Shown here piece after piece: positions 1 to 64,000 of a stretch of DNA of 64,000 nucleotides. The translations under genes were made by a program, and so were the position numbers. Source of the DNA: Arthrobacter roseus (lineage in GTDB: Bacteria > Actinomycetota > Actinomycetes > Actinomycetales > Micrococcaceae); contig NZ_JAFBCU010000001.1 in assembly GCF_016907875.1 (NCBI RefSeq), positions 186,001-250,000 of the forward strand, given 5' to 3'. Position 1 is the stretch's first letter. Each line of letters begins with the position of its first letter. Below the pieces are notes generated by a model. That model saw only the letters and a list, made by a program, of their open reading frames with translations. It was not told the origin of the DNA and did not search any database.

Positions 1-831
1 GCCGACCGTGCCTCTGCTCGGACGGACGGTCCAACCGATGACCGACCGCGCGATGACGACCAGGTTGGGCGCGACACGGACGACAACCGTCGGAACGGCG
101 AAGAAACGCGGGCGATGCCGGTAACGCACACCAAGGATCCGGATGAAGACCGTAGACGTCGGGACCGGGACGTCGACGGTGATCGTGGTCACGACCGCGA
201 TTCCTCCGCCGCGGGAGTTGGAGTCGGGGCTGGTGCGGCGGCGATGCCAGCGAACCGTGAGGCGCTGCTGGACCGCGAGAAGGAACAATTTGGCGGCATG
301 AAGTTCGGGTCGGCGTTCTTTGGCTGGTTGACGGCTACGGGCCTGGCTGTGCTGCTGACTGCGCTGGCGGCCGCCATCGCGTCCGCAGTGGGCGCATCAA
401 CAAACACGAGCATCAACGAGATTGCCAACACGGCAGCTGAGGATCCGGCATCGGTGGGCATCCCGGCAGCGATCGTTATCGGCGTGATACTGCTGATCTC
501 TTACTATGCGGGCGGCTACGTTGCCGGGCGTATGGCGCGCTTCAACGGGATGAAGCAGGGGGTCGCCGTGTGGCTCTGGGCAATTATCATCGCCGTTGTT
601 CTGGGCATTCTCGGCATCATTTTCGGTGACGCTTTCAGTGAACAGCTGGCGAACATGAACACGTTCCCGCGGATTGAAGCGAGCCAGTTCACCACGGGCG
701 GCGTCGTCGCCCTGCTGATTGCTCTGGCGATTGCACTGCTGGGAGCGGTCCTCGGAGGACTCACCGGTATGCGCTATCACCGCAAGATCGACCGAGCCAC
801 GTACGACGACGACGTTCGTGGCACCCGGTAA
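1..831 (+). CDS. Integral membrane protein, 5' end outside window
   Basis: The reading frame is open from base 1, so the gene probably begins upstream; an internal ATG at 115 is a weaker alternative. The first 90 or so residues are very rich in Asp, Arg and Gly and look disordered and cytoplasmic. After them come about four hydrophobic segments (for example LAVLLTALAAAIASAV, IPAAIVIGVILLISYYAGGYVAGRMA, WAIIIAVVLGILGIIF and GGVVALLIALAIALLGAVLGG). The glycine-rich GGYVAGRMARFNG motif and the closing GGLTGMRYH resemble small YrzE/TIGR04086-like membrane proteins of actinobacteria. Function is unknown. It ends just before a clear hairpin terminator. Confidence 0.7.
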   Translation, partial: ADRASARTDGPTDDRPRDDDQVGRDTDDNRRNGEETRAMPVTHTKDPDEDRRRRDRDVDGDRGHDRDSSAAGVGVGAGAAAMPANREALLDREKEQFGGMKFGSAFFGWLTATGLAVLLTALAAAIASAVGASTNTSINEIANTAAEDPASVGIPAAIVIGVILLISYYAGGYVAGRMARFNGMKQGVAVWLWAIIIAVVLGILGIIFGDAFSEQLANMNTFPRIEASQFTTGGVVALLIALAIALLGAVLGGLTGMRYHRKIDRATYDDDVRGTR

Positions 832-853
832 GTAACTCCACCAGAAAAACACA

Positions 854-903
854 GTGCAGCTCTTGTGACCTTTAGCAGTGAAGGCCGCAGGGGCTGCACT
901 TTT
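854..903 (+). terminator. Rho-independent terminator after the first membrane protein
   Basis: GTGCAGC at 854-860 pairs with GCTGCAC at 893-899 and is followed by a short T run (900-903). The loop is long, but position and the T tract fit a terminator for the gene ending at 831. Confidence 0.6.
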
Positions 904-990
904 GTTTGGGCGCGCAGGAGTCAGGAAAGTTTTCCACAGCCGGTGACCGACCAAGAGCGCCGGCGTTGAGGACGTGGAAAACTCAAGACC

Positions 991-1802
991 ATGGATATCT
1001 CTGACGGCTCGCGGTTCAACCATGGACTTGAGGGCGACTCCTACCCGCGCCCCTTCAGCTCTTCCGGGACAATGCGCCGCGGCGTCGTCGCATTCGGCAT
1101 CTCTCTGGCGCTCTTGGTATTCGCATATTTCCTCGTTACTTGGTCAGAGTATTTCCCGGCCAGCATGGTGGCCGCAGCTGCCGCTTTCGTTACCTTGCTG
1201 GCACCTATCTGGGACTCGAGCACAATCCACGACAACGCGTATGAGCTGATCAGGGATACCGCAGGTGAGGAAATGATTCAGGTGCAGGACAAAACCCAGT
1301 TTCGGCTCTGGTGCGCCCGCCTGCTGCTGGCATCTCTGCTGTTGGCGGCATTTTTTGTGGGAAACGGTGAAGCGGTGTGGGGGGCCTGCTTCGGCGTCGT
1401 GGCCCTGATGCTCCTACTGTCTGTGATATTCGGCAAATTCCCAAGCCCTGCAACCCTGGTTCTGGACAACCCGAGGACTATCACCACCTACTCTGGAACA
1501 ACATCACCTCGATCACGCCGACCAGTCAGGGCATGCCGGGCTGGGGGTGGCTCAGGGAGCCCATGCGCTACATAGACATTCGCTACCTGGGCTATGAAGC
1601 CGGACCCGCAGAACCAGACACAGTCAAATTGCCGATGGAGCAGCGGATCCTGCTGATTCACTGCAGAATGCCCCCAGAAACTCTTTTGGATCTGTTGTAC
1701 CTGTTGTGGCTGACTCCGAAAGCTCGTGAGTACGTTGGGCAACCAGAGCTACTGCTGGAGCAGATTCGCCAAGCGCCGACCGCAACCGTCATAACTCGGT
1801 AA
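991..1802 (+). pseudogene. Frameshifted membrane protein with C-terminal soluble domain
   Basis: Two reading frames together look like one protein. The frame starting at 991 gives four hydrophobic helices (ending LMLLLSVIFGKF near residue 150), then SPATLVLDNPRTITTYS, and then degenerates into Arg/Ser/Gly-rich nonsense. From about 1480 the -1 frame carries sensible sequence (WNNITSITPTSQGMPGWGW, then a leucine-rich helix near LLDLLYLLWL) to the stop at 1802. A single-base deletion between about 1470 and 1500 would explain it; a sequencing error or programmed slippage is also possible. The family is not recognised. NNITSI and the beta-rich stretch suggest a PH-like domain, but this is only an impression. 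Confidence 0.5.
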
Positions 1803-1842
1803 TGCGCAGGCTACGTACATTTTCAACCTGTATTGTGAACAC

Positions 1843-2925
1843 ATGAGCACAACTACCTCCGGGCGCGCTGTTCGCGTGTCAAAACCGAACGACATCGTCG
1901 CCTCGTACTCTGTCCTGCTTAAGCAGGTCCGTAGCGAAGGACTGCTGACGAGACGTCGAGGGTTCTACATCTCCCTCTTTATCCTTCTCACATTGGCGCT
2001 CGGCGCGGCCTGGACAGGCTTCGCTCTCCTGGGCGACACGTGGTTCCAGCTCCTGATTGCAGGGGTTCTCGGTATCATCTTCACGCAGATCGCGTTCCTG
2101 GCCCACGAGGCATCCCACCGCCAAATCTTTAAGAGCCGTGGAGCCAATGATTGGTCCGGCCGAGTATTGGCCGCTGGAGTTGTTGGCATCAGTTACGCGT
2201 GGTGGATGGACAAACATACCCGGCACCACAATGACCCAAACGTCGTGGGCAAAGACCCAGACATTGAGCTAGACACCATCTCCTTCATTGAAGAGGATGC
2301 GGCGAAAGCCAAGGGCGTCCTGGCCTGGATCACCCGTCGCCAGGGTTACCTGTTCTTCCCACTCCTCACGCTCGAGGGATTCAACCTGCACGGACGCTCC
2401 ATGCAGACACTCTTCCAGCGCAGTCCCGTCAAGGGTCGCTGGGTGGAGCTGGCGCTTATCGGGCTACGGTTCGGCGCATACTTCGGCGTTCTGTTCTGGT
2501 TCCTGCCCGTGGGCATGGCATTCGCGTTCATCGGCGTGCAGATGGCCGTCTTCGGCGTATACATGGGCGCATCGTTCGCACCGAACCACAAGGGAATGCC
2601 CATCATTCCGCGTGGCAGCAAGCTGGACTTCTTCCAGAAGCAGGTGCTCACCGCGCGCAACATCCGCGGCGGCTCTTTCATCAACAACTTCTTTGGCGGT
2701 CTGAACTACCAGGTTGAGCACCACCTGTTTCCAGACATGCCGCGCCCACACCTGCGCAAGGCCAGCGCCATCGTCAGAGAGCACTGTGCGCGACTGAAGG
2801 TGCCCTACACCGAAGTTGGCGTTGCTGCGTCCTACGCTTCTGTTGTCAGCTACCTGAACCGTGTTGGTCTCGCCGCCCGTGATCCGTTCGACTGCCCCAT
2901 GGTGAACCGCTACCGCAGGCAGTAG
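1843..2925 (+). CDS. Membrane fatty acid desaturase
   Basis: A 360-residue protein of the membrane di-iron desaturase family, which introduces a double bond into acyl chains of membrane lipids using O2 and reduced ferredoxin. All three histidine boxes are visible: HEASH at residues 88-92, HTRHH at 125-129 and QVEHH near 289-293 followed by LFP. Hydrophobic segments precede and separate the boxes, as in DesA-type acyl-lipid or acyl-CoA desaturases of actinobacteria. The QxxHH third box resembles front-end-type and DesA3-like enzymes, so regioselectivity cannot be assigned. It is a single gene ending at a strong bidirectional terminator. Confidence 0.9.
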   Translation: MSTTTSGRAVRVSKPNDIVASYSVLLKQVRSEGLLTRRRGFYISLFILLTLALGAAWTGFALLGDTWFQLLIAGVLGIIFTQIAFLAHEASHRQIFKSRGANDWSGRVLAAGVVGISYAWWMDKHTRHHNDPNVVGKDPDIELDTISFIEEDAAKAKGVLAWITRRQGYLFFPLLTLEGFNLHGRSMQTLFQRSPVKGRWVELALIGLRFGAYFGVLFWFLPVGMAFAFIGVQMAVFGVYMGASFAPNHKGMPIIPRGSKLDFFQKQVLTARNIRGGSFINNFFGGLNYQVEHHLFPDMPRPHLRKASAIVREHCARLKVPYTEVGVAASYASVVSYLNRVGLAARDPFDCPMVNRYRRQ

Positions 2926-2944
2926 CGCCAGTACCGAACCTCTT

Positions 2945-2988
2945 AACAACAGCGGCCCACCCCTTTCCCGGGGTGGGCCGCTGTTGTT
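2945..2988. terminator. Strong bidirectional terminator
   Basis: A 19-bp perfectly paired stem (2945-2963 with 2970-2988) flanked by A-rich and T-rich edges. It sits between the convergent desaturase and CitE-like genes and should terminate both. Confidence 0.9.
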
Positions 2989-3004
2989 ATGTCTAAAGAA
3001 GTAC

Positions 3005-3850
3005 TTAGGCGTTCCAGAGACCGTAGGAGTCCGCGAGCGAAGAGATCTTCTGTGCCCTCGCTAGACGGGGGAGGTAGGAGCCGTCGCCCACCACATCACC
3101 GGAAGCGTGCGCCACCAGCAGCTCATGAGCCCACTGGATCTCTGATTCACTTGGCGAAAGCCCTCGGTTTATACCGTCTGTCTGCTCCGGCTTGAGGCAG
3201 AGCTTGCCGGTCATTCCCATCGATTGGGTGACCTTACAGGCCTCGTGCAGGTCGTGGCCGAGGGCCCCAAGAGTGGGACCGTCAATCGGGCCGGGCAGCT
3301 GGCCAACTCGTGAAGCAACCACGAGCTTTGCTCGGGCATAAGCCAAGGCCATCGGGTCATCGGAGGCACCAGTGTCTCGGCGGAAGTCTCCAACACCGAA
3401 AGCGAGCCGGAACGTGCCCGGGGCGCTGGCAATCGCCGTCGCATTTTCAATCCCGAGCGCTGACTCAACCAGAGCCAGTACGGGTGTTCCAGCCTGCAAC
3501 CGCATGGCGGTATGGGTAACCTGCTCAGGTTTCTCAGTCATGGCGAGCATGACGCCGCGCAAGCCGGGAGCGTGGGATAGGGCGGCGAGGTCCTCTGCCC
3601 AATAGTCCGTGTCGATGCCGTTGACGCGCACCCACGCCGTCATGCCGTTGGTGAGTGCCTCAACAACTCGCTCGCGTCCTTCATTCTTGCGATCCGCTGG
3701 AACGGCGTCTTCCATGTCGAACACCACGGAATCTGCTTCCGAGGTTAGCGCGGGTGCGAAGTTCTTCTCATCGGCCGCTGATGCCAGCAGCCAAGAACGG
3801 GACAGCTTCGCCGGCAGTGCCGCGGCGCGGCTATTTCTCATGGGGGACAT
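3005..3850 (-). CDS. CitE-like CoA-ester lyase (HpcH/HpaI aldolase superfamily)
   Basis: A 281-residue TIM-barrel lyase of the citrate lyase beta-subunit-like group, which cleaves or forms carbon-carbon bonds in acyl-CoA thioesters such as malyl-CoA or citramalyl-CoA. Family signatures are LLASAADEKNFAPAL near the N-terminus, SVVFDMEDAVP (the DxEDxV substrate/metal motif), RVNG, LALVESALGIEN (metal-binding Glu), LAFGVGDF (metal-binding Asp) and LCLKPEQTDGIN near the C-terminus. It stands alone, so the substrate is open. A start at the second Met (residue 4) is possible. Confidence 0.85.
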   Translation of the reverse strand: MSPMRNSRAAALPAKLSRSWLLASAADEKNFAPALTSEADSVVFDMEDAVPADRKNEGRERVVEALTNGMTAWVRVNGIDTDYWAEDLAALSHAPGLRGVMLAMTEKPEQVTHTAMRLQAGTPVLALVESALGIENATAIASAPGTFRLAFGVGDFRRDTGASDDPMALAYARAKLVVASRVGQLPGPIDGPTLGALGHDLHEACKVTQSMGMTGKLCLKPEQTDGINRGLSPSESEIQWAHELLVAHASGDVVGDGSYLPRLARAQKISSLADSYGLWNA

Positions 3851-4025
3851 ACCTAGAGCCTACTGAATTTTGGCCGGGTACTTCCACTCCTGAGCCCCAA
3901 AAATGAGCGTGAGCTGTAACGTAGAGACTGGATTGACCCTCAACAAGCTAACGCATTAGAATTTCGTAATGTAGTAAACAGATTCTGCATCGTGGAATTA
4001 GTCGATGAAAATTGGAGTGACCCGA

Positions 4026-4493
4026 ATGACTTCTCAGCTGAGCACCGGTGACACAGCCCCTGAATTCAATCTGCCGGACGCCGAGGGCGTCCCCGTGGGA
4101 CTGGATGAGTACCGCGGCCGGAGCGTCGTCGTGTACTTCTATCCGAAAGCCGCGACGCCTGGCTGCACAACGGAAGCGTGCGATTTCCGTGACAACCTCG
4201 AGTCCCTCCAGGGCGGCGGGTACAGCGTGATCGGCATCTCCTCCGACCCCGTGGAGGACTTGGCTAGTTTCAGCGCCGATCATGCACTCACTTTCCCTCT
4301 CCTCTCTGACGCAGACAGCGTCACCGCGAAGGTCTGGGGTGCTTATGGGGATAAGGAATTCAATGGCAAGAAGATGACGGGAACCCTCCGCTCCACCGTC
4401 GTGATCGACGGCGAGGGCAAGGTCCAGCTCGCCGAGTACAACGTTGATGCCACGGGCCACGTCACAGACCTCCGCAGCAAGCTCGGCCTCTAG
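4026..4493 (+). CDS. bcp: Thioredoxin-dependent peroxiredoxin, Bcp family
   Basis: A 155-residue peroxiredoxin that reduces hydrogen peroxide and organic hydroperoxides in the cytoplasm. The peroxidatic Cys lies in TPGCTTEACDFRD, with a second Cys five residues later, as in atypical two-Cys Bcp proteins. APEFNLPDAEG and VVVYFYPKAATPGC are typical of the thioredoxin fold. The start at 4026 is preferred over 4005 because GGAG lies about 9 bases upstream of it and the protein then begins as usual for the family. It is monocistronic, with its own terminator. Confidence 0.92.
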   Translation: MTSQLSTGDTAPEFNLPDAEGVPVGLDEYRGRSVVVYFYPKAATPGCTTEACDFRDNLESLQGGGYSVIGISSDPVEDLASFSADHALTFPLLSDADSVTAKVWGAYGDKEFNGKKMTGTLRSTVVIDGEGKVQLAEYNVDATGHVTDLRSKLGL

Positions 4494-4511
4494 ACCGCCG
4501 CAGCACAGAAC

Positions 4512-4556
4512 AAAAGAGCTGGCCTTCCCTGCTAAAGCGGAAGACCAGCTCTTTTT
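4512..4556. terminator. Bidirectional terminator between bcp and allB
   Basis: AAAAGAGCTGG (4512-4522) pairs with CCAGCTCTTTTT (4545-4556), with further pairing of CTTCC and GGAAG inside. It lies between converging genes. Confidence 0.9.
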
Positions 4557-4604
4557 GGTTCCCGTCAGAGAACCCCAGCACCCTGGCGGAAGAGTGAATG
4601 GCAC

Positions 4605-5963
4605 CTAAATCTGACCACGCCGAATCAGGTTGCCGTGCGGAGCCTGGAAGTCCACTTCCTGTCCGCGGAGGAACGTGCGGCGCACCACGCCGGTGAGGGC
4701 CTTGCCCTCGTAAGCGGTGATGGGGTTCTTGTGGTGCAGGCTGGCGGCGCTGACCACAAAGGCATCGTCGACCGCGAAAACCGAGAAGTCCGCGTCGAAC
4801 CCGAGGGCAAGCTGGCCTTTGCCTGTCAACCGGGCAAGGTGCGCTGGACGTACAGACATCCAATCCACCACCTGCTCGAGGGGAATCCCACGCTGGCGTG
4901 CTTCAGACCAAATGAGGGACAAGCCCAGCTGCAACGATGCGACCCCGCCCCATGCGGTACCAAAGTCCCCTGTTTCCACGTCCTTCAGCTCGATGGTGCT
5001 GGGCGAATGGTCGGACACAATGCAGTCGATCGTGCCGTCCTGTAGCCCTTCCCACAGCAGCTCCCGGTTCGACGCCTCACGGATTGGTGGGCAGCACTTG
5101 AACGCGGTACCGCCGGCCGGAATTTCCTCCGACAGCAACGTCAGGTAGTGGGGGCAGGTTTCCACGGTGAGTTTGACCCCGTCGCGCTTCGCGGACCGGA
5201 TCATGGGCAACGCGTCCGACGACGACAGGTGGAGGATATGCGCGCGGGCACCGGTCCAGCGGGCCCGTTCAATGACCTCGGCTATGGCGATGTTCTCGGC
5301 GCCTCGCGGGCGTGAGGCCAGGAATTTGTTGTACTGATCGCCCTCGGCCTGAGGCGCGCGGTCAATGGAGCGTGAATCTTCGGCGTGGACAATCATGATC
5401 GAGTCGAACGTCTTGAGTTCCTCGAGGTCCTCCTCCATCTCATCAGCGTCCAGCGGCGGGAACTCGTCAACGCCGGAGTGCAGGAGGAAGCACTTGAAAC
5501 CGAACACGCCTTCATCATGCAGACCGCGCAGGTCCCCTTTGTTGCCGGGAATGGCACCGCCCCAGAAGCCGACATCGACGAACGCCTGGTCTCGGGCGGC
5601 GTCGCGCTTTTCTTCCAGCGCAGCGACGTTCACGGTGGGCGGGATGCTGTTCAACGGCATGTCGATGATGGTGGTGACGCCGCCGGCGGCCGCTGCCTTG
5701 GTGGCAGAGGCGAAGCCCTCCCACTCGGTGCGTCCCGGTTCGTTCACATGAACGTGCGTGTCCACGAGTCCGGGCAGTAGGGTTTCGTCGTCGGCGAGCT
5801 CCAGAATTTCCTTGCCCTGCAACCCGTTGCCCAGCGGCTCGATAGCGGTCACCACGCCATCCTTGATGCCGACCTCGCGCGCCACAACACCGGCTCCGGT
5901 CAGGATGCGTTTGCCTCGGATCACTGTGTCAAAGACCGTTTCGGCGTTTTCCGCTGTGCTCAT
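4605..5963 (-). CDS. allB: Allantoinase
   Basis: A 452-residue amidohydrolase that opens the hydantoin ring of allantoin to give allantoate. The metal-binding HVH lies in LVDTHVHVNEPGR (residues 67-78), the presumed carboxylated lysine in FGFKCFL, and later metal ligands in IVHAED, HILHLSSSD and IVSDHSPS. VHVNEPGR, AAAGGVTTIIDMPLNS and CPHYL match allantoinase rather than dihydroorotase or hydantoinase. Its start overlaps the stop of the glycerate kinase gene by 4 bases (ATGA), so the two are translationally coupled. It is the last gene of the hyi-glxR-gcl-glxK-allB operon. Confidence 0.93.
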   Translation of the reverse strand: MSTAENAETVFDTVIRGKRILTGAGVVAREVGIKDGVVTAIEPLGNGLQGKEILELADDETLLPGLVDTHVHVNEPGRTEWEGFASATKAAAAGGVTTIIDMPLNSIPPTVNVAALEEKRDAARDQAFVDVGFWGGAIPGNKGDLRGLHDEGVFGFKCFLLHSGVDEFPPLDADEMEEDLEELKTFDSIMIVHAEDSRSIDRAPQAEGDQYNKFLASRPRGAENIAIAEVIERARWTGARAHILHLSSSDALPMIRSAKRDGVKLTVETCPHYLTLLSEEIPAGGTAFKCCPPIREASNRELLWEGLQDGTIDCIVSDHSPSTIELKDVETGDFGTAWGGVASLQLGLSLIWSEARQRGIPLEQVVDWMSVRPAHLARLTGKGQLALGFDADFSVFAVDDAFVVSAASLHHKNPITAYEGKALTGVVRRTFLRGQEVDFQAPHGNLIRRGQI

Positions 5964-7132
5964 GCTTTGTGTTCCTGCTTTCCTGTTACTGCTGTGCCGT
6001 TTGAACTTTCATCCACATCGGCGGCGATCATTCTGCCTGCTTCGGTGAGAAGTTCAGCGGCGTTGGCCATGCATTTGTCAACGTTGGGTTCAAGGTCTGT
6101 CAGCGCAATCGTACGTATAAAGCCCGCGCGGTGAAGCTGTTGCGGGGTCAGCGGCGTGCGCCCGCACACAGCCATGACGGGAACGCCCGCAGCCGCAGCC
6201 GCCTGCGCAACCCCGAGTGGCGTCTTGCCACCCAGGCTCTGCTCGTCGAGGCTGCCTTCTCCGGTGATGACCAGGTCCGCTCCCTGCAGTTTCCCTGCCA
6301 GACGAGTCAGGTCCAGCACGACGTCGATCCCCGCCCGTCGTCGTGCCTTCAGGACGGTGAGGGCAGCGTAGCCAACCCCACCCGCTGCACCGGCTCCGGG
6401 CAGTAGCGCCGCGGGTTGTGCGGACTCCCCCAGTTCCGCGGCCAGGCACGTGACAAACTGCCCGAGGGCGTCGTCGAGCTCGGTAACGTCCGTGGGTGTG
6501 GCCCCTTTCTGGGGCCCGAAAATTGCGGCCGCCCCGTTGGCACCGCGAAGCGGATTATCGACGTCGGATGCCAGGGTGAAGGACACGGAGGCCAGTCTCG
6601 GATCCAGGGCAGATAGGTCTACGCGGGCTAACCGAATCAGGGCAGCACCGCCGTCGGAGAGTTCACCACCCTCAGCGTCCAGCAACTTGGCGCCGAGCGC
6701 GGCCAGAAGGCCCGCCCCGCCGTCGGTACTGGCACTTCCGCCTACGCCGAGCACAATATCGGTGCAGCCACGGTCCATCGCGTCACGGATGAGGTCACCG
6801 GTGCCACGGCTGGTGGCGGTCCGCGCTTGCAGCCCGCCACCGGGGAGCACCGCCAACCCGGACGCCGTCGCCATCTCAATGACGGCGCGCGTGCCCTGAA
6901 CGGCATAATCAGCGTCGAGCCGTTCACCCGTTGGGCCGGTAACCGACGCCGTGGTGAGGGTGAAACCGGCACCGACGGCGGCGTCGAGAGTTCCCTCGCC
7001 GCCGTCGGCCACCGGCACCTGAACCACAATGGTGTCCGGACGGGCCGCCAACAATCCGGCAGCTACCGCCCGCGCCACCTCTGGAGCCGAGAGCGAGCCC
7101 TTGAACTTGTCCGGCGCTATGACTATCCGCAT
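5960..7132 (-). CDS. glxK: Glycerate 2-kinase
   Basis: A 390-residue kinase of the GarK/GlxK family, converting D-glycerate to 2-phosphoglycerate and so feeding glyoxylate carbon into glycolysis. Signatures are APDKFKGSLSAPEVA at the N-terminus, VADGGEGTLDA, and GVGGSASTDGGAGLLAALGA in the nucleotide-binding region. It starts 9 bases after the gcl stop and overlaps allB by 4 bases. Its place directly behind gcl and glxR fits the glycerate pathway, in which it performs the last step. Confidence 0.93.
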   Translation of the reverse strand: MRIVIAPDKFKGSLSAPEVARAVAAGLLAARPDTIVVQVPVADGGEGTLDAAVGAGFTLTTASVTGPTGERLDADYAVQGTRAVIEMATASGLAVLPGGGLQARTATSRGTGDLIRDAMDRGCTDIVLGVGGSASTDGGAGLLAALGAKLLDAEGGELSDGGAALIRLARVDLSALDPRLASVSFTLASDVDNPLRGANGAAAIFGPQKGATPTDVTELDDALGQFVTCLAAELGESAQPAALLPGAGAAGGVGYAALTVLKARRRAGIDVVLDLTRLAGKLQGADLVITGEGSLDEQSLGGKTPLGVAQAAAAAGVPVMAVCGRTPLTPQQLHRAGFIRTIALTDLEPNVDKCMANAAELLTEAGRMIAADVDESSNGTAVTGKQEHKA

Positions 7133-7141
7133 GGGGGCAGC

Positions 7142-8920
7142 CTAGACCAGCAGCGAAATTGCCGTTGGTGCATCCTCTGCTGACTGTGCAAGTTCTTCGA
7201 ACTCATTGACCGCGTCAATGCCCGCTGCGCCCATCGAGATGTTGGTGATCCGTTCGAGGATGACCTCAACTACCACCGGCACCTGGAACTCTGCGATCAG
7301 CTCGCGGGCCTTCTCGAAAGCGCCCTGCAGATCTCCGGCTTCCCGTACCCTGATGGCCTTGCAACCCAGGCCCTCCGCGACCTTGACGTGGTCCACGCCG
7401 TAGCCCTCGAGCTCCGGGGAGTTGACGTTGTCGAAGGCCAATGACACGTGGAAATCCATGTCGAATCCGCGCTGCGACTGACGAATCAGTCCCAGGTAGG
7501 AGTTGTTGACCACCACGTGGATGTACGGCAGCTTGAACTGCGCGCCGACCGCGAGCTCTTCGAGCATGAACTGGAAATCATAGTCGCCGGAGAGGGCCAC
7601 AACCTCTGCACTCGGATCAGCCTTGACAACACCGAGCGCCGCCGGCCCGGTCCAACCGAGCGGACCGGCCTGACCACAGTTGATCCAGTTGCGTGACTTG
7701 TAGACGTGCAGGAACTGAGCGCCGGCAATCTGCGAGAGACCAATCGTCGAAACGTAGCGGGTATCCCGTCCGAACACCCGGTTCATCTCCTGGTACACAC
7801 GCTGCGGCTTCATGGGCACGTTGTCGAAGTGCGTCTTTCGCTGCAGCATGGACTTCCGCTGCGCGCAGTCCTTCACCCATGCGTTCCAGTCCGGCAGGCC
7901 CTGCTTGTCCTTGCGTTCCCGCGCTACCTCGATCAAGCCCTTCAGGGCCTCACCGGCGTCGGACACAATGCCGAAGTCAGGGGCGAACACGCGGCCGATC
8001 TGGGTGGGCTCAATGTCGATGTGAACGAATTTGCGGCCCTTGGTATAAACATCCAGCGCGCCGGTATGACGGTTGGCCCAGCGGTTGCCAATGCCGATGA
8101 CGACGTCGGACTCCAGCATGGTTGCATTGCCGTAGCGGTGCGAGGTCTGAAGACCCACCATGCCGGCCATCAGCTCGTGATCATCAGGAATGGTTCCCCA
8201 GCCCATGAGCGTGGGGATGACCGGGATGTTCAGCAGTTCGGCCAGCTCAACCAGTTGATCGGCTGCGTTGGCATTGATGATGCCGCCGCCCGCGATCAAC
8301 ACCGGGCGCTCGGCGTGCTCAAGCATGTCCAGGACCTTCTCCAGCTGCTTGCGCGTCGCCGCAGGTTTGGCGACGTGCAGCGGCTCGTACAGGTCCGGAT
8401 CGAACTCGATCTCAGCTTTTTGGACGTCAATCGGGAGGTCGATCAGGACCGGGCCCGGACGGCCAGTGCGCATTTCGTGGAACGCCTTCTGGAACAGACC
8501 CGGAACCTGGGCGGCCTCCAGTACGGTCACGGCCATCTTGGTGACGGGCTTCGCGATGGACGCGATGTCCACGGCCTGGAAATCTTCCTTGTGCAGCTTC
8601 GCTACCGGCGCCTGACCCGTGATGCAGAGGATCGGGATGGAATCGGCCCACGCCGAGTACATCCCGGTGAGCATGTCCGTTCCCGCAGGGCCGGAGGTGC
8701 CGATGCAGATGCCGATGTTCCCGGGGGCGGCGCGGGTGTAACCCTCCGCCATATGGGAGGCGCCTTCTACGTGGCGTGCAAGCACGTGACCGATGCCGCC
8801 GTGGGCACGCATGGCGGAGTAGAAGGGATTGATGGCTGCTCCGGGCAGGCCGAAGGTCTGAGTAGCGCCTTCCTTTTCCAGGATGGCGACGGCGGCGTCA
8901 ACTGCGCGCATTTTGGGCAT
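7142..8920 (-). CDS. gcl: Glyoxylate carboligase (tartronate-semialdehyde synthase)
   Basis: A ThDP- and FAD-dependent enzyme of 592 residues that condenses two glyoxylates to tartronate semialdehyde and CO2. The N-terminal domain has [15 protein letters not shown] and [18 protein letters not shown] valine here replaces the catalytic glutamate found in most ThDP enzymes, which is the hallmark of Gcl. GDYDFQF with downstream NNSYLG forms the ThDP/Mg site. The frame extends 61 codons further upstream, but 8920 is chosen because AGGAG sits 6-7 bases before it and [18 protein letters not shown] is the usual Gcl start. It sits between glxR and glxK. Confidence 0.96.
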
Positions 8921-8945
8921 GGGAACTCCTAGTGGAAGTGAAAGA

Positions 8946-9830
8946 TTAGTTGGTGGATCGGCCGGAAAGCTGTTCAACGAGCTTGAAGAGGCCGGAATGG
9001 TCCAGTCCGCCTTCGCCCTGGTTGACCATCGAACCCACCAATTGCGCGACGAGGGCTCCCAGTGGAATGGTGACGCCAGCTTCGCGGGCGGCTGCGGTGA
9101 CAATGCCGAGGTCTTTGTTATGCAGCTGCAGGCGGAAGCCCGGGTCGAAGGAGCGGTCCAGCATTTTCTGGCCCTTCTGCTCCAGCACCTTGGAACCGGC
9201 CAGGCCGCCGCCGAGCACCTTCAGCGCGGCATCGGTATCCACGTTGTAGGCCTCGAGGAAGACGATGGCCTCTGCCAGAAGTTCAATGTTCCCGGCGACG
9301 ATCAGCTGGTTTGCGGCTTTGACGGTCTGTCCGGAACCGGAGGGGCCAACGTGCACAATGGTCTTGCCCACAGCGTTGAGAACGGGCTCGGCATCCTTGA
9401 AGTCCTGTGCGTCGCCGCCGACCATAATGGACAGAACGGCGTCGATCGCACCCTGTTCCCCGCCGGAAACGGGGGCATCGAGCGGGCGCAGACCGGCTTC
9501 GCGGGCGTCGTCGGAAAGCCGTTTGGCGACGTCGGGCCTGATGCTGCTGGCATCAATCCAGAGGGCGCCCTTCTTCGCGTTGGCAAAGACGCCGTCGCTG
9601 CCGCTGACCACATCCTCCACGTCCGGTGAGTCCGGCACCATGGTGATGACGACGTCGGCATCTTTGACTGCCTCGGCGATGTTGGAGGCACCCTTACCGC
9701 CCTGTTCAACGAGTTTGTCGATCTTGTCCTGGCTGCGGTTGTAACCGGTGACCTGGTTTCCGGCCTTGACGAGATTGGCGGCCATGGGCAATCCCATGAT
9801 TCCGAGTCCGATGACTGCAATGTTTGTCAT
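8946..9830 (-). CDS. glxR: 2-hydroxy-3-oxopropionate (tartronate semialdehyde) reductase
   Basis: A 294-residue member of the beta-hydroxyacid dehydrogenase family, reducing tartronate semialdehyde to D-glycerate with NAD(P)H. The N-terminal Rossmann motif is [10 protein letters not shown], followed by the substrate motif [11 protein letters not shown] and the catalytic lysine in [11 protein letters not shown]. Length and motifs match GarR/GlxR. It lies directly upstream of gcl in the same operon, so product and substrate are handed on in order. Confidence 0.94.
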
Positions 9831-9862
9831 ATCTGATTCCTTCGAAAGTTTTGTGGGAGTGA

Positions 9863-10660
9863 TTACTTGGCGGCTTCGGCGGTTTCAACCCAGCCGAAGG
9901 CGCGTTCCTGCGGAGTCTTGTACTCGAGCCCGATCGGCCCGTTGTAGCCGAGGCTGCGGCTTTTCTCGATCCACTCGTTCAGTGGAAGCTCTCCGCTGCC
10001 CGGCTCGCCGCGGCCCGGCGCATCGGCAATCTGGATATGGCCAAAGTCCGCCGCATGGTTGGTGACGACCGCCCCGACGTCGTCCCCGTTGACCGCAAGG
10101 TGGTAGAAATCTGCCAGCAGCTTGACATTGTCCAAGCCCTGCGCCTTGACCTTGTCGATGACGGCGAGCGCGTCCGCGGCGGTCTTCAGCGGGTAGGCCT
10201 CGGTGCCGCTGACGGGCTCGAGCAGGACGACGCCGCCAAAGGGCGCGACGGCGCGGGCTGCGAGGATGAGGTTTTCGACGGCGAGCGCGTCCTGTTCTTC
10301 CGGTGTGGAGTCCTCGGTGCGGTTGCCGTAGAGGGCATTGAAGCCCTTGCAACCGAGGCGCTCACCGATGGCTGCGACTACTGGAAGGTTGGCGCGGAAC
10401 TCGTCACTGCGTGCTGGCCAGGAGACGAGTCCGCGGTCTCCGCCGGGCATGTTTCCGGCGTTGAAGTTCAGGCCGGTGAGCTGGACTCCGGCGTCGGTGA
10501 TGGCTTTTTCGAACTCGGCCACGTCGGCCTCCGTTGGTGTGGAGGTTTCAAAGGGCCACCAGAATTCCACGTTGTCGAATCCGGCCTTCTTCGCTGCAGC
10601 GGGCCGTTCCAGCAGCGGCAGCTCGGTGAGGAGGATGGAGCAGTTCACGGTGTACGTCAT
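9863..10660 (-). CDS. hyi: Hydroxypyruvate isomerase
   Basis: A 265-residue TIM-barrel protein of the AP-endonuclease/xylose-isomerase-like family that interconverts hydroxypyruvate and tartronate semialdehyde. Matching features are NCSILLTELPLLERPAAAK, KAGFDNVEFWWPF, LTGLNFNAGNMPGGDRGL, ILLEPVS-like VVLLEPVSGTEAYPL and HIQIADAPGRGEPGSGEL. The start at 10660 (MTYTVNC) has GAAGGAAG just upstream; the frame extends ten codons further without a better site. It is the first gene of the operon, with an IclR-type palindrome 35 bases before the start. Confidence 0.92.
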   Translation of the reverse strand: MTYTVNCSILLTELPLLERPAAAKKAGFDNVEFWWPFETSTPTEADVAEFEKAITDAGVQLTGLNFNAGNMPGGDRGLVSWPARSDEFRANLPVVAAIGERLGCKGFNALYGNRTEDSTPEEQDALAVENLILAARAVAPFGGVVLLEPVSGTEAYPLKTAADALAVIDKVKAQGLDNVKLLADFYHLAVNGDDVGAVVTNHAADFGHIQIADAPGRGEPGSGELPLNEWIEKSRSLGYNGPIGLEYKTPQERAFGWVETAEAAK

Positions 10661-10694
10661 GGCACTTCCTTCGGTTACGTCTACCTTCACTAGT

Positions 10695-10709
10695 TTCCGT
10701 ATCGTGGAG
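10695..10709. promoter_or_regulatory. Putative IclR operator before hyi
   Basis: TTCCGTATCGTGGAG differs at three positions from the perfect palindrome TTCCGTATTGCGGAA found before aceE. It sits 35 bases upstream of hyi, where a promoter-overlapping site is expected. Confidence 0.6.
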
Positions 10710-10815
10710 TTTATCTTTTGCTCTATGAAAAGAGTACGGGTGGAGTCCGTGTGACGTCAACCTCATTTGTCGACAAATAGCGTGCACGCAGCAAGGTGCG
10801 CTAGGGTCATCAGCA

Positions 10816-10902
10816 GTGACACGGGGTGCTGCGACCACAGGGCCGCAGCTGAGATAAAACCCGTTGAACCTGATCCAGTTAGCACTGGCGAAGGGAATGT
10901 CA
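10816..10902 (+). ncRNA. TPP riboswitch (THI element)
   Basis: The conserved aptamer parts appear in order: ACGGGGTGC at 10821-10829, GCTGAGA at 10848-10854, ACCCG at 10859-10863, TTGAACCTGATC at 10864-10875, a small GTTAGCACTGGC hairpin region and GAAGGGAA at about 10890-10897. GTGAC and ATGTC at the ends close helix P1. In actinobacteria such aptamers usually block translation when thiamine pyrophosphate is bound. The next start codon is about 97 bases downstream, that of the SDR gene, so the three-gene operon that follows should be switched on by thiamine shortage. Confidence 0.95.
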
Positions 10903-10998
10903 GCACTCCCATGACGCGGTCAGTTATCTCGACGCACTCCGGCAGCCGCCGTCGTCATGCGCAGCGCACGCCTTCGCCACACAAGCGAAAGGCACGCC

Positions 10999-11778
10999 AT
11001 GACCACCTCCCCCACCTCCTTGCCCATCACCGATCAGATTGTTCTCATCACCGGCGGCGGTCGCGGTCTGGGCACCAGCCTGGTCCGAGCCTTCCTCCGC
11101 GAAGGCGCCCGGGTAGTCATCAACTATCTGGGTAGCGAAGAGGCAGCACGGTCGGTAGAAGCCGAATTCCCTGGGAAGGCGCTGGCGGTTCAGGCTGACG
11201 TCCGCGACAGGGCGCAGGTGGACACCATGATCACCCGCGCCCAGGAGCACTTCGGCACCGCCATAACCACCGTGGTCAACAACGCGCTGCCGGAGTTCTC
11301 CTTCAACGGAGACGCCCGTCCAGACGCGGACCAGCTGACCTGGGACAACCTAGCGCAGCAGTTCTCCGGCGTCCAGGGCTCGCTCAACACAGTTCAGTCC
11401 GCCCTACCCGGCATGCGCGCCGTTGGCTTTGGACGCGTGATCAACGTTGGTACCAACCTGTTTCAGAACCCGGTTGTCCCCTACCACGACTACACGGCAG
11501 CCAAGGCCGCGCTGCTCTCACTCACCCGCACGTTTGCGCACGATCTCGGCAAGGATGGGATCACCGTCAACATGGTCTCCGGCGGCCTGCTGCGCACCAC
11601 AGACGCCAGCTCCGCGACGCCAGAAGAAGTGTTTGACCTGATCGCCGCCGGCACTCCGCTCCGCCGGGTCACCACACCGGACGAGTTCGCCGACGCAACC
11701 CTCTTCTTCGCCTCACCCTGGTCCCGCTCAGTGACTGGACAGAACCTGGTGGTCGACGGCGGACTGGTCAACAACTGA
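10999..11778 (+). CDS. Short-chain dehydrogenase/reductase under TPP riboswitch control
   Basis: A 259-residue classical SDR. The cofactor motif is LITGGGRGLGTSL near residue 15, and the catalytic Tyr-Lys is YHDYTAAKAALL with a downstream VVDGGL. The usual NNAG is replaced by NNALPEF, and a Gly/Thr occupies the region of the catalytic serine, so activity is not certain. The start at 10999 is chosen for GAAAGG 9-13 bases upstream and good family alignment. The stop overlaps the next gene's ATG (TGATG). Its substrate is unknown; riboswitch control ties it to thiamine or a thiamine-like compound. Confidence 0.85.
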   Translation: MTTSPTSLPITDQIVLITGGGRGLGTSLVRAFLREGARVVINYLGSEEAARSVEAEFPGKALAVQADVRDRAQVDTMITRAQEHFGTAITTVVNNALPEFSFNGDARPDADQLTWDNLAQQFSGVQGSLNTVQSALPGMRAVGFGRVINVGTNLFQNPVVPYHDYTAAKAALLSLTRTFAHDLGKDGITVNMVSGGLLRTTDASSATPEEVFDLIAAGTPLRRVTTPDEFADATLFFASPWSRSVTGQNLVVDGGLVNN

Positions 11779-13088
11779 TGACCAGCCGCCAACTCCACTT
11801 CAACCTGTTTATCCACGGCTGCGGGCACCACAAAGCGGCGTGGCGGCATCCGTCGTCGTCTGCTGAACGGCTCGGTGACATCTCCTACTTCGAGGAATTG
11901 GCTCAGACCGCTGAGCGCGGCCTCCTGGACGCGGTGTTCTTCGCCGATGGGCAGTCCGCCGGTCCGGTGGGCGACGGGCCACTCTGGTTCCTTGAACCCC
12001 TGACCGCGCTCTCGGCCATGAGCAGGGCCACCGAGCGGATCGGGCTCGTCAGCACTGTGTCCAGCACCTTTTACACGCCGTTCCACGCAGCCCGTATGGT
12101 TGCCTCACTGGATCACATTTCCGGTGGGCGGATGGGCTGGAACGTCGTCACGTCCATGTTCGACGCCGAGGCCCGCAACCACGGCATGGAAGCCATGCCA
12201 GCCCACGACGTCCGTTACGCCCGAGCAGAAGAGTTTGTCGACGTCGTACTGCGCCTGTGGGATTCGTGGGCGGATGACGCCCTGCTCTACGAGCGAAACG
12301 GGCTCTATGCGGACCCGTCGCGGGTGCACTCGATCGACCATCACGGCGAGAACTTCCTGGTGGATGGACCGCTGAACGTTCCGCGCCCGCCGCAGGGCAA
12401 TCCTGTGTTGTTTCAGGCGGGGGCATCCGAGCCGGGCCGCACTCTAGCCGCCAGTCGCGCGGAGGCAATCTACGCCGTCGCCTATAACTTGCCGAGTGCG
12501 CAGGAGTACTACCGGGATGTGAAAGCGCGGATCACCGCCGCTGGAAGGGACGCGGCACAGGTTCCGATCATGCCCGGATTAGTCACGTATGTGGGGTCAA
12601 CGGAGGCCGAAGCCCGAGCCAAACAACGGGAACTGGATGAGCTACTGCCCACCGACAATTCGCTGCGGCAGCTCGGACAGTTTGTGGGACGTGATTGCAT
12701 GGACTGGGAGTTGGACGCACCCGTGCCCGCGCTGGTTCCGCTGGACGAATTCACTGGACCCAAGGGGCGCTACGCCACGATCCTGCGAATCATCGATGCC
12801 GAGCAGCCTACCGTTCGTGAACTGCTTGGCAGGCTCGCTGCGGGAGGAGGACACTGCACCATGGTGGGCACCCCGGAGCAGATTGCGGACAGGATCACGG
12901 ACTGGTTCCAGAACGACGGCGCCGACGGCTTCAACCTCATGCCGCCGTCGCTGCCTAGCGGGATCGAGGACTTCGTGGACCACGTCATTCCCGTGCTGCA
13001 GAAACGTGGACTGTTCCGGCAGGAGTACACGGCATCAACGCTCCGCGGACATCTGGGGTTGGCGCGGCCGATGCATACTGGGATATGA
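11778..13088 (+). CDS. LLM-class flavin-dependent monooxygenase, NtaA/SnaA/DszA family
   Basis: A 436-residue bacterial-luciferase-like oxygenase of the NtaA/SnaA/DszA (SoxA) group, which uses FMNH2 from a partner reductase to cleave C-N, C-S or related bonds in heterocycles and chelators. Diagnostic stretches are DISYFEELAQTAERGLLDAVFFADG, LEPLTALSAMSRATERIGL, SGGRMGWNVVTSM, RYARAEEFVDVVLRLWDSW and PVLFQAGASEPGRTLAA. It is translationally coupled to the genes on both sides. Together with the TPP riboswitch this suggests salvage or degradation of thiamine or thiazole/pyrimidine breakdown products, but the reaction is inferred only. Confidence 0.88.
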   Translation: MTSRQLHFNLFIHGCGHHKAAWRHPSSSAERLGDISYFEELAQTAERGLLDAVFFADGQSAGPVGDGPLWFLEPLTALSAMSRATERIGLVSTVSSTFYTPFHAARMVASLDHISGGRMGWNVVTSMFDAEARNHGMEAMPAHDVRYARAEEFVDVVLRLWDSWADDALLYERNGLYADPSRVHSIDHHGENFLVDGPLNVPRPPQGNPVLFQAGASEPGRTLAASRAEAIYAVAYNLPSAQEYYRDVKARITAAGRDAAQVPIMPGLVTYVGSTEAEARAKQRELDELLPTDNSLRQLGQFVGRDCMDWELDAPVPALVPLDEFTGPKGRYATILRIIDAEQPTVRELLGRLAAGGGHCTMVGTPEQIADRITDWFQNDGADGFNLMPPSLPSGIEDFVDHVIPVLQKRGLFRQEYTASTLRGHLGLARPMHTGI

Positions 13089-14056
13089 GAAAAGTACTGA
13101 TTCTTGGCGGAACGGCATGGTTGGGCCGCGAGATTGCCGCTCAGCTGGTGGCCAACGGCGACCACGTGACCTGCCTGGCCCGCGGCGAATCGGGCTCGGC
13201 GCCCGATGGTGCTGTGCTGGTCTCCGCGGACAGGTCCGGGGCGGATGCCTACCAGCAGGTTGACGGGGAACAGTGGGATGAGGTCATCGAGCTGTCTTAC
13301 AACCTCGACTTCGTCAAAGATGCCCTGCGATGCCTGGCGCCCCGGACAAAGCATTGGACTCTTATCTCGAGCGTTTCCGTTTACGCGTTCAATTCTGAGC
13401 CGAACGCTGACGAGGATGCTGCGCTGCTGAACCCGGTGGATCTTGCGGACTACGGCCAGGCGAAGGTTGCTGCTGAACAGGCGACGACGGCGGCTGCCGG
13501 TGACTTCCTCCTGACAGTGCGCCCCGGACTCATCGGCGGTCCGGGTGATGGCAGCGACCGGTTCGGCTACTGGCCTGCACGGTTTTCCTCTGCAGGGGAC
13601 GGCCCGGTTCTGACGCCTACAACGGAGGGGTTGTCGGCGCAGGTGATTGACGTTCGTGATCTCGCGGCGTGGATTATCGACGCCGGCAGCCGGGGCGTCA
13701 CGGGCATTTTCAACGCGGTCGGAGACGAATATCCACTGGCTTCTGTGCTCGAGCAGGCGGCGGCGGTCGCTGGCTTCCGCGGCGCCGTCGTGCCCGCCAC
13801 CCATGAGTGGCTGCTCAATCACGGGGTGAACTATTGGGCCGGATTGTACTCGTTGCCGCTGTGGCTTCCGCAGGAGGACGCAGCCATGGCGCAGCGTTCC
13901 AACACCGCATTCCGCGCAGCTGGCGGTCAGCTTCGGCCGCTGGAGCACAGCCTCGCGGATGTCCTGGCCGATGAACAGCACCGCGGACTCGACCGGGAAC
14001 GGCGCTCTGGGTTGACGCGGGCCGAGGAACTGGCGCTGCTTCAACTTTTGCAATGA
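13085..14056 (+). CDS. NAD-dependent epimerase/reductase family protein
   Basis: A 323-residue extended SDR beginning with the Rossmann motif LILGGTAWLGREIA. It has SSVSVYAFN in the position of the catalytic Ser region and YGQAKVAAE carrying the Tyr-xxx-Lys pair, then VRPGLIGGPGD. It overlaps the flavin monooxygenase gene by 4 bases and is the last gene of the riboswitch operon. A close paralogue lies at 30943-31944 on the other strand, with the same start and the same GGTAWLG and SLPLWL motifs. Function is unknown; a role in handling the oxygenase product is a guess. Confidence 0.82.
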   Translation: MRKVLILGGTAWLGREIAAQLVANGDHVTCLARGESGSAPDGAVLVSADRSGADAYQQVDGEQWDEVIELSYNLDFVKDALRCLAPRTKHWTLISSVSVYAFNSEPNADEDAALLNPVDLADYGQAKVAAEQATTAAAGDFLLTVRPGLIGGPGDGSDRFGYWPARFSSAGDGPVLTPTTEGLSAQVIDVRDLAAWIIDAGSRGVTGIFNAVGDEYPLASVLEQAAAVAGFRGAVVPATHEWLLNHGVNYWAGLYSLPLWLPQEDAAMAQRSNTAFRAAGGQLRPLEHSLADVLADEQHRGLDRERRSGLTRAEELALLQLLQ

Positions 14057-14885
14057 GTGCCAAGAGCGCGTTCAACCTGGCGACTCCGCACAGACCTATG
14101 AGCGCGGGCAACCTGGGCAGCAGGTTCACCGCCTTCGACCAGGCGGACAGCGCTTCGAGCGGGGAGTTTGTCGGCGAAGGCGCACATGTGTCTCATAACC
14201 AACGGTGGATACAGCGATTCAACCAGGAGGTTTCGAGACATAGTTACGAGAATCGTCAGCCTTGGATAAATTTCTTAGGATTCCTCGAAAATTAAGTGAT
14301 TGCCGTCGTCGCGGTAGGTCAGTCGGTACGACGTCTCATATCTCTAGGGCGGTTGCAAGACACTCGGACAAGGCACACCTATCTGTCGTTTTTCGAAGTC
14401 GACTGCACGGAATATTCGTAGTCGTCTGCACGGCGACCACGGTTCCGTAAGAGAATCGTTTTCGACCGTATAGGATGCCTCGTCAAGAGTGTCATGTACT
14501 AAATGCTGGGGGTAATGATTGAAACCTGTGGATGTCCTGGGGTGGGGTTCCTTCCCTAGGATGACATTGAAGGAAGAGTTAATCAGCCTGGCTGGTTGCC
14601 ATGCTGTCCATACGGACCAGGCGCGTTGTCAGACATGTGTATTCCCGTTTCTCTCAAGACGATGTACCACCGCAATGATGTGCGGGCGTCAAACAGTGGT
14701 GACTCCTGCCAGTCTGACATGATCTGCACCACACTCCGCTGATGAGAGTATCGGCAACCCGCGGTTTCCGCGGCTAATGGTCCGAATCGCGACGTCATGA
14801 AATTTACATTCACGGTCATGCGGCTGACAGACTTTTATCTCTTCCACGCACATGTCTGAGGCGTGATTCCGCGTAACAACAACTT
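14057..14885. other. Long non-coding stretch between riboswitch operon and ABC transporter
   Basis: About 830 bases with no convincing gene on either strand; the short open frames have poor composition and no start signals. Parts are clearly richer in A+T than the neighbours. At 14344-14380 the sequence CTAGGGCGGTTGCAAGACAC and what follows resembles the right end and flank of the IS30 element at 24383-24418, which suggests a decayed insertion terminus. The last 100 bases probably hold the transporter promoter. Confidence 0.5.
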
Positions 14886-14900
14886 TCGAGGGGAAACCTC

Positions 14901-15830
14901 ATGGAGCGTAATTTTCTGCGCCGTCTTATCACTGCACCCGTGGCCGTCGCGCTGGTCCTGGGCCTGGCGGCCTGTGGCGGTTCCGCATCCGATCCCGGCA
15001 CGCCTGGCGCCAATGCTCTCTCCGGCAGTGACCAGGAGTCGACGGACAAATACACCACCGAAAAGGTCATTCCCCTTGAAGAGGTGGATCCTGCACAACT
15101 GGATCTCATCACCGAGGGAACCCTCCGCGTGGGAACACTCTCCGATGCCCCACCGAACATCTTTATCGACGAGACCGGCAAGTTCACCGGTTTCGACAAC
15201 GAGCTGCTGCGTGCCATCGGCAAGAAGCTCGATCTTGAGGTCGAGTTCGCATCCACGGACTTCTCGTCGCTGCTGGCCCAGGTGCAGAACAAGCAGTTCG
15301 ACGTCGGATCCTCCTCGATCTCCACCACCGACTCCCGCCGCGAGAACATTGGTTTTACCAACGGCTACGACTTCGGTTATATGGCAGTGGTGACGAAGAC
15401 CGACGCCGAGATCAAGGGCTTCGATGACATTGGCGACGGCAAACGGATCGGCGTGGTCCAGGGCACCGTACAGGATGACTACGCGACCAACACCCTGGGC
15501 ATTGAGCCCGTACGCTTCTATGACTACAACACGGTGTATTCCAATGTCCGCAACGGGCAGATCGACGCCTGGGTAGCCCCTTCCCAGCAGGCCGAGGGAC
15601 AGGTCAAGAAAGGCGATGAAACCGTCATTGCCGAATCTGTGATCAACACTCAGAACTTCACCGCGTACGCCGTGAACAGCGGGAACAAGGAGCTTCTTGA
15701 CGCTTTGAACTCGGGGCTGGACGCGGTGGTGGAGGATGGCACCTGGAATGAACTGGTCAAGGAATGGTACCCGGAGCGTGAGGTCCCCAAGGACTGGGCA
15801 CCGGGCAGCCAAGCCGTAAAACTACCCTAG
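14901..15830 (+). CDS. ABC transporter substrate-binding lipoprotein (amino-acid type)
   Basis: A 309-residue solute-binding protein of the polar amino acid family (SBP_bac_3). The signal peptide ends in a lipobox LGLAAC with Cys25, so the mature protein is membrane-anchored. Family features are GTLRVGTLSDAPPNIFIDETG, FTGFDNELLRAIGKKLDLE, FDVGSSSISTTDSRRENIGF and GVVQGTVQDDY. GAGGGGAAA lies a suitable distance before the ATG. The permease follows after 12 bases. The ligand is not known. Closeness to the TPP-riboswitch operon hints at a thiamine-related compound, but no second riboswitch was seen in front of it. Confidence 0.9.
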   Translation: MERNFLRRLITAPVAVALVLGLAACGGSASDPGTPGANALSGSDQESTDKYTTEKVIPLEEVDPAQLDLITEGTLRVGTLSDAPPNIFIDETGKFTGFDNELLRAIGKKLDLEVEFASTDFSSLLAQVQNKQFDVGSSSISTTDSRRENIGFTNGYDFGYMAVVTKTDAEIKGFDDIGDGKRIGVVQGTVQDDYATNTLGIEPVRFYDYNTVYSNVRNGQIDAWVAPSQQAEGQVKKGDETVIAESVINTQNFTAYAVNSGNKELLDALNSGLDAVVEDGTWNELVKEWYPEREVPKDWAPGSQAVKLP

Positions 15831-15842
15831 GAATTTCCTCTG

Positions 15843-16607
15843 ATGAACATGCTTGATCAGCTCTTCCAAACGTTCTTCGACTGGGAAGCCATGGCCGCCA
15901 TTGTCCCCGACCTGCTGCTGGTCGGGCTGCCCAATACGCTGCTGCTGGCGGCGGCTTCCGGCGTGCTCGGCTGCGTACTGGGAATGATTCTGGCCATGAT
16001 GGGGATCTCGCGCAATCCAGTCCTACGATGGACGTCAAGGATCTACACGGACATCTTCCGTGGGCTCCCCGCCGTCGTCACCATCCTCCTCATCGGCATC
16101 GGACTCGGCCCGGTGGTGCGCGAGGTGACCGGCAGCACCAACCCGTTCCCCCTCGGGATTCTCGCCCTGTCCCTGATGGCTGCGGCGTACATCGGCGAAA
16201 TTTTCCGGTCAGGCATCCAGAGTGTCGAGGCCGGCCAGCTGGAGGCAACGCGCGCCCTCGGGTTCAGCTACCGGTCCTCGATGTCGCTCATCGTTGTCCC
16301 GCAGGGCATCCGCCGGGTGCTGCCGGCTTTGGTCAACCAGTTCATCTCGCTGATCAAGGACTCCTCCCTGATCTATTTTCTGGGCCTGCTGGCAAGTCAA
16401 CGCGAAATTTTCAGGGTGGGGAACGACGCCGCCGCCAACTCGGGGAACCTCTCCCCGCTCGTGGCAGCCGGCATCCTCTACCTTGTTCTCACCATCCCGT
16501 TGACCCACCTGGTCAACTACATCGACAACCGGCTGCGCACGGGCAAACCTGAGGGCAAGAACACTGCGGAACCCAAGTTGCCAGCCAGGGAAGGTGCGCC
16601 AGCATGA
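15843..16607 (+). CDS. ABC transporter permease (HisM/GlnP type)
   Basis: A 254-residue inner-membrane subunit with about five hydrophobic helices. The coupling motif region is [33 protein letters not shown], the EAA loop that docks onto the ATPase. [23 protein letters not shown] is typical of the HisM/GlnP family. It starts 12 bases after the binding-protein stop and overlaps the ATPase gene by 4 bases, so the three form one transport operon. Confidence 0.92.
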
Positions 16608-17341
16608 ATGATTCGACCCCGGGGAGCCTGACCGGCAGCAATCTGCATCTGTCCTTTGGATCCAACCATGTGCTACGCGGCATCAACCTTCACGTGGAGC
16701 CTGGCAGTACGGCCTCGGTGATAGGCCCGTCCGGCTCGGGCAAGTCCACATTGCTAAGGGTCCTCAACCGTCTGATCGAACCGGACTCCGGCGACATCGC
16801 GCTCGACGGCCGGTCGGTCCTGAAGGACAATCCGGATCAGCTGCGGCAGCGGATCGGTATGGTGTTCCAGCAGTTCAACCTGTTTCCCCACAAGAGCGTC
16901 CTGGATAACGTATCTCTGGCGCTGCGTAAGCTTCGAAAACTCCCGGCGGAGCAGGCCCGGGCAGAGGCGTTGGCCCAGCTGGACCTGGTGGGCCTGGCGC
17001 ATAAGGCGGGCTCACGACCGGGCAACCTGTCCGGCGGACAGCAGCAGCGCGTAGCCATTGCCCGCGCCCTTGCCATGAAACCGGAGGTCATGTTCTTCGA
17101 TGAAGCCACCTCGGCGCTGGATCCCGAGCTGGTCAAGGGCGTCCTCAGCCTCATGGCCGATCTCGCGGCTTCCGGCATGACCATGGTTGTGGTTACCCAC
17201 GAAATGGGGTTCGCACGTAACGTCTCGGACTCCGTGACGTTCATGGACGCCGGCGTCGTGGTCGAAACCGGCCCGCCCGCCCAAATGTTTGACGATCCGC
17301 AGACAGACCGGCTGCGCAACTTCCTCTCGGACGTCCTGTAG
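16604..17341 (+). CDS. ABC transporter ATP-binding protein (GlnQ type)
   Basis: A 245-residue ATPase with Walker [10 protein letters not shown] near residue 40, Q-loop [10 protein letters not shown], signature [15 protein letters not shown], Walker [13 protein letters not shown] and switch His in VVTHEMGFA. The pattern is that of polar-amino-acid importers. It overlaps the permease by 4 bases, and the operon ends after it. Downstream sequence turns directly into a chimeric relaxase remnant, so the original 3' neighbour of this operon may have been lost. Confidence 0.94.
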
Positions 17342-17418
17342 CCGTGTAACTCCTACAATCCTGTCCGGGGATGCTGTGCGGTGTGTAGCCGGTCCTGGCG
17401 GGACTTGCACTGCTCGCC

Positions 17419-18654
17419 GTGAGCGCCGTCGTACTCGCTATCCTGCGGCCGGCGCTGGTGCCCGGAGCGCCGGTCGCCGCGGTGGCCGCTACCGACAGGA
17501 CTCCGGCCCGGGTCAGCCGGCTGGCCGGTACGAATGTGGCGTGGAACCAACGCCTCCACGGACACCTCACCGACGGGATGCTCCAGGCACGCATCACCGC
17601 AGCGAAAACCTCCCTGACCACCGATACCGTCATCAATGACCCCGAACGCAACCGCAAGACCATCTGGCTGCAGGACTCGTTGCAATCAGAGCACGCGGTC
17701 CGGGCCAGCCTCGATGACCCAACGCGTACCATTGAGGCTTTCGAGCGCGGCGCCCACACCCACCGGGACCCCATCGCCCCGGCACGGGAGCGTGAAAACC
17801 AGGCCGCGACGATTACCGGGCGCATCGCCGCGGAACAGAAACTGCGGACCTTACTCCCCGATCACGAACCAGGCAACGCCCGTCCCCTGGATGCGTTGCC
17901 GGAGTGGATGGCCCCGACCGGATCCATCACAGCCAAATACGCACCTGCCCTGTTCACCGGCGAGCTCGTCAAACGCCGGGATGTCATAGACCGGGAAATG
18001 GTCCGCCGCGGCTGGAAAATCGCCGAGCAACAACCCGTTTGGGTGGCCGAACTCGGCAGTGTGCCCTCCGATACGCTCAAAGCCGCCCAATGGGTGCACC
18101 TCGCGGCCGAGGTCGATACCTACCGGGCGAAGTACAACCTCACTGACATAGACACCCGCGCCGTGCCCGCAAAGTATCGGACCTCGGAAACCGGTGAGCA
18201 ACTGGCTGCGAAAGTCACCGCCATGCACAAATACTCCGAACTGACGACAAAGGAACCAGTCGCTGCTGAACAGATCACCGATGAGGCGATCAGCGCTGAA
18301 GCCCGCTCCCAGGCCCACTCCGGGCACACCGAAGCTGAACAAGTCTCCGAGGCCTTGCGCCAGAGCCGCAGAAGCAACGCAGAGACAACTGAACCATCGA
18401 GCGCGGAACGTGTTGCCGCCATGACCCAAAGAATCCGTGCACGAACAGCAGAGCAGGCCGCCCGAACAGATCAAGACCCTGCCCAAACAAAGAGTCCCCT
18501 TCGCGAGACGGTCCCATCACCGGCCGTCTCGGAAGCACAACGAAAAATAGATCGCCTCAAAGCCCAGGAAAAAGAACGAGAAGCCAGGCAACTCCGCCAG
18601 GACGAGAAGCCCAAAGGACCAAGCCAAAGCAGAGGCCCAACCATCGGACACTAA
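17419..18654 (+). pseudogene. C-terminal remnant of a MobF/TraA conjugative relaxase, fused to a foreign membrane segment
   Basis: From about codon 27 onward this matches the C-terminal part of large actinobacterial TraA-type relaxases: LPEWMAPTG, VDTYRAKYNLTD and a long charged, coiled-coil-like tail rich in Ala, Glu, Gln and Arg. The relaxase and helicase domains that should precede it (more than 800 residues) are absent. The first 30 or so residues (LALLAVSAVVLAILRPALVPG) form a hydrophobic helix that belongs to some other membrane protein, so the present frame is a chimera. It marks an integrated and decayed conjugative plasmid or ICE. Confidence 0.7.
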
Positions 18655-18889
18655 TCCTTGGGGACCCGAGACCGTCTCAGATGAGGATCGGCTTAAGGGC
18701 GATGCGGTGCCCATCGACCTTCAAAGGCAAGATCAAAGCAGCCATTGAAATTCTTGTTCAGACAAAAAATCCGCCGATGGTCAAAGCGTTGATTCCGTAG
18801 CCGGAAAAGGCGGCGTCCGATCATCTACTCGTGACTATTGATAGGTAGCCAGTGCCTGAGTGCGTGCGGTCGCCCTGTAGAGTCTCGCC

Positions 18890-19417
18890 ATGGCCGAGGA
18901 ATCTGTTGTTAGAGCAAAGCCCACTCGCACGCTAGCGCACCTCGAGGAGAGCGTATTTCCCACAAGCTTGCCGTTGATTGATGTGGTCGCGAAGTTCTGG
19001 ATCGAGCTGAAGAAGATCCTTCCAGCAGACGAACTACACGTGATCGATCCCTACGTGCTCGACGCTGGAGGCGCGGACCCTGCCACCTACGCAGGGAACG
19101 TCGTAGCTCTCCTGACGCCAGCGCTGCGCGTCGTCAAGCGTGCGGTCGTCGTACACGGCAAACCTCGTGAAGGCATTCGTGAGCTTCTCGCACAGGACAT
19201 CGCCCTGGTAGGTACTCAGGCGGAGATCCAGTTTCAGAAGGGAAGCGAAATGCATGCGCGCTATCTTGTTGCAGATCGTTCGCGGGCACTCCGCATGGAA
19301 TTTTCCTTCAACCGCATCGGGAAAGCCTTCGGAACCGTGTCCCTGGTCGAAGACGCAGAGGATCTCGCTGGCATCCTAGATGAAGTCGAACGGTTGCATC
19401 CGGCCGCAGAGGCGTAA
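18890..19417 (+). CDS. Hypothetical protein with PLD-like C-terminal region
   Basis: A 175-residue soluble protein with no close family I can name. The order of predicted strands and the C-terminal stretch MHARYLVADRSRALRMEFSFNRIGKAFGTVSLVED resemble the half-site of phospholipase-D-like folds: HxR in place of HxK, then a polar loop and a sheet. The canonical HxKxxxxD with G/S is not intact. It lies alone between a relaxase remnant and an IS30 copy, a typical place for accessory or defence cargo. Catalytic activity is doubtful on sequence grounds. Confidence 0.55.
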   Translation: MAEESVVRAKPTRTLAHLEESVFPTSLPLIDVVAKFWIELKKILPADELHVIDPYVLDAGGADPATYAGNVVALLTPALRVVKRAVVVHGKPREGIRELLAQDIALVGTQAEIQFQKGSEMHARYLVADRSRALRMEFSFNRIGKAFGTVSLVEDAEDLAGILDEVERLHPAAEA

Positions 19418-19539
19418 GTATCAACCGGCAGTTCAATGTCGCGACAACAGTACGTGTGACAGTCCAGACAAGCAGTGCAACGCTCTCGGCGTTGCAGCCC
19501 GGTGAAGGATCCGCTTGCGGACGGCCTGCACCTTCTTCT

Positions 19540-19667
19540 GATCCCGTCGATCCCTCGCAGCCTAAGTGCCTTGCAACCCATGGTTGGCCTCAAGGGGTCG
19601 TCGTAACACTTACTTGATTGAGGTGTTGTTGTGGGAGGACATCAGGCTGCGAGGGATCGACGGGATC
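19540..19667. repeat. 24-bp perfect inverted repeat across the IS30 left end
   Basis: The 24 bases at 19540-19563, just outside the IS30 end, are the exact reverse complement of 19644-19667 inside the transposase gene. A transcript reading in from the left would fold so that the transposase start at 19631 sits in the loop. Confidence 0.8.
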
Positions 19668-20344
19668 GGTTCTGGGAGCTTCTCCGGCAGGGCTACACGG
19701 CCGGGGCAGCGTGTGAGGCTGTGGGGGTGCATAGGACTCAGGGCTATCGTTGGATCAAAGCAGCTGGAGGCCGGTTCCCTGTCGTGGAGCGGCCTCGCTC
19801 GGGTAGGTATCTCGGCCAAGACGACCGACTGAAGATCGCGGACCTGCGCCTGGCCGGCGCGGGCGTTCGCCACATCGCCAAAGAGCTTGGCCGGGCACCA
19901 TCCACTATTTCCAGAGAACTGCGCCGGAACAGCAGAGAGAACACCGGCGCCTACCGCCCCTACGCGGCGCAGAAGCGGTGCGATCTTCGAGCCTGCAGGC
20001 CTAAAATTGGCAAGCTCGCCGACACCCGGTTGGTTGCCGTGGTCGAGGAACGATTGCGGAAGAACTGGTCGCCGCAACAAGTCAGCGACGATTTGAAACG
20101 GGTGTTTGCGGGGCAGGAGGAGATGCAGGTGTCCCACGAAACGATCTACCAGTCCTTGTTCGTCCAAGGTCGCGGGCACCTCCGTGCTGACCTGCATAAA
20201 CATCTTCGAACCGGCCGAGCCTCCCGCCAGCCCCGCGGCCTGCACTTTACCTCGAAAGGGCGCATCCGGGACAAGATCCTGATCAGCGAACGTCCCGCCG
20301 AAGCCTCCGACAGGGCAGTGCCTGGGCACTGGGAAGGAGACCTC
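19631..20344 (+). pseudogene. IS30 transposase, first segment (to the first catalytic Asp)
   Basis: It starts at a GTG and encodes 238 residues. They comprise an N-terminal helix-turn-helix (GAACEAVGVHRTQGYRWI), a second one (IADLRLAGAGVRHIAKELGRAPSTISREL), the linker HETIYQSLF and finally GHWEGDL, which contains the first Asp of the DDE triad. The frame stops making sense exactly at base 20345, where the intron begins with GTGCG. After intron removal the next codons read VVGSASGSAMMTL, the normal continuation. Confidence 0.9.
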
Positions 20345-20949
20345 GTGCGCCACGAGGCGCTGTTTTACCGGGCGGAGGTGGAAGACCTTCGCCGTTGTGT
20401 TGTCGCAGTAGCATAACGAAGCTGGGGGCAGCCTGAACCGGGAAACGCCGGGGAGGGTGGCAAGCAGCCTGCGACAACGCCGGGACGGGCCAGTACTACC
20501 GGATGGTCCGGGTCCGGCAAGCAAGGCAGGAAGGTGTACGAGAGGAACCAGTGCTAAAAGCTTCTCAAGTCTCCCGCCAGCTCCAATCCGGTGGATATGG
20601 GCTGGTCTGCGATGCGCACCGACACCGTAGGTGTTGGAAACTCGGACGCCGGTTAAGGTCGTTGGCTTCCGAGGCCACGGTGAAGGCCTGCGGCGTAGCC
20701 GTGGCGATATCGCAGGGGCATAGCTGGGCGCCTAACCTGCCGACCGGTTAACAGTGAACGTGGGAACCACCATGGGGCTCCCGGCCTACGCCTCGCCCAG
20801 AGGCGGCAGGTTCCGGGTTGACGCGTTGTCCGTCGATGGCCGCATGGTGGGGCGGAGGGGTCGTAGTAGTCCGAGGCCGGGAAAGCCGGTCACATGGCGA
20901 AGGACCCCAGCGGATAGAAGCAGCAATTACTGCAGGAACGGAGGCGCTG

Positions 20950-22386
20950 GTGAATACCGGTGAACTGATATGGCCGGACCCGGAAGGGGCGGCCGTACGG
21001 GTACGTGCGATGCAGACGAAGCTGCACCACTGGGCGGTCAATGAATCAGAGCGCCTGTTTGATGATGTGTTCAACCTCGTTTATGACCGGGACTTCCTCA
21101 CCGTAGCGTGGGGCCGGGTCAAGGGAAATAAGGGTGCACGCACCGCCGGAGTAGACCGGCGTATCCCGGCCCTGATCGGTGCCGGTGCCGAAGTTGTGGA
21201 GTTTCTGGGGCAGACACGGGAACAGTTGAAAACCCGTACGTTTGTCCCGCTGCCCGTGCGGGAACGGTTGATTCCGAAACCGGGCAGTAGCAAGCTGCGC
21301 AGGCTTGGCATTCCGACCGCGATGGATCGGGTCGTGCAGGCCTCCTTGGCGTTGGTGTTGGAACCGATCTTTGAGGCGGATTTCAAGCCGGTTAGTTACG
21401 GTTTCCGCCCCAAACGTCGGGCGCAGGATGCGATCGCCGAGATACACGCTTTGGGCACCAGCAGCTACCGCTGGGTGTTCGAGGCAGATATTCAGGCGTG
21501 TTTTGACGAGCTGAAGCACTCAGCAGTGCTGGAGCAAGTGCGTCAGCGCGTCACGGACAAACGCGTCCTGTTACTGATCAGCAGATTCCTCAAAGCGGGC
21601 GTGATGTCCGCCGACGGGAAGATCAAGCAATCCGATACCGGCACCCCGCAGGGCGGCATCATTTCGCCACTGCTGGCCAACATCGCGTTGTCGGTGCTGG
21701 ACAGGCATTTCTGCGATAAATGGGATGCCCACCAGACATCACAGCGAAGAGACGCGCACCGCAAACGCGGCGGGGCCACCTACCGGATCATCCGCTATGC
21801 GGATGACTTCGTAATTATGGTGGCAGGAACCAAAGCCCATGCGGACGCGCTCTGGGACGAGGTCGCGGAGGTCATAGCCCCGCTGGGGTTGCAGATCTCC
21901 GTTGATAAGTCCCGTGTTTGCCATCTCGACGAGGGGTTCGACTTCCTGGGTTTCCGCATCCAGCGGCGGCTCAAGAAAGGAACAACTAAGAGTTACGTCT
22001 ACACCTACCCGTCCAAGAAATCGTTGCTGACGATTCTGGGGAAGGTGAGGGCGCTGACACGCAAATCAGAACACCATGGGCTGGCCGACCTGCTGGGCCG
22101 TCTCAATGCGGTCCTGCGGGGATGGTGCAACTATTTCCGCCATGGAGTGTCCAAAGCGACCTTCGGTTACCTCGATGCCTTTACCTGGCACCGGGTTACC
22201 CAATGGATCCGCAAACGACACAAACGTATTACCTGGCGGGAACTCTACCGGCGGTTCCTGACCGGAAGGCCTGGCAACCAGCCGGAAGCCGACGGGATCA
22301 CCATGTTCGATACCGCCACCATACCGGTCACCCGGTATCGATGGCGCGGGCACAAAATCCCGTCACCATGGGCCCATACGGGCTAA
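20950..22386 (+). CDS. Group II intron reverse transcriptase/maturase (LtrA-like)
   Basis: A 478-residue intron-encoded protein. It has the RT fingers and palm with RRLGIPTAMDRVVQ (RT2), VFEADIQACFD (RT3), TPQGGIISPLLANI (RT4) and the catalytic IRYADDFVI near residues 281-289, then FDFLGFRI and a C-terminal maturase X domain (LLGRLNAVLRGWCNYFRHG). No HNH endonuclease domain follows, so target cleavage must rely on other DNA nicks. The GTG at 20950 is chosen because GGAGG lies 5-9 bases before it; the frame is open further upstream without a good start. Confidence 0.93.
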   Translation: MNTGELIWPDPEGAAVRVRAMQTKLHHWAVNESERLFDDVFNLVYDRDFLTVAWGRVKGNKGARTAGVDRRIPALIGAGAEVVEFLGQTREQLKTRTFVPLPVRERLIPKPGSSKLRRLGIPTAMDRVVQASLALVLEPIFEADFKPVSYGFRPKRRAQDAIAEIHALGTSSYRWVFEADIQACFDELKHSAVLEQVRQRVTDKRVLLLISRFLKAGVMSADGKIKQSDTGTPQGGIISPLLANIALSVLDRHFCDKWDAHQTSQRRDAHRKRGGATYRIIRYADDFVIMVAGTKAHADALWDEVAEVIAPLGLQISVDKSRVCHLDEGFDFLGFRIQRRLKKGTTKSYVYTYPSKKSLLTILGKVRALTRKSEHHGLADLLGRLNAVLRGWCNYFRHGVSKATFGYLDAFTWHRVTQWIRKRHKRITWRELYRRFLTGRPGNQPEADGITMFDTATIPVTRYRWRGHKIPSPWAHTG

Positions 22387-22402
22387 GAGTGGCTATCCGT
22401 GG

Positions 22403-22437
22403 AGCGCCGGATGCGATGAGAGTCGCACGTCCGGTGC
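22403..22437 (+). ncRNA. Group II intron domain V
   Basis: GCGCCGG (22404-22410) pairs with CCGGTGC (22431-22437), and TGCGA with TCGCA closes a small GAGAG-type loop, with a two- to three-base bulge on the 3' side. This is the catalytic hairpin layout of group II introns. Domain VI follows before the 3' splice site at 22500. Confidence 0.85.
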
Positions 22438-22500
22438 GGAGGGCGGGTCGGAGAAACGAACCGGGAGCAACCCCGGTAACGCGCTCCGGCCCGACCCTAC

Positions 22501-22787
22501 GTCGTCGGTTCCGCGTCAGGCTCGGCAATGATGACTCTGAGGGAACGGAAAACCCAGTATGGAATCATCGTCAACCTGCCCCAGGACCATACCGCGGCAA
22601 GCGTCAACGCCGCAGCCATCAGCGCGTTCGCCAAGCTGCCGCCATCCCTGAAACGCTCATTGACATGGGACCAAGGAGTGGAAATGGCCAGCCACGAGGA
22701 ACTCACCAAAGCCAGCGGGGTTCCGGTGTATTTTGCCGAACGATCCAGCCCATGGCAACGCGGTGCAAACGAAAACTTCAACGGCCT
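22501..22787 (+). pseudogene. IS30 transposase, second segment (second Asp and Glu)
   Basis: Continues the transposase after the intron: VVGSASGSAMMTLRERKTQY, then LTWDQGVEM with the second catalytic Asp and SSPWQRGANENFNG with the catalytic Glu. The codon for the following Leu is split at 22787 by the IS3 element. Confidence 0.9.
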
Positions 22788-22827
22788 AGTGGAGTGGTCC
22801 CCGAAAGTTGGACTCTGTAATTGAACC

Positions 22828-23646
22828 CTAGGCGATGGCGGTTGTTTGGGCGCGGTACTCGTCCGGGCTGAGGTAGCCAAGTCGTCCTTGAATTCGGGTG
22901 GTGTTCCACCATCCGAGGTAGTCAGTGAGCCCCGCGTGGAACTCGGCGAGAGTTTCGGGTTTCTGGATGCGGAACCATTCCTCCTTGAGGTGGCTGAAGA
23001 ACCCTTCCATGACGGCGTTGTCAAGACACGTGCCCTTGCGAGACATCGACTGAGTGAGCCCCGCGTCGCGCAACGTATCCCGCCAGAGGGTGTGGCGGTA
23101 CTGAAATCCCTGGTCGGAGTGGACGAGAGGTTTCTCGTCAGGGTGGAGAGTGTCGATTGCCATGCGGAGGCCGTCGGTGACCATTTTGACGCTCGGAGAA
23201 GGCCCGGCCGTGGCAGAGATGACCCGGTTGTCGTGGAGATCGAGAACAGGCGACAGGTAGACCTTGGAGGCACCGATGTTGAACTCGGTCACGTCCGTGA
23301 CCCACTTCGTGTGCCGAGACTCCGTCGCGAACTGGCGGTTCAACACGTTCTCGGCCGCCTCCCCGACCTCACCACGGAAGGAGTTGTACCGTTTGCGGCG
23401 CCGCACCGGGCACTGCAGGCCGAGCTCGCGCATCAGTTTGAGCACAGTCTTCTTCGACACCTGCCATCCCTGTCGGAGCAGGACGGCGAGGATGCGCCGG
23501 TGCCCGTATGCGCTGTTCGCCGCCGTTCGGGTGTCCCCACGACTGAGCCGGCGCCGGTGGTCGTAGAACGTGGACCGTGGAAGATCCGCGAGTTGCAGCA
23601 ACAGGGGAAGCGGGTAGTGCGCCTTGAGGTCGTCGACAGCTCGCAC
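22828..23646 (-). CDS. IS3 transposase OrfB (integrase catalytic domain)
   Basis: A 272-residue rve-type transposase. It has an HTH_21 region (YGHRRILAVLLRQGWQVSKKTVLKLMRELGL) and the DDE residues in WVTDVTEF, VHSDQGFQY and EGFFSHLKEEWF. All key residues are present, so the element may be active. The GTG start lies two bases after the orfA stop. In IS3 elements an OrfAB fusion is usually made by -1 frameshifting near such a junction (an A run is present at CTGAAAG). Confidence 0.93.
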   Translation of the reverse strand: MRAVDDLKAHYPLPLLLQLADLPRSTFYDHRRRLSRGDTRTAANSAYGHRRILAVLLRQGWQVSKKTVLKLMRELGLQCPVRRRKRYNSFRGEVGEAAENVLNRQFATESRHTKWVTDVTEFNIGASKVYLSPVLDLHDNRVISATAGPSPSVKMVTDGLRMAIDTLHPDEKPLVHSDQGFQYRHTLWRDTLRDAGLTQSMSRKGTCLDNAVMEGFFSHLKEEWFRIQKPETLAEFHAGLTDYLGWWNTTRIQGRLGYLSPDEYRAQTTAIA

Positions 23647-23648
23647 TT

Positions 23649-24131
23649 TCAGCGTCGTTCCGGTGACCTCAAGGCCCGCAATTTTCCCAAGTACGCGACC
23701 TCAGCGCGAAGCCGCTCGTTCTCCGTGCGCAGCGTCTCGGTCTCGCTTTCCGGAGGGGAATCCCCGCGAATGGTTGGCGGTTTGCCACGCCGCTTCGGGC
23801 GCAGCCCGTCTTCCCCGTCGCGGCGGAAGATGCTCGTCCAATTGGCGACGGTGCTCGGCGAGGGAAGACCAAACTCCTCGGAAAGAGCCCTTCCAGACTC
23901 ACCCCGGGTATGGCGAAGCACGATCTCGAGCTTGATCTCGAAGTCGTACTGCTTACGGTCTCTCGTCACCAGAGCCCCCGATCCTCGTAGTTGCCACCGC
24001 TGATACAACATTTGGACCGGAGCCCCGGCAAGGTCAAGAGAGAGGGCCACCGACCTGGCGGTGAAGCCCTGCTCGAACAATTCGACAGCAGACACGGCGT
24101 CGGGGTGACTCAACGTGCTTTTCGAGTACAT
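23649..24131 (-). CDS. IS3 transposase OrfA (helix-turn-helix subunit)
   Basis: A 160-residue DNA-binding subunit. Two helix-turn-helix modules (AVELFEQGFTARSVALSL and LRHTRGESGRALSEEFGLP with STVANWTSIF) are followed by a leucine-zipper-like coiled coil (ETETLRTENERLRAEVAYLGKLRAL). It recognises the terminal repeats and pairs with OrfB. It starts 37 bases inside the right inverted repeat. Confidence 0.92.
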   Translation of the reverse strand: MYSKSTLSHPDAVSAVELFEQGFTARSVALSLDLAGAPVQMLYQRWQLRGSGALVTRDRKQYDFEIKLEIVLRHTRGESGRALSEEFGLPSPSTVANWTSIFRRDGEDGLRPKRRGKPPTIRGDSPPESETETLRTENERLRAEVAYLGKLRALRSPERR

Positions 24132-24193
24132 CTGACTACTCCCTTAAGAAGGATCCCTAATTTCGGTGTCCAACTTTCGGGGACCACTCCACT

Positions 24194-24374
24194 GCTGCGC
24201 CAGTACTTCCCGAAGGGCACGAACCTCAACCTTCATAGCCCGGAACGCCTCCTCGAGGCCGCCACTGAACTCAACCAGCGACCCCGAAAAACCCTCGACG
24301 GCATCACGCCCGCCGCAGCACTCGAGAAGCTACTCTTGAACCCACCAAAACCGTCTGTTGCGACGACCGTCTGA
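24194..24374 (+). pseudogene. IS30 transposase, third segment (C-terminus)
   Basis: Encodes LLRQYFPKGTNLNLHSPERL, then RPRKTLDGITPAAALEKLL and the stop at 24372-24374. This is the normal C-terminal end of IS30 transposases. It joins in frame to 22787 once the IS3 element is removed. Confidence 0.9.
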
Positions 24375-24538
24375 AACCGCCCTAGGGTTGCAACACACTA
24401 CGACAAGACACACCTAGTCTCCCGTCGCTGCGGCTCCTTCCATGTCTTGCTACCCTGTCTCCTAAGCAGGAGCACTAATTCGTGATGGCAACATTGGTTG
24501 CGAGACACTCTTGAGTGGAATCGACGCAGAGGAGTGGC

Positions 24539-25159
24539 ATGGGCAAGCTAATGGGGTACGCGAGGGTGTCGACCCGCGCACAGGACACGGATCGGCAGGT
24601 CGCGGATCTACTCGCCGCCGGTGTGCGTCGCGATGACCTCTACGTCGACCACGGTGTCAGCGGCGCTCACGCGCAGAGGCCTCAGTTCGATAAGGCACTA
24701 GACGCATTGCACGAAGGTGACACTCTGGTTGTCACGACGCTGGATCGTCTTGGGCGCTCTACCTCGAACATGCTCTCCCTGGCCGACGAGCTCCGGACAG
24801 AGCAGGTGAACCTCAGGGTGCTGAACCTTGGTGGTGGGAACGTCGACACTGGTACCCCGATGGGATCCATGGTCTTCACTGTCATGGCCGCCTTGGCGCA
24901 GATGGAACTCGAGATCAAACGCGAACGCGTCAACGACTCCAACACCAAACGCCGAGACGCCGGCATGGACCTCGGGGGCCGGCGTCCGATCTTCAGCGAC
25001 AGCCAGATCGCCAACGCCCGCCGGCTCATCGAACAGGGCCAACCCGCCTCCCATGTCGCCCGCGACCTGCGCATGTCCCGCGCCACCCTGTACCGGCGGA
25101 TCGCCAACCTCGATGCGCAGCAATGGATCGCCATGCATCCCGGACGCACTGATGATTGA
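24539..25159 (+). CDS. Serine recombinase (resolvase/invertase family)
   Basis: A 206-residue small serine recombinase. The N-terminal catalytic domain has GYARVSTRAQDTDRQ with the nucleophilic Ser, then VVTTLDRLGRS and the long helix MVFTVMAALAQMELEIKRERV. A C-terminal Hin-like helix-turn-helix follows (ARRLIEQGQPASHVARDLRMSRATLYRRI). The start at 24539 has GAGGAG upstream. It is intact and probably a transposon resolvase; a second, decayed copy of the family lies at 28000-28344. GGTTGCGAGACACTC 29 bases upstream of the start could be part of its recombination site. Confidence 0.9.
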   Translation: MGKLMGYARVSTRAQDTDRQVADLLAAGVRRDDLYVDHGVSGAHAQRPQFDKALDALHEGDTLVVTTLDRLGRSTSNMLSLADELRTEQVNLRVLNLGGGNVDTGTPMGSMVFTVMAALAQMELEIKRERVNDSNTKRRDAGMDLGGRRPIFSDSQIANARRLIEQGQPASHVARDLRMSRATLYRRIANLDAQQWIAMHPGRTDD

Positions 25160-25294
25160 TCGTGAGGGTTTCACCCCATCCGGCGATGAAAGTATCCAGG
25201 CTGACGAACCGACAGACAGTACGAGTACACCACCACCAAAGTTTGCATTGCTACCTGACACACCCGACAGCCGACACCCGGCTCTTGGTGGACC

Positions 25295-26377
25295 TCACCA
25301 TTTACGCCAATGATCTGTCCGAGGCGACGCATTCTCTTGGAAGTGCCCCAGGGCTCCTGACATGGCCGGGAGGCCGTGCGGGTTTGTCGCCCGTGCTGCC
25401 AGCCACGTTGAAAGCCCGCCGACGGCGAGGCCGCCGGGAATGTCGAGGAGATAGTGCCAGCCGAAGTACACGGTCGCCAGGGTAGTGAGCGCCAGATATG
25501 ACCACAGGATCCACCGTACGGGCTTCGGGAGACGGATCAGGTGGGCGATCAATGCGGCGGTGAACACCACGGATACATGCAATGACGCGAAGGCAGCAAT
25601 GCCGTGCACGCTCTGGGTTGCATGCGGATCCGCTAGGACGGTTAACCGGTTCTGGTACAGCGAATCTTGCAGATGCGCCACTGAGGTGTCAGGCAAGTCG
25701 GCGAAGTGCGACGGTTGACTGTAGATCGGCCCCAGGGAGGGCAGGGCGTAGTAAGTCAGGACACCAAGTATCCAATTAAAGGACAGAGCGCTGACGTACC
25801 AGGCTCCGCGTGAAAGGTGGCGGGTCCAGACCAGCGCAGCGACTACTGACAGTGGCACGAAAACCAAATAGGACATGTAGGTCGTGGAAAGGACATCGGC
25901 ACTGATGCCCGTTCCCAGGAGTTCCTGGAGGACGTCTCCCGGCTGGTGGCTCCCAGCCACCCATAGATCCACGGACATCAGTGCCGGGTCCACCAGGCTT
26001 TCGCGCAGGAACGGCAAGAAACTCTTCAGGTTCCGGTACGCCACATACGCAAGATAGAAACACGCCAGCCCCGCCGCGGCGAACGCCAACCGCGGTCCCA
26101 ACCATCGCTGGCAAAACACCGTCATGGTCATTTCCAACAGGTTTTGGCGCGCGAGTCGGAGCAGGACCACCCGCGGTACCACGTCCAGCACCATCATAAC
26201 GATCAGGATCAGGCTCACATAGTTCGGTCCCAAAAAGCCATCAGGGTCCCGCACGGGTAACCCAGCTGCAAGCGCCGTCAACACCATCAGCAGCGCAACG
26301 GAAACACTCACGATGAGCGGAATGCCAAACAGGCGGTACCAGGGCTGGCGCTGATAATCGGATCTAATAGTCACCAT
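25295..26377 (-). CDS. PAP2-superfamily membrane protein
   Basis: A 360-residue polytopic protein with about seven hydrophobic helices. The C-terminal part carries phosphatase-motif parts: AFASLHVSVVF (C2, SxHxS) and YFGWHYLLDIPGG (C3, catalytic His with Asp). An arginine-rich C1 motif is not obvious. Related actinobacterial proteins are annotated as phosphatase PAP2 family or inositolphosphotransferase (AUR1-like). It probably acts on lipid phosphates or lipid head groups. The reading frame is complete, unlike most of its neighbours. Confidence 0.78.
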   Translation of the reverse strand: MVTIRSDYQRQPWYRLFGIPLIVSVSVALLMVLTALAAGLPVRDPDGFLGPNYVSLILIVMMVLDVVPRVVLLRLARQNLLEMTMTVFCQRWLGPRLAFAAAGLACFYLAYVAYRNLKSFLPFLRESLVDPALMSVDLWVAGSHQPGDVLQELLGTGISADVLSTTYMSYLVFVPLSVVAALVWTRHLSRGAWYVSALSFNWILGVLTYYALPSLGPIYSQPSHFADLPDTSVAHLQDSLYQNRLTVLADPHATQSVHGIAAFASLHVSVVFTAALIAHLIRLPKPVRWILWSYLALTTLATVYFGWHYLLDIPGGLAVGGLSTWLAARATNPHGLPAMSGALGHFQENASPRTDHWRKW

Positions 26378-26509
26378 GTATTTTTAGCGTATCGGCCCGC
26401 TCTCCGCCAGCAAGAAAGTGCGGCCGAGCTTCCGCAGGGGCAGCGGAAAGTAAAGTACGTTCTCACGGCGACCTCCTTGGGCAATACGTTTGGCTCATCG
26501 AGCCGCCTG

Positions 26510-27664
26510 TCACTGGTAGGAGACGAACCAGGGTTTCGGATCAACTTCCGTGTACGTTTGCTCCGGCGTGAACATGGCCGAATCCTCATCATAGAAGTTC
26601 TTCCATGCCATCCAGATGTTGTCAGGCAAGCCCATTTGCAGGGCGTTATACGTCTCCAGCTTGGCTTCCGGTGTTCCATGGCCGTCCGCGTGCAGCACCA
26701 GGGCCAGTTCACCGTGGCTGGTGTCCACCTGGTCCCGGTTGGTGATCATGCTCAGGTTGAACTCGTGCAGGATCACCACCTTCTGCGGCAGGTTGTTGGT
26801 CCGGGTCAACTCTGCCAGCCAATCGGTGACCTGGTTGATCTCGGCGGCGTCCACCGAACCGATCTGGACCATGTGCCGCTGATCCGGCCGCAACCGCCAC
26901 TCCGGATCCAGCGCCAGCCCTACGTTGGGTCGCTTGAGCAGTTCCTCATAGAGTTTGACCTGAGTCAGGAAATCGGTCCGTCCTGGCTGCAAATCCAGCA
27001 CAGTGCAGACACCAGACTGCTCCGCTGCGTCGATCCAGGGCTTGAGCTGCTCGATGGTGGATTCAGTGGAGTAGTCTTCGTCCGCCCCGGGCTCTGAGGA
27101 AGCAACAGTGGCAATGATTTCAAAGGCTGGAACCACCGGTACGTCGCTGTACGGCTGGTACTCAGCAGCGATCGTTTTGGCGCGCTGGATGGAGGCATCA
27201 ACACCCTGTTCACCCAACACCCCCAGCGAACCGCCGCCGGGATGACCATACAGCGCCACCATGCGCCGCCCCGGGAAAACTATCTGTCCACCGCCGGGTA
27301 ACTGCGCAGCAGTTTGTGCCGTTTTGACATGTGCAGCGAAGTCCTCCGTGGCACCGAAAGCCTCGCCCATCGCAATCACCGTCTGGTCAGCGTGACTGCG
27401 CAACATCTCGACGGACTTTCCGCTAGCCCGGGGATCAGGGTTCTGCACTGCCTCAACCGTTGCACCCGCTGCCCGTGCCGTTGCCAATGCTGCAGCGCTT
27501 CCCTTGTCCTCCCCCGTGGTCAGGACCACCGCCGGCGCAGACTTCTCAGCTGGGGTGAACTCGAGAACCTCATCCATCTTCTCGGACCCTGCGGTGACCT
27601 TCCGGCCACTCACCGCAGCATCCCAACCGTCGTCGGGCTCCCCGAACGTCACGACGTCGGTGGT
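26510..27664 (-). pseudogene. N-terminally truncated hypothetical (probably secreted) protein
   Basis: From TTDVVTFGEPDDGWD (about 27664) to the stop at 26510 the frame encodes a coherent protein of about 380 residues: VVLTTGEDKGSAAALATARAAGA, GGGQIVFPGRRMVALYGHPGG, TIEQLKPWIDAAEQSG and KPWFVSY at the end. Upstream, the same frame runs into remnants of other genes, so the original N-terminus and signal peptide are lost. An internal ATG at 27577 could still start translation. I do not recognise the function. Acidic and aromatic residues in the second half suggest a glycosidase-like TIM barrel, without proof. Confidence 0.6.
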
Positions 27665-28000
27665 CCCCAACCGATCCACAGGAAGGAAATGACGGCGGCA
27701 GCAATAAAGGGACCCATGAAGTTGCCAATGCGCGTGACACCACCGAGCGTGGAGAGCGCACGTGCCCGGAAGTACAACGGCACCGCCTCCGTGAGATAGC
27801 TCTGCCGCGCCAGCCCGAACACAGATCCCGCCATCCCCACCATGAAAATAGCCAACGCAAACACCCACAGGCTGGTCGCGTAGACGGCTACCACCATCGC
27901 CGTCGAACACCATAGTGCGGTACCCACCAGTGCCCAGCGTTCGCCGTAACGGGACGTGATGATGAGGGCCGCCATGGCAACGGACGCACCGCCAGGCCTT
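27665..28000 (-). pseudogene. MFS transporter fragment
   Basis: About 110 residues in a frame different from both neighbours: AALIITSRYGERWALVGTALW, three hydrophobic helices, and SYLTEAVPLYFRARALSTLGG, the loop seen in major facilitator drug-efflux proteins. It lacks both the first half and the last helices. It is sandwiched between a recombinase remnant and a truncated hypothetical protein, all on the same strand. Confidence 0.7.
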
Positions 28001-28344
28001 ACGACCGTGTTCGGCGGCAACGGCCATGCCGGCTCTGGTCCGCTCTACCAGCTGGTCGCGCTCGAGCTGGGCGAACGCGGACATGACGGTGAGCATGGCG
28101 CTGCCCATCGGCCCCGTGGTGCTGATGCCTTCCGGGACGCTGCGGAAGTGCACACCCCAGTGTTCCAGGTCATCGATGAGAGCCAGAAGCTTGCGGGCGT
28201 TGCGCCCCAACCTGTCCAACTTCCAGACGACGATCTCATCGCCGTCGCGCAGATGGTCGAGCATGTTGTCCAGTTCAGGCCGACTGGCCCTCGTTCCGCG
28301 TTCTGATCCAACGTGCTGACCCTGGCATATCCGATACTCCCCAC
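28000..28344 (-). pseudogene. Serine recombinase remnant with internal deletion and frameshift
   Basis: It starts as GSIGYARVSTLDQN and then jumps frame to GTRASRPELDNMLDHLRDGDEIVVWKLDRLGR and AFAQLERDQLVERTRAGM. About 25 residues between the two pieces are missing, and everything after AEHGRK (including the DNA-binding domain) is replaced by the MFS fragment. It is a non-functional resolvase. Confidence 0.8.
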
Positions 28345-28648
28345 GCCGCCTCCCCCTTAAGCTCATCAAAGGCCGCATTCCGCTTTGTTGAGAAGAGCCA
28401 ATGTGAGACACATAGGTGAGACAAGACATGGTTGCGGGAACCGCCGCGAATGCTGGACTTTGTGATTCACAGCTGGACTGCGACCAACCGCCGTCAGGCC
28501 GTCCGTCCCGTCTTGATAAAAGGATCCTTTGCCGAGATGGCCGGCAGGCGATGCGTCCGCAGTCCGACGGATCCCACATCGGCCGTTGAACTCGAATGAA
28601 GGAGACCAGCGAGACGCGATTTAGAAGTAGACGACGGGTATCGGCCAC

Positions 28649-28973
28649 ATTCCTACTTGGACGGCCGAAGATGAGCGGAGCAAGCCACCGAGCGCTAACA
28701 GAACACCGTTACATGCCGCTGCGACTCACAGACAAGACCAGGCCGACCAAGCCGACCGGAAGGTTCACGACGGCAAGGCAAACTCGGGCCAGCGGGCAAC
28801 CGTTCGGCAAAAGCAATGAACACAGTTCCGGGCATCCGGGTGGGCCCCTGCTCGCTCCCCCCGCCGGACGGTAACAACACGCCGCCGGTGAAACCCACAG
28901 CCCTGATCAGAGGTGGCAGACTAGGCGGCACCGGCCGACACCCACGGACCGGCCCATCCCGAAGGAATCGCTC
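28649..28973. other. Region without recognisable gene
   Basis: About 325 bases between the recombinase remnant and the FMN reductase gene. No frame with good composition or ribosome site was found. GTGAGACA occurs twice nearby (28403-28425) and may be leftover recombination-site DNA. Confidence 0.45.
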
Positions 28974-29732
28974 ATGGATGCACCCCGCTACGAGAACCTG
29001 AATGCCCTGCTCATCAATTGCTCCCTTACCTCCGACCCGAACCGTTCCCACACCGGCCGGCTCTTGGACGTGGTCGACCACCTCATGTCCGGCGCCGGCG
29101 TGCAGGTAGACCGCCTACACGCGATCAACCACGACATCGCGCCCGGGGTGCAACCTGACATGCGTGAGCACGGGTGGGACAGCGACGAGTGGCCCGAGCT
29201 ATGGCCCCGCGTCCAGGCCGCCGACATCCTCGTCCTGGGAACCCCCCTCTGGTTGGGTGAGGAGTCCTCCGTATGTCGGCGCCTCATCGAACGCCTCTAC
29301 GCCATGTCCAATCAGCTCAATCAGGTCGGTCAGTCCGTCTACTACAACAAAGTCGGTGGCGCGGTAATCACCGGCAACGAGGACGGCGTCAAACACACCT
29401 CCATGTCGTTACTGTTCGCCCTGCAGCACCTCGGACTGACGATCCCGCCCCAGGCGGACGTTGGCTGGATCGGCGAGATCGGCCCCGGCCCGTCCTACGG
29501 TGACCCCCGCGACGGCCAAGAACCTGTGGGATTCGACAGTGCGTTCACCCGCCGCAACGCCACCATCATGAGCTGGAACCTCATGCACACCGCCGACCTG
29601 CTGCGCCGGGCTGGCGGCCTGCCCAATTACGGCAATGACCGCAACGCACTGCAGGAGGGCGAGGTGTTTGGGTACGTCAAGCCGGAGCCGATAGCAGGCA
29701 CCGCCACATCCACACACAAAGAGGAGACCTGA
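28974..29732 (+). CDS. NADPH-dependent FMN reductase / flavodoxin-like protein
   Basis: A 252-residue flavodoxin-fold protein. ALLINCSLTSDPNRSHTGRLLD is the phosphate-binding loop, ADILVLGTPLWLGEESS the flavin-contact loop and NKVGGAVITGNEDG the third loop, a pattern typical of NAD(P)H:FMN or quinone reductases. It might supply reduced flavin to oxygenases, but it is not linked to the LLM gene 16 kb away. It is complete and lies between two decayed regions. Confidence 0.8.
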   Translation: MDAPRYENLNALLINCSLTSDPNRSHTGRLLDVVDHLMSGAGVQVDRLHAINHDIAPGVQPDMREHGWDSDEWPELWPRVQAADILVLGTPLWLGEESSVCRRLIERLYAMSNQLNQVGQSVYYNKVGGAVITGNEDGVKHTSMSLLFALQHLGLTIPPQADVGWIGEIGPGPSYGDPRDGQEPVGFDSAFTRRNATIMSWNLMHTADLLRRAGGLPNYGNDRNALQEGEVFGYVKPEPIAGTATSTHKEET

Positions 29733-30112
29733 GATCGCGGTCGGCTGATCACTGCCTGATTCCCGCCCGATTCCCGCCCATCCCCTTATCGGCTCTACCG
29801 TCAGGAGAGCCCTAACTATTGCGTCGAGCATGCTGGTTTGCTGAAATTCGAGCAGATCAAGACGAAAAAGAGATCGCACATCATAATGGCGGAATGGGAA
29901 AAGACGTGATGGAATCGGGTCTTCGGCGAAGACCCGCTAACAGCGCTTATGCCCGTCGGTTTCCTAGTTCCCAGCCAATGATGTCGAGGGCTCGAAGCGG
30001 TGTTATGGGTGGACCCGGCGCGACGGCGGCTATGTCTTCCCATCGATCTAGCTGGCTCGCAAGATCGATTTGCAGTGCCGATAGCCACAACCGGCGATAT
30101 TCCGCTCGGCTT

Positions 30113-30592
30113 CGTGATCCCGTCCGGCTTGCAAAACACATCCTAGATTTGGATGAGCAGCTGAAAGCTAACGAAAAGCAACTGGACGAGCTGGTCAAGG
30201 TCAGCGAGGCGGCGCCTCTTCTCGAAGAGACGGGCTTTGGGCCGGTGAATACCGCGAAGTGCTTTGTGGCGTGGTCCCACGAGGGACGCGTCCGGGATGA
30301 GGCAGCCTTTGCCTCTCTGGCAGGCGTCAATCCCATTCCCGCTTCGTCAGGTAACACCGTGCGTCATCGACTGAACCGGGGCGGCGACAGGGCTCTGAAC
30401 AGCGCCTTGCACATGATCGCGATTACCAGGATGACCCACCATGCCGAAACACGAGACTACGTCGAAAAGCGTCGTATCGAGGGAAAGACGGATAAGGACA
30501 TCCGTCGCTGCCTCAAACGTTATTTGGCCCGCCGCGTGTTCCGGATCCTGGCTGCTTCAGTTTCAAGTAAAGCTATTGAAAACCCGGCTTGA
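30113..30592 (+). pseudogene. IS110-family transposase remnant (C-terminal part)
   Basis: From about 30113 the frame gives RDPVRLAKHILDLDEQL and then the Transposase_20 core: LLEETGFGPVNTAKCFVAWS, AAFASLAGVNPIPASSGNT, RHRLNRGGDRALNSALHMIA and a basic tail. The N-terminal DEDD RuvC-like domain is absent. The 300 bases before it (29813-30112) are unrelated to IS110 and partly readable on the minus strand (ending RALDIIGWELGNRR), so a rearrangement joined two elements. Confidence 0.8.
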
Positions 30593-30709
30593 CAGACATA
30601 GAAGAGTCACCTAACGGCCGTAGTTGTCGATTCCCCGTCCCCGGCAAGGAAATCTCTCAGCAAACACGAATCTAGAGGGAGCTGCGGGTCGTCGGTTAGA
30701 GTTACAGCC

Positions 30710-30963
30710 ATGATGACCAGTCCGGATCGTCTGGGCCATTCGTCTATGTGCAGCTGGCAGGCGCCGTCATGCTCCAAATCGCGTCCCCACCGTTCGCGTT
30801 CCCGCCGCAGCACTACGCCTTCCTACTCGACGAGCAGCACGTCGATCGCGCATACGCGAAGATCACTCATCGAAGTCGAGACCACTGGGCCGACCCACAG
30901 TGGACGCGCCTCGGAGAGACGAACACCGATGGCCACGGCTGCCTATCTGGCTGTCAGGGCTGA
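30710..30963 (+). pseudogene. VOC-family (glyoxalase-like) protein fragment
   Basis: VQLAGAVMLQIAS followed by FPPQHYAFLLDEQHVDRAY and HWADPQW matches the middle and end of small VOC metalloproteins. There the His of PQHYAFL and the HWADP motif are conserved. The protein lacks its N-terminal beta-alpha-beta unit and the C-terminal DPxGH end, and its 3' end overlaps the convergent epimerase gene. Confidence 0.6.
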
Positions 30964-31944
30964 GAGAAGTCCTGCTTCTTCCTTCCTGGAAAGTCCAGCG
31001 TTTCGTTGCCGTTCGATTCCCTCGTTTTCCTCCCAAGCCAGTACGGCGCGAAGTGTTTCCTCCAATGGCCGGAGAGTCAGACCCGCGGCCTTCGCTCGTT
31101 CGTTGGAGCGTGCGTTCATTCCCCACCAGTCCTTATCAGCTAGCCATAGGGGTAAAGACTTCGGTCCGGACCATTCACTCACACCTTCCTCACGAAGCCA
31201 CGGTGTCTCTGCGCGTACGAGTGGACCTTGGTGGGCGGCTACTGCTTGTGCGGCAGCAAGATGGTCGTTGAAAAGATGGGTGTCGCCCATCGCGTTGTAC
31301 ACACCAGTAAGTTGCTGCTCGCAGCAGTCGATCAGCCACGAAGCAAAATCCCTCACGTCGATAATCTGCGTGGGTAGTGACGGCGCGTCCGGTATCAGCA
31401 CAGACCCATCTTCGACTGAAGGATGAGCGAAACGCAGCGGCCAATAACCGGTACGACCGAAGGTATCGCCGGGCCCACCGATGAGGCCAGCACTGGCAAT
31501 CAGGCAATGTTCAGGGCCGAACGATTCAAGGACCGCCTGCTCGCACGCCACTTTCGCGGGCCCATAGGAGTCCATCGTCTCCATGACGTCCGATTCAATC
31601 GGTGCCAGCAGCGGGGCATCTTCGTCCTGACCCAGTGGACCTTGATCGGCGTAGACATTTCCCGAGGAAACGAAAACGTAGTTCCCTGCGCTGCGAAGGT
31701 CCCGCACCGCACGTTTCACCTGACCCGGTTGGCGAGCGACATCCAAAACCGCATCCCATTGGCTGTGCGCAACGCGCTCCAGCCCGTGCTCTTCATCTCG
31801 GTCTGCCTTCAGCAGCGACGCACCTGTGGGAACGGGACCAGCCTCTCCCCTGGCAAGGCAGGTGACCTCATGCCTTCGCTCAAGCACTTGGCGAGCAACC
31901 TCGTAACCAAGCCACGCAGTACCGCCGAGAATTAGAAGCCTCAT
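30943..31944 (-). CDS. NAD-dependent epimerase/reductase, paralogue of 13085-14056
   Basis: A 333-residue extended SDR: LLILGGTAWLGYEVARQ at the N-terminus, VFVSSGNVYAD, SYGPAKVACEQ with the Tyr/Lys pair, and GLIGGPGDTFGRTGYWPLRF. It shares with the riboswitch-operon epimerase the GGTAWLG start, IIDVRD, TGVYNAMGD/TGIFNAVGD and the SLPLWL ending motif. The start at 31944 is the family start; the frame extends 81 codons upstream without family similarity. It stands alone at the edge of the decayed zone. Substrate unknown. Confidence 0.85.
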   Translation of the reverse strand: MRLLILGGTAWLGYEVARQVLERRHEVTCLARGEAGPVPTGASLLKADRDEEHGLERVAHSQWDAVLDVARQPGQVKRAVRDLRSAGNYVFVSSGNVYADQGPLGQDEDAPLLAPIESDVMETMDSYGPAKVACEQAVLESFGPEHCLIASAGLIGGPGDTFGRTGYWPLRFAHPSVEDGSVLIPDAPSLPTQIIDVRDFASWLIDCCEQQLTGVYNAMGDTHLFNDHLAAAQAVAAHQGPLVRAETPWLREEGVSEWSGPKSLPLWLADKDWWGMNARSNERAKAAGLTLRPLEETLRAVLAWEENEGIERQRNAGLSRKEEAGLLSALTAR

Positions 31945-32021
31945 GTGGTCATTACACCAATGAGGCACCTTCACCGAAACGAGGCTCACAGCCGCGCAAG
32001 CCTGGACCGAGGCAACGTGGC

Positions 32022-32405
32022 TCAGTAAGCGACGGTGAAGTGCCGCAGACCGGGCTGTGGGTTTTTGAGCTCGTCCACGACGGCGATGGCGAGGTCTTCT
32101 GCGGAAATCCGCGAGACACCTTCTCCATCGATCAGGAGCTGATTTCCGCCACGGCGGTAACTCCCCGTTCGACAAACCGCTGGTCATTGATCACCAGGGA
32201 ACCTGGATCGTCTGGGCCGTGCAGCGGGCCCGCACCCCCGATGACGAGGACCCGACGGTCGAAGCCCTTGACTGCGTCGAGAATGGTCGTGATCGTCGCC
32301 TGCTGATCGGGAGGTTCCTGTGACCCTGTGTCCGCGCGCGACTGCCTCGGCAGCGATACGGGATCCGGCCATTCCTGTTGCACCGATGACGGCAATCCTC
32401 ATCAT
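32022..32405 (-). pseudogene. Broken NAD(P)-dependent oxidoreductase (YwnB/YhfK-like)
   Basis: Pieces of one short atypical SDR are spread over frames. IAVIGATGMAGSRIAAEAVARGH is the normal start. TILDAVKGFDRRVLVIGGAGPL is the second beta-alpha part in another frame. SRISAEDLAIAVVDEL with LRHFTVAY is the normal C-terminus. At least 80 residues are missing. The start overlaps the EamA stop by 4 bases, so it was once the second gene of that operon. Confidence 0.75.
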
Positions 32406-33325
32406 GTTCTCCTTTTTTGTCGCGGAGCCATCGGTGGCTCGGCGACGCTCGTTGTCGTGTTCGTGGGTGCTTTTCGGGTCGGTGTGATTTGGCTAGCGGC
32501 AATAGCTGTTAGGGCAAGGGCAAATCCAAGCATTTGCGCGAGGCTGAGGATCTCTCCCAGCAAGAGCGCTCCGAGGGTGGCGGCAACCAGGGGTGAGAGC
32601 AGTCCGAGCACGGCGACCGATGCAACGGGCAACCGTCCAATGCCTCTGAACCACAGCGTGTAAGTGAAGAGTCCCCCGATCAGTCCGAGCCACGCGTAAC
32701 CTGCCAGAGCCGAGGCATCGATATCAGAGGGCGCGCCCTCCAACAGCAGCGTCACGGGGAGCAGGAACAGCCCGCCCGCGGTCAGTTGCCACCCGGCCAG
32801 CGCCATCGCTGGCACCCCTGCCGCCCGCCCCCACTTCTTGGTGAGAGTAACCCCCGTCCCCATGGAAACGGTGCCCAGCAAGCCTGCAATTACTCCGACG
32901 GTGTCGAGGTTTGCCGTGGAACGCAGGACAACTAGGGCAACACCGATGACCCCTACCACGCCCCAGGAGAAGCGCCACGCGGAGAACTGCTCGCGCAGAA
33001 CAAAGACAACGAGGATGGCGACGACGAGTGGCTGCCCGGCCCCAAGGGTGGCTGCAACACCGCCGGGCAAGTGATAAGCGGTGATGAAGAGCAGCGGAAA
33101 GAAGGCGCCAATGTTCAGTACGCCGAGCACGGCGGACTTCCACCACCAGGAGCCCCGGGGCAGCCTACGGGTCAAGATGATCGCAATCAGCCCGGCGGGC
33201 AGGGCCCGGATTAGTGAGGCGAACAACGGATGGTCTGGAGGCAGGAACTCGGTGGTCACGATATACGTCGTCCCCCACACCACCGGCACGACGGCCGTGA
33301 GCAGCGTATCCCGCAGCCTATTCAT
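32402..33325 (-). CDS. EamA/DMT-family transporter
   Basis: A 307-residue drug/metabolite exporter with ten hydrophobic segments in two EamA repeats. VVPVVWGTTYIVTTEFLPPDHPLFASLIRALPAG is the first-repeat signature and LGLIGGLFTYTLWFRGIGRLP the second. It is divergent from the MarR gene, with two MarR-type palindromes in the shared promoter, the usual layout for a regulator-controlled efflux pump. The natural substrate is not evident. Confidence 0.9.
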   Translation of the reverse strand: MNRLRDTLLTAVVPVVWGTTYIVTTEFLPPDHPLFASLIRALPAGLIAIILTRRLPRGSWWWKSAVLGVLNIGAFFPLLFITAYHLPGGVAATLGAGQPLVVAILVVFVLREQFSAWRFSWGVVGVIGVALVVLRSTANLDTVGVIAGLLGTVSMGTGVTLTKKWGRAAGVPAMALAGWQLTAGGLFLLPVTLLLEGAPSDIDASALAGYAWLGLIGGLFTYTLWFRGIGRLPVASVAVLGLLSPLVAATLGALLLGEILSLAQMLGFALALTAIAASQITPTRKAPTNTTTSVAEPPMAPRQKRRT

Positions 33326-33348
33326 CCAAACTCCTTAGCATTCAACAG

Positions 33349-33412
33349 TTCAATACTGAAGTGTTTAGACTACGATGTTACTCTAGGTATCGTCAAACAC
33401 TTCAACGTTGAA
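33349..33412. promoter_or_regulatory. Two palindromic operators between EamA and MarR genes
   Basis: TTCAATACTGAA (33349-33360) and TTCAACGTTGAA (33401-33412, perfect palindrome) fit one consensus, TTCAAyrtTGAA, of the size bound by MarR dimers. One lies close to each divergent start. Confidence 0.7.
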
Positions 33413-33421
33413 AGGTGCACC

Positions 33422-33949
33422 ATGGACGATAGCGTCGCCCGCATCATTGACCAATGGGCGAGGGCACGGCCCGATGTTGATGTCAGCGCCATGGGGGTTC
33501 TCGGAAGGCTCTCCCGCCTCACCCGCCTGTTCGAGCGCGAGTTGCAAGGGGTCTTCTCCCGACACGGCCTGCAGCCCGGAGAATTCGATATCCTTGCCAC
33601 CCTTCGTCGCGCTGACGTCGAAGGGACCGGACTGACTGCCGGACAGCTCGCGGACAGCTCCATGGTCACCTCGGGCGCAATCACTAACAGGCTTGACCGG
33701 CTACTCGGCAAGGAACTCATCACCCGCGAGCCGGACCCACATAGTCGACGAACCATTCGCGTCGCCCTGACGCGAAAGGGGCTGAAGCTCATCGACGCGG
33801 CGTTGGAAGACCATGTCGCCAACGAAGAACGGCTACTCTCAACCATGTCCACCAACCACCGTGAACAACTTGAAGAACTACTCAGCGCCCTCCTTCAGAC
33901 ACATGAGAACCCAACGGCATCTTCCGTGGAAACGCACGTCAGCCAATGA
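33422..33949 (+). CDS. MarR-family transcriptional regulator
   Basis: A 175-residue winged-helix regulator: LQPGEFDILATLRRAD, TAGQLADSSMVTSGAITNRLDRL (recognition helix) and the wing REPDPHSRRTIRVALTRKGL with the conserved DxRxx-type turn. Helices at both ends form the dimer domain. It probably represses both itself and the divergent EamA exporter through the palindromes at 33349-33412, with release on binding a small phenolic or drug ligand, as is common for the family. The start at 33422 follows GAAAGGTG. Confidence 0.92.
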   Translation: MDDSVARIIDQWARARPDVDVSAMGVLGRLSRLTRLFERELQGVFSRHGLQPGEFDILATLRRADVEGTGLTAGQLADSSMVTSGAITNRLDRLLGKELITREPDPHSRRTIRVALTRKGLKLIDAALEDHVANEERLLSTMSTNHREQLEELLSALLQTHENPTASSVETHVSQ

Positions 33950-34026
33950 AGGTAATTACTGATGCCCATGTACGCAAAGTTCCCGCTACCGTGGTGGTTG
34001 GCGCTGTCAGGGAGGCCGCCTCTGCT

Positions 34027-34875
34027 TCAGTTCTTCCAGTGTGAGGGAGCAACGAGCGACGGCGGCAGCCGGGTTTCGGCGTCGCCCGTCGCTGAATTGA
34101 CCTGAGGCTGGGTCAGAAAGAGGCTCGAGGACAAGTCCGCCCCACCCAGATCGGCGTCGCGGAGGTCCGCGCCGATCAGGTCCGCATCCCGGAGATCAGC
34201 ACCGTGCAGGTCTGCGGCAATGAGGTAAGCACCGCGGAGGTTTGCCCCGCGCAGGTCTGCGTTCTTGAGCTTGGCACCGATGAGGTCTGCTCCGGGCTTG
34301 ATCTTCCGGTTGGTTTTCGACCTCCACTTCGGAGGCTCGGCACTGCCGCGGACCAGTTCGCTCACTTGAGACAGCACCTCGTTGACGCTGTCCCGGTGAG
34401 CGCCCATATCAATGTCGAGGACGACGTCGGCCGGAGATTCACTCAGCCGTTCCGTCGTTGTGTAGGCGGCCTCGAGATCTTCCCGGATTGGGCCAGTCTG
34501 TGCCTGATTCATGGCCTCATTCAGGTACCACAGGAGTTCCTGCAATTGCCGCACCACGGGGAAGACGGCGAACATCTCAGCCCGCTGCTCCGGAGCCTGA
34601 CGCCAGGTCTGGCCGCCATAAGTTATCTGGGTAACCTTCTGCCCCGCACCAAAACAGTCGAACACGGTACAGCCCTTGAATCCGCGGTCCCGCAGGGTGG
34701 GATGTATTTGGCAGAGGAAGTCGTCCTGCAGGTTCTCGCATGGATCACCGGCCGGTTTGTCGAACGCAAAGTCCGCTGATTTGGCGAAGGCGAGCGCTAC
34801 GCAGCAGAGCCCGGCACAGTTTGCGCAGTCGGCGGCTAGCTCGTCGCGTCGGTCCTGCGGATCAGCCGCTGGCAT
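34027..34875 (-). CDS. Cys-rich pentapeptide-repeat protein
   Basis: A 282-residue two-part protein. The N-terminal half has a cysteine cluster (CANCAGLCC, then C, C, H, C and C within 60 residues) that looks like a metal or Fe-S site of the YkgJ type. The C-terminal part, from about residue 195, has ten or so pentapeptide repeats of the A(D/N)LxG form (GADLIGAKLKNADLRGANLR and on), which fold as a right-handed beta-helix. Related actinobacterial proteins exist, but the function is unknown. Some pentapeptide proteins protect gyrase; nothing here shows that. Confidence 0.8.
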   Translation of the reverse strand: MPAADPQDRRDELAADCANCAGLCCVALAFAKSADFAFDKPAGDPCENLQDDFLCQIHPTLRDRGFKGCTVFDCFGAGQKVTQITYGGQTWRQAPEQRAEMFAVFPVVRQLQELLWYLNEAMNQAQTGPIREDLEAAYTTTERLSESPADVVLDIDMGAHRDSVNEVLSQVSELVRGSAEPPKWRSKTNRKIKPGADLIGAKLKNADLRGANLRGAYLIAADLHGADLRDADLIGADLRDADLGGADLSSSLFLTQPQVNSATGDAETRLPPSLVAPSHWKN

Positions 34876-34905
34876 TCTCGGTGTTCCTTACCTCGGGGTA
34901 ATTAT

Positions 34906-35118
34906 TCAAGCAGTCTCGCGGTAGTCGTGCAGTATCGGGTCATTCAGCAGCAACCGCTCCTCGCGCGACCTGCGTTCAATGGCCCGCTCGTTCAGAGCGT
35001 AGGGAATGATGAGCACCAACGGCGGAATCAGGGCCACATAAAAAGGCCACCATTCAAGGATCATCGGAACGAACGCTAGGACGAAAAGTACCTGGTGCAC
35101 CGTTCTATAGGCTTTCAT
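34906..35118 (-). CDS. Small membrane protein
   Basis: A 70-residue protein with two hydrophobic helices (VLFVLAFVPMILEWWPFYVALIPPLVLIIPYAL) and a charged C-terminal tail (NERAIERRSREERLL). The start at 35118 has a GGGGGG/GGGGA ribosome site directly upstream. Function unknown. A 67-bp repeat copy lies 75 bases upstream. Confidence 0.6.
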   Translation of the reverse strand: MKAYRTVHQVLFVLAFVPMILEWWPFYVALIPPLVLIIPYALNERAIERRSREERLLLNDPILHDYRETA

Positions 35119-35192
35119 GGTCCCCCCATTGCTGTGTTGTGCTGCATGACGCCGCGCAACCCCGCGGCCCACCTAGTTTCATCCTAACCGGC

Positions 35193-35259
35193 TGACCAAT
35201 GGTCACTCCTTGTTGGTCCAAGCGCTGTCATTCCAGCCACGAGTGACGATTGGTCACTC
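35193..35259. repeat. 67-bp repeat, copy 1
   Basis: 62 of 67 bases are identical to 36840-36906, same orientation. Inside are GGTCACTC twice and GAGTGAC once, making TGACCAATGGTCA and GAGTGACGATTGGTCACTC dyads. It lies upstream of the small membrane protein gene. Confidence 0.85.
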
Positions 35260-35303
35260 GTGGTCCTCGTTCAGGGCAGGTTCCAATACCTTTGGCCGAC
35301 GAG

Positions 35304-35669
35304 CTACGTACGAGAGCCTCCGCGGACCCAAGCATTGGCCAGGAGCCCCTGCGCCTCGGGGAGCTCTAACCCTTGCTGCTGGGCAGCCAGTGCAAATGAT
35401 CGCGCTGCGTCGAGGAGTAGACGCCCAGTCGCCTGTCCCGCATTCACTCGTGTTCCGGCGGCCCTAGCGGTACGAATTAGCCCAGCACCTTCGAGTTCCT
35501 TGTATGCTTTTGCGACCGATCCCGGGGCAACGCGCAGGTCAGCGGCCAGCTGCCGCACTGGTGGAAGTCGGACATCCACCTCAAGTTGCCCGGCCCGAAT
35601 TTGCGCCGCTAATTGGGACCGGATCTGCTCTACCGTCGACGTGGCCGCCGACGGGTCAATAATGATCAT
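35304..35669 (-). CDS. GntR-family regulator (YtrA-like)
   Basis: A 121-residue regulator with an N-terminal GntR winged helix (VEQIRSQLAAQIRAGQLEVDVRLPPVRQLAADLRVAPGSVAKAYKELEGAGL) and only a short helical tail, as in the YtrA subgroup that usually controls ABC or membrane genes. The start at 35669 overlaps the stop of the upstream membrane-protein gene by 4 bases, so the two are co-expressed. The regulator probably controls its own operon. Confidence 0.88.
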   Translation of the reverse strand: MIIIDPSAATSTVEQIRSQLAAQIRAGQLEVDVRLPPVRQLAADLRVAPGSVAKAYKELEGAGLIRTARAAGTRVNAGQATGRLLLDAARSFALAAQQQGLELPEAQGLLANAWVRGGSRT

Positions 35670-36712
35670 CGGACCAATTCCGACTGGACCTGCTGCCCAC
35701 GTGTCCGGCTCGCAGTCCACAGTGCGACGACGACTGACACGCTGTTGATGGCCAGCACCATCGCGGCGGTCACGATCACCAGCGAAGAGACGATCATGAT
35801 CAGAGCCAACGTATAGCCCGGCTCGACGGGAATCCTTTCAGCCACAGCATCCAGATCCACTGTAGGGATCAGGTCCACATGCGCAATCCGCAGGGCATTC
35901 CCCGTGACCAGCCCAAGTCCGCCAATCTGGATACCCAACGCTGCGCTGGAAAAACTCATGATCAACTTCGTCTGTAGTGCCCGCAGCGCAGAGTCGACCG
36001 TGAAGAGGCTCGGTGTTGCCGGTCGCGCGGCCTGCGCGGACCGACGAAGCGCCCAATATGCTGCCGCTGCGATCAGCACCGTGCAGATCATCAGCGGAAC
36101 TCCGTAGTACCAACCAGGAAAGGGACCAGCGGAGGAAAGATTGTATTGGACATCAACTACCTGCCCGTTCTCAATACCCCACCCCGAGAGACTGCGGTAC
36201 TGATAGACACGGTGAAGACCGAATTCGTCAGTTGCTGAATAGACCCCTGCGAGCAGCAGCCCCACCACGAGGATGGCTGCGGACGCCGCCGGCAGCACAA
36301 AGATCCACTTTCGGCCGAACCTTGTTGGACCTCTCGGCGAAAGCTCGGCGATGGTGCTGCCGTGTTCGTTTGCCGGCCAAGACGGACGGCGATGGAGACT
36401 AAAGACAAGTAAGCCGACCAAAACAGCGACTCCCGCTGCCAGAGCGTAGGGAAGTCCGTAGGACTGCGACCATTCGCTGCCCAGCGTCCACATCGCGAAA
36501 AAGCCTCCACACGCGGCAGCCAGTGCTATGGCGCAGACACGCGATTCTGCCTGAAAGGCCACGCGGGTGGCGCGTGCAGATTCCTCACTTAATCCGTCAG
36601 TTGTGACCGTCTGGACCCTCGTCCCACGCATTGCCTTCCTGATAATCAGCCACAGGACAAGCGCGATCAGGCCAACGGCAGCAATCACAATCAATATGCG
36701 CAGAGATCCCAT
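35666..36712 (-). CDS. Polytopic membrane protein of unknown function
   Basis: A 348-residue protein with six to seven hydrophobic helices (IAAVGLIALVLWLII at the N-terminus, AGVAVLVGLLVFSLH, LPAASAAILVVGLLLAGVY, MICTVLIAAAAYWAL, and the last ALIMIVSSLVIVTAAMVLAINSVSVVVALW). A periplasmic stretch with VYQYRSLSGWGIENGQVVDVQYNL lies in the middle. No known family is recognised. It is translationally coupled to the GntR regulator and so is its likely target or partner. Confidence 0.75.
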   Translation of the reverse strand: MGSLRILIVIAAVGLIALVLWLIIRKAMRGTRVQTVTTDGLSEESARATRVAFQAESRVCAIALAAACGGFFAMWTLGSEWSQSYGLPYALAAGVAVLVGLLVFSLHRRPSWPANEHGSTIAELSPRGPTRFGRKWIFVLPAASAAILVVGLLLAGVYSATDEFGLHRVYQYRSLSGWGIENGQVVDVQYNLSSAGPFPGWYYGVPLMICTVLIAAAAYWALRRSAQAARPATPSLFTVDSALRALQTKLIMSFSSAALGIQIGGLGLVTGNALRIAHVDLIPTVDLDAVAERIPVEPGYTLALIMIVSSLVIVTAAMVLAINSVSVVVALWTASRTRGQQVQSELVR

Positions 36713-36839
36713 ATTGTCCTCTTTTCAAGAATTGCTTGTATCTTGCCAGCAATACAAACAGATGACGCTTCTTGTGTCAAGGAAAAGATACAAGACGGGC
36801 CGTTACCTTGGGGACGGGCACCGACTCATGGTTTGGGAT

Positions 36840-36906
36840 TGACCAATGGTCACTCCTTGTTGGTCTGGGCGCTGTCATTCCAACCACGAGTGACGATCGG
36901 TCACTC
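36840..36906. repeat. 67-bp repeat, copy 2
   Basis: Second copy of the repeat at 35193-35259. It lies 128 bases upstream of the minus-strand membrane gene and 56 bases before the ASCH gene, so it may serve both as an operator. Confidence 0.85.
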
Positions 36907-36962
36907 CATCGCTGCGTAAACCCGCAGAACCATAGGGCCCCAGACCCTGAGAGACTGATCGC

Positions 36963-37379
36963 ATGGCAGACACAATGGAATTTGGGTACGACGGCGACGA
37001 CGGGCTGGGCGACCGCCTCATCAAGGCGGTTCTTGCTGGGGAGAAGACGGCGACGTCGTCGTTGGCTGTTGAGTACCTCTCCGGTGAGGCGTTGCCCCAA
37101 GTAGGCGCGAAACTTCCGTTGGTTGACCACGCCGGGAACGTGTACGGCGTCGTCGAGACTACCCGGGTGACTATCATCCCGTTGGATCTGGTGGGCGACG
37201 ACGTCGCCCATGACGAGGGTGAAGGCTTCACCGACGTTACCGAATGGCGTGAGGCCCACGTGAAGTTCTGGCACGAAGTTGCCCACCTCACTCGGGAGGA
37301 CTGCGGAGATCCACAGTGGGAACTGCGCGAACGCGAGCCCGTGGTGGTCGAGTGGTTCCGGCTTCTCCCCATCCTTTAG
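36963..37379 (+). CDS. ASCH-domain protein
   Basis: A 138-residue protein filled by one ASCH domain, a PUA-like beta-barrel thought to bind RNA. Typical features are FGYDGDDGLGDRLIKAVLAGEKTATSSL near the N-terminus (the GxKxxTxS loop), LVDHAGNVYGVVETTRVTIIPL and EREPVVVEWFRLL at the end. Some members hydrolyse N4-acetylcytidine (YqfB) and others are of unknown role. No operon partner. Confidence 0.88.
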   Translation: MADTMEFGYDGDDGLGDRLIKAVLAGEKTATSSLAVEYLSGEALPQVGAKLPLVDHAGNVYGVVETTRVTIIPLDLVGDDVAHDEGEGFTDVTEWREAHVKFWHEVAHLTREDCGDPQWELREREPVVVEWFRLLPIL

Positions 37380-37417
37380 CCTACAAACCAATCGACTCTG
37401 CAGTAGATGGTAGGGAA

Positions 37418-38236
37418 TTACGTCAGACGGATCTGCCGGTTGACGTCCTTGTACAGCAGGTAGCGGAAGTTACTGGGGCCACCGGCGTAGCAGGCCTGCG
37501 GGCAGAATGCGCGCAGGGACATGTAGTCCCCTTCCTGTACCTCGACCCAGTCCTGGTTCATCCGATAGACGGCCTTGCCCTCGAGGACGTAGAGGCCGTG
37601 TTCCATAACGTGGGTTTCGGCGAACGGGATGATGGCGCCGGGCTCAAACGTGACCACATTGAAGTGCATGTCATACGCGAGGTCCTTGGGATCAAGCATC
37701 CGGGTGGTGCGCCATTTGTTCTCGGTGCCAGGCATTGAGCCGGGCTCGATGTCCTGCTCGTTACCGACAACGGGCTTCGGCGTGTGGCCGGCGAGCGGCT
37801 CGTACGCCTTACGGATCCACTGAAACTTAGCCAGCTCGCTGCCGGCGTTGGCCACTTCCCATGCGACGGCGGGAGGCAGGAACGCGAATCCTCCCGGAGT
37901 GAGTTCATGCTTCTCACCCTCGATCGTCACGTTAAGGGTGCCTTCGAGCAGGAACATGAAGGATTCGACGCCTGCCTCGGGCTCAGGATCCGTGGACCCG
38001 CCGCCCGGGGCGATCTCCATCAGGTACTGCGCGAACGTCGTCGCTCCGCCGGCAACTGGCCGGTTGAGGATCCACGCCCGGGTGCCGTCCCATTCGGGGA
38101 TGACGCTGGTGACAATGTCGCGCATGACGCCGCGGGGAATCACGGTGTACGCCTCGGTGACAACGGCGCGGTCGGTCAGTAGATCTGTCTGCGGCGGCAG
38201 CTCGGAAGCTGGCGCATAATACGTAGGTTTACTCAA
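37418..38236 (-). CDS. allE: (S)-ureidoglycine aminohydrolase
   Basis: A 272-residue bicupin that converts (S)-ureidoglycine to (S)-ureidoglycolate and ammonia, after allantoate hydrolysis. Cupin signatures appear twice: EPEAGVESFMFLLEGTLNVTI and FAETHVMEHGLYVLEGKAVYRM, with the metal-binding ExHxMEHG region and a closing YLLYKDVNR. It lies 74 bases downstream of the DUF6986 gene on the same strand and belongs with the purine cluster. The genes for allantoate amidohydrolase and ureidoglycolate lyase are not in the window. Confidence 0.93.
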   Translation of the reverse strand: MSKPTYYAPASELPPQTDLLTDRAVVTEAYTVIPRGVMRDIVTSVIPEWDGTRAWILNRPVAGGATTFAQYLMEIAPGGGSTDPEPEAGVESFMFLLEGTLNVTIEGEKHELTPGGFAFLPPAVAWEVANAGSELAKFQWIRKAYEPLAGHTPKPVVGNEQDIEPGSMPGTENKWRTTRMLDPKDLAYDMHFNVVTFEPGAIIPFAETHVMEHGLYVLEGKAVYRMNQDWVEVQEGDYMSLRAFCPQACYAGGPSNFRYLLYKDVNRQIRLT

Positions 38237-38310
38237 CGGAAATCCTCCCGGTTGTGACCCAGCGACGTGCTGCGCGGATCAATGAATGTCTGGTCGGTTG
38301 GCAAAAGACC

Positions 38311-39582
38311 CTACGCCACGGCTACCGGGGACACGGCGCCGGAGCGGGCCAGCGATGCGAGTTCGTCAGCTGAAACCCCGGCAGCTTCCTGCACTTCGGC
38401 TTCACCCACGGCACCGCATTCGACGCCGCGGTGCACGAACTTTGCCAATGCTTTGGCGGTCGCCGGCTCGTCCATGATGGCGCTGTCCAGCTGGTGCACA
38501 TAGTTGCGCAGTCTCTGCGCAGCGGCTGCGAAACCTTCCCGGTAAAATGCGTAGGTGGCGATGTACCGTGTGGGCAGCTGCGCTGCGTGTAGATCCCAGC
38601 CCTGGTAGTAGCCACGTTCCAACGACCGGCGGACTAGCCGCCCGTGCAGCTTCCAGGCGGCGACGACGTTCTTCGCATCGCCCAGCGGCAGAATGTTGGT
38701 GGAGCCGTCAGAGAGGTGAATTCCCGTTCCGGCGACCGCCACCTGCATGACCTGCTTCGCGTAATCCGCGGCAGGGTGCTCCATCGACTGATACGCCGCC
38801 GCTATACCCAGTGAGGCGCTGTAATCGTAGGTGCCATAGTGCAACGATGTGATTCGGCCTTCGGCCCGGTGCAGCAGTTCCGCAACGGGAACCCTGCCGT
38901 CCGCGCCGAGAATGAGCTGCGGTGTCTCCATCTGCACTTCAAACCCGAGCCTCCGTTCAGGCAGCCCATGAGCGGCTTCGAGCCGCTGGCAGGCGTACAC
39001 CATGGCCTCGACCTGAGCCACGGTACTGACCTTGGGCAACGTGAGGACCAGCCCCTCGGGCAACTCGCCCGCTGCACACAGTTCCGAAACAAAGAGGTCT
39101 AGGGTCCTCAGGCCACGCGCCCGGGTTGGGGCCTCGAAGCACTTGAAGCGGATGCCGATAAAGGGCGGGGCAACGCCGTCGTTCACTGCCTGCACGACGG
39201 CGGCCGCTGCGTTGCGGACGTCGGCGTCCTCCTGCTCGTCCCCGCGGTTGCCGTAGCCGTCCTCGAAGTCCAGCCGAAGGTCCTCGATCGGTTCGCGTTC
39301 CAGTTTCGCGGTGACCTTTCCTGCTACCTGCGCCGCCAGGTCGCCGTCGAGCCCGAGTTCGGCGCAAACGGCAGCCGTGCCGCCGTGTTCAGCAACAGTG
39401 GCCAACGCTTGCTTCCCCCAGGCAGAAGGCATCGCGGGATCGTAGCGATCCGCGGGAACATAAACGGTGTGAACGGGCTGCCGTACGTCGCGGTCCCCCG
39501 GATACGCGGACTCCAGAAGGGCATCCGTGGCAGCCAGCTGTTCATCTATAGTGCGGTAATCCTCCGCATTCAGCGCGGCCAT
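38311..39582 (-). CDS. DUF6986 aldolase-like protein in the malate synthase operon
   Basis: A 423-residue protein with an HpcH/HpaI- or CitE-like TIM barrel: LRLDFEDGYGNRGDEQED (DxEDGYG, a metal/substrate motif), GIRFKCFEAPTRARGLRTLDL, LPKVSTVAQVEAM, LGFEVQMETPQLIL (metal Glu) and ITSLHYGTYDYSASLGI (metal Asp). It starts 2 bases after the aceB stop, so it is tightly co-translated with malate synthase. That suggests an aldol- or CoA-type reaction on glyoxylate, but the reaction is unknown. The fold and context are firm; the activity is inference. Confidence 0.82.
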   Translation of the reverse strand: MAALNAEDYRTIDEQLAATDALLESAYPGDRDVRQPVHTVYVPADRYDPAMPSAWGKQALATVAEHGGTAAVCAELGLDGDLAAQVAGKVTAKLEREPIEDLRLDFEDGYGNRGDEQEDADVRNAAAAVVQAVNDGVAPPFIGIRFKCFEAPTRARGLRTLDLFVSELCAAGELPEGLVLTLPKVSTVAQVEAMVYACQRLEAAHGLPERRLGFEVQMETPQLILGADGRVPVAELLHRAEGRITSLHYGTYDYSASLGIAAAYQSMEHPAADYAKQVMQVAVAGTGIHLSDGSTNILPLGDAKNVVAAWKLHGRLVRRSLERGYYQGWDLHAAQLPTRYIATYAFYREGFAAAAQRLRNYVHQLDSAIMDEPATAKALAKFVHRGVECGAVGEAEVQEAAGVSADELASLARSGAVSPVAVA

Positions 39583-39584
39583 TC

Positions 39585-41180
39585 CTACGACACTAGCTCG
39601 TACGCGGGCAGCGTCAGGAAATCGGTGTAGTCCTCCGAAAGGCAGATATTCGCGATCAGGCGGCTTGCCGGCTCGTAGTACTTCGCGAAGGCCTCGTCGC
39701 CCACTTCGCCGCGCAGTTTCTCGGTCTCCTCACCAAGGATTTCGGTGACAAGTTCCGGCGTGACCGTCTTCCCGGTGTCCAGCTCTACCTTGTTGCGGAT
39801 CTGCTGCCACACCTGCGAGCGTGAGATCTCTGCGGTGGCGGCGTCTTCCATCAGGTTGTGGATGGCGACGGCGCCGTTTCCGGACAGCCAGACGGCCACG
39901 TAGGAGACGGCGACGTAGAGGTTGGACCGCAGCCCTTCCTCGGTGACCTTACCCGGCGCCGTGGTGACGTCCAGTAGTTGCTCTGCGGTGACCTCGACGC
40001 CGTCGCGCTGGCGATCCACCTGATTGGGCTTATCGCCGAGCACTGCGTCAAACACCTCCTGGCAAATGGGCACCAGGTCCGGGTGCGCCACCCAGGAGCC
40101 GTCGAATCCATCGTTGGCTTCACGGGTTTTATCCGCGCGGACCTTCTCGAATGCCTGGGCCGTTACTTCTGGTTCGCGCCGGTTAGGGATGACGGCCGCC
40201 ATCCCGCCCATCGCGAAAGCTTCACGGTGGTGGCAGGTTTTCACGAGCAATTCGGTGTACGCACGCATGAAAGGTGCCGTCATGGCCACGCTCGCGCGGT
40301 CTGGCAGGATGAAATTCTCACCGGCGTCGCGGAAGTACTTGATGATGCTGAACAGGTAGTCCCAGCGGCCAGCGTTCAGCCCGGAGGCGTGGTCACGCAG
40401 TTCGTAGAGAATCTCGTCCATCTCGAAGGCTGCCGGGATGGTCTCGATCAGTACGGTGGCGCGGATGGTCCCCTGCGGGATACCCACATAGTCCTGCGCG
40501 AACACGAAGATCTCGTTCCACAGCCGGGCCTCCAGGTGGTTTTCCATCTTCGGGAGGTAATAGTAAGGACCGCTTCCGTTCTCCACGAGCTGCTTGGCGG
40601 TGTGGAAGAAATGCAGCCCAAAGTCCACCAGGGCACCGATTCCGGGCTTGCCGTCAATCAGGACGTTCTTCTCGGGCAGGTGCCAGCCACGGGGGCGGGT
40701 GACGACGACGGCGAGCGGCGCGTCAGTGCGGAGCTTGTACTCCTTGCCCTTGGGCGAGGTGAAAGCCAGCGTTCCGCGCGCTGCATCGCGCAGGTTCAGG
40801 ATGGAGTCGATGACGTTGTGCCAGGTGGGTGTGCTGGCGTCTTCAAGGTCAGCGAGCCATACTTTCGCTCCGGAGTTCAGTGCGTTGATGGCCATTTTGG
40901 CGGGCGACGCCGGTCCGGTCATCTCGACCCGGCGGTCCTGCAGCGGGGCCGGTGCGGGTGCAACTTTCCAGTCGCCGTCGCGCACGCTTTGTGTCTCCGG
41001 CAGAAAGACGAGCTTTCCGGTCTTGGCTACCTGCTCACGCTGTGCAGCTCGGGCGCTCAGCCGGTCGTTGCGGGTGTCGGCAAACCGCTGGTGAAGCTGG
41101 TGGACGAACTCGAGGGCCTCAGGGGTGAGGATCTCGTCAGCGCGGTCCACTGGGGTGCCGTTGGTTACTTCAATGCTCAT
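39585..41180 (-). CDS. aceB: Malate synthase A
   Basis: A 531-residue enzyme that condenses glyoxylate with acetyl-CoA to malate. Signatures are KLVFLPETQSVRDGDWKVAPAP, MTGPASPAKMAINALNSGAKVWLADLEDA, PRGWHLPEKN, YYYLPKMENHLEARLWNEIF and ATVLIETIPAAFEMDEILYELRDH. The start at 41180 is preferred because TAGGAG lies just before it. It begins 10 bases after the malic enzyme stop, and the DUF6986 gene follows at once. In the purine context it disposes of glyoxylate released from allantoin. Confidence 0.96.
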   Translation of the reverse strand: MSIEVTNGTPVDRADEILTPEALEFVHQLHQRFADTRNDRLSARAAQREQVAKTGKLVFLPETQSVRDGDWKVAPAPAPLQDRRVEMTGPASPAKMAINALNSGAKVWLADLEDASTPTWHNVIDSILNLRDAARGTLAFTSPKGKEYKLRTDAPLAVVVTRPRGWHLPEKNVLIDGKPGIGALVDFGLHFFHTAKQLVENGSGPYYYLPKMENHLEARLWNEIFVFAQDYVGIPQGTIRATVLIETIPAAFEMDEILYELRDHASGLNAGRWDYLFSIIKYFRDAGENFILPDRASVAMTAPFMRAYTELLVKTCHHREAFAMGGMAAVIPNRREPEVTAQAFEKVRADKTREANDGFDGSWVAHPDLVPICQEVFDAVLGDKPNQVDRQRDGVEVTAEQLLDVTTAPGKVTEEGLRSNLYVAVSYVAVWLSGNGAVAIHNLMEDAATAEISRSQVWQQIRNKVELDTGKTVTPELVTEILGEETEKLRGEVGDEAFAKYYEPASRLIANICLSEDYTDFLTLPAYELVS

Positions 41181-41190
41181 GTTGGTACTC

Positions 41191-42582
41191 CTAAGCCTGG
41201 GATGACGCCGCAGCGGCCGCAACAGCGGAGGCGACGTCGGATGCAACGTGGGGATCGAAAACGCTCGGGATGATGAAGCTCGCGTTCAGCTCATCATCGT
41301 TGACTCTGGCCGCGATTGCTTCTGCGGCGGCTACGAGCATTTCCGGGATGATGTCCGACGCGCCAGCGTCCAACAGTCCGCGGAAGAAGCCGGGGAAGGC
41401 GAGGACGTTGTTGATCTGGTTGGGGAAGTCGCTGCGTCCGGTGGCGACGACGGCGGCATGTTTTGCGGCGATGATCGGGTCAATTTCCGGGTCCGGGTTT
41501 GCCATGGCAAAGACAATGGAATCCTGTGCCATGGCCTTGACCTGCTCTTCGCCCAAGACGTTGGGGCCACTGACTCCGATGAAGACGTCTGCGCCGACCA
41601 TTGCCTCGTGCAGTGTTCCGGAGAAGGCCTCCTGGTTGGTGTTTTCTGCAAGCCACTGGCGGTGTTCGTCGGTGTAAGTTTCTCCACTGTGGATGGCGCC
41701 GTTTCGGCCGCACGCCACAATGTTCTTTGCGCCCTGTGCCTGGAGGAGCTGCACAATGGCGGATCCGGCCGCGCCCACTCCAGCTACGACGATGCGTACG
41801 TCCTCGATCTTCTTGTTCACCACGCGCAGCGCGTTCTTGAGGGCCGCGAGGACCACAATGGCGGTGCCGTGCTGATCGTCGTGGAAGACGGGGATGTCCA
41901 GTTCATCGCGAAGGCGCTTCTCGATTTCGAAGCAGCGTGGGGCTGCGATGTCCTCGAGGTTCACTCCTCCGTAGACCGGCGCGAGTGCTTTGACGATACT
42001 GATGATTTCCTCGGTGTCCTGAGTGTCCAGGCAGACTGGCCAGGCGTCCACGTTGGCGAACTGCTTGAACAGCGCGGCCTTGCCTTCCATGACTGGCAAA
42101 GCGGCAGCGGGCCCAATGTTGCCGAGGCCAAGGACGGCCGTACCGTCAGTGACCACTGCAATGGTGTTGCGCTTGATCGTCAGATTGCGTGCCAGCTCGG
42201 GGTTCTCGGCAATAGCCAAGCAGACACGGGCGACGCCGGGTGTGTAGGCGCGGGAGAGATCGTCACGGTTGCGCAGGGCCACCTTGGGTGTGACTTCGAG
42301 CTTTCCGCCCTGATGAAGGAGGAAGGTGCGGTCGTTGACGTGGCGGACGTTCACGCCGTCGAGCTTGTCCAGCGCGTCACGAACCTGCTCTCCGTGCGTT
42401 GCATCTGTAGTGTTGCAACTCACATCTACGACGATGCGGTCGTGGTAGGACTCCACGACGTCGAGCGCTGTGATGGAAGCTCCCACAGCCCCAACGGCCG
42501 CGGCGAGCTCGGTGGTTGCAGTAAAGCTCGACGGCGCCTGGACGCGCAGGGTGATTGAGTAGCCGGGACTCGGACTCGCCAT
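41191..42582 (-). CDS. NAD(P)-dependent malic enzyme with N-terminal ACT-like domain
   Basis: A 463-residue protein. The first 85 residues form an ACT-like regulatory domain (YSITLRVQAPSSFTATTELAAAVGAVGASIT). The malic enzyme part has SRAYTPGVARVCLAI, VTDGTAVLGLGNIGP, PVFHDDQHGTA and the Rossmann motif VVAGVGAAGSAIVQLL. It decarboxylates malate to pyruvate. As first gene of the malic enzyme-aceB-DUF6986(-allE) operon it converts the malate made from glyoxylate. The start at 42582 has GAGGAGGAA upstream. A putative IclR site lies 38 bases before it. Confidence 0.93.
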   Translation of the reverse strand: MASPSPGYSITLRVQAPSSFTATTELAAAVGAVGASITALDVVESYHDRIVVDVSCNTTDATHGEQVRDALDKLDGVNVRHVNDRTFLLHQGGKLEVTPKVALRNRDDLSRAYTPGVARVCLAIAENPELARNLTIKRNTIAVVTDGTAVLGLGNIGPAAALPVMEGKAALFKQFANVDAWPVCLDTQDTEEIISIVKALAPVYGGVNLEDIAAPRCFEIEKRLRDELDIPVFHDDQHGTAIVVLAALKNALRVVNKKIEDVRIVVAGVGAAGSAIVQLLQAQGAKNIVACGRNGAIHSGETYTDEHRQWLAENTNQEAFSGTLHEAMVGADVFIGVSGPNVLGEEQVKAMAQDSIVFAMANPDPEIDPIIAAKHAAVVATGRSDFPNQINNVLAFPGFFRGLLDAGASDIIPEMLVAAAEAIAARVNDDELNASFIIPSVFDPHVASDVASAVAAAAASSQA

Positions 42583-42619
42583 AAGTTCCTCCTCAGAAAC
42601 GGCCAGACTGGCCAATTGT

Positions 42620-42634
42620 TTTCGTATTATGGAT
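42620..42634. promoter_or_regulatory. Putative IclR operator before malic enzyme
   Basis: TTTCGTATTATGGAT matches the shared palindrome TTCCGTATTGCGGAA at 11 of 15 positions. It lies 38 bases upstream of the malic enzyme start and is the weakest of the six sites. Confidence 0.45.
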
Positions 42635-42679
42635 ATTATTGTCTACTAGGCGGAAATACAACCCATGGACGCTCCTTTA

Positions 42680-42694
42680 TTCCGCTCTGCGGAA
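42680..42694. promoter_or_regulatory. Putative IclR operator, central site
   Basis: TTCCGCTCTGCGGAA, a near-perfect palindrome with TTCCG/CGGAA arms, in the middle of the malic enzyme-iclR divergent promoter. Confidence 0.7.
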
Positions 42695-42715
42695 GTAGTG
42701 TAGGTTAGGTCATAT

Positions 42716-42730
42716 TTCCGCAGAGCGGAT
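42716..42730. promoter_or_regulatory. Putative IclR operator, regulator-proximal
   Basis: TTCCGCAGAGCGGAT, 47 bases before the IclR gene, with arms TCCGC/GCGGA. The spacing to the central site is 36 bases centre to centre. It would allow autoregulation. Confidence 0.65.
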
Positions 42731-42776
42731 AAAAGCTGTCATACCCCACAGCGAAACACCTACGTAGGAGAACCAG

Positions 42777-43550
42777 ATGGCTGATCGGCCGGCCGGTAGC
42801 GGCGTGCAGTCTGTGGAGCGCGTTTTCGAACTGCTCGAACTCATCACGGATGCGGGCGGCGAAGTAACACTGAGCGAACTCGCCTCATCCACCGAGCTCC
42901 CGCTCCCCACCATTCACCGCCTACTGCGGACACTTGTCGCCAAGGGCTACGCCCGCCAGTTGCCCAACCGGCGCTATGCCCTGGGCCCGCGACTGATCCG
43001 CCTCGGCGAAGGAGCCAACAAACAACTCGGGGTGCTGGCACGCCCGCAGCTGAAGCACCTGGTGGACCAGCTGGGCGAGACAGCCAATATGGCGATGCTG
43101 GACTCAGACATGGTGATCTATATTGCCCAGGTTCCGTCACCACACTCCATGCGCATGTTCAATGAAGTCGGGCGCCGCGCCCATACTCATGACACCGGCG
43201 TCGGAAAGGCCATTCTGGCCCAACTGAGCGACGACGACGTCCGTGGAATCGTCACCAGGGCCGGCATGCCAGCCCACACAAGCTTCAGCGTGGACTCCAT
43301 CGACGCACTGCTGACAGAGCTCCAAGCCGTCCGGAACCGCGGATACTCCATTGATGAACAGGAGCAGGAACTCGGCGTCCGCTGCTTTGCGATCGCTATT
43401 CCCGACTCCCCCACGCCGGCTGCGATTTCCGTTTCCGGTCCGGTATCCCGCGTGGACGATAGGTTTGCGGAGAAGGCCGTGCCGTTGTTGAGAGAAGCTG
43501 CAAAGCTCATCTCCCAAGATCTGAACAGCACGGCCGTCACGGCATCATAG
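42777..43550 (+). CDS. IclR-family regulator of purine/glyoxylate catabolism
   Basis: A 257-residue regulator with an N-terminal winged helix (VTLSELASSTELPLPTIHRLLRTL) and a C-terminal effector domain (MAMLDSDMVIYIAQVPSPHSMRM, THDTGVGKAILAQL, RGYSIDEQEQELGVRCFAIAI). It is of the AllR type that senses glyoxylate or allantoin-derived signals. It stands between the malic enzyme and uricase operons, and palindromes fitting one consensus occur at five promoters in the window. The role as shared regulator is inferred from position and sites. Confidence 0.9.
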   Translation: MADRPAGSGVQSVERVFELLELITDAGGEVTLSELASSTELPLPTIHRLLRTLVAKGYARQLPNRRYALGPRLIRLGEGANKQLGVLARPQLKHLVDQLGETANMAMLDSDMVIYIAQVPSPHSMRMFNEVGRRAHTHDTGVGKAILAQLSDDDVRGIVTRAGMPAHTSFSVDSIDALLTELQAVRNRGYSIDEQEQELGVRCFAIAIPDSPTPAAISVSGPVSRVDDRFAEKAVPLLREAAKLISQDLNSTAVTAS

Positions 43551-43560
43551 GTTCTACAGG

Positions 43561-44484
43561 TCAGCAGAAGCCCGGAGTGTTCGCCCAGACCGCTGCTTCA
43601 GCGGTTCCTTCAGGCTGTTCGCGCTTGATGGTGGCCTCGATCAGACCGTACGGGCGGTCGGCCGCGAAGAACACCTCGTTGGGATTGTCCAGATCAAACG
43701 GCGACAGGTCCACCAGAAAGTGGTGGTTGTTAGGCAGCGAGAACTTGATCTCCTCAATCTCCGGGTGAGCCTCAAGCGCCTGCTTACCCATCTGGAACAT
43801 CGACTGCTGCAGTGCCGTTGAATGCGTGTCCGCGAACGCCTTGAGCATGATCAACCGCACGCTGTCATAGACGCTGTTGAAGTCGACATCGGTGGTGTTG
43901 TAGCGCCATCGGGTAGTGACATCGGTGGCAAGGATTCGCTCCGTTGTCTCACCCAGAGTGGTGTACCTGTCTCGCGGGAACCCATGGAACTCGGATCCGG
44001 TGGACTTCAAGACTGTGAGGTCTGAGATTCCGGCCACCAGAGTGCGCTCACCGTTTTCAACATGAAGTACAGCAGTACGGGTCTCTGACTTGTTCTTGAA
44101 AAACGCGTGGTCGTGATCGTCGATGCGGTTCCAGCTGTACTGCTCAGCGGCCCAACGTCCGCCGCTGACCCAGTCGAAGCTCTCAGTGAAGTGCTTTCCA
44201 AGACGCAGAAGGAAAGCCTCGGGAGAACCAACGCCATCGCGGGCAAAGGAGTAGATGGTGTTCTTCTGCGTGTCCGTGGCAACAACGTGAGCATTGTCGC
44301 CGTCAATATGGGCAGACTCAAAATCCCCGTGCAGCAGCGAAGTGACACTGAGGTCTTCGATCTCATGCCGTGCAGTGTCGCGAGTGATCTTGACGAGACG
44401 AACTTCGGCCTTGCCGTACTGATTGGATCCCAGAACAATGCGCCCGGTGCCCGTCGCGGCGCTTTCGGTGGTTGTAGCAGTCAT
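43561..44484 (-). CDS. pucL: Urate oxidase (uricase)
   Basis: A 307-residue cofactor-free oxidase that converts urate to 5-hydroxyisourate. Features are LGSNQYGKAEVRLVKITRD, HVVATDTQKNTIYSFA with the conserved Thr/Lys-containing active-site loop, IDDHDHAFFKNKSETRTA, STGSEFHGFPRDRYTTL and LPNNHHFLVDLSPFDL near the C-terminus, all as in bacterial uricases. It is third in the uraD-uraH-uricase operon, 2 bases after uraH, so the three steps from urate to allantoin are made together. Confidence 0.96.
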   Translation of the reverse strand: MTATTTESAATGTGRIVLGSNQYGKAEVRLVKITRDTARHEIEDLSVTSLLHGDFESAHIDGDNAHVVATDTQKNTIYSFARDGVGSPEAFLLRLGKHFTESFDWVSGGRWAAEQYSWNRIDDHDHAFFKNKSETRTAVLHVENGERTLVAGISDLTVLKSTGSEFHGFPRDRYTTLGETTERILATDVTTRWRYNTTDVDFNSVYDSVRLIMLKAFADTHSTALQQSMFQMGKQALEAHPEIEEIKFSLPNNHHFLVDLSPFDLDNPNEVFFAADRPYGLIEATIKREQPEGTAEAAVWANTPGFC

Positions 44485-44486
44485 GA

Positions 44487-44825
44487 TTAGCTCCCTCGAT
44501 AGGTGGAATAGGCAAATGGGCTGATGAGAAGTGGTACGTGATAGTGCTGCGTTGGATCTGTCAGCGAGAATGTGAGAGTCACCGTGGGGAAAAACGTTTC
44601 CGTGTCCGATGAGCCAAAGTACGCTCCGGTCTGGAACTCAATCCGGTAGTCTCCGGCGTCAACCTGCTCAGGACCAAGGTCCTTGATGCGGCCATCTCCA
44701 TCGGTGATGCCCTCCGCGATCTGGCTCCACCCGGCGTCGTTCCTGACTCCCAACGTGGCTGCAACCCCGACGGCGGGACGTCCGCTTCCGGTGTCCAGAA
44801 CGTGGGTGGTGATGTGGCTTGTCAT
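44487..44825 (-). CDS. uraH: 5-hydroxyisourate hydrolase (transthyretin-like)
   Basis: A 112-residue transthyretin-related hydrolase that opens 5-hydroxyisourate to OHCU. The N-terminal HVLDTGSGRPA and the C-terminal YHVPLLISPFAYSTYRGS (the YRGS end that distinguishes the enzyme from transthyretin) are both present. It overlaps uraD by 4 bases and is followed by uricase. Confidence 0.95.
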   Translation of the reverse strand: MTSHITTHVLDTGSGRPAVGVAATLGVRNDAGWSQIAEGITDGDGRIKDLGPEQVDAGDYRIEFQTGAYFGSSDTETFFPTVTLTFSLTDPTQHYHVPLLISPFAYSTYRGS

Positions 44826-45316
44826 GCTTCTAGTGCTCCTTTGAGTCGAAGGATGGCGATTTCTCGCAGCTGCCCGGCGATGACCGGCAGCTCCTGGTCT
44901 GGGGTATGAGAAAGCCGCTTGCGGAGGGATGCGAGGATTTCCTCGGAGGACCGTCCAGCGGCACGGATGAGGAAGACCCGCCCGAATTTCTGGTCGTAGT
45001 CGAGGTTGCCGGCTGCGAGTTGCTCAGTGATCGCATCCGAGGAATCGAGCCCGGCCTGTTCGCCGAGGGACAGCTCGGACTCCTTGCTGGAGCCTTCGGC
45101 ACGTTCTCCGATGCGGGGGTGGTGCGCCAGGGCGCCGTCGATCTCGGTTTCCGTCCACGGCTCCGCAGCCTTCTCGGCATATTCGATGAGGGCTGCCTGG
45201 GAGGCAAAAGGGCGGGCTACGACGATTTCATCTACCCAGCGCGGAATATCAACGCACGGACGCAGGAGAGCTGCGACTTCTGCGGGGGATGAGGTGTTGA
45301 ACTGAGTCAATGTCAT
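44822..45316 (-). CDS. uraD: OHCU decarboxylase
   Basis: A 164-residue enzyme that decarboxylates 2-oxo-4-hydroxy-4-carboxy-5-ureidoimidazoline to (S)-allantoin. The catalytic His is in LAHHPRIGER, with later conserved KFGRVFLIRAAGRSSEEIL. It is first gene of the uricase operon and has an IclR-type palindrome 79 bases upstream. The order uraD-uraH-uricase is the reverse of the reaction order but makes all three in one transcript. Confidence 0.94.
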   Translation of the reverse strand: MTLTQFNTSSPAEVAALLRPCVDIPRWVDEIVVARPFASQAALIEYAEKAAEPWTETEIDGALAHHPRIGERAEGSSKESELSLGEQAGLDSSDAITEQLAAGNLDYDQKFGRVFLIRAAGRSSEEILASLRKRLSHTPDQELPVIAGQLREIAILRLKGALEA

Positions 45317-45394
45317 GGGTGTCAGGGCTCCTGATCGCTCTCCACCATGTGGTGGACACCCTTACCGCCGGCCGTGGCCGAGTTGACTCGATGT

Positions 45395-45409
45395 TTCTAT
45401 ATTGTGGAA
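45395..45409. promoter_or_regulatory. Putative IclR operator before uraD
   Basis: TTCTATATTGTGGAA matches TTCCGTATTGCGGAA at 12 of 15 positions, 79 bases upstream of uraD. Confidence 0.6.
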
Positions 45410-45491
45410 TTTCTATTTCATTGTAACGCCGGTCACAGTGCCGGTGTCAAGACGACGGACGAAGTATTTTTCGCCCGTCGCCTTGAGGGAC

Positions 45492-48242
45492 CTATTCGGC
45501 CTGAGCGGTGTTCGCGACGCCGTTGACGTCCAGCAACTGGTACTTATCGATGGCGGCAGCCGGCGTCGATGCATCGATTTCGCCGCGCCGTACCAGCATT
45601 TCAAGGGTACGCACCACTACAGACTGCGCGTCGATCTTGAAGAAGCGACGGGCTGCTGCACGGGTATCGGAGAACCCGAAGCCGTCCGCCCCCAGCGTCG
45701 CGAAGTCATTCGGAACAAACTGGCGTACCTGGTCCGGAACTGCCTTCATGTAGTCGGTTACGGCCACGATCGGCCCTTCGGCGCCTTCAAGCTGCTGGGC
45801 GATGAACGGCTGCCTGACATTCTCATTCGGACGAAGGAAAGCGTCCTCTTCGGCGTTGAGACCGTCGCGGCGAAGCTCGTTCCAGGACGTTACGGACCAG
45901 ACGTCAGCAGCAACTGACCAGTCCTCGGCGAGCAGCTTCTGGGCTTCGAGCGCCCACGGCACCGCAACACCTGAAGCAAGGATCTGCGCTTTTGGACCAT
46001 CGACGCCCTCAGCAGCAGCATTGAGCTTGTAGATGCCTTTGAGTACGCCCCCGACATCCAGATTCTCCGGAAGCGGCGGCTGAATAATCGGCTCGTTGTA
46101 CACCGTGAGGTAGTACATGACGTTACGTTCGTCGTCGGACTTTTCCGGGTCCTCCCCGTACATCCGCTCCAGGCCGTCCCGAACAATCAGACCCAGCTCG
46201 TAGCCGTACGCAGGATCATAGGAAACCACTGCGGGGTTGGTGGAGGCGAGGATGGGCGAGTGTCCGTCCGCGTGCTGGAGTCCTTCACCGGTGAGGGTGG
46301 TCCTTCCCGCCGTCGCGCCAATGACAAACCCACGCGTCATCTGGTCACCGGCGGCCCAGAAGGAATCGCCCGTGCGCTGGAATCCGAACATGGAGTAGAA
46401 CACGTAGACGGGGATCAACGGTTCACCGTGGGTGGCGTAGGACGTCCCGGCCGCCGTGAAGGCAGCCACGGATCCGGCCTCGTTGATGCCCGCGTGAATG
46501 ATCTGTCCCTGAGGAGATTCCTTGTACGCCAGGACCAGTTCGCGGTCCACGGAAAGGTAGTTCTGGCCGTGCGGGTTGTAGATCTTCGCGGTCGGGAAGA
46601 ACGCGTCGATGCCGAACGTGCGGGACTCATCCGGAACGATCGGCACAATGCGCTTGCCGAACTCCTTATCCCGCATCAGCTCCTTGAGCAGTCGCACAAA
46701 CGCCATGGTGGTGGCCGCCTGCTGCTTACCGGAACCTCGGTTCGCCACCTCATAAGCCTTATCCCCCGGCAGGGCCACTGGCGTGTGCTTGCTGCGGCGC
46801 TCTGGCACAGACCCACCGAGCGCCCGACGCCGGTCCATCATGTACTTGATCTCCGGCGCATCGGCACCAGGGTGGTAGTACGGCGGCAGGTACGGGTTCT
46901 TCTCCAGCTCCTCATCACTAATGGGAATCCGCAGGTAATCGCGGAATTCCTTGAGGTCATCCAGCGTGAGCTTCTTCATCTGGTGCGTTGCGTTACGGCC
47001 CTCAAAGTGGCTCCCCAGGCCGTAGCCCTTCACCGTCTTGGCGAGGATCACAGTGGGCTTTCCCTCGAACTCCGTGGCAGCCTTGTACGCAGCAAAAACC
47101 TTGTGATAATCGTGGCCACCGCGCTTGAGGTTCCAGATCTCCTGATCACTCATGTCCGCGACCATATCCTTGGTCTGAGGGGACTTTCCAAAGAAGTGAT
47201 CCCGAATAAAACCGCCGGATTCAGCCTTGTAGGTCTGGTAATCGCCGTCGGGCGTGGTGTTCATGATGTCCACCAGAGCGCCGTCCTTATCGCGCTCGAG
47301 CAGGTCATCCCACTCACGGCCCCAGACCACCTTGATGACATTCCAGCCCGCACCACGGAAGAACGCTTCGAGTTCCTGCATGATCTTGCCGTTACCGCGA
47401 ACCGGCCCATCGAGGCGCTGCAGGTTGCAGTTGATCACAAAGTTTAGATTGTCCAGGTTCTCATTCGCCGCCAGCTGCAGCAGTCCGCGGGACTCTGGTT
47501 CGTCCATTTCACCGTCGCCCAGGAACGCCCACACCTGCTGATCGGAGGTGTCTTTCAGACCACGGTCGTGCAAATAGCGGTTGGATTGGGCCTGGTAAAT
47601 GGCGTTCATGGGACCGATCCCCATGGAGACCGTGGGGAATTCCCAGAAGTCCGGCATAAGACGCGGATGCGGGTAAGACGAAAGGGCGTGGCCCTCGTGG
47701 GACTTTTCCTGCCGGAAGCCGTCGAGATCCTCTTCGGAGAGACGGCCTTCCATGAAGGCGCGGGCGTACATGCCTGGGGACGCGTGGCCCTGGTAGAACA
47801 CCTGGTCTCCGCCGCCGGCGTGGTCCTTACCGCGGAAGAAATGGTTGAACCCCACCTCATAGAGCGTTGCGGCGCCGGCGTAGGTGGAAATGTGCCCGCC
47901 AACGCCGACCTCGGGTCGCTGCGCGCGGTGCACCATGACCGCAGCGTTCCAACGCATCCAGGAACGGTACTTGCGCTCGATTTCCTCGTCCCCGGGGAAC
48001 TTTGGTTCCTGGTCGGTGGGGATGGTGTTGACGTAGTCGGTGGTAGTCACCATCGGCACGCCGACACTCTGCGCACCGGCACGCTGCAAGAGAGAACGCA
48101 TAATGTACTGCGCGCGTTCGGTGCCCTGCGCCTGAATCAGCTGATCCAGCGATTCAATCCACTCTGCTGTCTCTTCTGGATCGCCGTCCGGCAACTGCCC
48201 GGTGAGGGCGCTCAGAATGTCTGTTCCTTCAACTGCAACCAC
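45492..48242 (-). CDS. aceE: Pyruvate dehydrogenase E1 component, homodimeric type
   Basis: A 916-residue ThDP enzyme that decarboxylates pyruvate and passes the acetyl group to E2. The N-terminal part has YFQGHASPG-like [16 protein letters not shown], and the ThDP motif runs from [10 protein letters not shown] to [20 protein letters not shown]. The C-terminal domain has VPDESRTFG and the [14 protein letters not shown] loop. It is the AceE form used in actinobacteria. The GTG at 48242 is chosen because GGAAGAGG lies 7 bases upstream; a GTG seven codons earlier is possible. An IclR-type palindrome lies 57 bases before it. Confidence 0.95.
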
Positions 48243-48298
48243 GCCAAACCTCTTCCACCCCACCGGTTGTGACCGGCAAGTCCATCCATCGTCTTGAA

Positions 48299-48313
48299 TT
48301 CCGTATTGCGGAA
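48299..48313. promoter_or_regulatory. Putative IclR operator before aceE
   Basis: TTCCGTATTGCGGAA, the best palindrome of the set (one unpaired centre and one mismatch pair). It lies between aceE and the divergent SDR gene, so it could affect both. Confidence 0.65.
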
Positions 48314-48387
48314 CATCTTTTCCATTAGACTAGATACAGTGAACTGCCACACTGCGCAGATGTCAATTGCGACGACAAGAGCCCGCC

Positions 48388-49146
48388 ATGACCCAACACT
48401 CACCGCAACGCACCGCCGTCGTGACCGGTGCTGGCTCCGGGATCGGCCGAGCCGTGACCCGCTCCTTCCTTGACGCGGGTTACACCGTCTTTCTGGCAGG
48501 GCGACGACGCGGCCCCCTCGAAGAGAGCGCGCAAAGACACCCCTCAGCGCACATAGTTCCAACAGACGTAACAAAGCCCGACGACGTCCAACGGCTCTTC
48601 CGAACCGTCCGCAACAAGGCTGGCCTGCTCAATGTCCTCTTCAACAACGCCGGCACGTTTGGACCCACCGGAGCCATCGACGAAATTTCTCCACGTGAGT
48701 GGGAAGACACCGTCGCCGTCAACCTTACCGGCTCCATGCTCTGCGCGGCCGCTGCCTTTCGGCTCATGAAGAGCCAAGAACCTCAGGGCGGCAGGATCAT
48801 CAATAACGGATCCATCTCCGCCCACTCCCCCAGGCCACTATCCGTCGCCTACACCACCACCAAGCACGCCATCACCGGGCTCACAAAATCTATTGAACTC
48901 GACGGCCGAGCCTTTGGCATCACCTGCGGACAGATCGACATCGGCAACGCCGCCACGGACATGATGAGCAACATTGGCTCGGGCTCCGGGGCGCTACAAG
49001 CCGATGGATCACGACGCACGGAACCGACATTCCCAGTTGAAGAAGCAGCGAACGCCGTCGTCTACATGGCAGGCCTCCCGACGTCGGCCTCTGTGGGGTC
49101 CCTGCTCATCACTGCCGCCGGCATGCCCTTCTGGGGACGCGGATAG
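48388..49146 (+). CDS. Short-chain dehydrogenase/reductase
   Basis: A 252-residue classical SDR: VVTGAGSGIGRAV cofactor motif near residue 15, FNNAGTF, the Ser in NNGSISAHSP and the catalytic YTTTKHAITGLTKS. It lacks the usual GG-xxx C-terminal cap but is complete. It reads away from aceE and shares the IclR-type site in between. Substrate unknown. No clear ribosome site precedes either ATG (48367 or 48388); the second is preferred because the family starts there. Confidence 0.85.
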   Translation: MTQHSPQRTAVVTGAGSGIGRAVTRSFLDAGYTVFLAGRRRGPLEESAQRHPSAHIVPTDVTKPDDVQRLFRTVRNKAGLLNVLFNNAGTFGPTGAIDEISPREWEDTVAVNLTGSMLCAAAAFRLMKSQEPQGGRIINNGSISAHSPRPLSVAYTTTKHAITGLTKSIELDGRAFGITCGQIDIGNAATDMMSNIGSGSGALQADGSRRTEPTFPVEEAANAVVYMAGLPTSASVGSLLITAAGMPFWGRG

Positions 49147-49164
49147 CCGGGGACATGCGAAAAT

Positions 49165-49566
49165 ATGGCCATGGCCCAGCGCATCCCCACCACCACGGCA
49201 GCCCTTAACGTCAGCGACCGGCAACAATTGGCGCGGGCGCTCAAGGAGAACGACGACGTCACTATCTTCGTCAACGGCACGGCCGTAAAACTTCCCCCCA
49301 CAGGGACCGCCGCCGTCGTCGACCTCATCAAGCGGCTGACTAAAGGCGACGCCGTCATGGTGTCCTCCGTGACGGAGATGTTGACCACTTCCCAGGCAGC
49401 CGAAGCCGCTGGCATCTCGCACACATACCTCCGAAATCTGACTAACGCCGGCGTCATTCCCGTTGAATATCGGGGGACGCATCGCCGGATCAGACTGACG
49501 GACATCACCAGCTGGCTCGATGAACAAAAAAGCGCAGACCATCACAACAGCGAAACCGCGCAGTAG
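49165..49566 (+). CDS. Excisionase-family DNA-binding protein (antitoxin-like)
   Basis: A 133-residue protein. The C-terminal half is an MerR/excisionase-like HTH (MLTTSQAAEAAGISHTYLRNLTNAGVIPVEYRGTHRRIRLTDITSWLDE). The N-terminal 70 residues, with DDVTIFVNGTAVKLPPTGTAAVVDLI, resemble the antitoxin-type first domain found with HTH_17 in actinobacteria. No toxin gene follows; the next gene is a small membrane protein. It lies in an apparent run of short genes behind the SDR. Confidence 0.75.
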   Translation: MAMAQRIPTTTAALNVSDRQQLARALKENDDVTIFVNGTAVKLPPTGTAAVVDLIKRLTKGDAVMVSSVTEMLTTSQAAEAAGISHTYLRNLTNAGVIPVEYRGTHRRIRLTDITSWLDEQKSADHHNSETAQ

Positions 49567-49575
49567 GCTTAAAGG

Positions 49576-49809
49576 ATGAATAAGACAGTCTGGATCCGGG
49601 TCCTTGTGCGCTCGGCTATCGGGCTGCTCACCGGCTATCTGGCCTACGTGGCCGCCGTCGCCATGGATCGCTCCGGAATGGCAGCCATCCTCATGGGAGT
49701 GGTTGTGGGAGTTGCCGTCACGCTTCTACTGGAAACCTGGCAAACAGACCGCCGGGCCAAAGCCCGCAAACGGAACACCGAGCCCCAGGCGAACGACCCG
49801 AAGCCTTAG
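49576..49809 (+). CDS. Small two-helix membrane protein
   Basis: A 77-residue protein with two hydrophobic helices (VRSAIGLLTGYLAYVAAVAMD and MAAILMGVVVGVAVTLLLETW) and a basic tail (RRAKARKRNTEPQ). It starts 10 bases after the HTH gene stop, so probably cotranscribed. The stop overlaps the end of the convergent PucR gene by 4 bases. Function unknown. Confidence 0.65.
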   Translation: MNKTVWIRVLVRSAIGLLTGYLAYVAAVAMDRSGMAAILMGVVVGVAVTLLLETWQTDRRAKARKRNTEPQANDPKP

Positions 49810-51029
49810 ATCCGGGGACGTTCAGCCCAGCGCGCCGTCTTCAGCGCCACGTGCAGTTCAAGCCGTGCGACACCGACCATCGGGTCCGCTCCGATGATCG
49901 AACGAACCCTAGCCAACCGGTTGTACAGCGTGCTCCGGTGCAGATGCAGCACGTCGGCAACATCCTGGACGGAACCACTGTGGTCATACAGCAGCTCCAG
50001 CAGCGGCCTCAGCTCGCGAGCCGGATCCCCCGCACTCAGCTCGCGAAACCGGGTTGAGCGAGGACCCGAAGGGCCAGCAGCCTCAGCGGCAAAATGCTGG
50101 TAAACACCTAGGTTGCAGTATTCCGACACCCGGGCAAGCTGGGGGTCTACGGCGGCGGCCTGTACAGCTTGTCTTGCCTGCCGACATGCATCAGGCAGCC
50201 CGCCAACGTCGTTGAAGGGTTCACTGAGACCGAGGATGACAGGGGCCGCCTTTCGTCCGGACCGCTTATCCAGCTCCTCTCGGTAACCACGCTGGACGCG
50301 GATGAACTCCTGCTCTGCCACGAGGCCTCGAAAAAGGACGACGGCATGCGTCTCACGTCCTGCGCTGAACGACGCAGCATCGTGGCCGACCGTTGCGTGC
50401 AGAGCGGCCGTTCGATGCGCCAGGAGACTAGCCTGCGGATCTTCGGTAGGCTCCATCCCCTGCTCATATTCCAAGAGAACGCCAAGGCGCCACGGACCGC
50501 GGTGCTGCACCACCGGCCAGTGAGCCACCTCCTGCTGGGCCTCCTCATTTCCCGAACACGCTGCCAGGAACCCGGACTCCAACTGTCGTCGCTGTTCCGA
50601 GGCCGCCGTATTCGAATCAAGGAGTAGCTCGACCAGCAGGTCCAGTTCGCCTCGCACAGCCGGCAGGCGTTCGAGAATCGCAGCGGCAGCCAGCTCCTCA
50701 GGATCCTGCTGAACCCAGAGGTAACCCACTCTGAATCCCCTCACGAGCAGTGGGACACAGACTCGTCCCAACATGCCGAGCTCCTCGTTGGCCGGCACTA
50801 CCACCGGACGGACCGCCGTCGAGATGCCGTGTTGCAATTGCCAGCGGCCCACGTCCTCCGGCACGCGTTTGCTCAGCAGAAAATTTACGCGCACCTTATC
50901 GGCAGCATTCCGGTGGCTGCCGTAGGAAAGCAGCACGCCGTCGAGGTCTTCCAACGATAATCCGCGGTCAAGTCCCTCCGCGATGCGTTCCACGCACTGG
51001 TCCACTTCCAGCGATTTCATGGAAGTCAC
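49806..51029 (-). CDS. PucR/CdaR-type regulator, probably of ald
   Basis: A 407-residue regulator. The N-terminal and middle parts are a ligand-sensing and GGDEF-like CdaR region, and the C-terminus has the HTH_30 domain (LLELLYDHSGSVQDVADVLHLHRSTLYNRLARVRSIIG). It reads divergently from alanine dehydrogenase with a perfect palindrome between them, the arrangement described for AdeR/AldR-type activators of ald. It is therefore probably an alanine-responsive activator rather than a purine regulator, despite the family name. Confidence 0.85.
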   Translation of the reverse strand: MTSMKSLEVDQCVERIAEGLDRGLSLEDLDGVLLSYGSHRNAADKVRVNFLLSKRVPEDVGRWQLQHGISTAVRPVVVPANEELGMLGRVCVPLLVRGFRVGYLWVQQDPEELAAAAILERLPAVRGELDLLVELLLDSNTAASEQRRQLESGFLAACSGNEEAQQEVAHWPVVQHRGPWRLGVLLEYEQGMEPTEDPQASLLAHRTAALHATVGHDAASFSAGRETHAVVLFRGLVAEQEFIRVQRGYREELDKRSGRKAAPVILGLSEPFNDVGGLPDACRQARQAVQAAAVDPQLARVSEYCNLGVYQHFAAEAAGPSGPRSTRFRELSAGDPARELRPLLELLYDHSGSVQDVADVLHLHRSTLYNRLARVRSIIGADPMVGVARLELHVALKTARWAERPRI

Positions 51030-51072
51030 GATACCGGTGAAACAACATTAAGCGACAATTGACGCCGCTTCC

Positions 51073-51088
51073 TTCGACAGTTGTCGAA
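51073..51088. promoter_or_regulatory. Palindrome in the pucR-ald promoter
   Basis: TTCGACAGTTGTCGAA has perfect 7-base arms. A weaker related dyad (GCGACAATTGACGC) lies at about 51051-51064. These are likely binding sites for the divergent PucR-type regulator. Confidence 0.65.
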
Positions 51089-51206
51089 AGGTGCTTGCCA
51101 TGCCGCGCTGAACCGGGTCCAGACCACTGGCTCACCGCAGGTTTTACGGCTCCACGCCCTTGACGCAGAACCTATTCTTAACACAGTCCCCACCCCGGCC
51201 ACAGCA

Positions 51207-52331
51207 ATGGAGCAGACCGTGATCATCGGCGTCCCCCAAGAAGTTAAGAACAACGAATTCCGTGTAGCGATAACAGCTTCAGGAGTGCACGAATTTGTCG
51301 CCAATGGACACACAGTCCTGATTCAGGCCTCTGCTGGCAAGGGCTCCAACATCACTGACGCCGAATACACGAACGCTGGCGCAACGATCGTGGACACCGC
51401 GGACGAGCTGTGGTCCCGCTCAGACATGGTCATGAAGGTCAAAGAACCCGTTGCTTCGGAGTACCACCACTTCCGCAAGGGACTCATCCTCTTCACCTAC
51501 CTGCACCTCGCCGCAGAAGCGGAGCTGACCCACGAACTCGTGAAGTCCGGCGTCACCGCAATCGCCTACGAAACCGTTCAGGACGGGCGCGCCCTGCCAC
51601 TGCTAGCCCCCATGTCCGAAGTAGCTGGCAGGCTTTCGGTCCAAATGGGCGCGCAGGTCATGATGGCATCCGGTGGCGGTCCCGGCCTCCTCCTGGGTGG
51701 CGTTCCCGGTGTTCGGCCCGCCAAAGTCGTCGTACTTGGTGCCGGTGTTGCTGGAACCAACGCGACGGCGATGGCCGTTGGTACCGGCGCGGAAGTGACG
51801 CTCCTGGACATCAACATCAACCGTCTCCGCGAGATCGATGCGATCTATGCCGGGCGCGTGAAGACCGTTGCGTCCAACAAGCTAGAGATCGAACGGTCCG
51901 TTCTTGATGCGGATCTGGTGATCGGCTCCGTCCTCATCCCCGGAGCGAAGGCCCCCAAACTCGTTACCAACGAGCTGGTATCCCAGATGAAGCCCGGTTC
52001 AGTGCTCGTGGATATTGCCGTGGACCAGGGCGGCTGCTTTGAGAACTCACACGCAACCACCCACCAGGACCCCACGTTCGCCGTCCACAACTCCCTGTTC
52101 TACTGTGTGGCGAACATGCCAGGCGCTGTCCCGAATACCTCAACGTACGCCCTGACCAACGTCACTCTGCGCTACGCGGTGCTTCTGGCTAACAAGGGCG
52201 TCAAGGCTGCCCTCGACAGTAACCCCGCACTGGCTCTTGGTCTCAACGTGGCCGCAGGCAAGGTGCCCAACCGCTCGGTCTCCGAGGCCCACGATCTTGA
52301 GCTCACCGAGGACTGGCGAACACTGGTCTAA
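51207..52331 (+). CDS. ald: Alanine dehydrogenase
   Basis: A 374-residue NAD enzyme interconverting L-alanine and pyruvate plus ammonia. Features are IIGVPQEVKNNEFRVAITASG at the N-terminus, the active-site Lys in MVMKVKEP, His in YLHLAAE, Rossmann VVLGAGVAGTNATAMA and the signature PGSVLVDIAVDQGG. The start at 51207 (MEQTVIIG) is one residue group longer than usual, and GTG at 51219 is an alternative; neither has a strong ribosome site. Confidence 0.95.
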   Translation: MEQTVIIGVPQEVKNNEFRVAITASGVHEFVANGHTVLIQASAGKGSNITDAEYTNAGATIVDTADELWSRSDMVMKVKEPVASEYHHFRKGLILFTYLHLAAEAELTHELVKSGVTAIAYETVQDGRALPLLAPMSEVAGRLSVQMGAQVMMASGGGPGLLLGGVPGVRPAKVVVLGAGVAGTNATAMAVGTGAEVTLLDININRLREIDAIYAGRVKTVASNKLEIERSVLDADLVIGSVLIPGAKAPKLVTNELVSQMKPGSVLVDIAVDQGGCFENSHATTHQDPTFAVHNSLFYCVANMPGAVPNTSTYALTNVTLRYAVLLANKGVKAALDSNPALALGLNVAAGKVPNRSVSEAHDLELTEDWRTLV

Positions 52332-52345
52332 CGATGGTCTAGCGG

Positions 52346-52365
52346 CGGCGGTTACCAAACCGCCG
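52346..52365. terminator. Hairpin after ald
   Basis: CGGCGGTT pairs with AACCGCCG around a 4-base loop, 15 bases after the ald stop. There is no T run, so it may only partly terminate. Confidence 0.4.
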
Positions 52366-52448
52366 TCGAACTGACATCGAATCGGCATGGATTTGCGCGT
52401 TCAGTAGGCCTACGCCCGTGGCAACGTCCACTGAGCCAGGAGGCCGTC

Positions 52449-53090
52449 ATGCGATCCGGACTGTTACCCCCAGCGGCAGCGGCGGTGTTGGTATTGACCA
52501 GCTGCACCGCGGCCGATGATTACACGACGGGCCCTCCCTCCAGCCCCGATACACAGCCACCAACAATGGCGTCGTCCGCTTCTGCAGACGGAGGTGCGTC
52601 GTCGTCGGGTGCTGCTATGCCATCTGCATCATCAGCGGCGCCGCGTTCACCGTCGGGTTCGGCCTCGCCGTCAGCATCGGCCACGACAGCGCCGTTGACC
52701 CTCTATTACGTGGCCACGGGTGACGACGGTGCCAGCGGAGCAAAAATTGGATGCGGTGACAGCTTGGTCGCCACCTATACGGAGCCTGTGACATTCACAA
52801 ATCAGCTCCGGACAAGTATGGAACGACTTCTCGCCGATGATGACCAGTTCTTGGGTCAATCGGGCCTACTGAACGCCCTGTATATGTCCGACCTTGACTT
52901 CGTCGCGGGGACGGTGGATGGCGAGGTCGCTACGGTAGAACTCACCGGGCAGGTCGCTCTTGGTGGCACCTGCGATGGTCCTCGAGTTTCGGAGCAATTA
53001 CATCAGACGGCAGAAACTGCCACTGGGGCTGGAAGCTCAGCTGTCCTCGTTGACGGAGTTTCGTTGGAGGAGCTCATCAGCCAGAAATGA
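52449..53090 (+). CDS. Lipoprotein with GerMN-like domain
   Basis: A 213-residue exported lipoprotein. The signal peptide ends LVLTSC with the lipobox Cys at 19. A linker of about 60 residues, rich in Ser, Ala and Pro, follows. The C-terminal 130 residues (LTLYYVATGDDGASGAKIGCGDSLV, then LLNALYMSDLDFVAGTVDGEVATVELTG) resemble the GerMN or LpqB-type beta domain. It is probably anchored in the outer leaflet of the cytoplasmic membrane. No functional partner nearby. Confidence 0.8.
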   Translation: MRSGLLPPAAAAVLVLTSCTAADDYTTGPPSSPDTQPPTMASSASADGGASSSGAAMPSASSAAPRSPSGSASPSASATTAPLTLYYVATGDDGASGAKIGCGDSLVATYTEPVTFTNQLRTSMERLLADDDQFLGQSGLLNALYMSDLDFVAGTVDGEVATVELTGQVALGGTCDGPRVSEQLHQTAETATGAGSSAVLVDGVSLEELISQK

Positions 53091-53120
53091 GTGCACGTCT
53101 TTGCTGGTCCAGGGTGTGTC

Positions 53121-53312
53121 TTAGTGCCAGAGCTGGTCTGCCCAAGCGGCGTCACGAAGGTAGTCCCGCGCGGGACCAAGGTTCCACAACTCTCCGCACG
53201 AGTCGAGGAAGCCCATTCCGCGCATATCCTCAACGAGATCGGTGGAGCATCCCAGCGCTTCACTGAGATCCTGTGTGCTATCGGCCCTGATGACCTCGTC
53301 CTTGGTAGCCAT
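53121..53312 (-). CDS. Small acidic protein coupled to the LanB-C-like gene
   Basis: A 63-residue protein (MATKDEVIRADSTQDLSEAL at the start, DYLRDAAWADQLWH at the end) with two Cys, four Trp and many acids. GGAGGAA lies 8-9 bases before 53312, which decides this start; an upstream ATG at 53351 would overlap the preceding gene by 4 bases. No family recognised. As the last gene of the repeat-peptide operon it could be a second precursor, an immunity peptide or a partner of the SpaB_C protein. An ordinary helix-rich adaptor is equally possible. Confidence 0.6.
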   Translation of the reverse strand: MATKDEVIRADSTQDLSEALGCSTDLVEDMRGMGFLDSCGELWNLGPARDYLRDAAWADQLWH

Positions 53313-53347
53313 GGGTGCTATTCCTCCATTTACTGCTGCCTCGGCGG

Positions 53348-54310
53348 TCATGAGTGTCGCTTCGATCGGGGTAGTGGTTCAAAGTCTGGGCCCCACGTGC
53401 GGGCGTAGAGTCCTAGAGCAGCTTCTTCGCGGGACGAGAAGCCGAGTCGATTGAGAAGCATATGGGCCTGATAGACGGTCAGGTGCTGGGCACTGCGGCT
53501 GACGCGCGCCTTGTCCGCCTTATAAAGGTAGGTATCGAGTGCACGGAACCAGCGACGTCGCCAGTTGTGAACGGCAGATTCTGCCGCAGTTGCCGCCATG
53601 AGCGAATGCATAGGCGAAAGTTTCGCGTCAATCTGAGCTGTCATGGCTTCGCGGACACTGGTGGCCCGGGGCCCAAAATTGGCAGTACATGTTTTGAGAT
53701 GGCTGTCCCAGTAGTAGTCCCAGGAGAGCCGACGTCGGTCTTGCCAGTTCGAGGAGCGCGGACCCTTCATCATGCTTCGAGCCGAGTCGAACAACAGCAG
53801 CGAGGCAAGTGCGGACCGGCTCTGAGTTTTGCTGTAACGCTGGGTAGCCCAAGCACAGAGCTCGGAGGAAAGTTCGAAGGCTTCCTCGGCGAGCTGCAAC
53901 CCTTCGACGCCGCCGTAGGTGACGAGCTCTGCTTCCAACTGCGGATCGGCGTTGCTGAAGGATGAGAATGATCGGTCACTGGCAGGTGATGACAGGTGCT
54001 GTTTGGTGGTCAGTTGAGGCAAGACACCGGCAGCTTGGGCCAGCAATGACCGCTGGATCAGTTGCAGCCGGTCGATGGTTGGCTGTGGAGCGAGGATACG
54101 CATGCGCACCTGCCCTGAGGATGGGTCGTCGCAGCGGGTATAAAACCAGCGCTTCGCGCCCAGGACTCTGGCCTGCGCCGCCAGCGGGGTAACCAGGTCT
54201 GCGATGATGCCGTCCGCTACATCGAAGCCTCCGGTCATAACGGAGAAATGCCACCATTGGTCGCTAGCAACTGTCCGCGAGGCGGGTCGAACCGCTATCA
54301 GCTGACTCAT
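53348..54310 (-). CDS. Stand-alone LanB C-terminal (thiopeptide-type) protein
   Basis: A 320-residue protein matching the lantibiotic dehydratase C-terminal / thiopeptide-type biosynthesis domain (SpaB_C, PF14028). Features are QWWHFSVMTGGF, WFYTRCDDPSSGQVRMRI near the N-terminus, YGGVEGLQLAEEAFELSSEL in the middle and VYQAHMLLNRLGFSSREEAALGLYARTW at the end. In full LanB enzymes this domain eliminates glutamate to make dehydroamino acids; stand-alone members act as elimination or [4+2] enzymes in thiopeptide pathways. No glutamylation (Lant_dehydr_N) gene is present here. It follows the repeat peptide by 102 bases and has a GGAAGGAG ribosome site. Confidence 0.85.
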   Translation of the reverse strand: MSQLIAVRPASRTVASDQWWHFSVMTGGFDVADGIIADLVTPLAAQARVLGAKRWFYTRCDDPSSGQVRMRILAPQPTIDRLQLIQRSLLAQAAGVLPQLTTKQHLSSPASDRSFSSFSNADPQLEAELVTYGGVEGLQLAEEAFELSSELCAWATQRYSKTQSRSALASLLLFDSARSMMKGPRSSNWQDRRRLSWDYYWDSHLKTCTANFGPRATSVREAMTAQIDAKLSPMHSLMAATAAESAVHNWRRRWFRALDTYLYKADKARVSRSAQHLTVYQAHMLLNRLGFSSREEAALGLYARTWGPDFEPLPRSKRHS

Positions 54311-54411
54311 GGAATGTCTCCTTCCGGATCAAATGGTTAGCCCCGCTGGGGCGAGTTTATTGGTGGTTGCCAAGGTGTTGGAATGATGGCAACCGGGAGA
54401 GCATGTTCTCC

Positions 54412-54693
54412 TTAGAGAATGCCCTGCTGGGGCCAATCCCAAACACCAGCTACTGCCTGCTGGGGCCAATCCCAAACACCAGCTACTGCCTGCTGGGGCC
54501 AATCCCAAACACCAGCTACTGCCTGCTGGGGCCAATCCCAAACACCAGCTACTGCCTGCTGGGGCCAATCCCAAACACCAGCTATCGACTGCTGGGGCCA
54601 ATCCCAAACGCCGCCTGCCACTGTGCTGGTTGCGGGTGCAACTGCGCCAGCGACGATCAAGAACCCGGCACTTAGGCCGATGATCTTCTTCAT
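54412..54693 (-). CDS. Repeat-core RiPP-like precursor, six WDWPQQ units
   Basis: A 93-residue peptide. Residues 1-23 look like a secretion signal or hydrophobic leader (KK then IIGLSAGFLIVAGAVAPATS), followed by TVAGG. From residue 29 to 90 there are six copies of VWDWPQQ with a constant 11-residue period, joined by AVAG (once SIAG), and the chain ends GIL. Each linker AG/GG before V could be a protease site that releases VWDWPQQAVAG-type peptides. No unit contains Cys or Thr, and only one a Ser, so lanthionine or thiazole chemistry is not available in the cores. GAAGGGAA lies 5-6 bases before the ATG. It is probably secreted and possibly modified by the downstream SpaB_C protein; function unknown. 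Confidence 0.8.
   Translation of the reverse strand: MKKIIGLSAGFLIVAGAVAPATSTVAGGVWDWPQQSIAGVWDWPQQAVAGVWDWPQQAVAGVWDWPQQAVAGVWDWPQQAVAGVWDWPQQGIL
54424..54609. repeat. 33-bp tandem repeat within the precursor gene
   Basis: Units start at 54424, 54457, 54490, 54523, 54556 and 54589 (the last partial). The first four 33-bp copies are identical and the fifth differs only in its last four bases, even at silent sites. This means recent expansion or active gene conversion. Confidence 0.95.
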
Positions 54694-55047
54694 GAGATTC
54701 CCTTCGAGTGACAACGTACTTTCCTGCCTCGGTCGCTGAGCTCCCGATGACTCAAGAATGACTTGTCCAATTAAGGGTGTCCAGCTGAGCAGATGCCCTA
54801 TTCTGGACATGGCCACAAGCGGACTTTGGCAGGATCCTGCAACCCTGAATTTGGCATGCTGCAAGCCTCAGGCCCGCAGAGATCCGTGGAAAATGGGCTA
54901 AAAAGATGTCGACGCCTTGTAAGGTGTCATTAACCGGCCATGGCAATTTCTGGCGTTCAGAAAATGCCCGCACAGCGCGACACAGTGCGTTCTCACCTCC
55001 CACCGAGGCAGGACCGACGCAGCAAGCACATCGTAGAGAGGACCTCA

Positions 55048-56010
55048 GTGCTCGAAGGAACCGCGGTTGAGCTCTATAAATTCGCCGTCGCCAACCCGTC
55101 GTGGACCAAGCAGGATGCCTCTGACGCCTTGGGCTACACGCTCAAACACATAGAAGTTTCCATTGCCGGACTTGAACGGCAGAGGCTCCTTGCGCCCGGA
55201 ACGAGTGGGCAATGGGTGGCGATTGCTCCGGAAACTGCCTTGGCGGACATTGTCGATGAAGATGAGCGAACCATGCTGCAATTGAGGTCCAGGGTCAGCG
55301 AACGGCGACGAGAATTCGCCAGTATCGTTCCGGTATTTCTCGAAGCTCGGGCACATGCTGCAGGCAGCGGATCTGTGGAAGTTCTGGAGGACCCCGCCAA
55401 AGTACGTCGGCTCCTGATAGATTCCGGCAGGGACGTCATGACCAGCGTCCTTATTGCCCAGCCAGGCCAAGGTTCCACTGCGGACGTTCAAGAAGAGAGC
55501 GTTCGAAAAGACCTCGAGCTGTTGCAGCGTGGAATCCAGCGAAGAAATCTGTATCCAACGGGCACCCGTGATCACGTGCCTACGCGAAAAGCCGTTGCGA
55601 CGGTTACGGACGCTGGCGGCGAATTCAGGGCTCTTCCCTTTGTGCCCCTGAGGCTCATGATCTTTGACAAAAATCTCGCCATAGTGGCACGTCAGCTGGA
55701 CCCTGGAGACAAAGCGGCTCTGGTGATCCGTGATCCCAACCTTGTTCATATATTCACGCTGCTCTTTGATCTCGCATGGGAAATTGCATCACCGTTCCTT
55801 GACGAGGTTGGCCGAAAGTCTCCATTGACCAGTACGCAGCAATCCATTCTGAACGGGCTGGCTGTGGGGTACTCGGACGAAGTGATCGCCCGTCGGCTAG
55901 ACATCAGCGTGCGTACCTGTCGCAGGCACATCGCCTGGATGCTTGAAGAGTTGAGGGCAGACAGTCGTTTCCAAGCAGGCATCAAAGCCAGAGATGCCGG
56001 CTGGATTTAA
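55048..56010 (+). CDS. LuxR-type regulator (TrmB-like N-terminus) of the repeat-peptide locus
   Basis: A 320-residue regulator. The N-terminal winged-helix part (LEGTAVELYKFAVANPSWTKQDASDALG with SIAGLERQRLL) resembles TrmB domains. The middle has a PLD/TrmB-type sensor (DVMTSVLIAQPGQGS), and the C-terminus has a LuxR HTH (LTSTQQSILNGLAVGYSDEVIARRLDISVRTCRRHIAWMLEEL). Such hybrid regulators often accompany lanthipeptide or thiopeptide genes in actinobacteria. The GTG at 55048, behind AGAGAGGA, gives the usual family start; an ATG at 54940 is an alternative. It reads divergently from the precursor gene. Confidence 0.85.
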   Translation: MLEGTAVELYKFAVANPSWTKQDASDALGYTLKHIEVSIAGLERQRLLAPGTSGQWVAIAPETALADIVDEDERTMLQLRSRVSERRREFASIVPVFLEARAHAAGSGSVEVLEDPAKVRRLLIDSGRDVMTSVLIAQPGQGSTADVQEESVRKDLELLQRGIQRRNLYPTGTRDHVPTRKAVATVTDAGGEFRALPFVPLRLMIFDKNLAIVARQLDPGDKAALVIRDPNLVHIFTLLFDLAWEIASPFLDEVGRKSPLTSTQQSILNGLAVGYSDEVIARRLDISVRTCRRHIAWMLEELRADSRFQAGIKARDAGWI

Positions 56011-56023
56011 GTGTCGGAAGCCC

Positions 56024-56067
56024 GACGGCGGTCGCTGTTCCTCGCACCAAGGACAAAGACCGCCGTC
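56024..56067. terminator. Hairpin after the LuxR-type regulator
   Basis: GACGGCGGTC (56024-56033) is the complement of GACCGCCGTC (56058-56067), with a 24-base loop, 14 bases after the stop codon. No T tract. Confidence 0.4.
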
Positions 56068-56244
56068 GCGCTGACCTGAAAGCTAACACGACGGTGAAAC
56101 CAAAAGTGGCATTCTATAAACCTTCGTGAAAAAGGTACCGGAACAGGTCTCAAATATTGCCTTAATGCATCTCCCGTAGTAGTGCCCCTTCCGCCAGTCA
56201 ACGGAAGTTGTTCCACGGTGAACCGCGCGCGTTATAGTGTGGGA

Positions 56245-57534
56245 ATGACTTCACAAGACGAGCTGAACCCCCTGCCGCTGACCGCTGAAACGGAAGTCGC
56301 TCTTGAGCGTGCCGCCGAATCCGCTCATCGTCATGAGGAACTGTTCTCCGTGCGGGCGGCTGGCATTAAGCAGTCGGCTGTTAGAGACGTCTTCGACATC
56401 TCGGCAAAGCCCGGACTCATCTCCCTCGCAGGCGGCAGCCCGTACCTGAAGTCTCTGCCTCTGGAAGAGCTGGGGAAGTCCGCTGCCAAGATCATTACCG
56501 AGCACGGCCTCGAAGCTTTCCAGTATGGCTCAGGGCAGGGCACGGATGAGCTACGCCAGCAGGTCTGCGACGTCATGGCTCTTGAGGGCATCACGGATGC
56601 GTCACCCGACAACGTGGTCATCACCACTGGCTCCCAGTCAGCCCAAGACGTTGCCGCGAAAGTATTCTGCAACCCAGGCGACGTCATCCTCTGCGAAGAC
56701 CCCACCTACGTGGGGGCGCTCAACACCTTCGAAGCCTATGAAGTTGACGTCCAACCAGTTCTCATGGACAACGACGGCCTCATCCCAGAAGAGCTTGAGC
56801 GGCGGATCGAGGAACTGAAGGCAGCAGGGAAAAACATCAAGCTGCTCTACACCATCCCCAGCTTCAACAATCCCTCCGGCATCACGCTCAGCGCTGATCG
56901 GCGTCAGCGGATAGTGGACATCTGCAAAGCAAGCAACATCCTCGTTCTTGAAGACAACCCGTACGGGCTCCTCCGGTTTGACGGCAAACCGCTGAAAACT
57001 CTGCGCGCGGACAACCCCGACGACGTCATCTATCTGGGTTCGTTCTCGAAGATCTTTGCGCCTGGCGTCCGGCTGGGCTGGGCACTGGTACCCGAGCACA
57101 TGTACCGCCGCTTCTATCTGGCCTGCGAAGCTGTGGTCCTGTGCCCGTCCGTCATCAACCAGATGCTCGTCTCTGCATACCTCCGGGACTACGACTGGAA
57201 CGGATTCCTGCGTTCTTCACGAGACCTCTATGCAGCGCGATGCAACACGATGCTCAAAGCATTGGAAGACCAGATGCCCGACGGCGTCAGCTGGACGGTC
57301 CCGGATGGCGGGTTCTTCATCTGGCTCACTTTGCCCGAGGGGATCGACACGTACCCGCTTCTTAAAAAGGCCATCGACGCCCGGGTGGTCTTCATCCCCG
57401 GCGCAGCGTTCGTCCCCTCTGATGACCCATCGAACTGTCTCAGGCTCGCATTCAGTGCGGTTTCGAGCGAAGACATTGAAGAAGGTCTGCGGAGGCTCAC
57501 CCCCATCCTGCGCGAAGCCATCGAAGCGCTGTAG
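56245..57534 (+). CDS. PLP-dependent aminotransferase (class I/II, 2-aminoadipate/MocR-core type)
   Basis: A 429-residue fold-type I aminotransferase without a DNA-binding domain. Features are GLISLAGGSPYLKSLP, QYGSGQGTDELRQQV, VITTGSQSAQDVAAKVFCNPGD, the PLP-contact YTIPSFNNPSG, VLEDNPYGLLRFDG and the Schiff-base lysine in YLGSFSKIFAPGVRLGW. It resembles LysN-type 2-aminoadipate and branched/aromatic aminotransferases. The start at 56245 is a short distance after a purine-rich GTGTGGGA. Substrate is not evident from context. Confidence 0.9.
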   Translation: MTSQDELNPLPLTAETEVALERAAESAHRHEELFSVRAAGIKQSAVRDVFDISAKPGLISLAGGSPYLKSLPLEELGKSAAKIITEHGLEAFQYGSGQGTDELRQQVCDVMALEGITDASPDNVVITTGSQSAQDVAAKVFCNPGDVILCEDPTYVGALNTFEAYEVDVQPVLMDNDGLIPEELERRIEELKAAGKNIKLLYTIPSFNNPSGITLSADRRQRIVDICKASNILVLEDNPYGLLRFDGKPLKTLRADNPDDVIYLGSFSKIFAPGVRLGWALVPEHMYRRFYLACEAVVLCPSVINQMLVSAYLRDYDWNGFLRSSRDLYAARCNTMLKALEDQMPDGVSWTVPDGGFFIWLTLPEGIDTYPLLKKAIDARVVFIPGAAFVPSDDPSNCLRLAFSAVSSEDIEEGLRRLTPILREAIEAL

Positions 57535-57549
57535 TCCACCGATCCTCTA

Positions 57550-57921
57550 GTCCAAACTCGGGAATCGCAGAATCCTCAGCCCTACAGGGTTGCTTTCGAT
57601 GCGATTGATGCTGACCCCGCCCATCTGCTCATCGTGGCCACTGCCGACCAGATCCTGGCGGGTACCATGCAGCTATCCTTCATCCCCGGGCTGGCCAGAG
57701 CTGGTGCGCTGCGAGCACAAATTGAAGCTGTCCGAGTACATGGCCAATACCGGAGCAAGGGCCTAGGGCATGCAATGTTCCAATGGGCCATAGCGGAGGC
57801 CAGACGGCGCGGTTGTAATCTTGTCCAGCTGACAACCGATAAGTCACGCTCAGATGCCCACCGTTTCTACGAGAGTCTGGGCTTTATCGCTTCGCACGAA
57901 GGTCTGAAGCTGACCTTGTAG
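57550..57921 (+). pseudogene. GNAT acetyltransferase lacking its N-terminal 40-50 residues
   Basis: The frame carries the central and C-terminal GNAT domain: AFDAIDADPAHLLIVA, QILAGTMQLSFIPGLARAGALRAQIEAVRVH, the acetyl-CoA loop QYRSKGLGHAMFQWAI and TTDKSRSDAHRFYESLGFIASHEGLKL. Read back in frame, it meets the stop of the aminotransferase gene with no ATG, so the usual start with the first strand and helices is missing. A GTG at 57634 could make a 95-residue fragment. Probably a recent deletion fused it to its neighbour. Confidence 0.75.
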
Positions 57922-57952
57922 GACGGATACCTTTCGGGCCGCGAGCTCCCGG

Positions 57953-58891
57953 CTACGCTCTTACCCGCTCGGCTACCCAATCGACCTCCTCCGCCAGGAG
58001 TGCCAATCCGGTGCCAACCGGCACATAACCAAGCTCCGCGGACGCAATAGTGTCAAGAACGATCGGATGCCGAGCGAGCCAAGGATTCCGTCCCCGCTCT
58101 GGGTCGGAAACATCATCAAGGAATTTCAGCGTCCCTGTCCAGCCCAGGTGCCTGCCGATAGCCCGCACAGTTTGCTCGGCAGTGGGACTATCGGGATCAG
58201 CACTATTGAGAATCCTCGCCCCCGGCTGACTGGCGATGGTTGCAATGAGAGCAGCAGTGTTCGTGGCGGCTGTCAGATGGTCGATCGATGCGGCGCCAGC
58301 CAGTTCGATGTCCTGCTCGCCGCGAACCATCAACTCCACGAATGACCGAGTGCGCGGGTTGCGTGCCCAGCGTCCATGAACCTTGGACGGCCGGATTACC
58401 GTGATGGGCAAGCCGCTATCCAAAGCCGTTCGCTCAGCGGCAACCTTTGATGGCGCGTAACCCTCGCGGGTGAATGGATTGACGTCGTCATGGGCAGGAG
58501 GCAACGTCAGGGAGGTCTCGTTGATCGGACCGGCAAACTTCGGTGGCTCATCGCTATTGACGTGGTGGCCCTCAGGGTCCACGTAGACCGCTCTCGTGGA
58601 GATCAGAACCGGGCAGTCCACCGATGACATGGCCGGCAGCAACGCGCACACATCCGCTGCCTGGTACGTCAACAGATCAACGAGCAGCTCAGCCCCGTTG
58701 CCCACCAGGCGTTCAACCGCATCCGCGTTGCTCCGCTCTATCGGGTGAAAGCGAACGCCCGCCTCAGAGAGTTCCTGCGGCATCTGCTCAGGGTGCCGCC
58801 CGGTTACATCAACTGACCATCCGTTGGCGGCCAGCATCTTGGCTGCGGCACCGCCCATGGCCCCCGTCCCGCCCAGAATTATTGCTCGCAT
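57953..58891 (-). CDS. NAD-dependent epimerase/reductase family protein
   Basis: A 312-residue extended SDR starting AIILGGTGAMGGAAAKMLAANGW, with VLISTRAVYVDPEGHHVNSDEPPKF, YAPSKVAAER (Tyr-xxx-Lys) and VIRPSKVHGRWARNPRTRSF. It is a third member, more distant, of the SDR group seen at 13085 and 30943. The start at 58891 is preferred for CGAGGAG upstream. It lies 39 bases after the hisC-like start region on the same strand and may form an operon with it. Substrate unknown. Confidence 0.85.
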   Translation of the reverse strand: MRAIILGGTGAMGGAAAKMLAANGWSVDVTGRHPEQMPQELSEAGVRFHPIERSNADAVERLVGNGAELLVDLLTYQAADVCALLPAMSSVDCPVLISTRAVYVDPEGHHVNSDEPPKFAGPINETSLTLPPAHDDVNPFTREGYAPSKVAAERTALDSGLPITVIRPSKVHGRWARNPRTRSFVELMVRGEQDIELAGAASIDHLTAATNTAALIATIASQPGARILNSADPDSPTAEQTVRAIGRHLGWTGTLKFLDDVSDPERGRNPWLARHPIVLDTIASAELGYVPVGTGLALLAEEVDWVAERVRA

Positions 58892-58930
58892 GCCCTGCTC
58901 CTCGAGACCGACCAATCGAACAAAGCGATA

Positions 58931-60070
58931 TCAGGCGACGCCGGGGCCCTTGGGGTAGGTGGCGCACAGCGCCAGGAACCGTGAGTTCCCCTCGGATTCA
59001 CCAATGCTCACGCGGATACCCTCAACACCGAAGGCTCGCACTGACAATGCCTGCTCGCCAGCCAGAGAGGCGAATTCCGGTGTATTCTCGCCGAGTTTCA
59101 GCCACACGAAGTTACCTTCGGCCTGCGGCACATCCCAGCCGAGATCCTTCAGGCCCTTCACCACGCGTTCGCGTTCATCGACGAGTCCCTGGACGCGCTC
59201 TTTGACCTGCTCATAGTTCCGGATCGAAGCAATAGCTGCTTGCTCGGCCACTGAAGATACAGCGAACGGCGTTGCAGTGACCCTCAGGTACTGCGTGAGG
59301 TCCGGGTGCGAAACGGAATAGCCAACCCGCAGATTAGCCAGCCCATGGGCTTTCGAGAAGGTCCTCAGCACCATGACGTTCGGGTACTTGCGGTAAATTG
59401 CCAGACCATCCACGGCATCTGTGGCGCGGACAAATTCTTGATACGCCTCGTCAATGACAACGACGACGTCCGAGGGAACCTTTGCAAGGAATCCCTCCAC
59501 CTGCTCGGTTGTCAGGATCGGCCCGGTCGGGTTGTTGGGAGTGCACAAGAGAATGACTCGAGTCCGGTCATTCACGGCAGCCGCCATCGCGTCAAGGTTG
59601 TGCGTGCCGTCGTCGTTCACAGGGACCTGAACACTGTTAGCGCCAGCGAGGCCCACAGAGATGGGGTATGCCTCGAAGGAACGCCACGCGTAGATGACCT
59701 CGTCCGGTTCCTGTGCTTGTTCTTGGCCCGCGAACGTTGCCAGAATCTGGTTCAGCGCACCGAGACTTCCCGCGCCGGTCACAATGTCCTCTGCCGGAAC
59801 GTCCAAGAATTCAGAAAGTTCGACCCGCAGCGCCGTGCTCATGGGATCCGGGTACCGGTTGATAGCGCTGGCTTCGCGGATGGCGTCCAGGACGGCGGGG
59901 ATCGGCGGTAACGGGTTCTCGTTGGATGAGAGTTTGAAGCTCCGAAGACCGTCTATCGCGACGGGGGGTTTGCCCGCTGCGTACCGTGGGAGTTTACCCA
60001 GCACGCCGCGCGGCGCGATGGCGGCTGGCTGACCGTCTTCGGCTGTGTTCTGATTCTCGCGTGTTGTCAT
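58931..60070 (-). CDS. hisC: Histidinol-phosphate/aromatic aminotransferase
   Basis: A 379-residue fold-type I aminotransferase of the HisC/Pat family: SFKLSSNENPLPPIP near residue 45, INRYPDP, TGAGSLGALNQILATF, TPNNPTGPIL, VVVIDEAYQEF and the PLP-lysine in LRTFSKAHGLANLRVGY. In actinobacteria such a copy may serve in histidine synthesis or as aromatic amino acid aminotransferase (Pat). It is not linked to other his genes here, so the assignment between the two is uncertain. Confidence 0.85.
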   Translation of the reverse strand: MTTRENQNTAEDGQPAAIAPRGVLGKLPRYAAGKPPVAIDGLRSFKLSSNENPLPPIPAVLDAIREASAINRYPDPMSTALRVELSEFLDVPAEDIVTGAGSLGALNQILATFAGQEQAQEPDEVIYAWRSFEAYPISVGLAGANSVQVPVNDDGTHNLDAMAAAVNDRTRVILLCTPNNPTGPILTTEQVEGFLAKVPSDVVVVIDEAYQEFVRATDAVDGLAIYRKYPNVMVLRTFSKAHGLANLRVGYSVSHPDLTQYLRVTATPFAVSSVAEQAAIASIRNYEQVKERVQGLVDERERVVKGLKDLGWDVPQAEGNFVWLKLGENTPEFASLAGEQALSVRAFGVEGIRVSIGESEGNSRFLALCATYPKGPGVA

Positions 60071-60139
60071 ACACCAAGCGTAATGCCGATCCGAGTGTTG
60101 CCTGTCCGCGCTAGACGACCGTTATGGCACCATTGATCC

Positions 60140-60535
60140 ATGTTGAGGTTTATTGTTCAAATCGTCGTCAATGCGCTGGCTCTATGGGTCGCGGCCAGGC
60201 TCCTGCCCGGCATCTCGTGGGAATCAACGGCGGGCGACGGCGACCAGCGGGTTCACACGCTTCTGGGCTTCCTGGTCATCGGCCTGATTTTCGGTCTGGT
60301 GAACGCGATCGTTCGCCCTGTTGTGAAGCTCCTTTCGCTTCCCCTGACCATCCTCACCCTTGGCTTGTTCACGATCATCATCAACGCGGCGATGCTGATG
60401 CTCACGGCATGGATCACCGAGTTCACACCTGTTCAGTTCACCATCGACTCATTCTTCTGGACTGCGATCCTCGGTGCCCTGATCATCAGCCTGATCTCGT
60501 TGGTGGCCAGCATGGTGCTGCCCAACAAGAAGTAG
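60140..60535 (+). CDS. Phage-holin-4-superfamily membrane protein
   Basis: A 131-residue protein with four hydrophobic helices: FIVQIVVNALALWVAARLLPGISW, LGFLVIGLIFGLVNAIVRPVVKLLSLPLTILTLGLFTIIINAAMLML and a final helix near LGALIISLISLVASMVL. This is the common actinobacterial DUF360/Phage_holin_4_2 pattern, present outside prophages. No phage genes are near. It converges on the hydrolase gene with only 3 bases between them. Confidence 0.85.
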   Translation: MLRFIVQIVVNALALWVAARLLPGISWESTAGDGDQRVHTLLGFLVIGLIFGLVNAIVRPVVKLLSLPLTILTLGLFTIIINAAMLMLTAWITEFTPVQFTIDSFFWTAILGALIISLISLVASMVLPNKK

Positions 60536-60538
60536 CCG

Positions 60539-61939
60539 TCAGTCTCCCGGGCTCATGCCGTACTTGCGCATCCTGGGACCGCTCGACGGCGGCAGTATGC
60601 GCACGGGGTCAGGAGTCTGCCCGTTCAGTTCGAGACCGCCATTGTACTTTCGCATCTTTGGACCATGACTCTTGACCGAGAATGATGCCTTTGGTGGCTT
60701 TTCCCGGGTCAGCTTAAAGCGGTGCCGCGTACCCTGACCGCCGCGCAGAGCGCCTGCAAGCACACCCCCAGCTCCAATGAGGGCGCCGTCCTCACTCTCG
60801 TCCGCCGACCGGGCCCCGTCCATGTAGTTGTCGAGATTGTGGCCCGGCCCCAGCCCAGCGTCCTCGCCGTTTGGCGTCTCAACCCACGTGTGGATGCCCA
60901 CTGTGATGCGGTTGTTGGTCTCGGGGTTCGGTGTACCGTCCGTTGCAGGGACAATGTCCTGCTCGTGTTCCAGATGCACGGCCTTTACCCCCTCGGGAAT
61001 GTCGGTGTTGCCTACCGGAGAACCAGCGGTGACTACCATTTCGATGTCATACATCTCCCCCAGTTCGGGATCAGCAGCAAGGTTTGCTGCGTGCATGCCG
61101 CCCTGGCTGTATCCACCGAGGACCACGACGTCTCCGGCCTCCGCACCTGCCTCCGCGAGAGCCGCGCGAACGGCGTCGCCCATGTATTTGCTGTCGAACT
61201 CCATTGCCTCCACAATGCCGGTCTCGTCAAACGGATTCTCGGTTGCCGTGGCTCCGCCGGACTGGGTTCCTGGGATGGAGACCACAAAGGTTGGAGGCTG
61301 GCCGAAACCATTGTCTACCTCAATGATTTCCAGCATCCCGTGATCCGCCGAGTTGACGCTCTGGGTCCGGCCCAGAAGCCATTCAAAGGACGCATCTACG
61401 TCAACATTCTCCGGTTCCCCTACTTCGGTGGCTTCGATGGGCGCTGGGCGCAGCCATCCCCCGGCCATGACCAGGCCGAGGGATTTCCGCGAATCCTTGA
61501 GCACCACGGCCATCAGCGGTTCTGCCATATTCAAGGTTGGAAGGCCCCCATTGGACTGCACTCTCAAATCAGCCAAGAGTGCCGTGTTAGCCATTTCCGC
61601 CATGATGTAGCGGCTCGTCACTTTGTCCACGAGGTGGGCGGTGTCTTCGAATGCTGCGCTACAGGCCATGAGCCGGTCCGCGCTGTGGTGCAACGCATCG
61701 ACAGCACGCCCGCGCGTCCCTTCGGCGTAGGTCGGCATCACCATGAGCTGAAAATTCAGGCCATTGACCACCGCTACAACGTCTGTCAGGTCGGTGGATA
61801 ATTGCCTCAGCAATTGCTCGCCGCGCTGCAGTTCCTCTTCCTGAAAACGGATGGCTCCGACCCCGCCGTGCACTGTCAGGCCGTTGATGGGTTTGTCGCC
61901 CCAGTTGTCTTGCCACGATGGCGCCCACGTTTCGCTCAT
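60539..61939 (-). CDS. Alpha/beta-hydrolase with WXG100-like N-terminus
   Basis: A 466-residue protein. The first 170 residues are mostly helical and resemble WXG100/ESAT-6-like or DUF domains (HGGVGAIRFQEEELQRGEQLLRQL). The middle has an alpha/beta-hydrolase core with the nucleophile elbow GGYSQGGMHAANLA, FVVSIPGTQSG, the acid HEQDIVPATDG and the catalytic His in PGHNLDNYM. The C-terminal 60 residues are basic, with MRKYNGGLELN and MRKYGMSP repeats. It overlaps the WXG100 gene by 1 base. It is probably a secreted or surface esterase of a type VII-related pair; the substrate is unknown. Confidence 0.78.
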   Translation of the reverse strand: MSETWAPSWQDNWGDKPINGLTVHGGVGAIRFQEEELQRGEQLLRQLSTDLTDVVAVVNGLNFQLMVMPTYAEGTRGRAVDALHHSADRLMACSAAFEDTAHLVDKVTSRYIMAEMANTALLADLRVQSNGGLPTLNMAEPLMAVVLKDSRKSLGLVMAGGWLRPAPIEATEVGEPENVDVDASFEWLLGRTQSVNSADHGMLEIIEVDNGFGQPPTFVVSIPGTQSGGATATENPFDETGIVEAMEFDSKYMGDAVRAALAEAGAEAGDVVVLGGYSQGGMHAANLAADPELGEMYDIEMVVTAGSPVGNTDIPEGVKAVHLEHEQDIVPATDGTPNPETNNRITVGIHTWVETPNGEDAGLGPGHNLDNYMDGARSADESEDGALIGAGGVLAGALRGGQGTRHRFKLTREKPPKASFSVKSHGPKMRKYNGGLELNGQTPDPVRILPPSSGPRMRKYGMSPGD

Positions 61940-62235
61940 CAGAAGTCGGCGCCGAGCCGCACCCGAGCATTCTCTGACGAATGGAGCCCGGCCGCGTTGA
62001 TCGCGTCCTGAAAAATATCAGTGGCGTGAAGCAGTTGACCGCGCTGTTGCTCTACGTACCCTCTGAACTTGGTGCCTGCGGGCGAATACCAGTCCAGAGC
62101 AGTCACTGCGGACACTCTGTCCGTGATGCCACGAATAGTTTCCAGCACTTGGTACAGGTCTGCCACTATTTGCGCCGCATTGTCTGATGCCTCGTCTTGC
62201 CAGCACGTCTGCGTTGCCGCAAGGTAGCCATCCAT
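61939..62235 (-). CDS. WXG100/ESAT-6-like small protein
   Basis: A 98-residue helical-hairpin protein. The DWYSPAGTKFR turn takes the place of the WXG motif (W-Y-S), with helices LYQVLETIRGITDRVSA before and YVEQQRGQLLHATDIFQDAINAAGL after. The stop overlaps the hydrolase start (TGATG), so it is its translational partner, as in type VII secretion substrate pairs. No EssC/EccC ATPase lies in the window. Confidence 0.75.
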   Translation of the reverse strand: MDGYLAATQTCWQDEASDNAAQIVADLYQVLETIRGITDRVSAVTALDWYSPAGTKFRGYVEQQRGQLLHATDIFQDAINAAGLHSSENARVRLGADF

Positions 62236-62353
62236 AGATTGTCCTCCGGTTCAGTTCGTCTTCGTCAAAGGTATGGCGATCGCGGACTGCCCGGGTTCTA
62301 CAAGCCGGCATCTGTGGAGTGGGCAACATCGAACGGCGGCTGTGGAGGAATAG

Positions 62354-63142
62354 TCAGCTGACATTCACGTACGGAAGCAGACCGCTCAGCGGACCAGTTT
62401 GCACCAGCTTCCATGCGGCCAAGCCGAACCCAAACAGTGCATACGCCGCTATCGGGACGATCACCACTTTCTCGCGCCAGGATCCCGCTGTACCCAGAAT
62501 GGGAATGCTGATAAAGCCGCTGGTCCGCCAGAACGGCATGTTCCAACTCTTCGGCGGCCCGAATTTGAGGGGCCAGAATAGGGGAACCCCACCCACGGTG
62601 GTCAGGTCCCCCAAGATATGGGCTGTCACCCCAATTCCCATGGCCAGCGGCAACCAGGGACCTTGGACTGGCGCAAGGAAACAGACGATCACGGCAGCCA
62701 GCAGCCCAAAAAACCAGTTGGCCAGTACAGAACGGCGGGGAAATACTTCCAGCGTTTTCAGTGCGATTGCCACTAGAAACATGCACAGCAGGCCGGCACC
62801 CAGTGCCACCTGATGCCCACGAATTACCGGTTGCCACGAAGCCGCCAGCGCAGCCAGCAGGATGAAGACCACGACCCCGATAATCGAATGTGTACCGTTC
62901 CGGTGACCGCCACTGACCTTCCCAATGAGAAACGCCAGCACATTGGTCACCGGTGGGAGGGCGTAGGCGATACTCGACCGCCGATGGTCCGAATCGCAGA
63001 TCAGTGCTGCCCCGGCCGTCACCAGACCCCCGATCACCACGCCGGCAGGTTCAAGCGGGTACCAGCCAAAAGCGTGGCTTCCCGTGGATGTCACGGCTAC
63101 CCATGCGGCAGCACCGCAGGCGGCATGATTGCCTCCCATCAT
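62354..63142 (-). CDS. YdjM-like membrane metal-dependent hydrolase
   Basis: A 262-residue polytopic protein of the YdjM family (PF04307). The HAACGAAAWVAV start carries the first His, GALICDSDHRRSSIA the Asp/Asp-His motif, GGHRNGTHSIIG the third metal cluster and AHILGDLTTVGGVPLFWPL the last His-Asp. Six or seven hydrophobic helices surround these. The family is predicted to be an inner-membrane Zn-dependent phospholipase-like hydrolase with unclear role. The start at 63142 has GGAG upstream. Confidence 0.85.
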   Translation of the reverse strand: MMGGNHAACGAAAWVAVTSTGSHAFGWYPLEPAGVVIGGLVTAGAALICDSDHRRSSIAYALPPVTNVLAFLIGKVSGGHRNGTHSIIGVVVFILLAALAASWQPVIRGHQVALGAGLLCMFLVAIALKTLEVFPRRSVLANWFFGLLAAVIVCFLAPVQGPWLPLAMGIGVTAHILGDLTTVGGVPLFWPLKFGPPKSWNMPFWRTSGFISIPILGTAGSWREKVVIVPIAAYALFGFGLAAWKLVQTGPLSGLLPYVNVS

Positions 63143-63260
63143 CGTTTCAGCTCCAGGTTCTCTTGCAGTGAATGGCGAAAGCGCCCTGACTACATTGGCA
63201 CAGCGCCGACGTCGTCCTGGCGGCCCGAAACCGGATCGTGGCCGTGGAAGAATAGGAGCC

Positions 63261-64000
63261 ATGGCTGAAACTTCTTCCCGCGTTGAACTGTCATCTGTCT
63301 CCCCCGCTATTGCGTTGGGCCCGCTGGATGGTCGCTACAGCGCCGCCGTCGCGCCCCTGGTGGACTACCTGTCCGAGGCCGCGCTAAACCGAGATCGTAC
63401 CCACGTTGAAGTAGAGTGGCTGATCCACCTCACCTCGCGCTCCGTGCTGCCCGGAACGGCTCCTCTCAGCGATGAGCAGCAGGGACAACTGCGGGACATC
63501 GTCACCTCGTTCGATGGAAATTCGGTGGCCGAGCTTGCCGAAATCGAGAACGTCACAGTCCATGACGTCAAAGCTGTGGAATACTTCATCGGCCGTCGGC
63601 TGGCCGACGTCGGCATTGAACACCTGAAGGCCATGGTGCACTTCGGATGTACCTCGGAAGACATCAACAACCTGTCCTACGCCGTTGGTATCAAAGACGC
63701 GGTCCAGGACGTGTGGCTGCCAGCTGCTCGGCAACTGGTGCAGCAGATCGCGGCCATGGCGGAAGCCAATCGTGACGTGGCCATGCTCTCGCGCACCCAC
63801 GGGCAACCCGCCACACCCACTACGCTCGGCAAGGAACTTGCCGTCACAGCGCACCGCCTGCAACGGCAGCTATCCCGCATCGAGAACACCGAGTTCCTGG
63901 GCAAGATCAACGGTGCCACCGGGACCTATGCCGCCCACGTTGCCGCAGTTCCCAGCGCAGACTGGCAAGACGTTGCCCAAAGCTTTGTCGAAGGGCTTGG
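63261..64000 (+). CDS. purB: Adenylosuccinate lyase, 3' end outside window
   Basis: The first 246 codons of a fumarase/aspartase-superfamily lyase acting twice in purine synthesis, on SAICAR and on adenylosuccinate. PLDGRYSAAVAPLVDYLSE, VTVHDVKAVEYFIGRRL, HFGCTSEDINNLSYA and AMLSRTHGQPATPTTLGKEL with the catalytic His are as in PurB. AGGAG at 63254-63258 precedes the ATG. The frame is still open at base 64000. Confidence 0.94.
   Translation, partial: MAETSSRVELSSVSPAIALGPLDGRYSAAVAPLVDYLSEAALNRDRTHVEVEWLIHLTSRSVLPGTAPLSDEQQGQLRDIVTSFDGNSVAELAEIENVTVHDVKAVEYFIGRRLADVGIEHLKAMVHFGCTSEDINNLSYAVGIKDAVQDVWLPAARQLVQQIAAMAEANRDVAMLSRTHGQPATPTTLGKELAVTAHRLQRQLSRIENTEFLGKINGATGTYAAHVAAVPSADWQDVAQSFVEGL

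Follow-up and report, generated by a model that had tools for sequence, protein, structure and literature searches.

The window, a 64,000-nucleotide stretch of the Arthrobacter roseus genome, holds a short peptide gene, a gene for a lone SpaB_C protein and a small coupled gene, with a regulator gene divergent from them (Table 1). Translation and tandem-repeat analysis bore out the predicted 93-residue ORF, in which a Sec-like signal precedes six VWDWPQQ units at an 11-residue period: its N-terminal part reads MKKIIGLSAGFLIVAGAVAPATSTVAGG, the units come after it, and the underlying array (54423-54609; period 33, 5.7 copies, 98% matches) scored 353 in TRF, where the two remaining rows of the window scored 50 and 51. 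This ORF passes a simple signal-peptide rule (not SignalP) that 33 of 1,171 control ORFs also pass, and it lies 101 bp from the SpaB_C gene, within the 80-148 nt found across the loci measured. Cys and Thr are missing from all six units.

Table 1. Genes and candidate regulatory features of the locus, in window coordinates
Feature	Position	Strand	Remarks
63-aa protein ending RDAAWADQLWH	53121..53312	-	From ATG 53351: 76 aa
Lone SpaB_C (Lant_dehydr_C) protein, 320 aa	53348..54310	-	PF14028 and TIGR03891 matches
Short stem followed by CTAACC, element recurring before SpaB_C	54334..54355	-	
Intercistronic hairpin GGTTGCCA / TGGCAACC	54365..54394	-	By eye; similar stem in L001
W[DE]W peptide precursor, 93 aa	54412..54693	-	Sec-like signal and six VWDWPQQ units, exact 11-residue period
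Candidate promoter TGGACA, 17 bp, CATTCT	54755..54783	-	By eye
Operator-like box 2	54793..54815	-	23.8 bits; upstream of candidate peptide promoter
Operator-like box 1	54924..54946	-	25.7 bits; 131 bp from box 2
LuxR-type (GerE HTH) regulator, 320 aa	55048..56010	+	GerE match; start inferred from homologue ends

The SpaB_C assignment held in both profile and fold comparisons. PF14028 matched the protein at E 9.8e-20 (72.2 bits, cut-off 24.4) and TIGR03891 at 49.9 bits (cut-off 48.45); PF14028 was its sole Pfam match at E 1, with no TPR. In a fold search, the predicted model (pLDDT 90.9) matched MibB (Z 20.9, rmsd 3.5 over 254 residues), TbtD (Z 19.8), NisB (Z 19.5), PbtD (Z 19.0) and TsrL; phmmer against the PDB found no relative, and a profile search of the same database reached MibB at E 4e-4. 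Known SpaB_C enzymes act on glutamylated Ser/Thr or on dehydroalanines; a receptor role is not known to us for any SpaB_C protein. The coupled ORF downstream was likewise confirmed, the ATG of its 76-aa reading overlapping the SpaB_C stop and family conservation beginning near the second ATG, which gives 63 aa. The picture of this ORF as a possible substrate of the enzyme has changed: it encodes a conserved protein whose sole invariant part is a C-terminal RDAxWAxxxW motif, with no obvious core peptide. Assignment to a known fold was rejected (pLDDT 66; no PDB row at E < 0.2); the best PDB rows for this low-confidence model were mostly DNA-binding winged helices.

The divergent regulator is of LuxR type as predicted (GerE, E 4.4e-8), and GTG 55048 is its likelier start because the alignment of almost every homologue to the 356-aa ORF begins only at about residue 33-45 of it. 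Two such boxes, phased and lying ahead of the peptide gene, were found in 21 loci, spaced by 119 (1 locus), 129-131 (6) or 140-142 bp (14), and also 129-130 bp apart in four loci without an adjacent LuxR gene; the matrix behind these boxes started from a seed picked by eye, and its training set was the same loci. Within its own genome the exact box pattern gave four rows at three places, including box 2 of the window, and a reversed control gave none. Upstream of lone SpaB_C paralogues, 0 of 51 regions held a box of at least 16 bits (controls 0/153; rank test P 0.11), and these paralogues appear to lie outside the box regulon. A TGGACA similar to that of the candidate promoter is present in many other loci (uncounted).

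These genes travel together. Among 295 genomes, 61 each gave a single match to the LuxR protein at E 1e-35, and every one of the 61 belongs to the 66 with SpaB_C. In Micrococcaceae, 58 of the 61 unique upstream regions of LuxR-adjacent SpaB_C genes contained an ORF that has a ribosome site and encodes W[DE]W, and the three exceptions read WGW, YDW and WAW; the count was 0 of 52 for the remaining SpaB_C genes and 2 of 1,220 for shuffles. Precursor, SpaB_C and LuxR are kept together in several genera. The original prediction was to fall if no other genome kept this trio, if the profile rejected SpaB_C, or if close relatives with an intact downstream operon lacked the repeats. None of these three outcomes was seen within the searches made, and L001, from the same genus, carries four repeat units. 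An order-wide search of 396 genomes with the divergent L135, which scored up to six candidates per genome and is not sensitive, gave nine at E 1e-10, none outside Micrococcaceae. One weak match outside the family was seen in G058 (E 4e-12). A PHROGs search gave a best E of 0.18. A plasmid-borne cluster was rejected: tblastn found no match in 72,556 plasmid records, and at 15 of the 23 loci compared, that of the window among them, both an alanine dehydrogenase gene and an aminotransferase gene are located within 8 kb.

Comparison across the family narrowed the conserved core. Within the VWDWPQQ unit, the W-[DE]-W part is conserved but V, P and QQ are not: the preceding residue is S, A, N, V or I, and what follows is PK, F, I, L, PQ, KN, PE or a stop. 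No Ser, Thr or Cys is conserved in the cores, in line with the predicted lack of Cys and Thr. The repeat precursor itself is real, but repeats are one of several formats; peptides range from seven residues (MKSWDWF) up to six repeats, with 1, 2, 3, 4 or 6 core copies per precursor and spacers resembling V-x-A. Chance repetition was ruled out by conservation and controls.

A first codon comparison, on SWDWPK cores (85 synonymous versus 0 amino-acid differences), was circular, the precursors having been selected by the same core, and was therefore replaced by one on precursors chosen by the signal-peptide rule, which picks ORFs blind to Trp. The rule selected ORFs at 38 of 71 LuxR-adjacent loci (37 unique), with W[DE]W in 36 and WGW in one. 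Across 95 pairs of these precursors, the W-x-W codons carried 7 amino-acid and 27 synonymous differences in 489, compared with 460 and 483 in 2,375 for the first 25 codons and 421 and 336 in 1,504 for the rest. Amino-acid changes are far rarer at the W-x-W codons than elsewhere in the precursors.

The lack of a LanB N-domain, originally noted for the window, extends to the genome: the glutamylating LanB-N domain (PF04738, E 1e-3) is missing from 31 of 33 genomes, that of the window included. The two with it, G006 and G023, have no W[DE]W ORF, and in both the LanB-N ORF adjoins SpaB_C; G023 also has a LuxR gene of the same type and Ser/Thr-rich small ORFs. Because the glutamylating domain is missing, this is not an ordinary lanthipeptide or thiopeptide locus. 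The gene set itself is real and recurs in this family of soil bacteria, and it may form a peptide-signalling or peptide-modifying system of an undescribed kind.

We tentatively favour a module whose product is a short peptide, secreted in many cases and probably a signal, to which SpaB_C would be the binding partner. LuxR would activate the operon; long precursors would be exported by Sec and cut to short peptides of about SWDWPK, AWDW or VWDWPQQ, which could serve as a cell-to-cell signal, re-imported or acting on neighbours. SpaB_C may descend from a split class I lanthipeptide eliminase and now be mainly a cytoplasmic peptide-binding partner, tuned perhaps by the 63-aa protein; the overall logic would be that of Rap-Phr/RRNPP with an unrelated partner fold. 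The narrower proposal that an exapted eliminase is the intracellular receptor of a Trp-acid-Trp pheromone, encoded in formats from seven leaderless codons to six tandem secreted copies, we consider rather unlikely as it stands. In favour of signalling we count the W[DE]W ORF controls, the codon constraint, the LuxR co-occurrence, the phased boxes and the absence of LanB-N. Several observations count against it: the way in which the operator matrix was built, the paralogues apparently outside the box regulon, the lack of any SpaB_C receptor known to us, and the disrupted SpaB_C genes of L015, L021 and L022, where the peptide ORF is intact. Export is unexplained for the 14 of 50 unique rule-found peptides of 7-22 aa, which have no signal, and many pheromones vary in their core, whereas W[DE]W hardly does. 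The varying number of core copies counts in its favour beside the intragenic duplications described as frequent in pheromone propeptides (PMC10075063, in the part available).

The main rival of the signal reading is new SpaB_C chemistry, that is, a RiPP in which SpaB_C, partnered by the 63-aa protein or using it as a carrier, would modify either the W[DE]W peptide or that protein's RDAxWAxxxW tail with no need for glutamylation. We hold this to be a serious possibility, although a doubtful one. Gene order runs from precursor to enzyme, the SpaB_C fold appears intact in the predicted model, and, with NisB residues mapped tentatively through the MibB alignment onto 71 family rows, the H961-equivalent (H283) is kept in 69 of 71 group rows versus 11 of 48 lone paralogues; this retention hints that catalysis may persist and so counts against signalling. 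The same mapping places Arg at the R786-equivalent (position 71) in 36 of 71 rows, which we count for a binding partner, its loss in the other 35 speaking against chemistry; at the R826-equivalent (position 131) the rows have K (52), R (14), T (4) or A (1), and the window protein has Thr. Modification of the known kind is further opposed by the SpaB_C substrates described above, for which the cores offer no conserved Ser/Thr/Cys and the window's genome no LanB-N, and the 7-aa forms are too short for a leader. On the other hand, class I clusters can contain stand-alone elimination-domain proteins according to the accessible part of PMC7268733, which deems another reaction possible, and five-residue RiPP precursors (biarylitides) are on record in the portion of the literature at hand. 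Of the RiPP-like system first proposed, then, the conserved precursor, SpaB_C and LuxR set stands, but RiPP status is unproven.

Two further explanations assign the peptide no outside role. As an attenuator or ribosome-arrest peptide with SecM- or TnaC-like logic, the W[DE]W ORF would set SpaB_C expression in cis, which would suit its distance from SpaB_C, a core usually near the stop codon, the very short forms, and what lies in between, namely a GTAACC-like element and short hairpins, the latter seen in subgroups with little covariation. This element (CTAACC/GTAACC-like) precedes SpaB_C in 60 of 63 unique group upstream regions versus 0 of 50 others, a count that allows six variants of a motif picked after data inspection. 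We judge such a role improbable, since the first core would stall already yet 2-6 repeated cores occur, and long forms carry signal peptides; the covariation terms of the consensus structures are near zero, and no Rfam family scored above threshold, the leaders drawing just microRNA and lncRNA models with scores well short of it. Less probable still is a decayed class I lanthipeptide locus with a functionless SpaB_C and LuxR and an incidental peptide. The LanB-N neighbours in G006 and G023, the LuxR gene and small ORFs of G023, and the three broken SpaB_C genes would fit decay, but the core is under constraint, the genes co-occur across 61 genomes and many SpaB_C residues are invariant.

If the peptide is a signal, Actinomycetota would have an oligopeptide pheromone that is gene-encoded and unmodified, and its receptor would be of an unexpected fold. 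In the available part of PMC10075063, signals of this phylum are typically enzyme-made small molecules; the part of PMC4748050 at hand names butyrolactones as well as peptides that are cyclic or modified, so that a peptide signal would not in itself be without precedent. If SpaB_C instead modifies the peptide, its chemistry would need no glutamylation and would work on substrates of down to seven residues. Automatic annotation can easily overlook the marker of the system, a W[DE]W mini-ORF next to lone SpaB_C and LuxR genes. Neither this peptide nor a lone SpaB_C with it was found in the literature covered, which takes in few subscription journals and some papers in part; the accessible parts of PMC9659744 (Arthrobacter luxR genes), PMC12849477 (Micrococcus competence) and PMC4748050 make no mention of a W[DE]W system.

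Among known systems, the class I lanthipeptide eliminase domain (NisB, MibB; PF14028) has the same fold as the window protein, and the LanB-bearing relative L036 carries LuxR together with small ORFs rich in Ser/Thr; in contrast, the window's genome has no LanB-N, the W[DE]W core has no conserved Ser/Thr/Cys, and the catalytic arginines are not kept as a set. The thiopeptide [4+2] pyridine synthases TbtD and PbtD are likewise SpaB_C proteins that stand alone and resemble the window protein in size and fold, but W[DE]W loci have neither LanB-N for dehydroalanines nor a conserved core Ser. Rap-Phr/RRNPP systems of Bacillota have in common with the module a small Sec-type propeptide, a repeated short peptide and a neighbour protein of ~320 aa, as well as extra paralogues without a peptide. 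Their signature, as given in the accessible part of PMC10075063, comprises a 10-100 aa Sec propeptide, a 250-500 aa TPR receptor and genes -60 to 400 bp apart: the 93-aa ORF fits the first, although the 7-22 aa forms do not, and the 101-bp distance fits the last, but the 320-aa partner is SpaB_C rather than a TPR receptor. The present module also differs in belonging to Actinomycetota and in its 7-aa forms without a signal. Biarylitide peptides have two aromatic residues close together, as in W[DE]W. In these minimal RiPPs, as far as the source at hand describes them, the peptide gene likewise spans a few codons, whereas the partner at W[DE]W loci is a SpaB_C protein.

The original prediction read this locus as a precursor peptide in which a hydrophobic signal sequence is followed by six VWDWPQQ units, a downstream protein with the SpaB_C (PF14028) lanthipeptide elimination domain, and a divergent LuxR-type regulator, and all three components were borne out. 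The repeat array has a DNA period of 33 nt, a profile search matched the downstream protein to PF14028 (E 9.8e-20; the TIGR03891 score lies barely above its cut-off), and the gene opposite the peptide ORF contains a GerE match. Its probable start was placed where it is because nearly all LuxR homologues align only from about that point. Profile searches of the Ser-rich protein beside the module gave no family match of significance.

Features of the W[DE]W/SpaB_C locus and other sites observed
Feature	Position	Strand	Remarks
W[DE]W peptide ORF	54412-54693	-	93 residues
Possible mRNA control region	54334-54394		hairpins and GTAACC-like element
SpaB_C gene	53348-54310	-	320 residues; 101 bases after W[DE]W ORF
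Coupled small ORF	3' of SpaB_C gene	-	63-aa protein
LuxR-type gene, probable start	55048		GTG
Ser-rich, lipoprotein-like protein	52449-53090		213 aa
Group II intron match	22402-22500		RF00029, 58.4 bits
TPP riboswitch	10812-10914		RF00059, 70.5 bits
Operator-like site, outside the window	G000:C1:1549082-1549102		exact, palindromic; genome of the window
Probable class I lanthipeptide-like cluster	L036 5065-11967		genome G023

A scan of the genome collection yielded 22 loci, 21 titled Arthrobacter and one from an uncultured Micrococcaceae bacterium, and SpaB_C matches were present in 11 of 59 relatives and 66 of 295 family genomes; flanking DNA was taken for nearly all matches, leaving out the weak partial ones in G189, G201 and G221. 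The predicted co-occurrence with the regulator held: at E 1e-35 or better, LuxR gave a single match per genome in 61 of the 295, all among the 66 with SpaB_C; of the other five, three are weak, partial hits, one is the LanB-type G006 and one is G274 (E 2e-8). The 63-aa protein gene lies 3' of SpaB_C in nearly all loci of the module; L035 and L073 showed no such gene after SpaB_C, and the L135 contig stops short of its position. Only R53, D54, A55, W57, A58 and W62 are invariant among 56 aligned sequences, and one genus, g8, has an N-terminal half that is missing or can no longer be recognised. A low-confidence structural model matched the protein to no known fold.

Short ORFs read upstream of SpaB_C carry the motif in diverse formats: VWDWPQQ (six copies in the window, four in L001), SWDWPK (one, two or three copies per ORF), NWEWPK (three copies), signal-bearing single-copy ORFs ending in AWDW, IWDW, IWDWKN or IWGWPQKT, and leaderless ORFs ending in SWEWF (16-22 aa) or in VWDWI or VWDWL (8-11 aa), the shortest being MKSWDWF and MMKSWDWF (7-8 aa). 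L035 (YDW) and L135 (WAW) are outliers, and L073, L074 and L075 have lost the motif from one of two core copies.

Under a rule that called for a start codon, a purine-rich ribosome site and W[DE]W in the 330 bases ahead of SpaB_C, 58 of 61 unique LuxR-adjacent regions scored positive (the remainder being WGW, YDW and WAW variants), against 0 of 52 unique regions preceding SpaB_C genes of other kinds and 2 of 1220 dinucleotide shuffles. Because the 52-region control was grouped after upstream ORFs had been read, the split by LuxR is the independent comparison, and 4 of 56 unique regions without adjacent LuxR were positive (L013, L014, L021 and L071); LuxR lies about 9 kb off in G101 and G167, the two of these four loci searched as genomes. 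A signal-peptide rule blind to Trp selected an ORF in 38 of 71 LuxR-adjacent loci (37 unique; 33 of 1171 control ORFs satisfied it), and all 37 held W-x-W already before filtering for it, 36 as W[DE]W and one as WGW. Across 95 pairs of these precursors with at least 60% identity, amino-acid versus synonymous differences numbered 7 versus 27 in 489 W-x-W codons, 460 versus 483 in the first 25 codons (2375 in all) and 421 versus 336 in the 1504 remaining codons, in a comparison where pairs are non-independent, Trp has one codon and every chosen ORF holds W-x-W.

Two operator-like boxes upstream of the peptide gene (consensus nnGnCATGTCCnGATnATGnCAn, from an eye-seeded matrix trained on the same sequences it describes) are present in 21 loci, spaced by 119 bp (1), 129-131 bp (6) or 140-142 bp (14), in steps of about one helical turn; in the window they stand 131 bp apart. 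Both are kept, 129-130 bp apart, in four loci without adjacent LuxR, which makes control in trans plausible.

The SpaB_C model (pLDDT 90.9) matched MibB, TbtD, NisB, TsrL and PbtD chains at Z 18.3-20.9, the next rows reaching at most 11.5. According to one study, NisB R786A, R826A and H961A glutamylate and do not eliminate (PMC4979651); according to another, H961A abolishes dehydration and R784A has a mild effect (PMC4341554). Aligned through MibB, R786, R826 and H961 would correspond to SpaB_C R71, position 131 and H283; 36 of 71 rows retain R71 and 69 retain H283, and the residues at position 131 are K (52 rows), R (14), T (4) and A (1). The window sequence has T at this position. The predicted lack of a glutamylating LanB N domain extends beyond the window, PF04738 being unmatched in 31 of 33 genomes, G000 included. 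In G006 and G023, ORFs measuring 826 and 827 aa carry this domain directly before SpaB_C, and the G023 cluster adds an M50 peptidase, a LuxR of the module's type and three small, Ser/Thr-rich ORFs, two of which contain Cys. We infer that the lone SpaB_C descends from a split LanB locus of this kind that lost its glutamylating half. L015, L021 and L022/L114 combine a broken SpaB_C frame, whether from decay or from sequencing error, with an intact W[DE]W ORF. Many Arthrobacter genomes have lone SpaB_C genes beyond this one, and the number of matches, which includes some fragments, rises to as many as seven in G244 and G278. Beside these paralogues, at loci among L018-L019 and L076-L134, neither a LuxR homologue nor a W[DE]W ORF, a small protein or a box was present, and no neighbour family recurred in more than six of 36 loci compared.

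Genes, conservation, constraint, co-occurrence and LanB-N absence are direct observations, and we favour reading them as a short-peptide signalling system. LuxR would drive transcription of the module, long precursor forms would be exported by Sec and then trimmed, and SpaB_C would be the peptide's binding partner; regulation, export, processing, binding and response are all steps that we infer. Close behind stands an enzymatic role for SpaB_C, for which the retained H283 and the gene order argue. That the W[DE]W ORF is instead a leader peptide would suit the intercistronic hairpins before SpaB_C and the GTAACC-like element (60 of 63 unique loci versus 0 of 50 others, for a motif chosen afterwards), which possibly act in mRNA control, but repeated cores and signal peptides weaken this explanation.

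A literature search, incomplete in coverage, returned no description of the module, so that its novelty is our judgement rather than proof. The module lacks some defining features of class I lanthipeptide and thiopeptide systems, and also some of RRNPP systems, which it resembles in outline.
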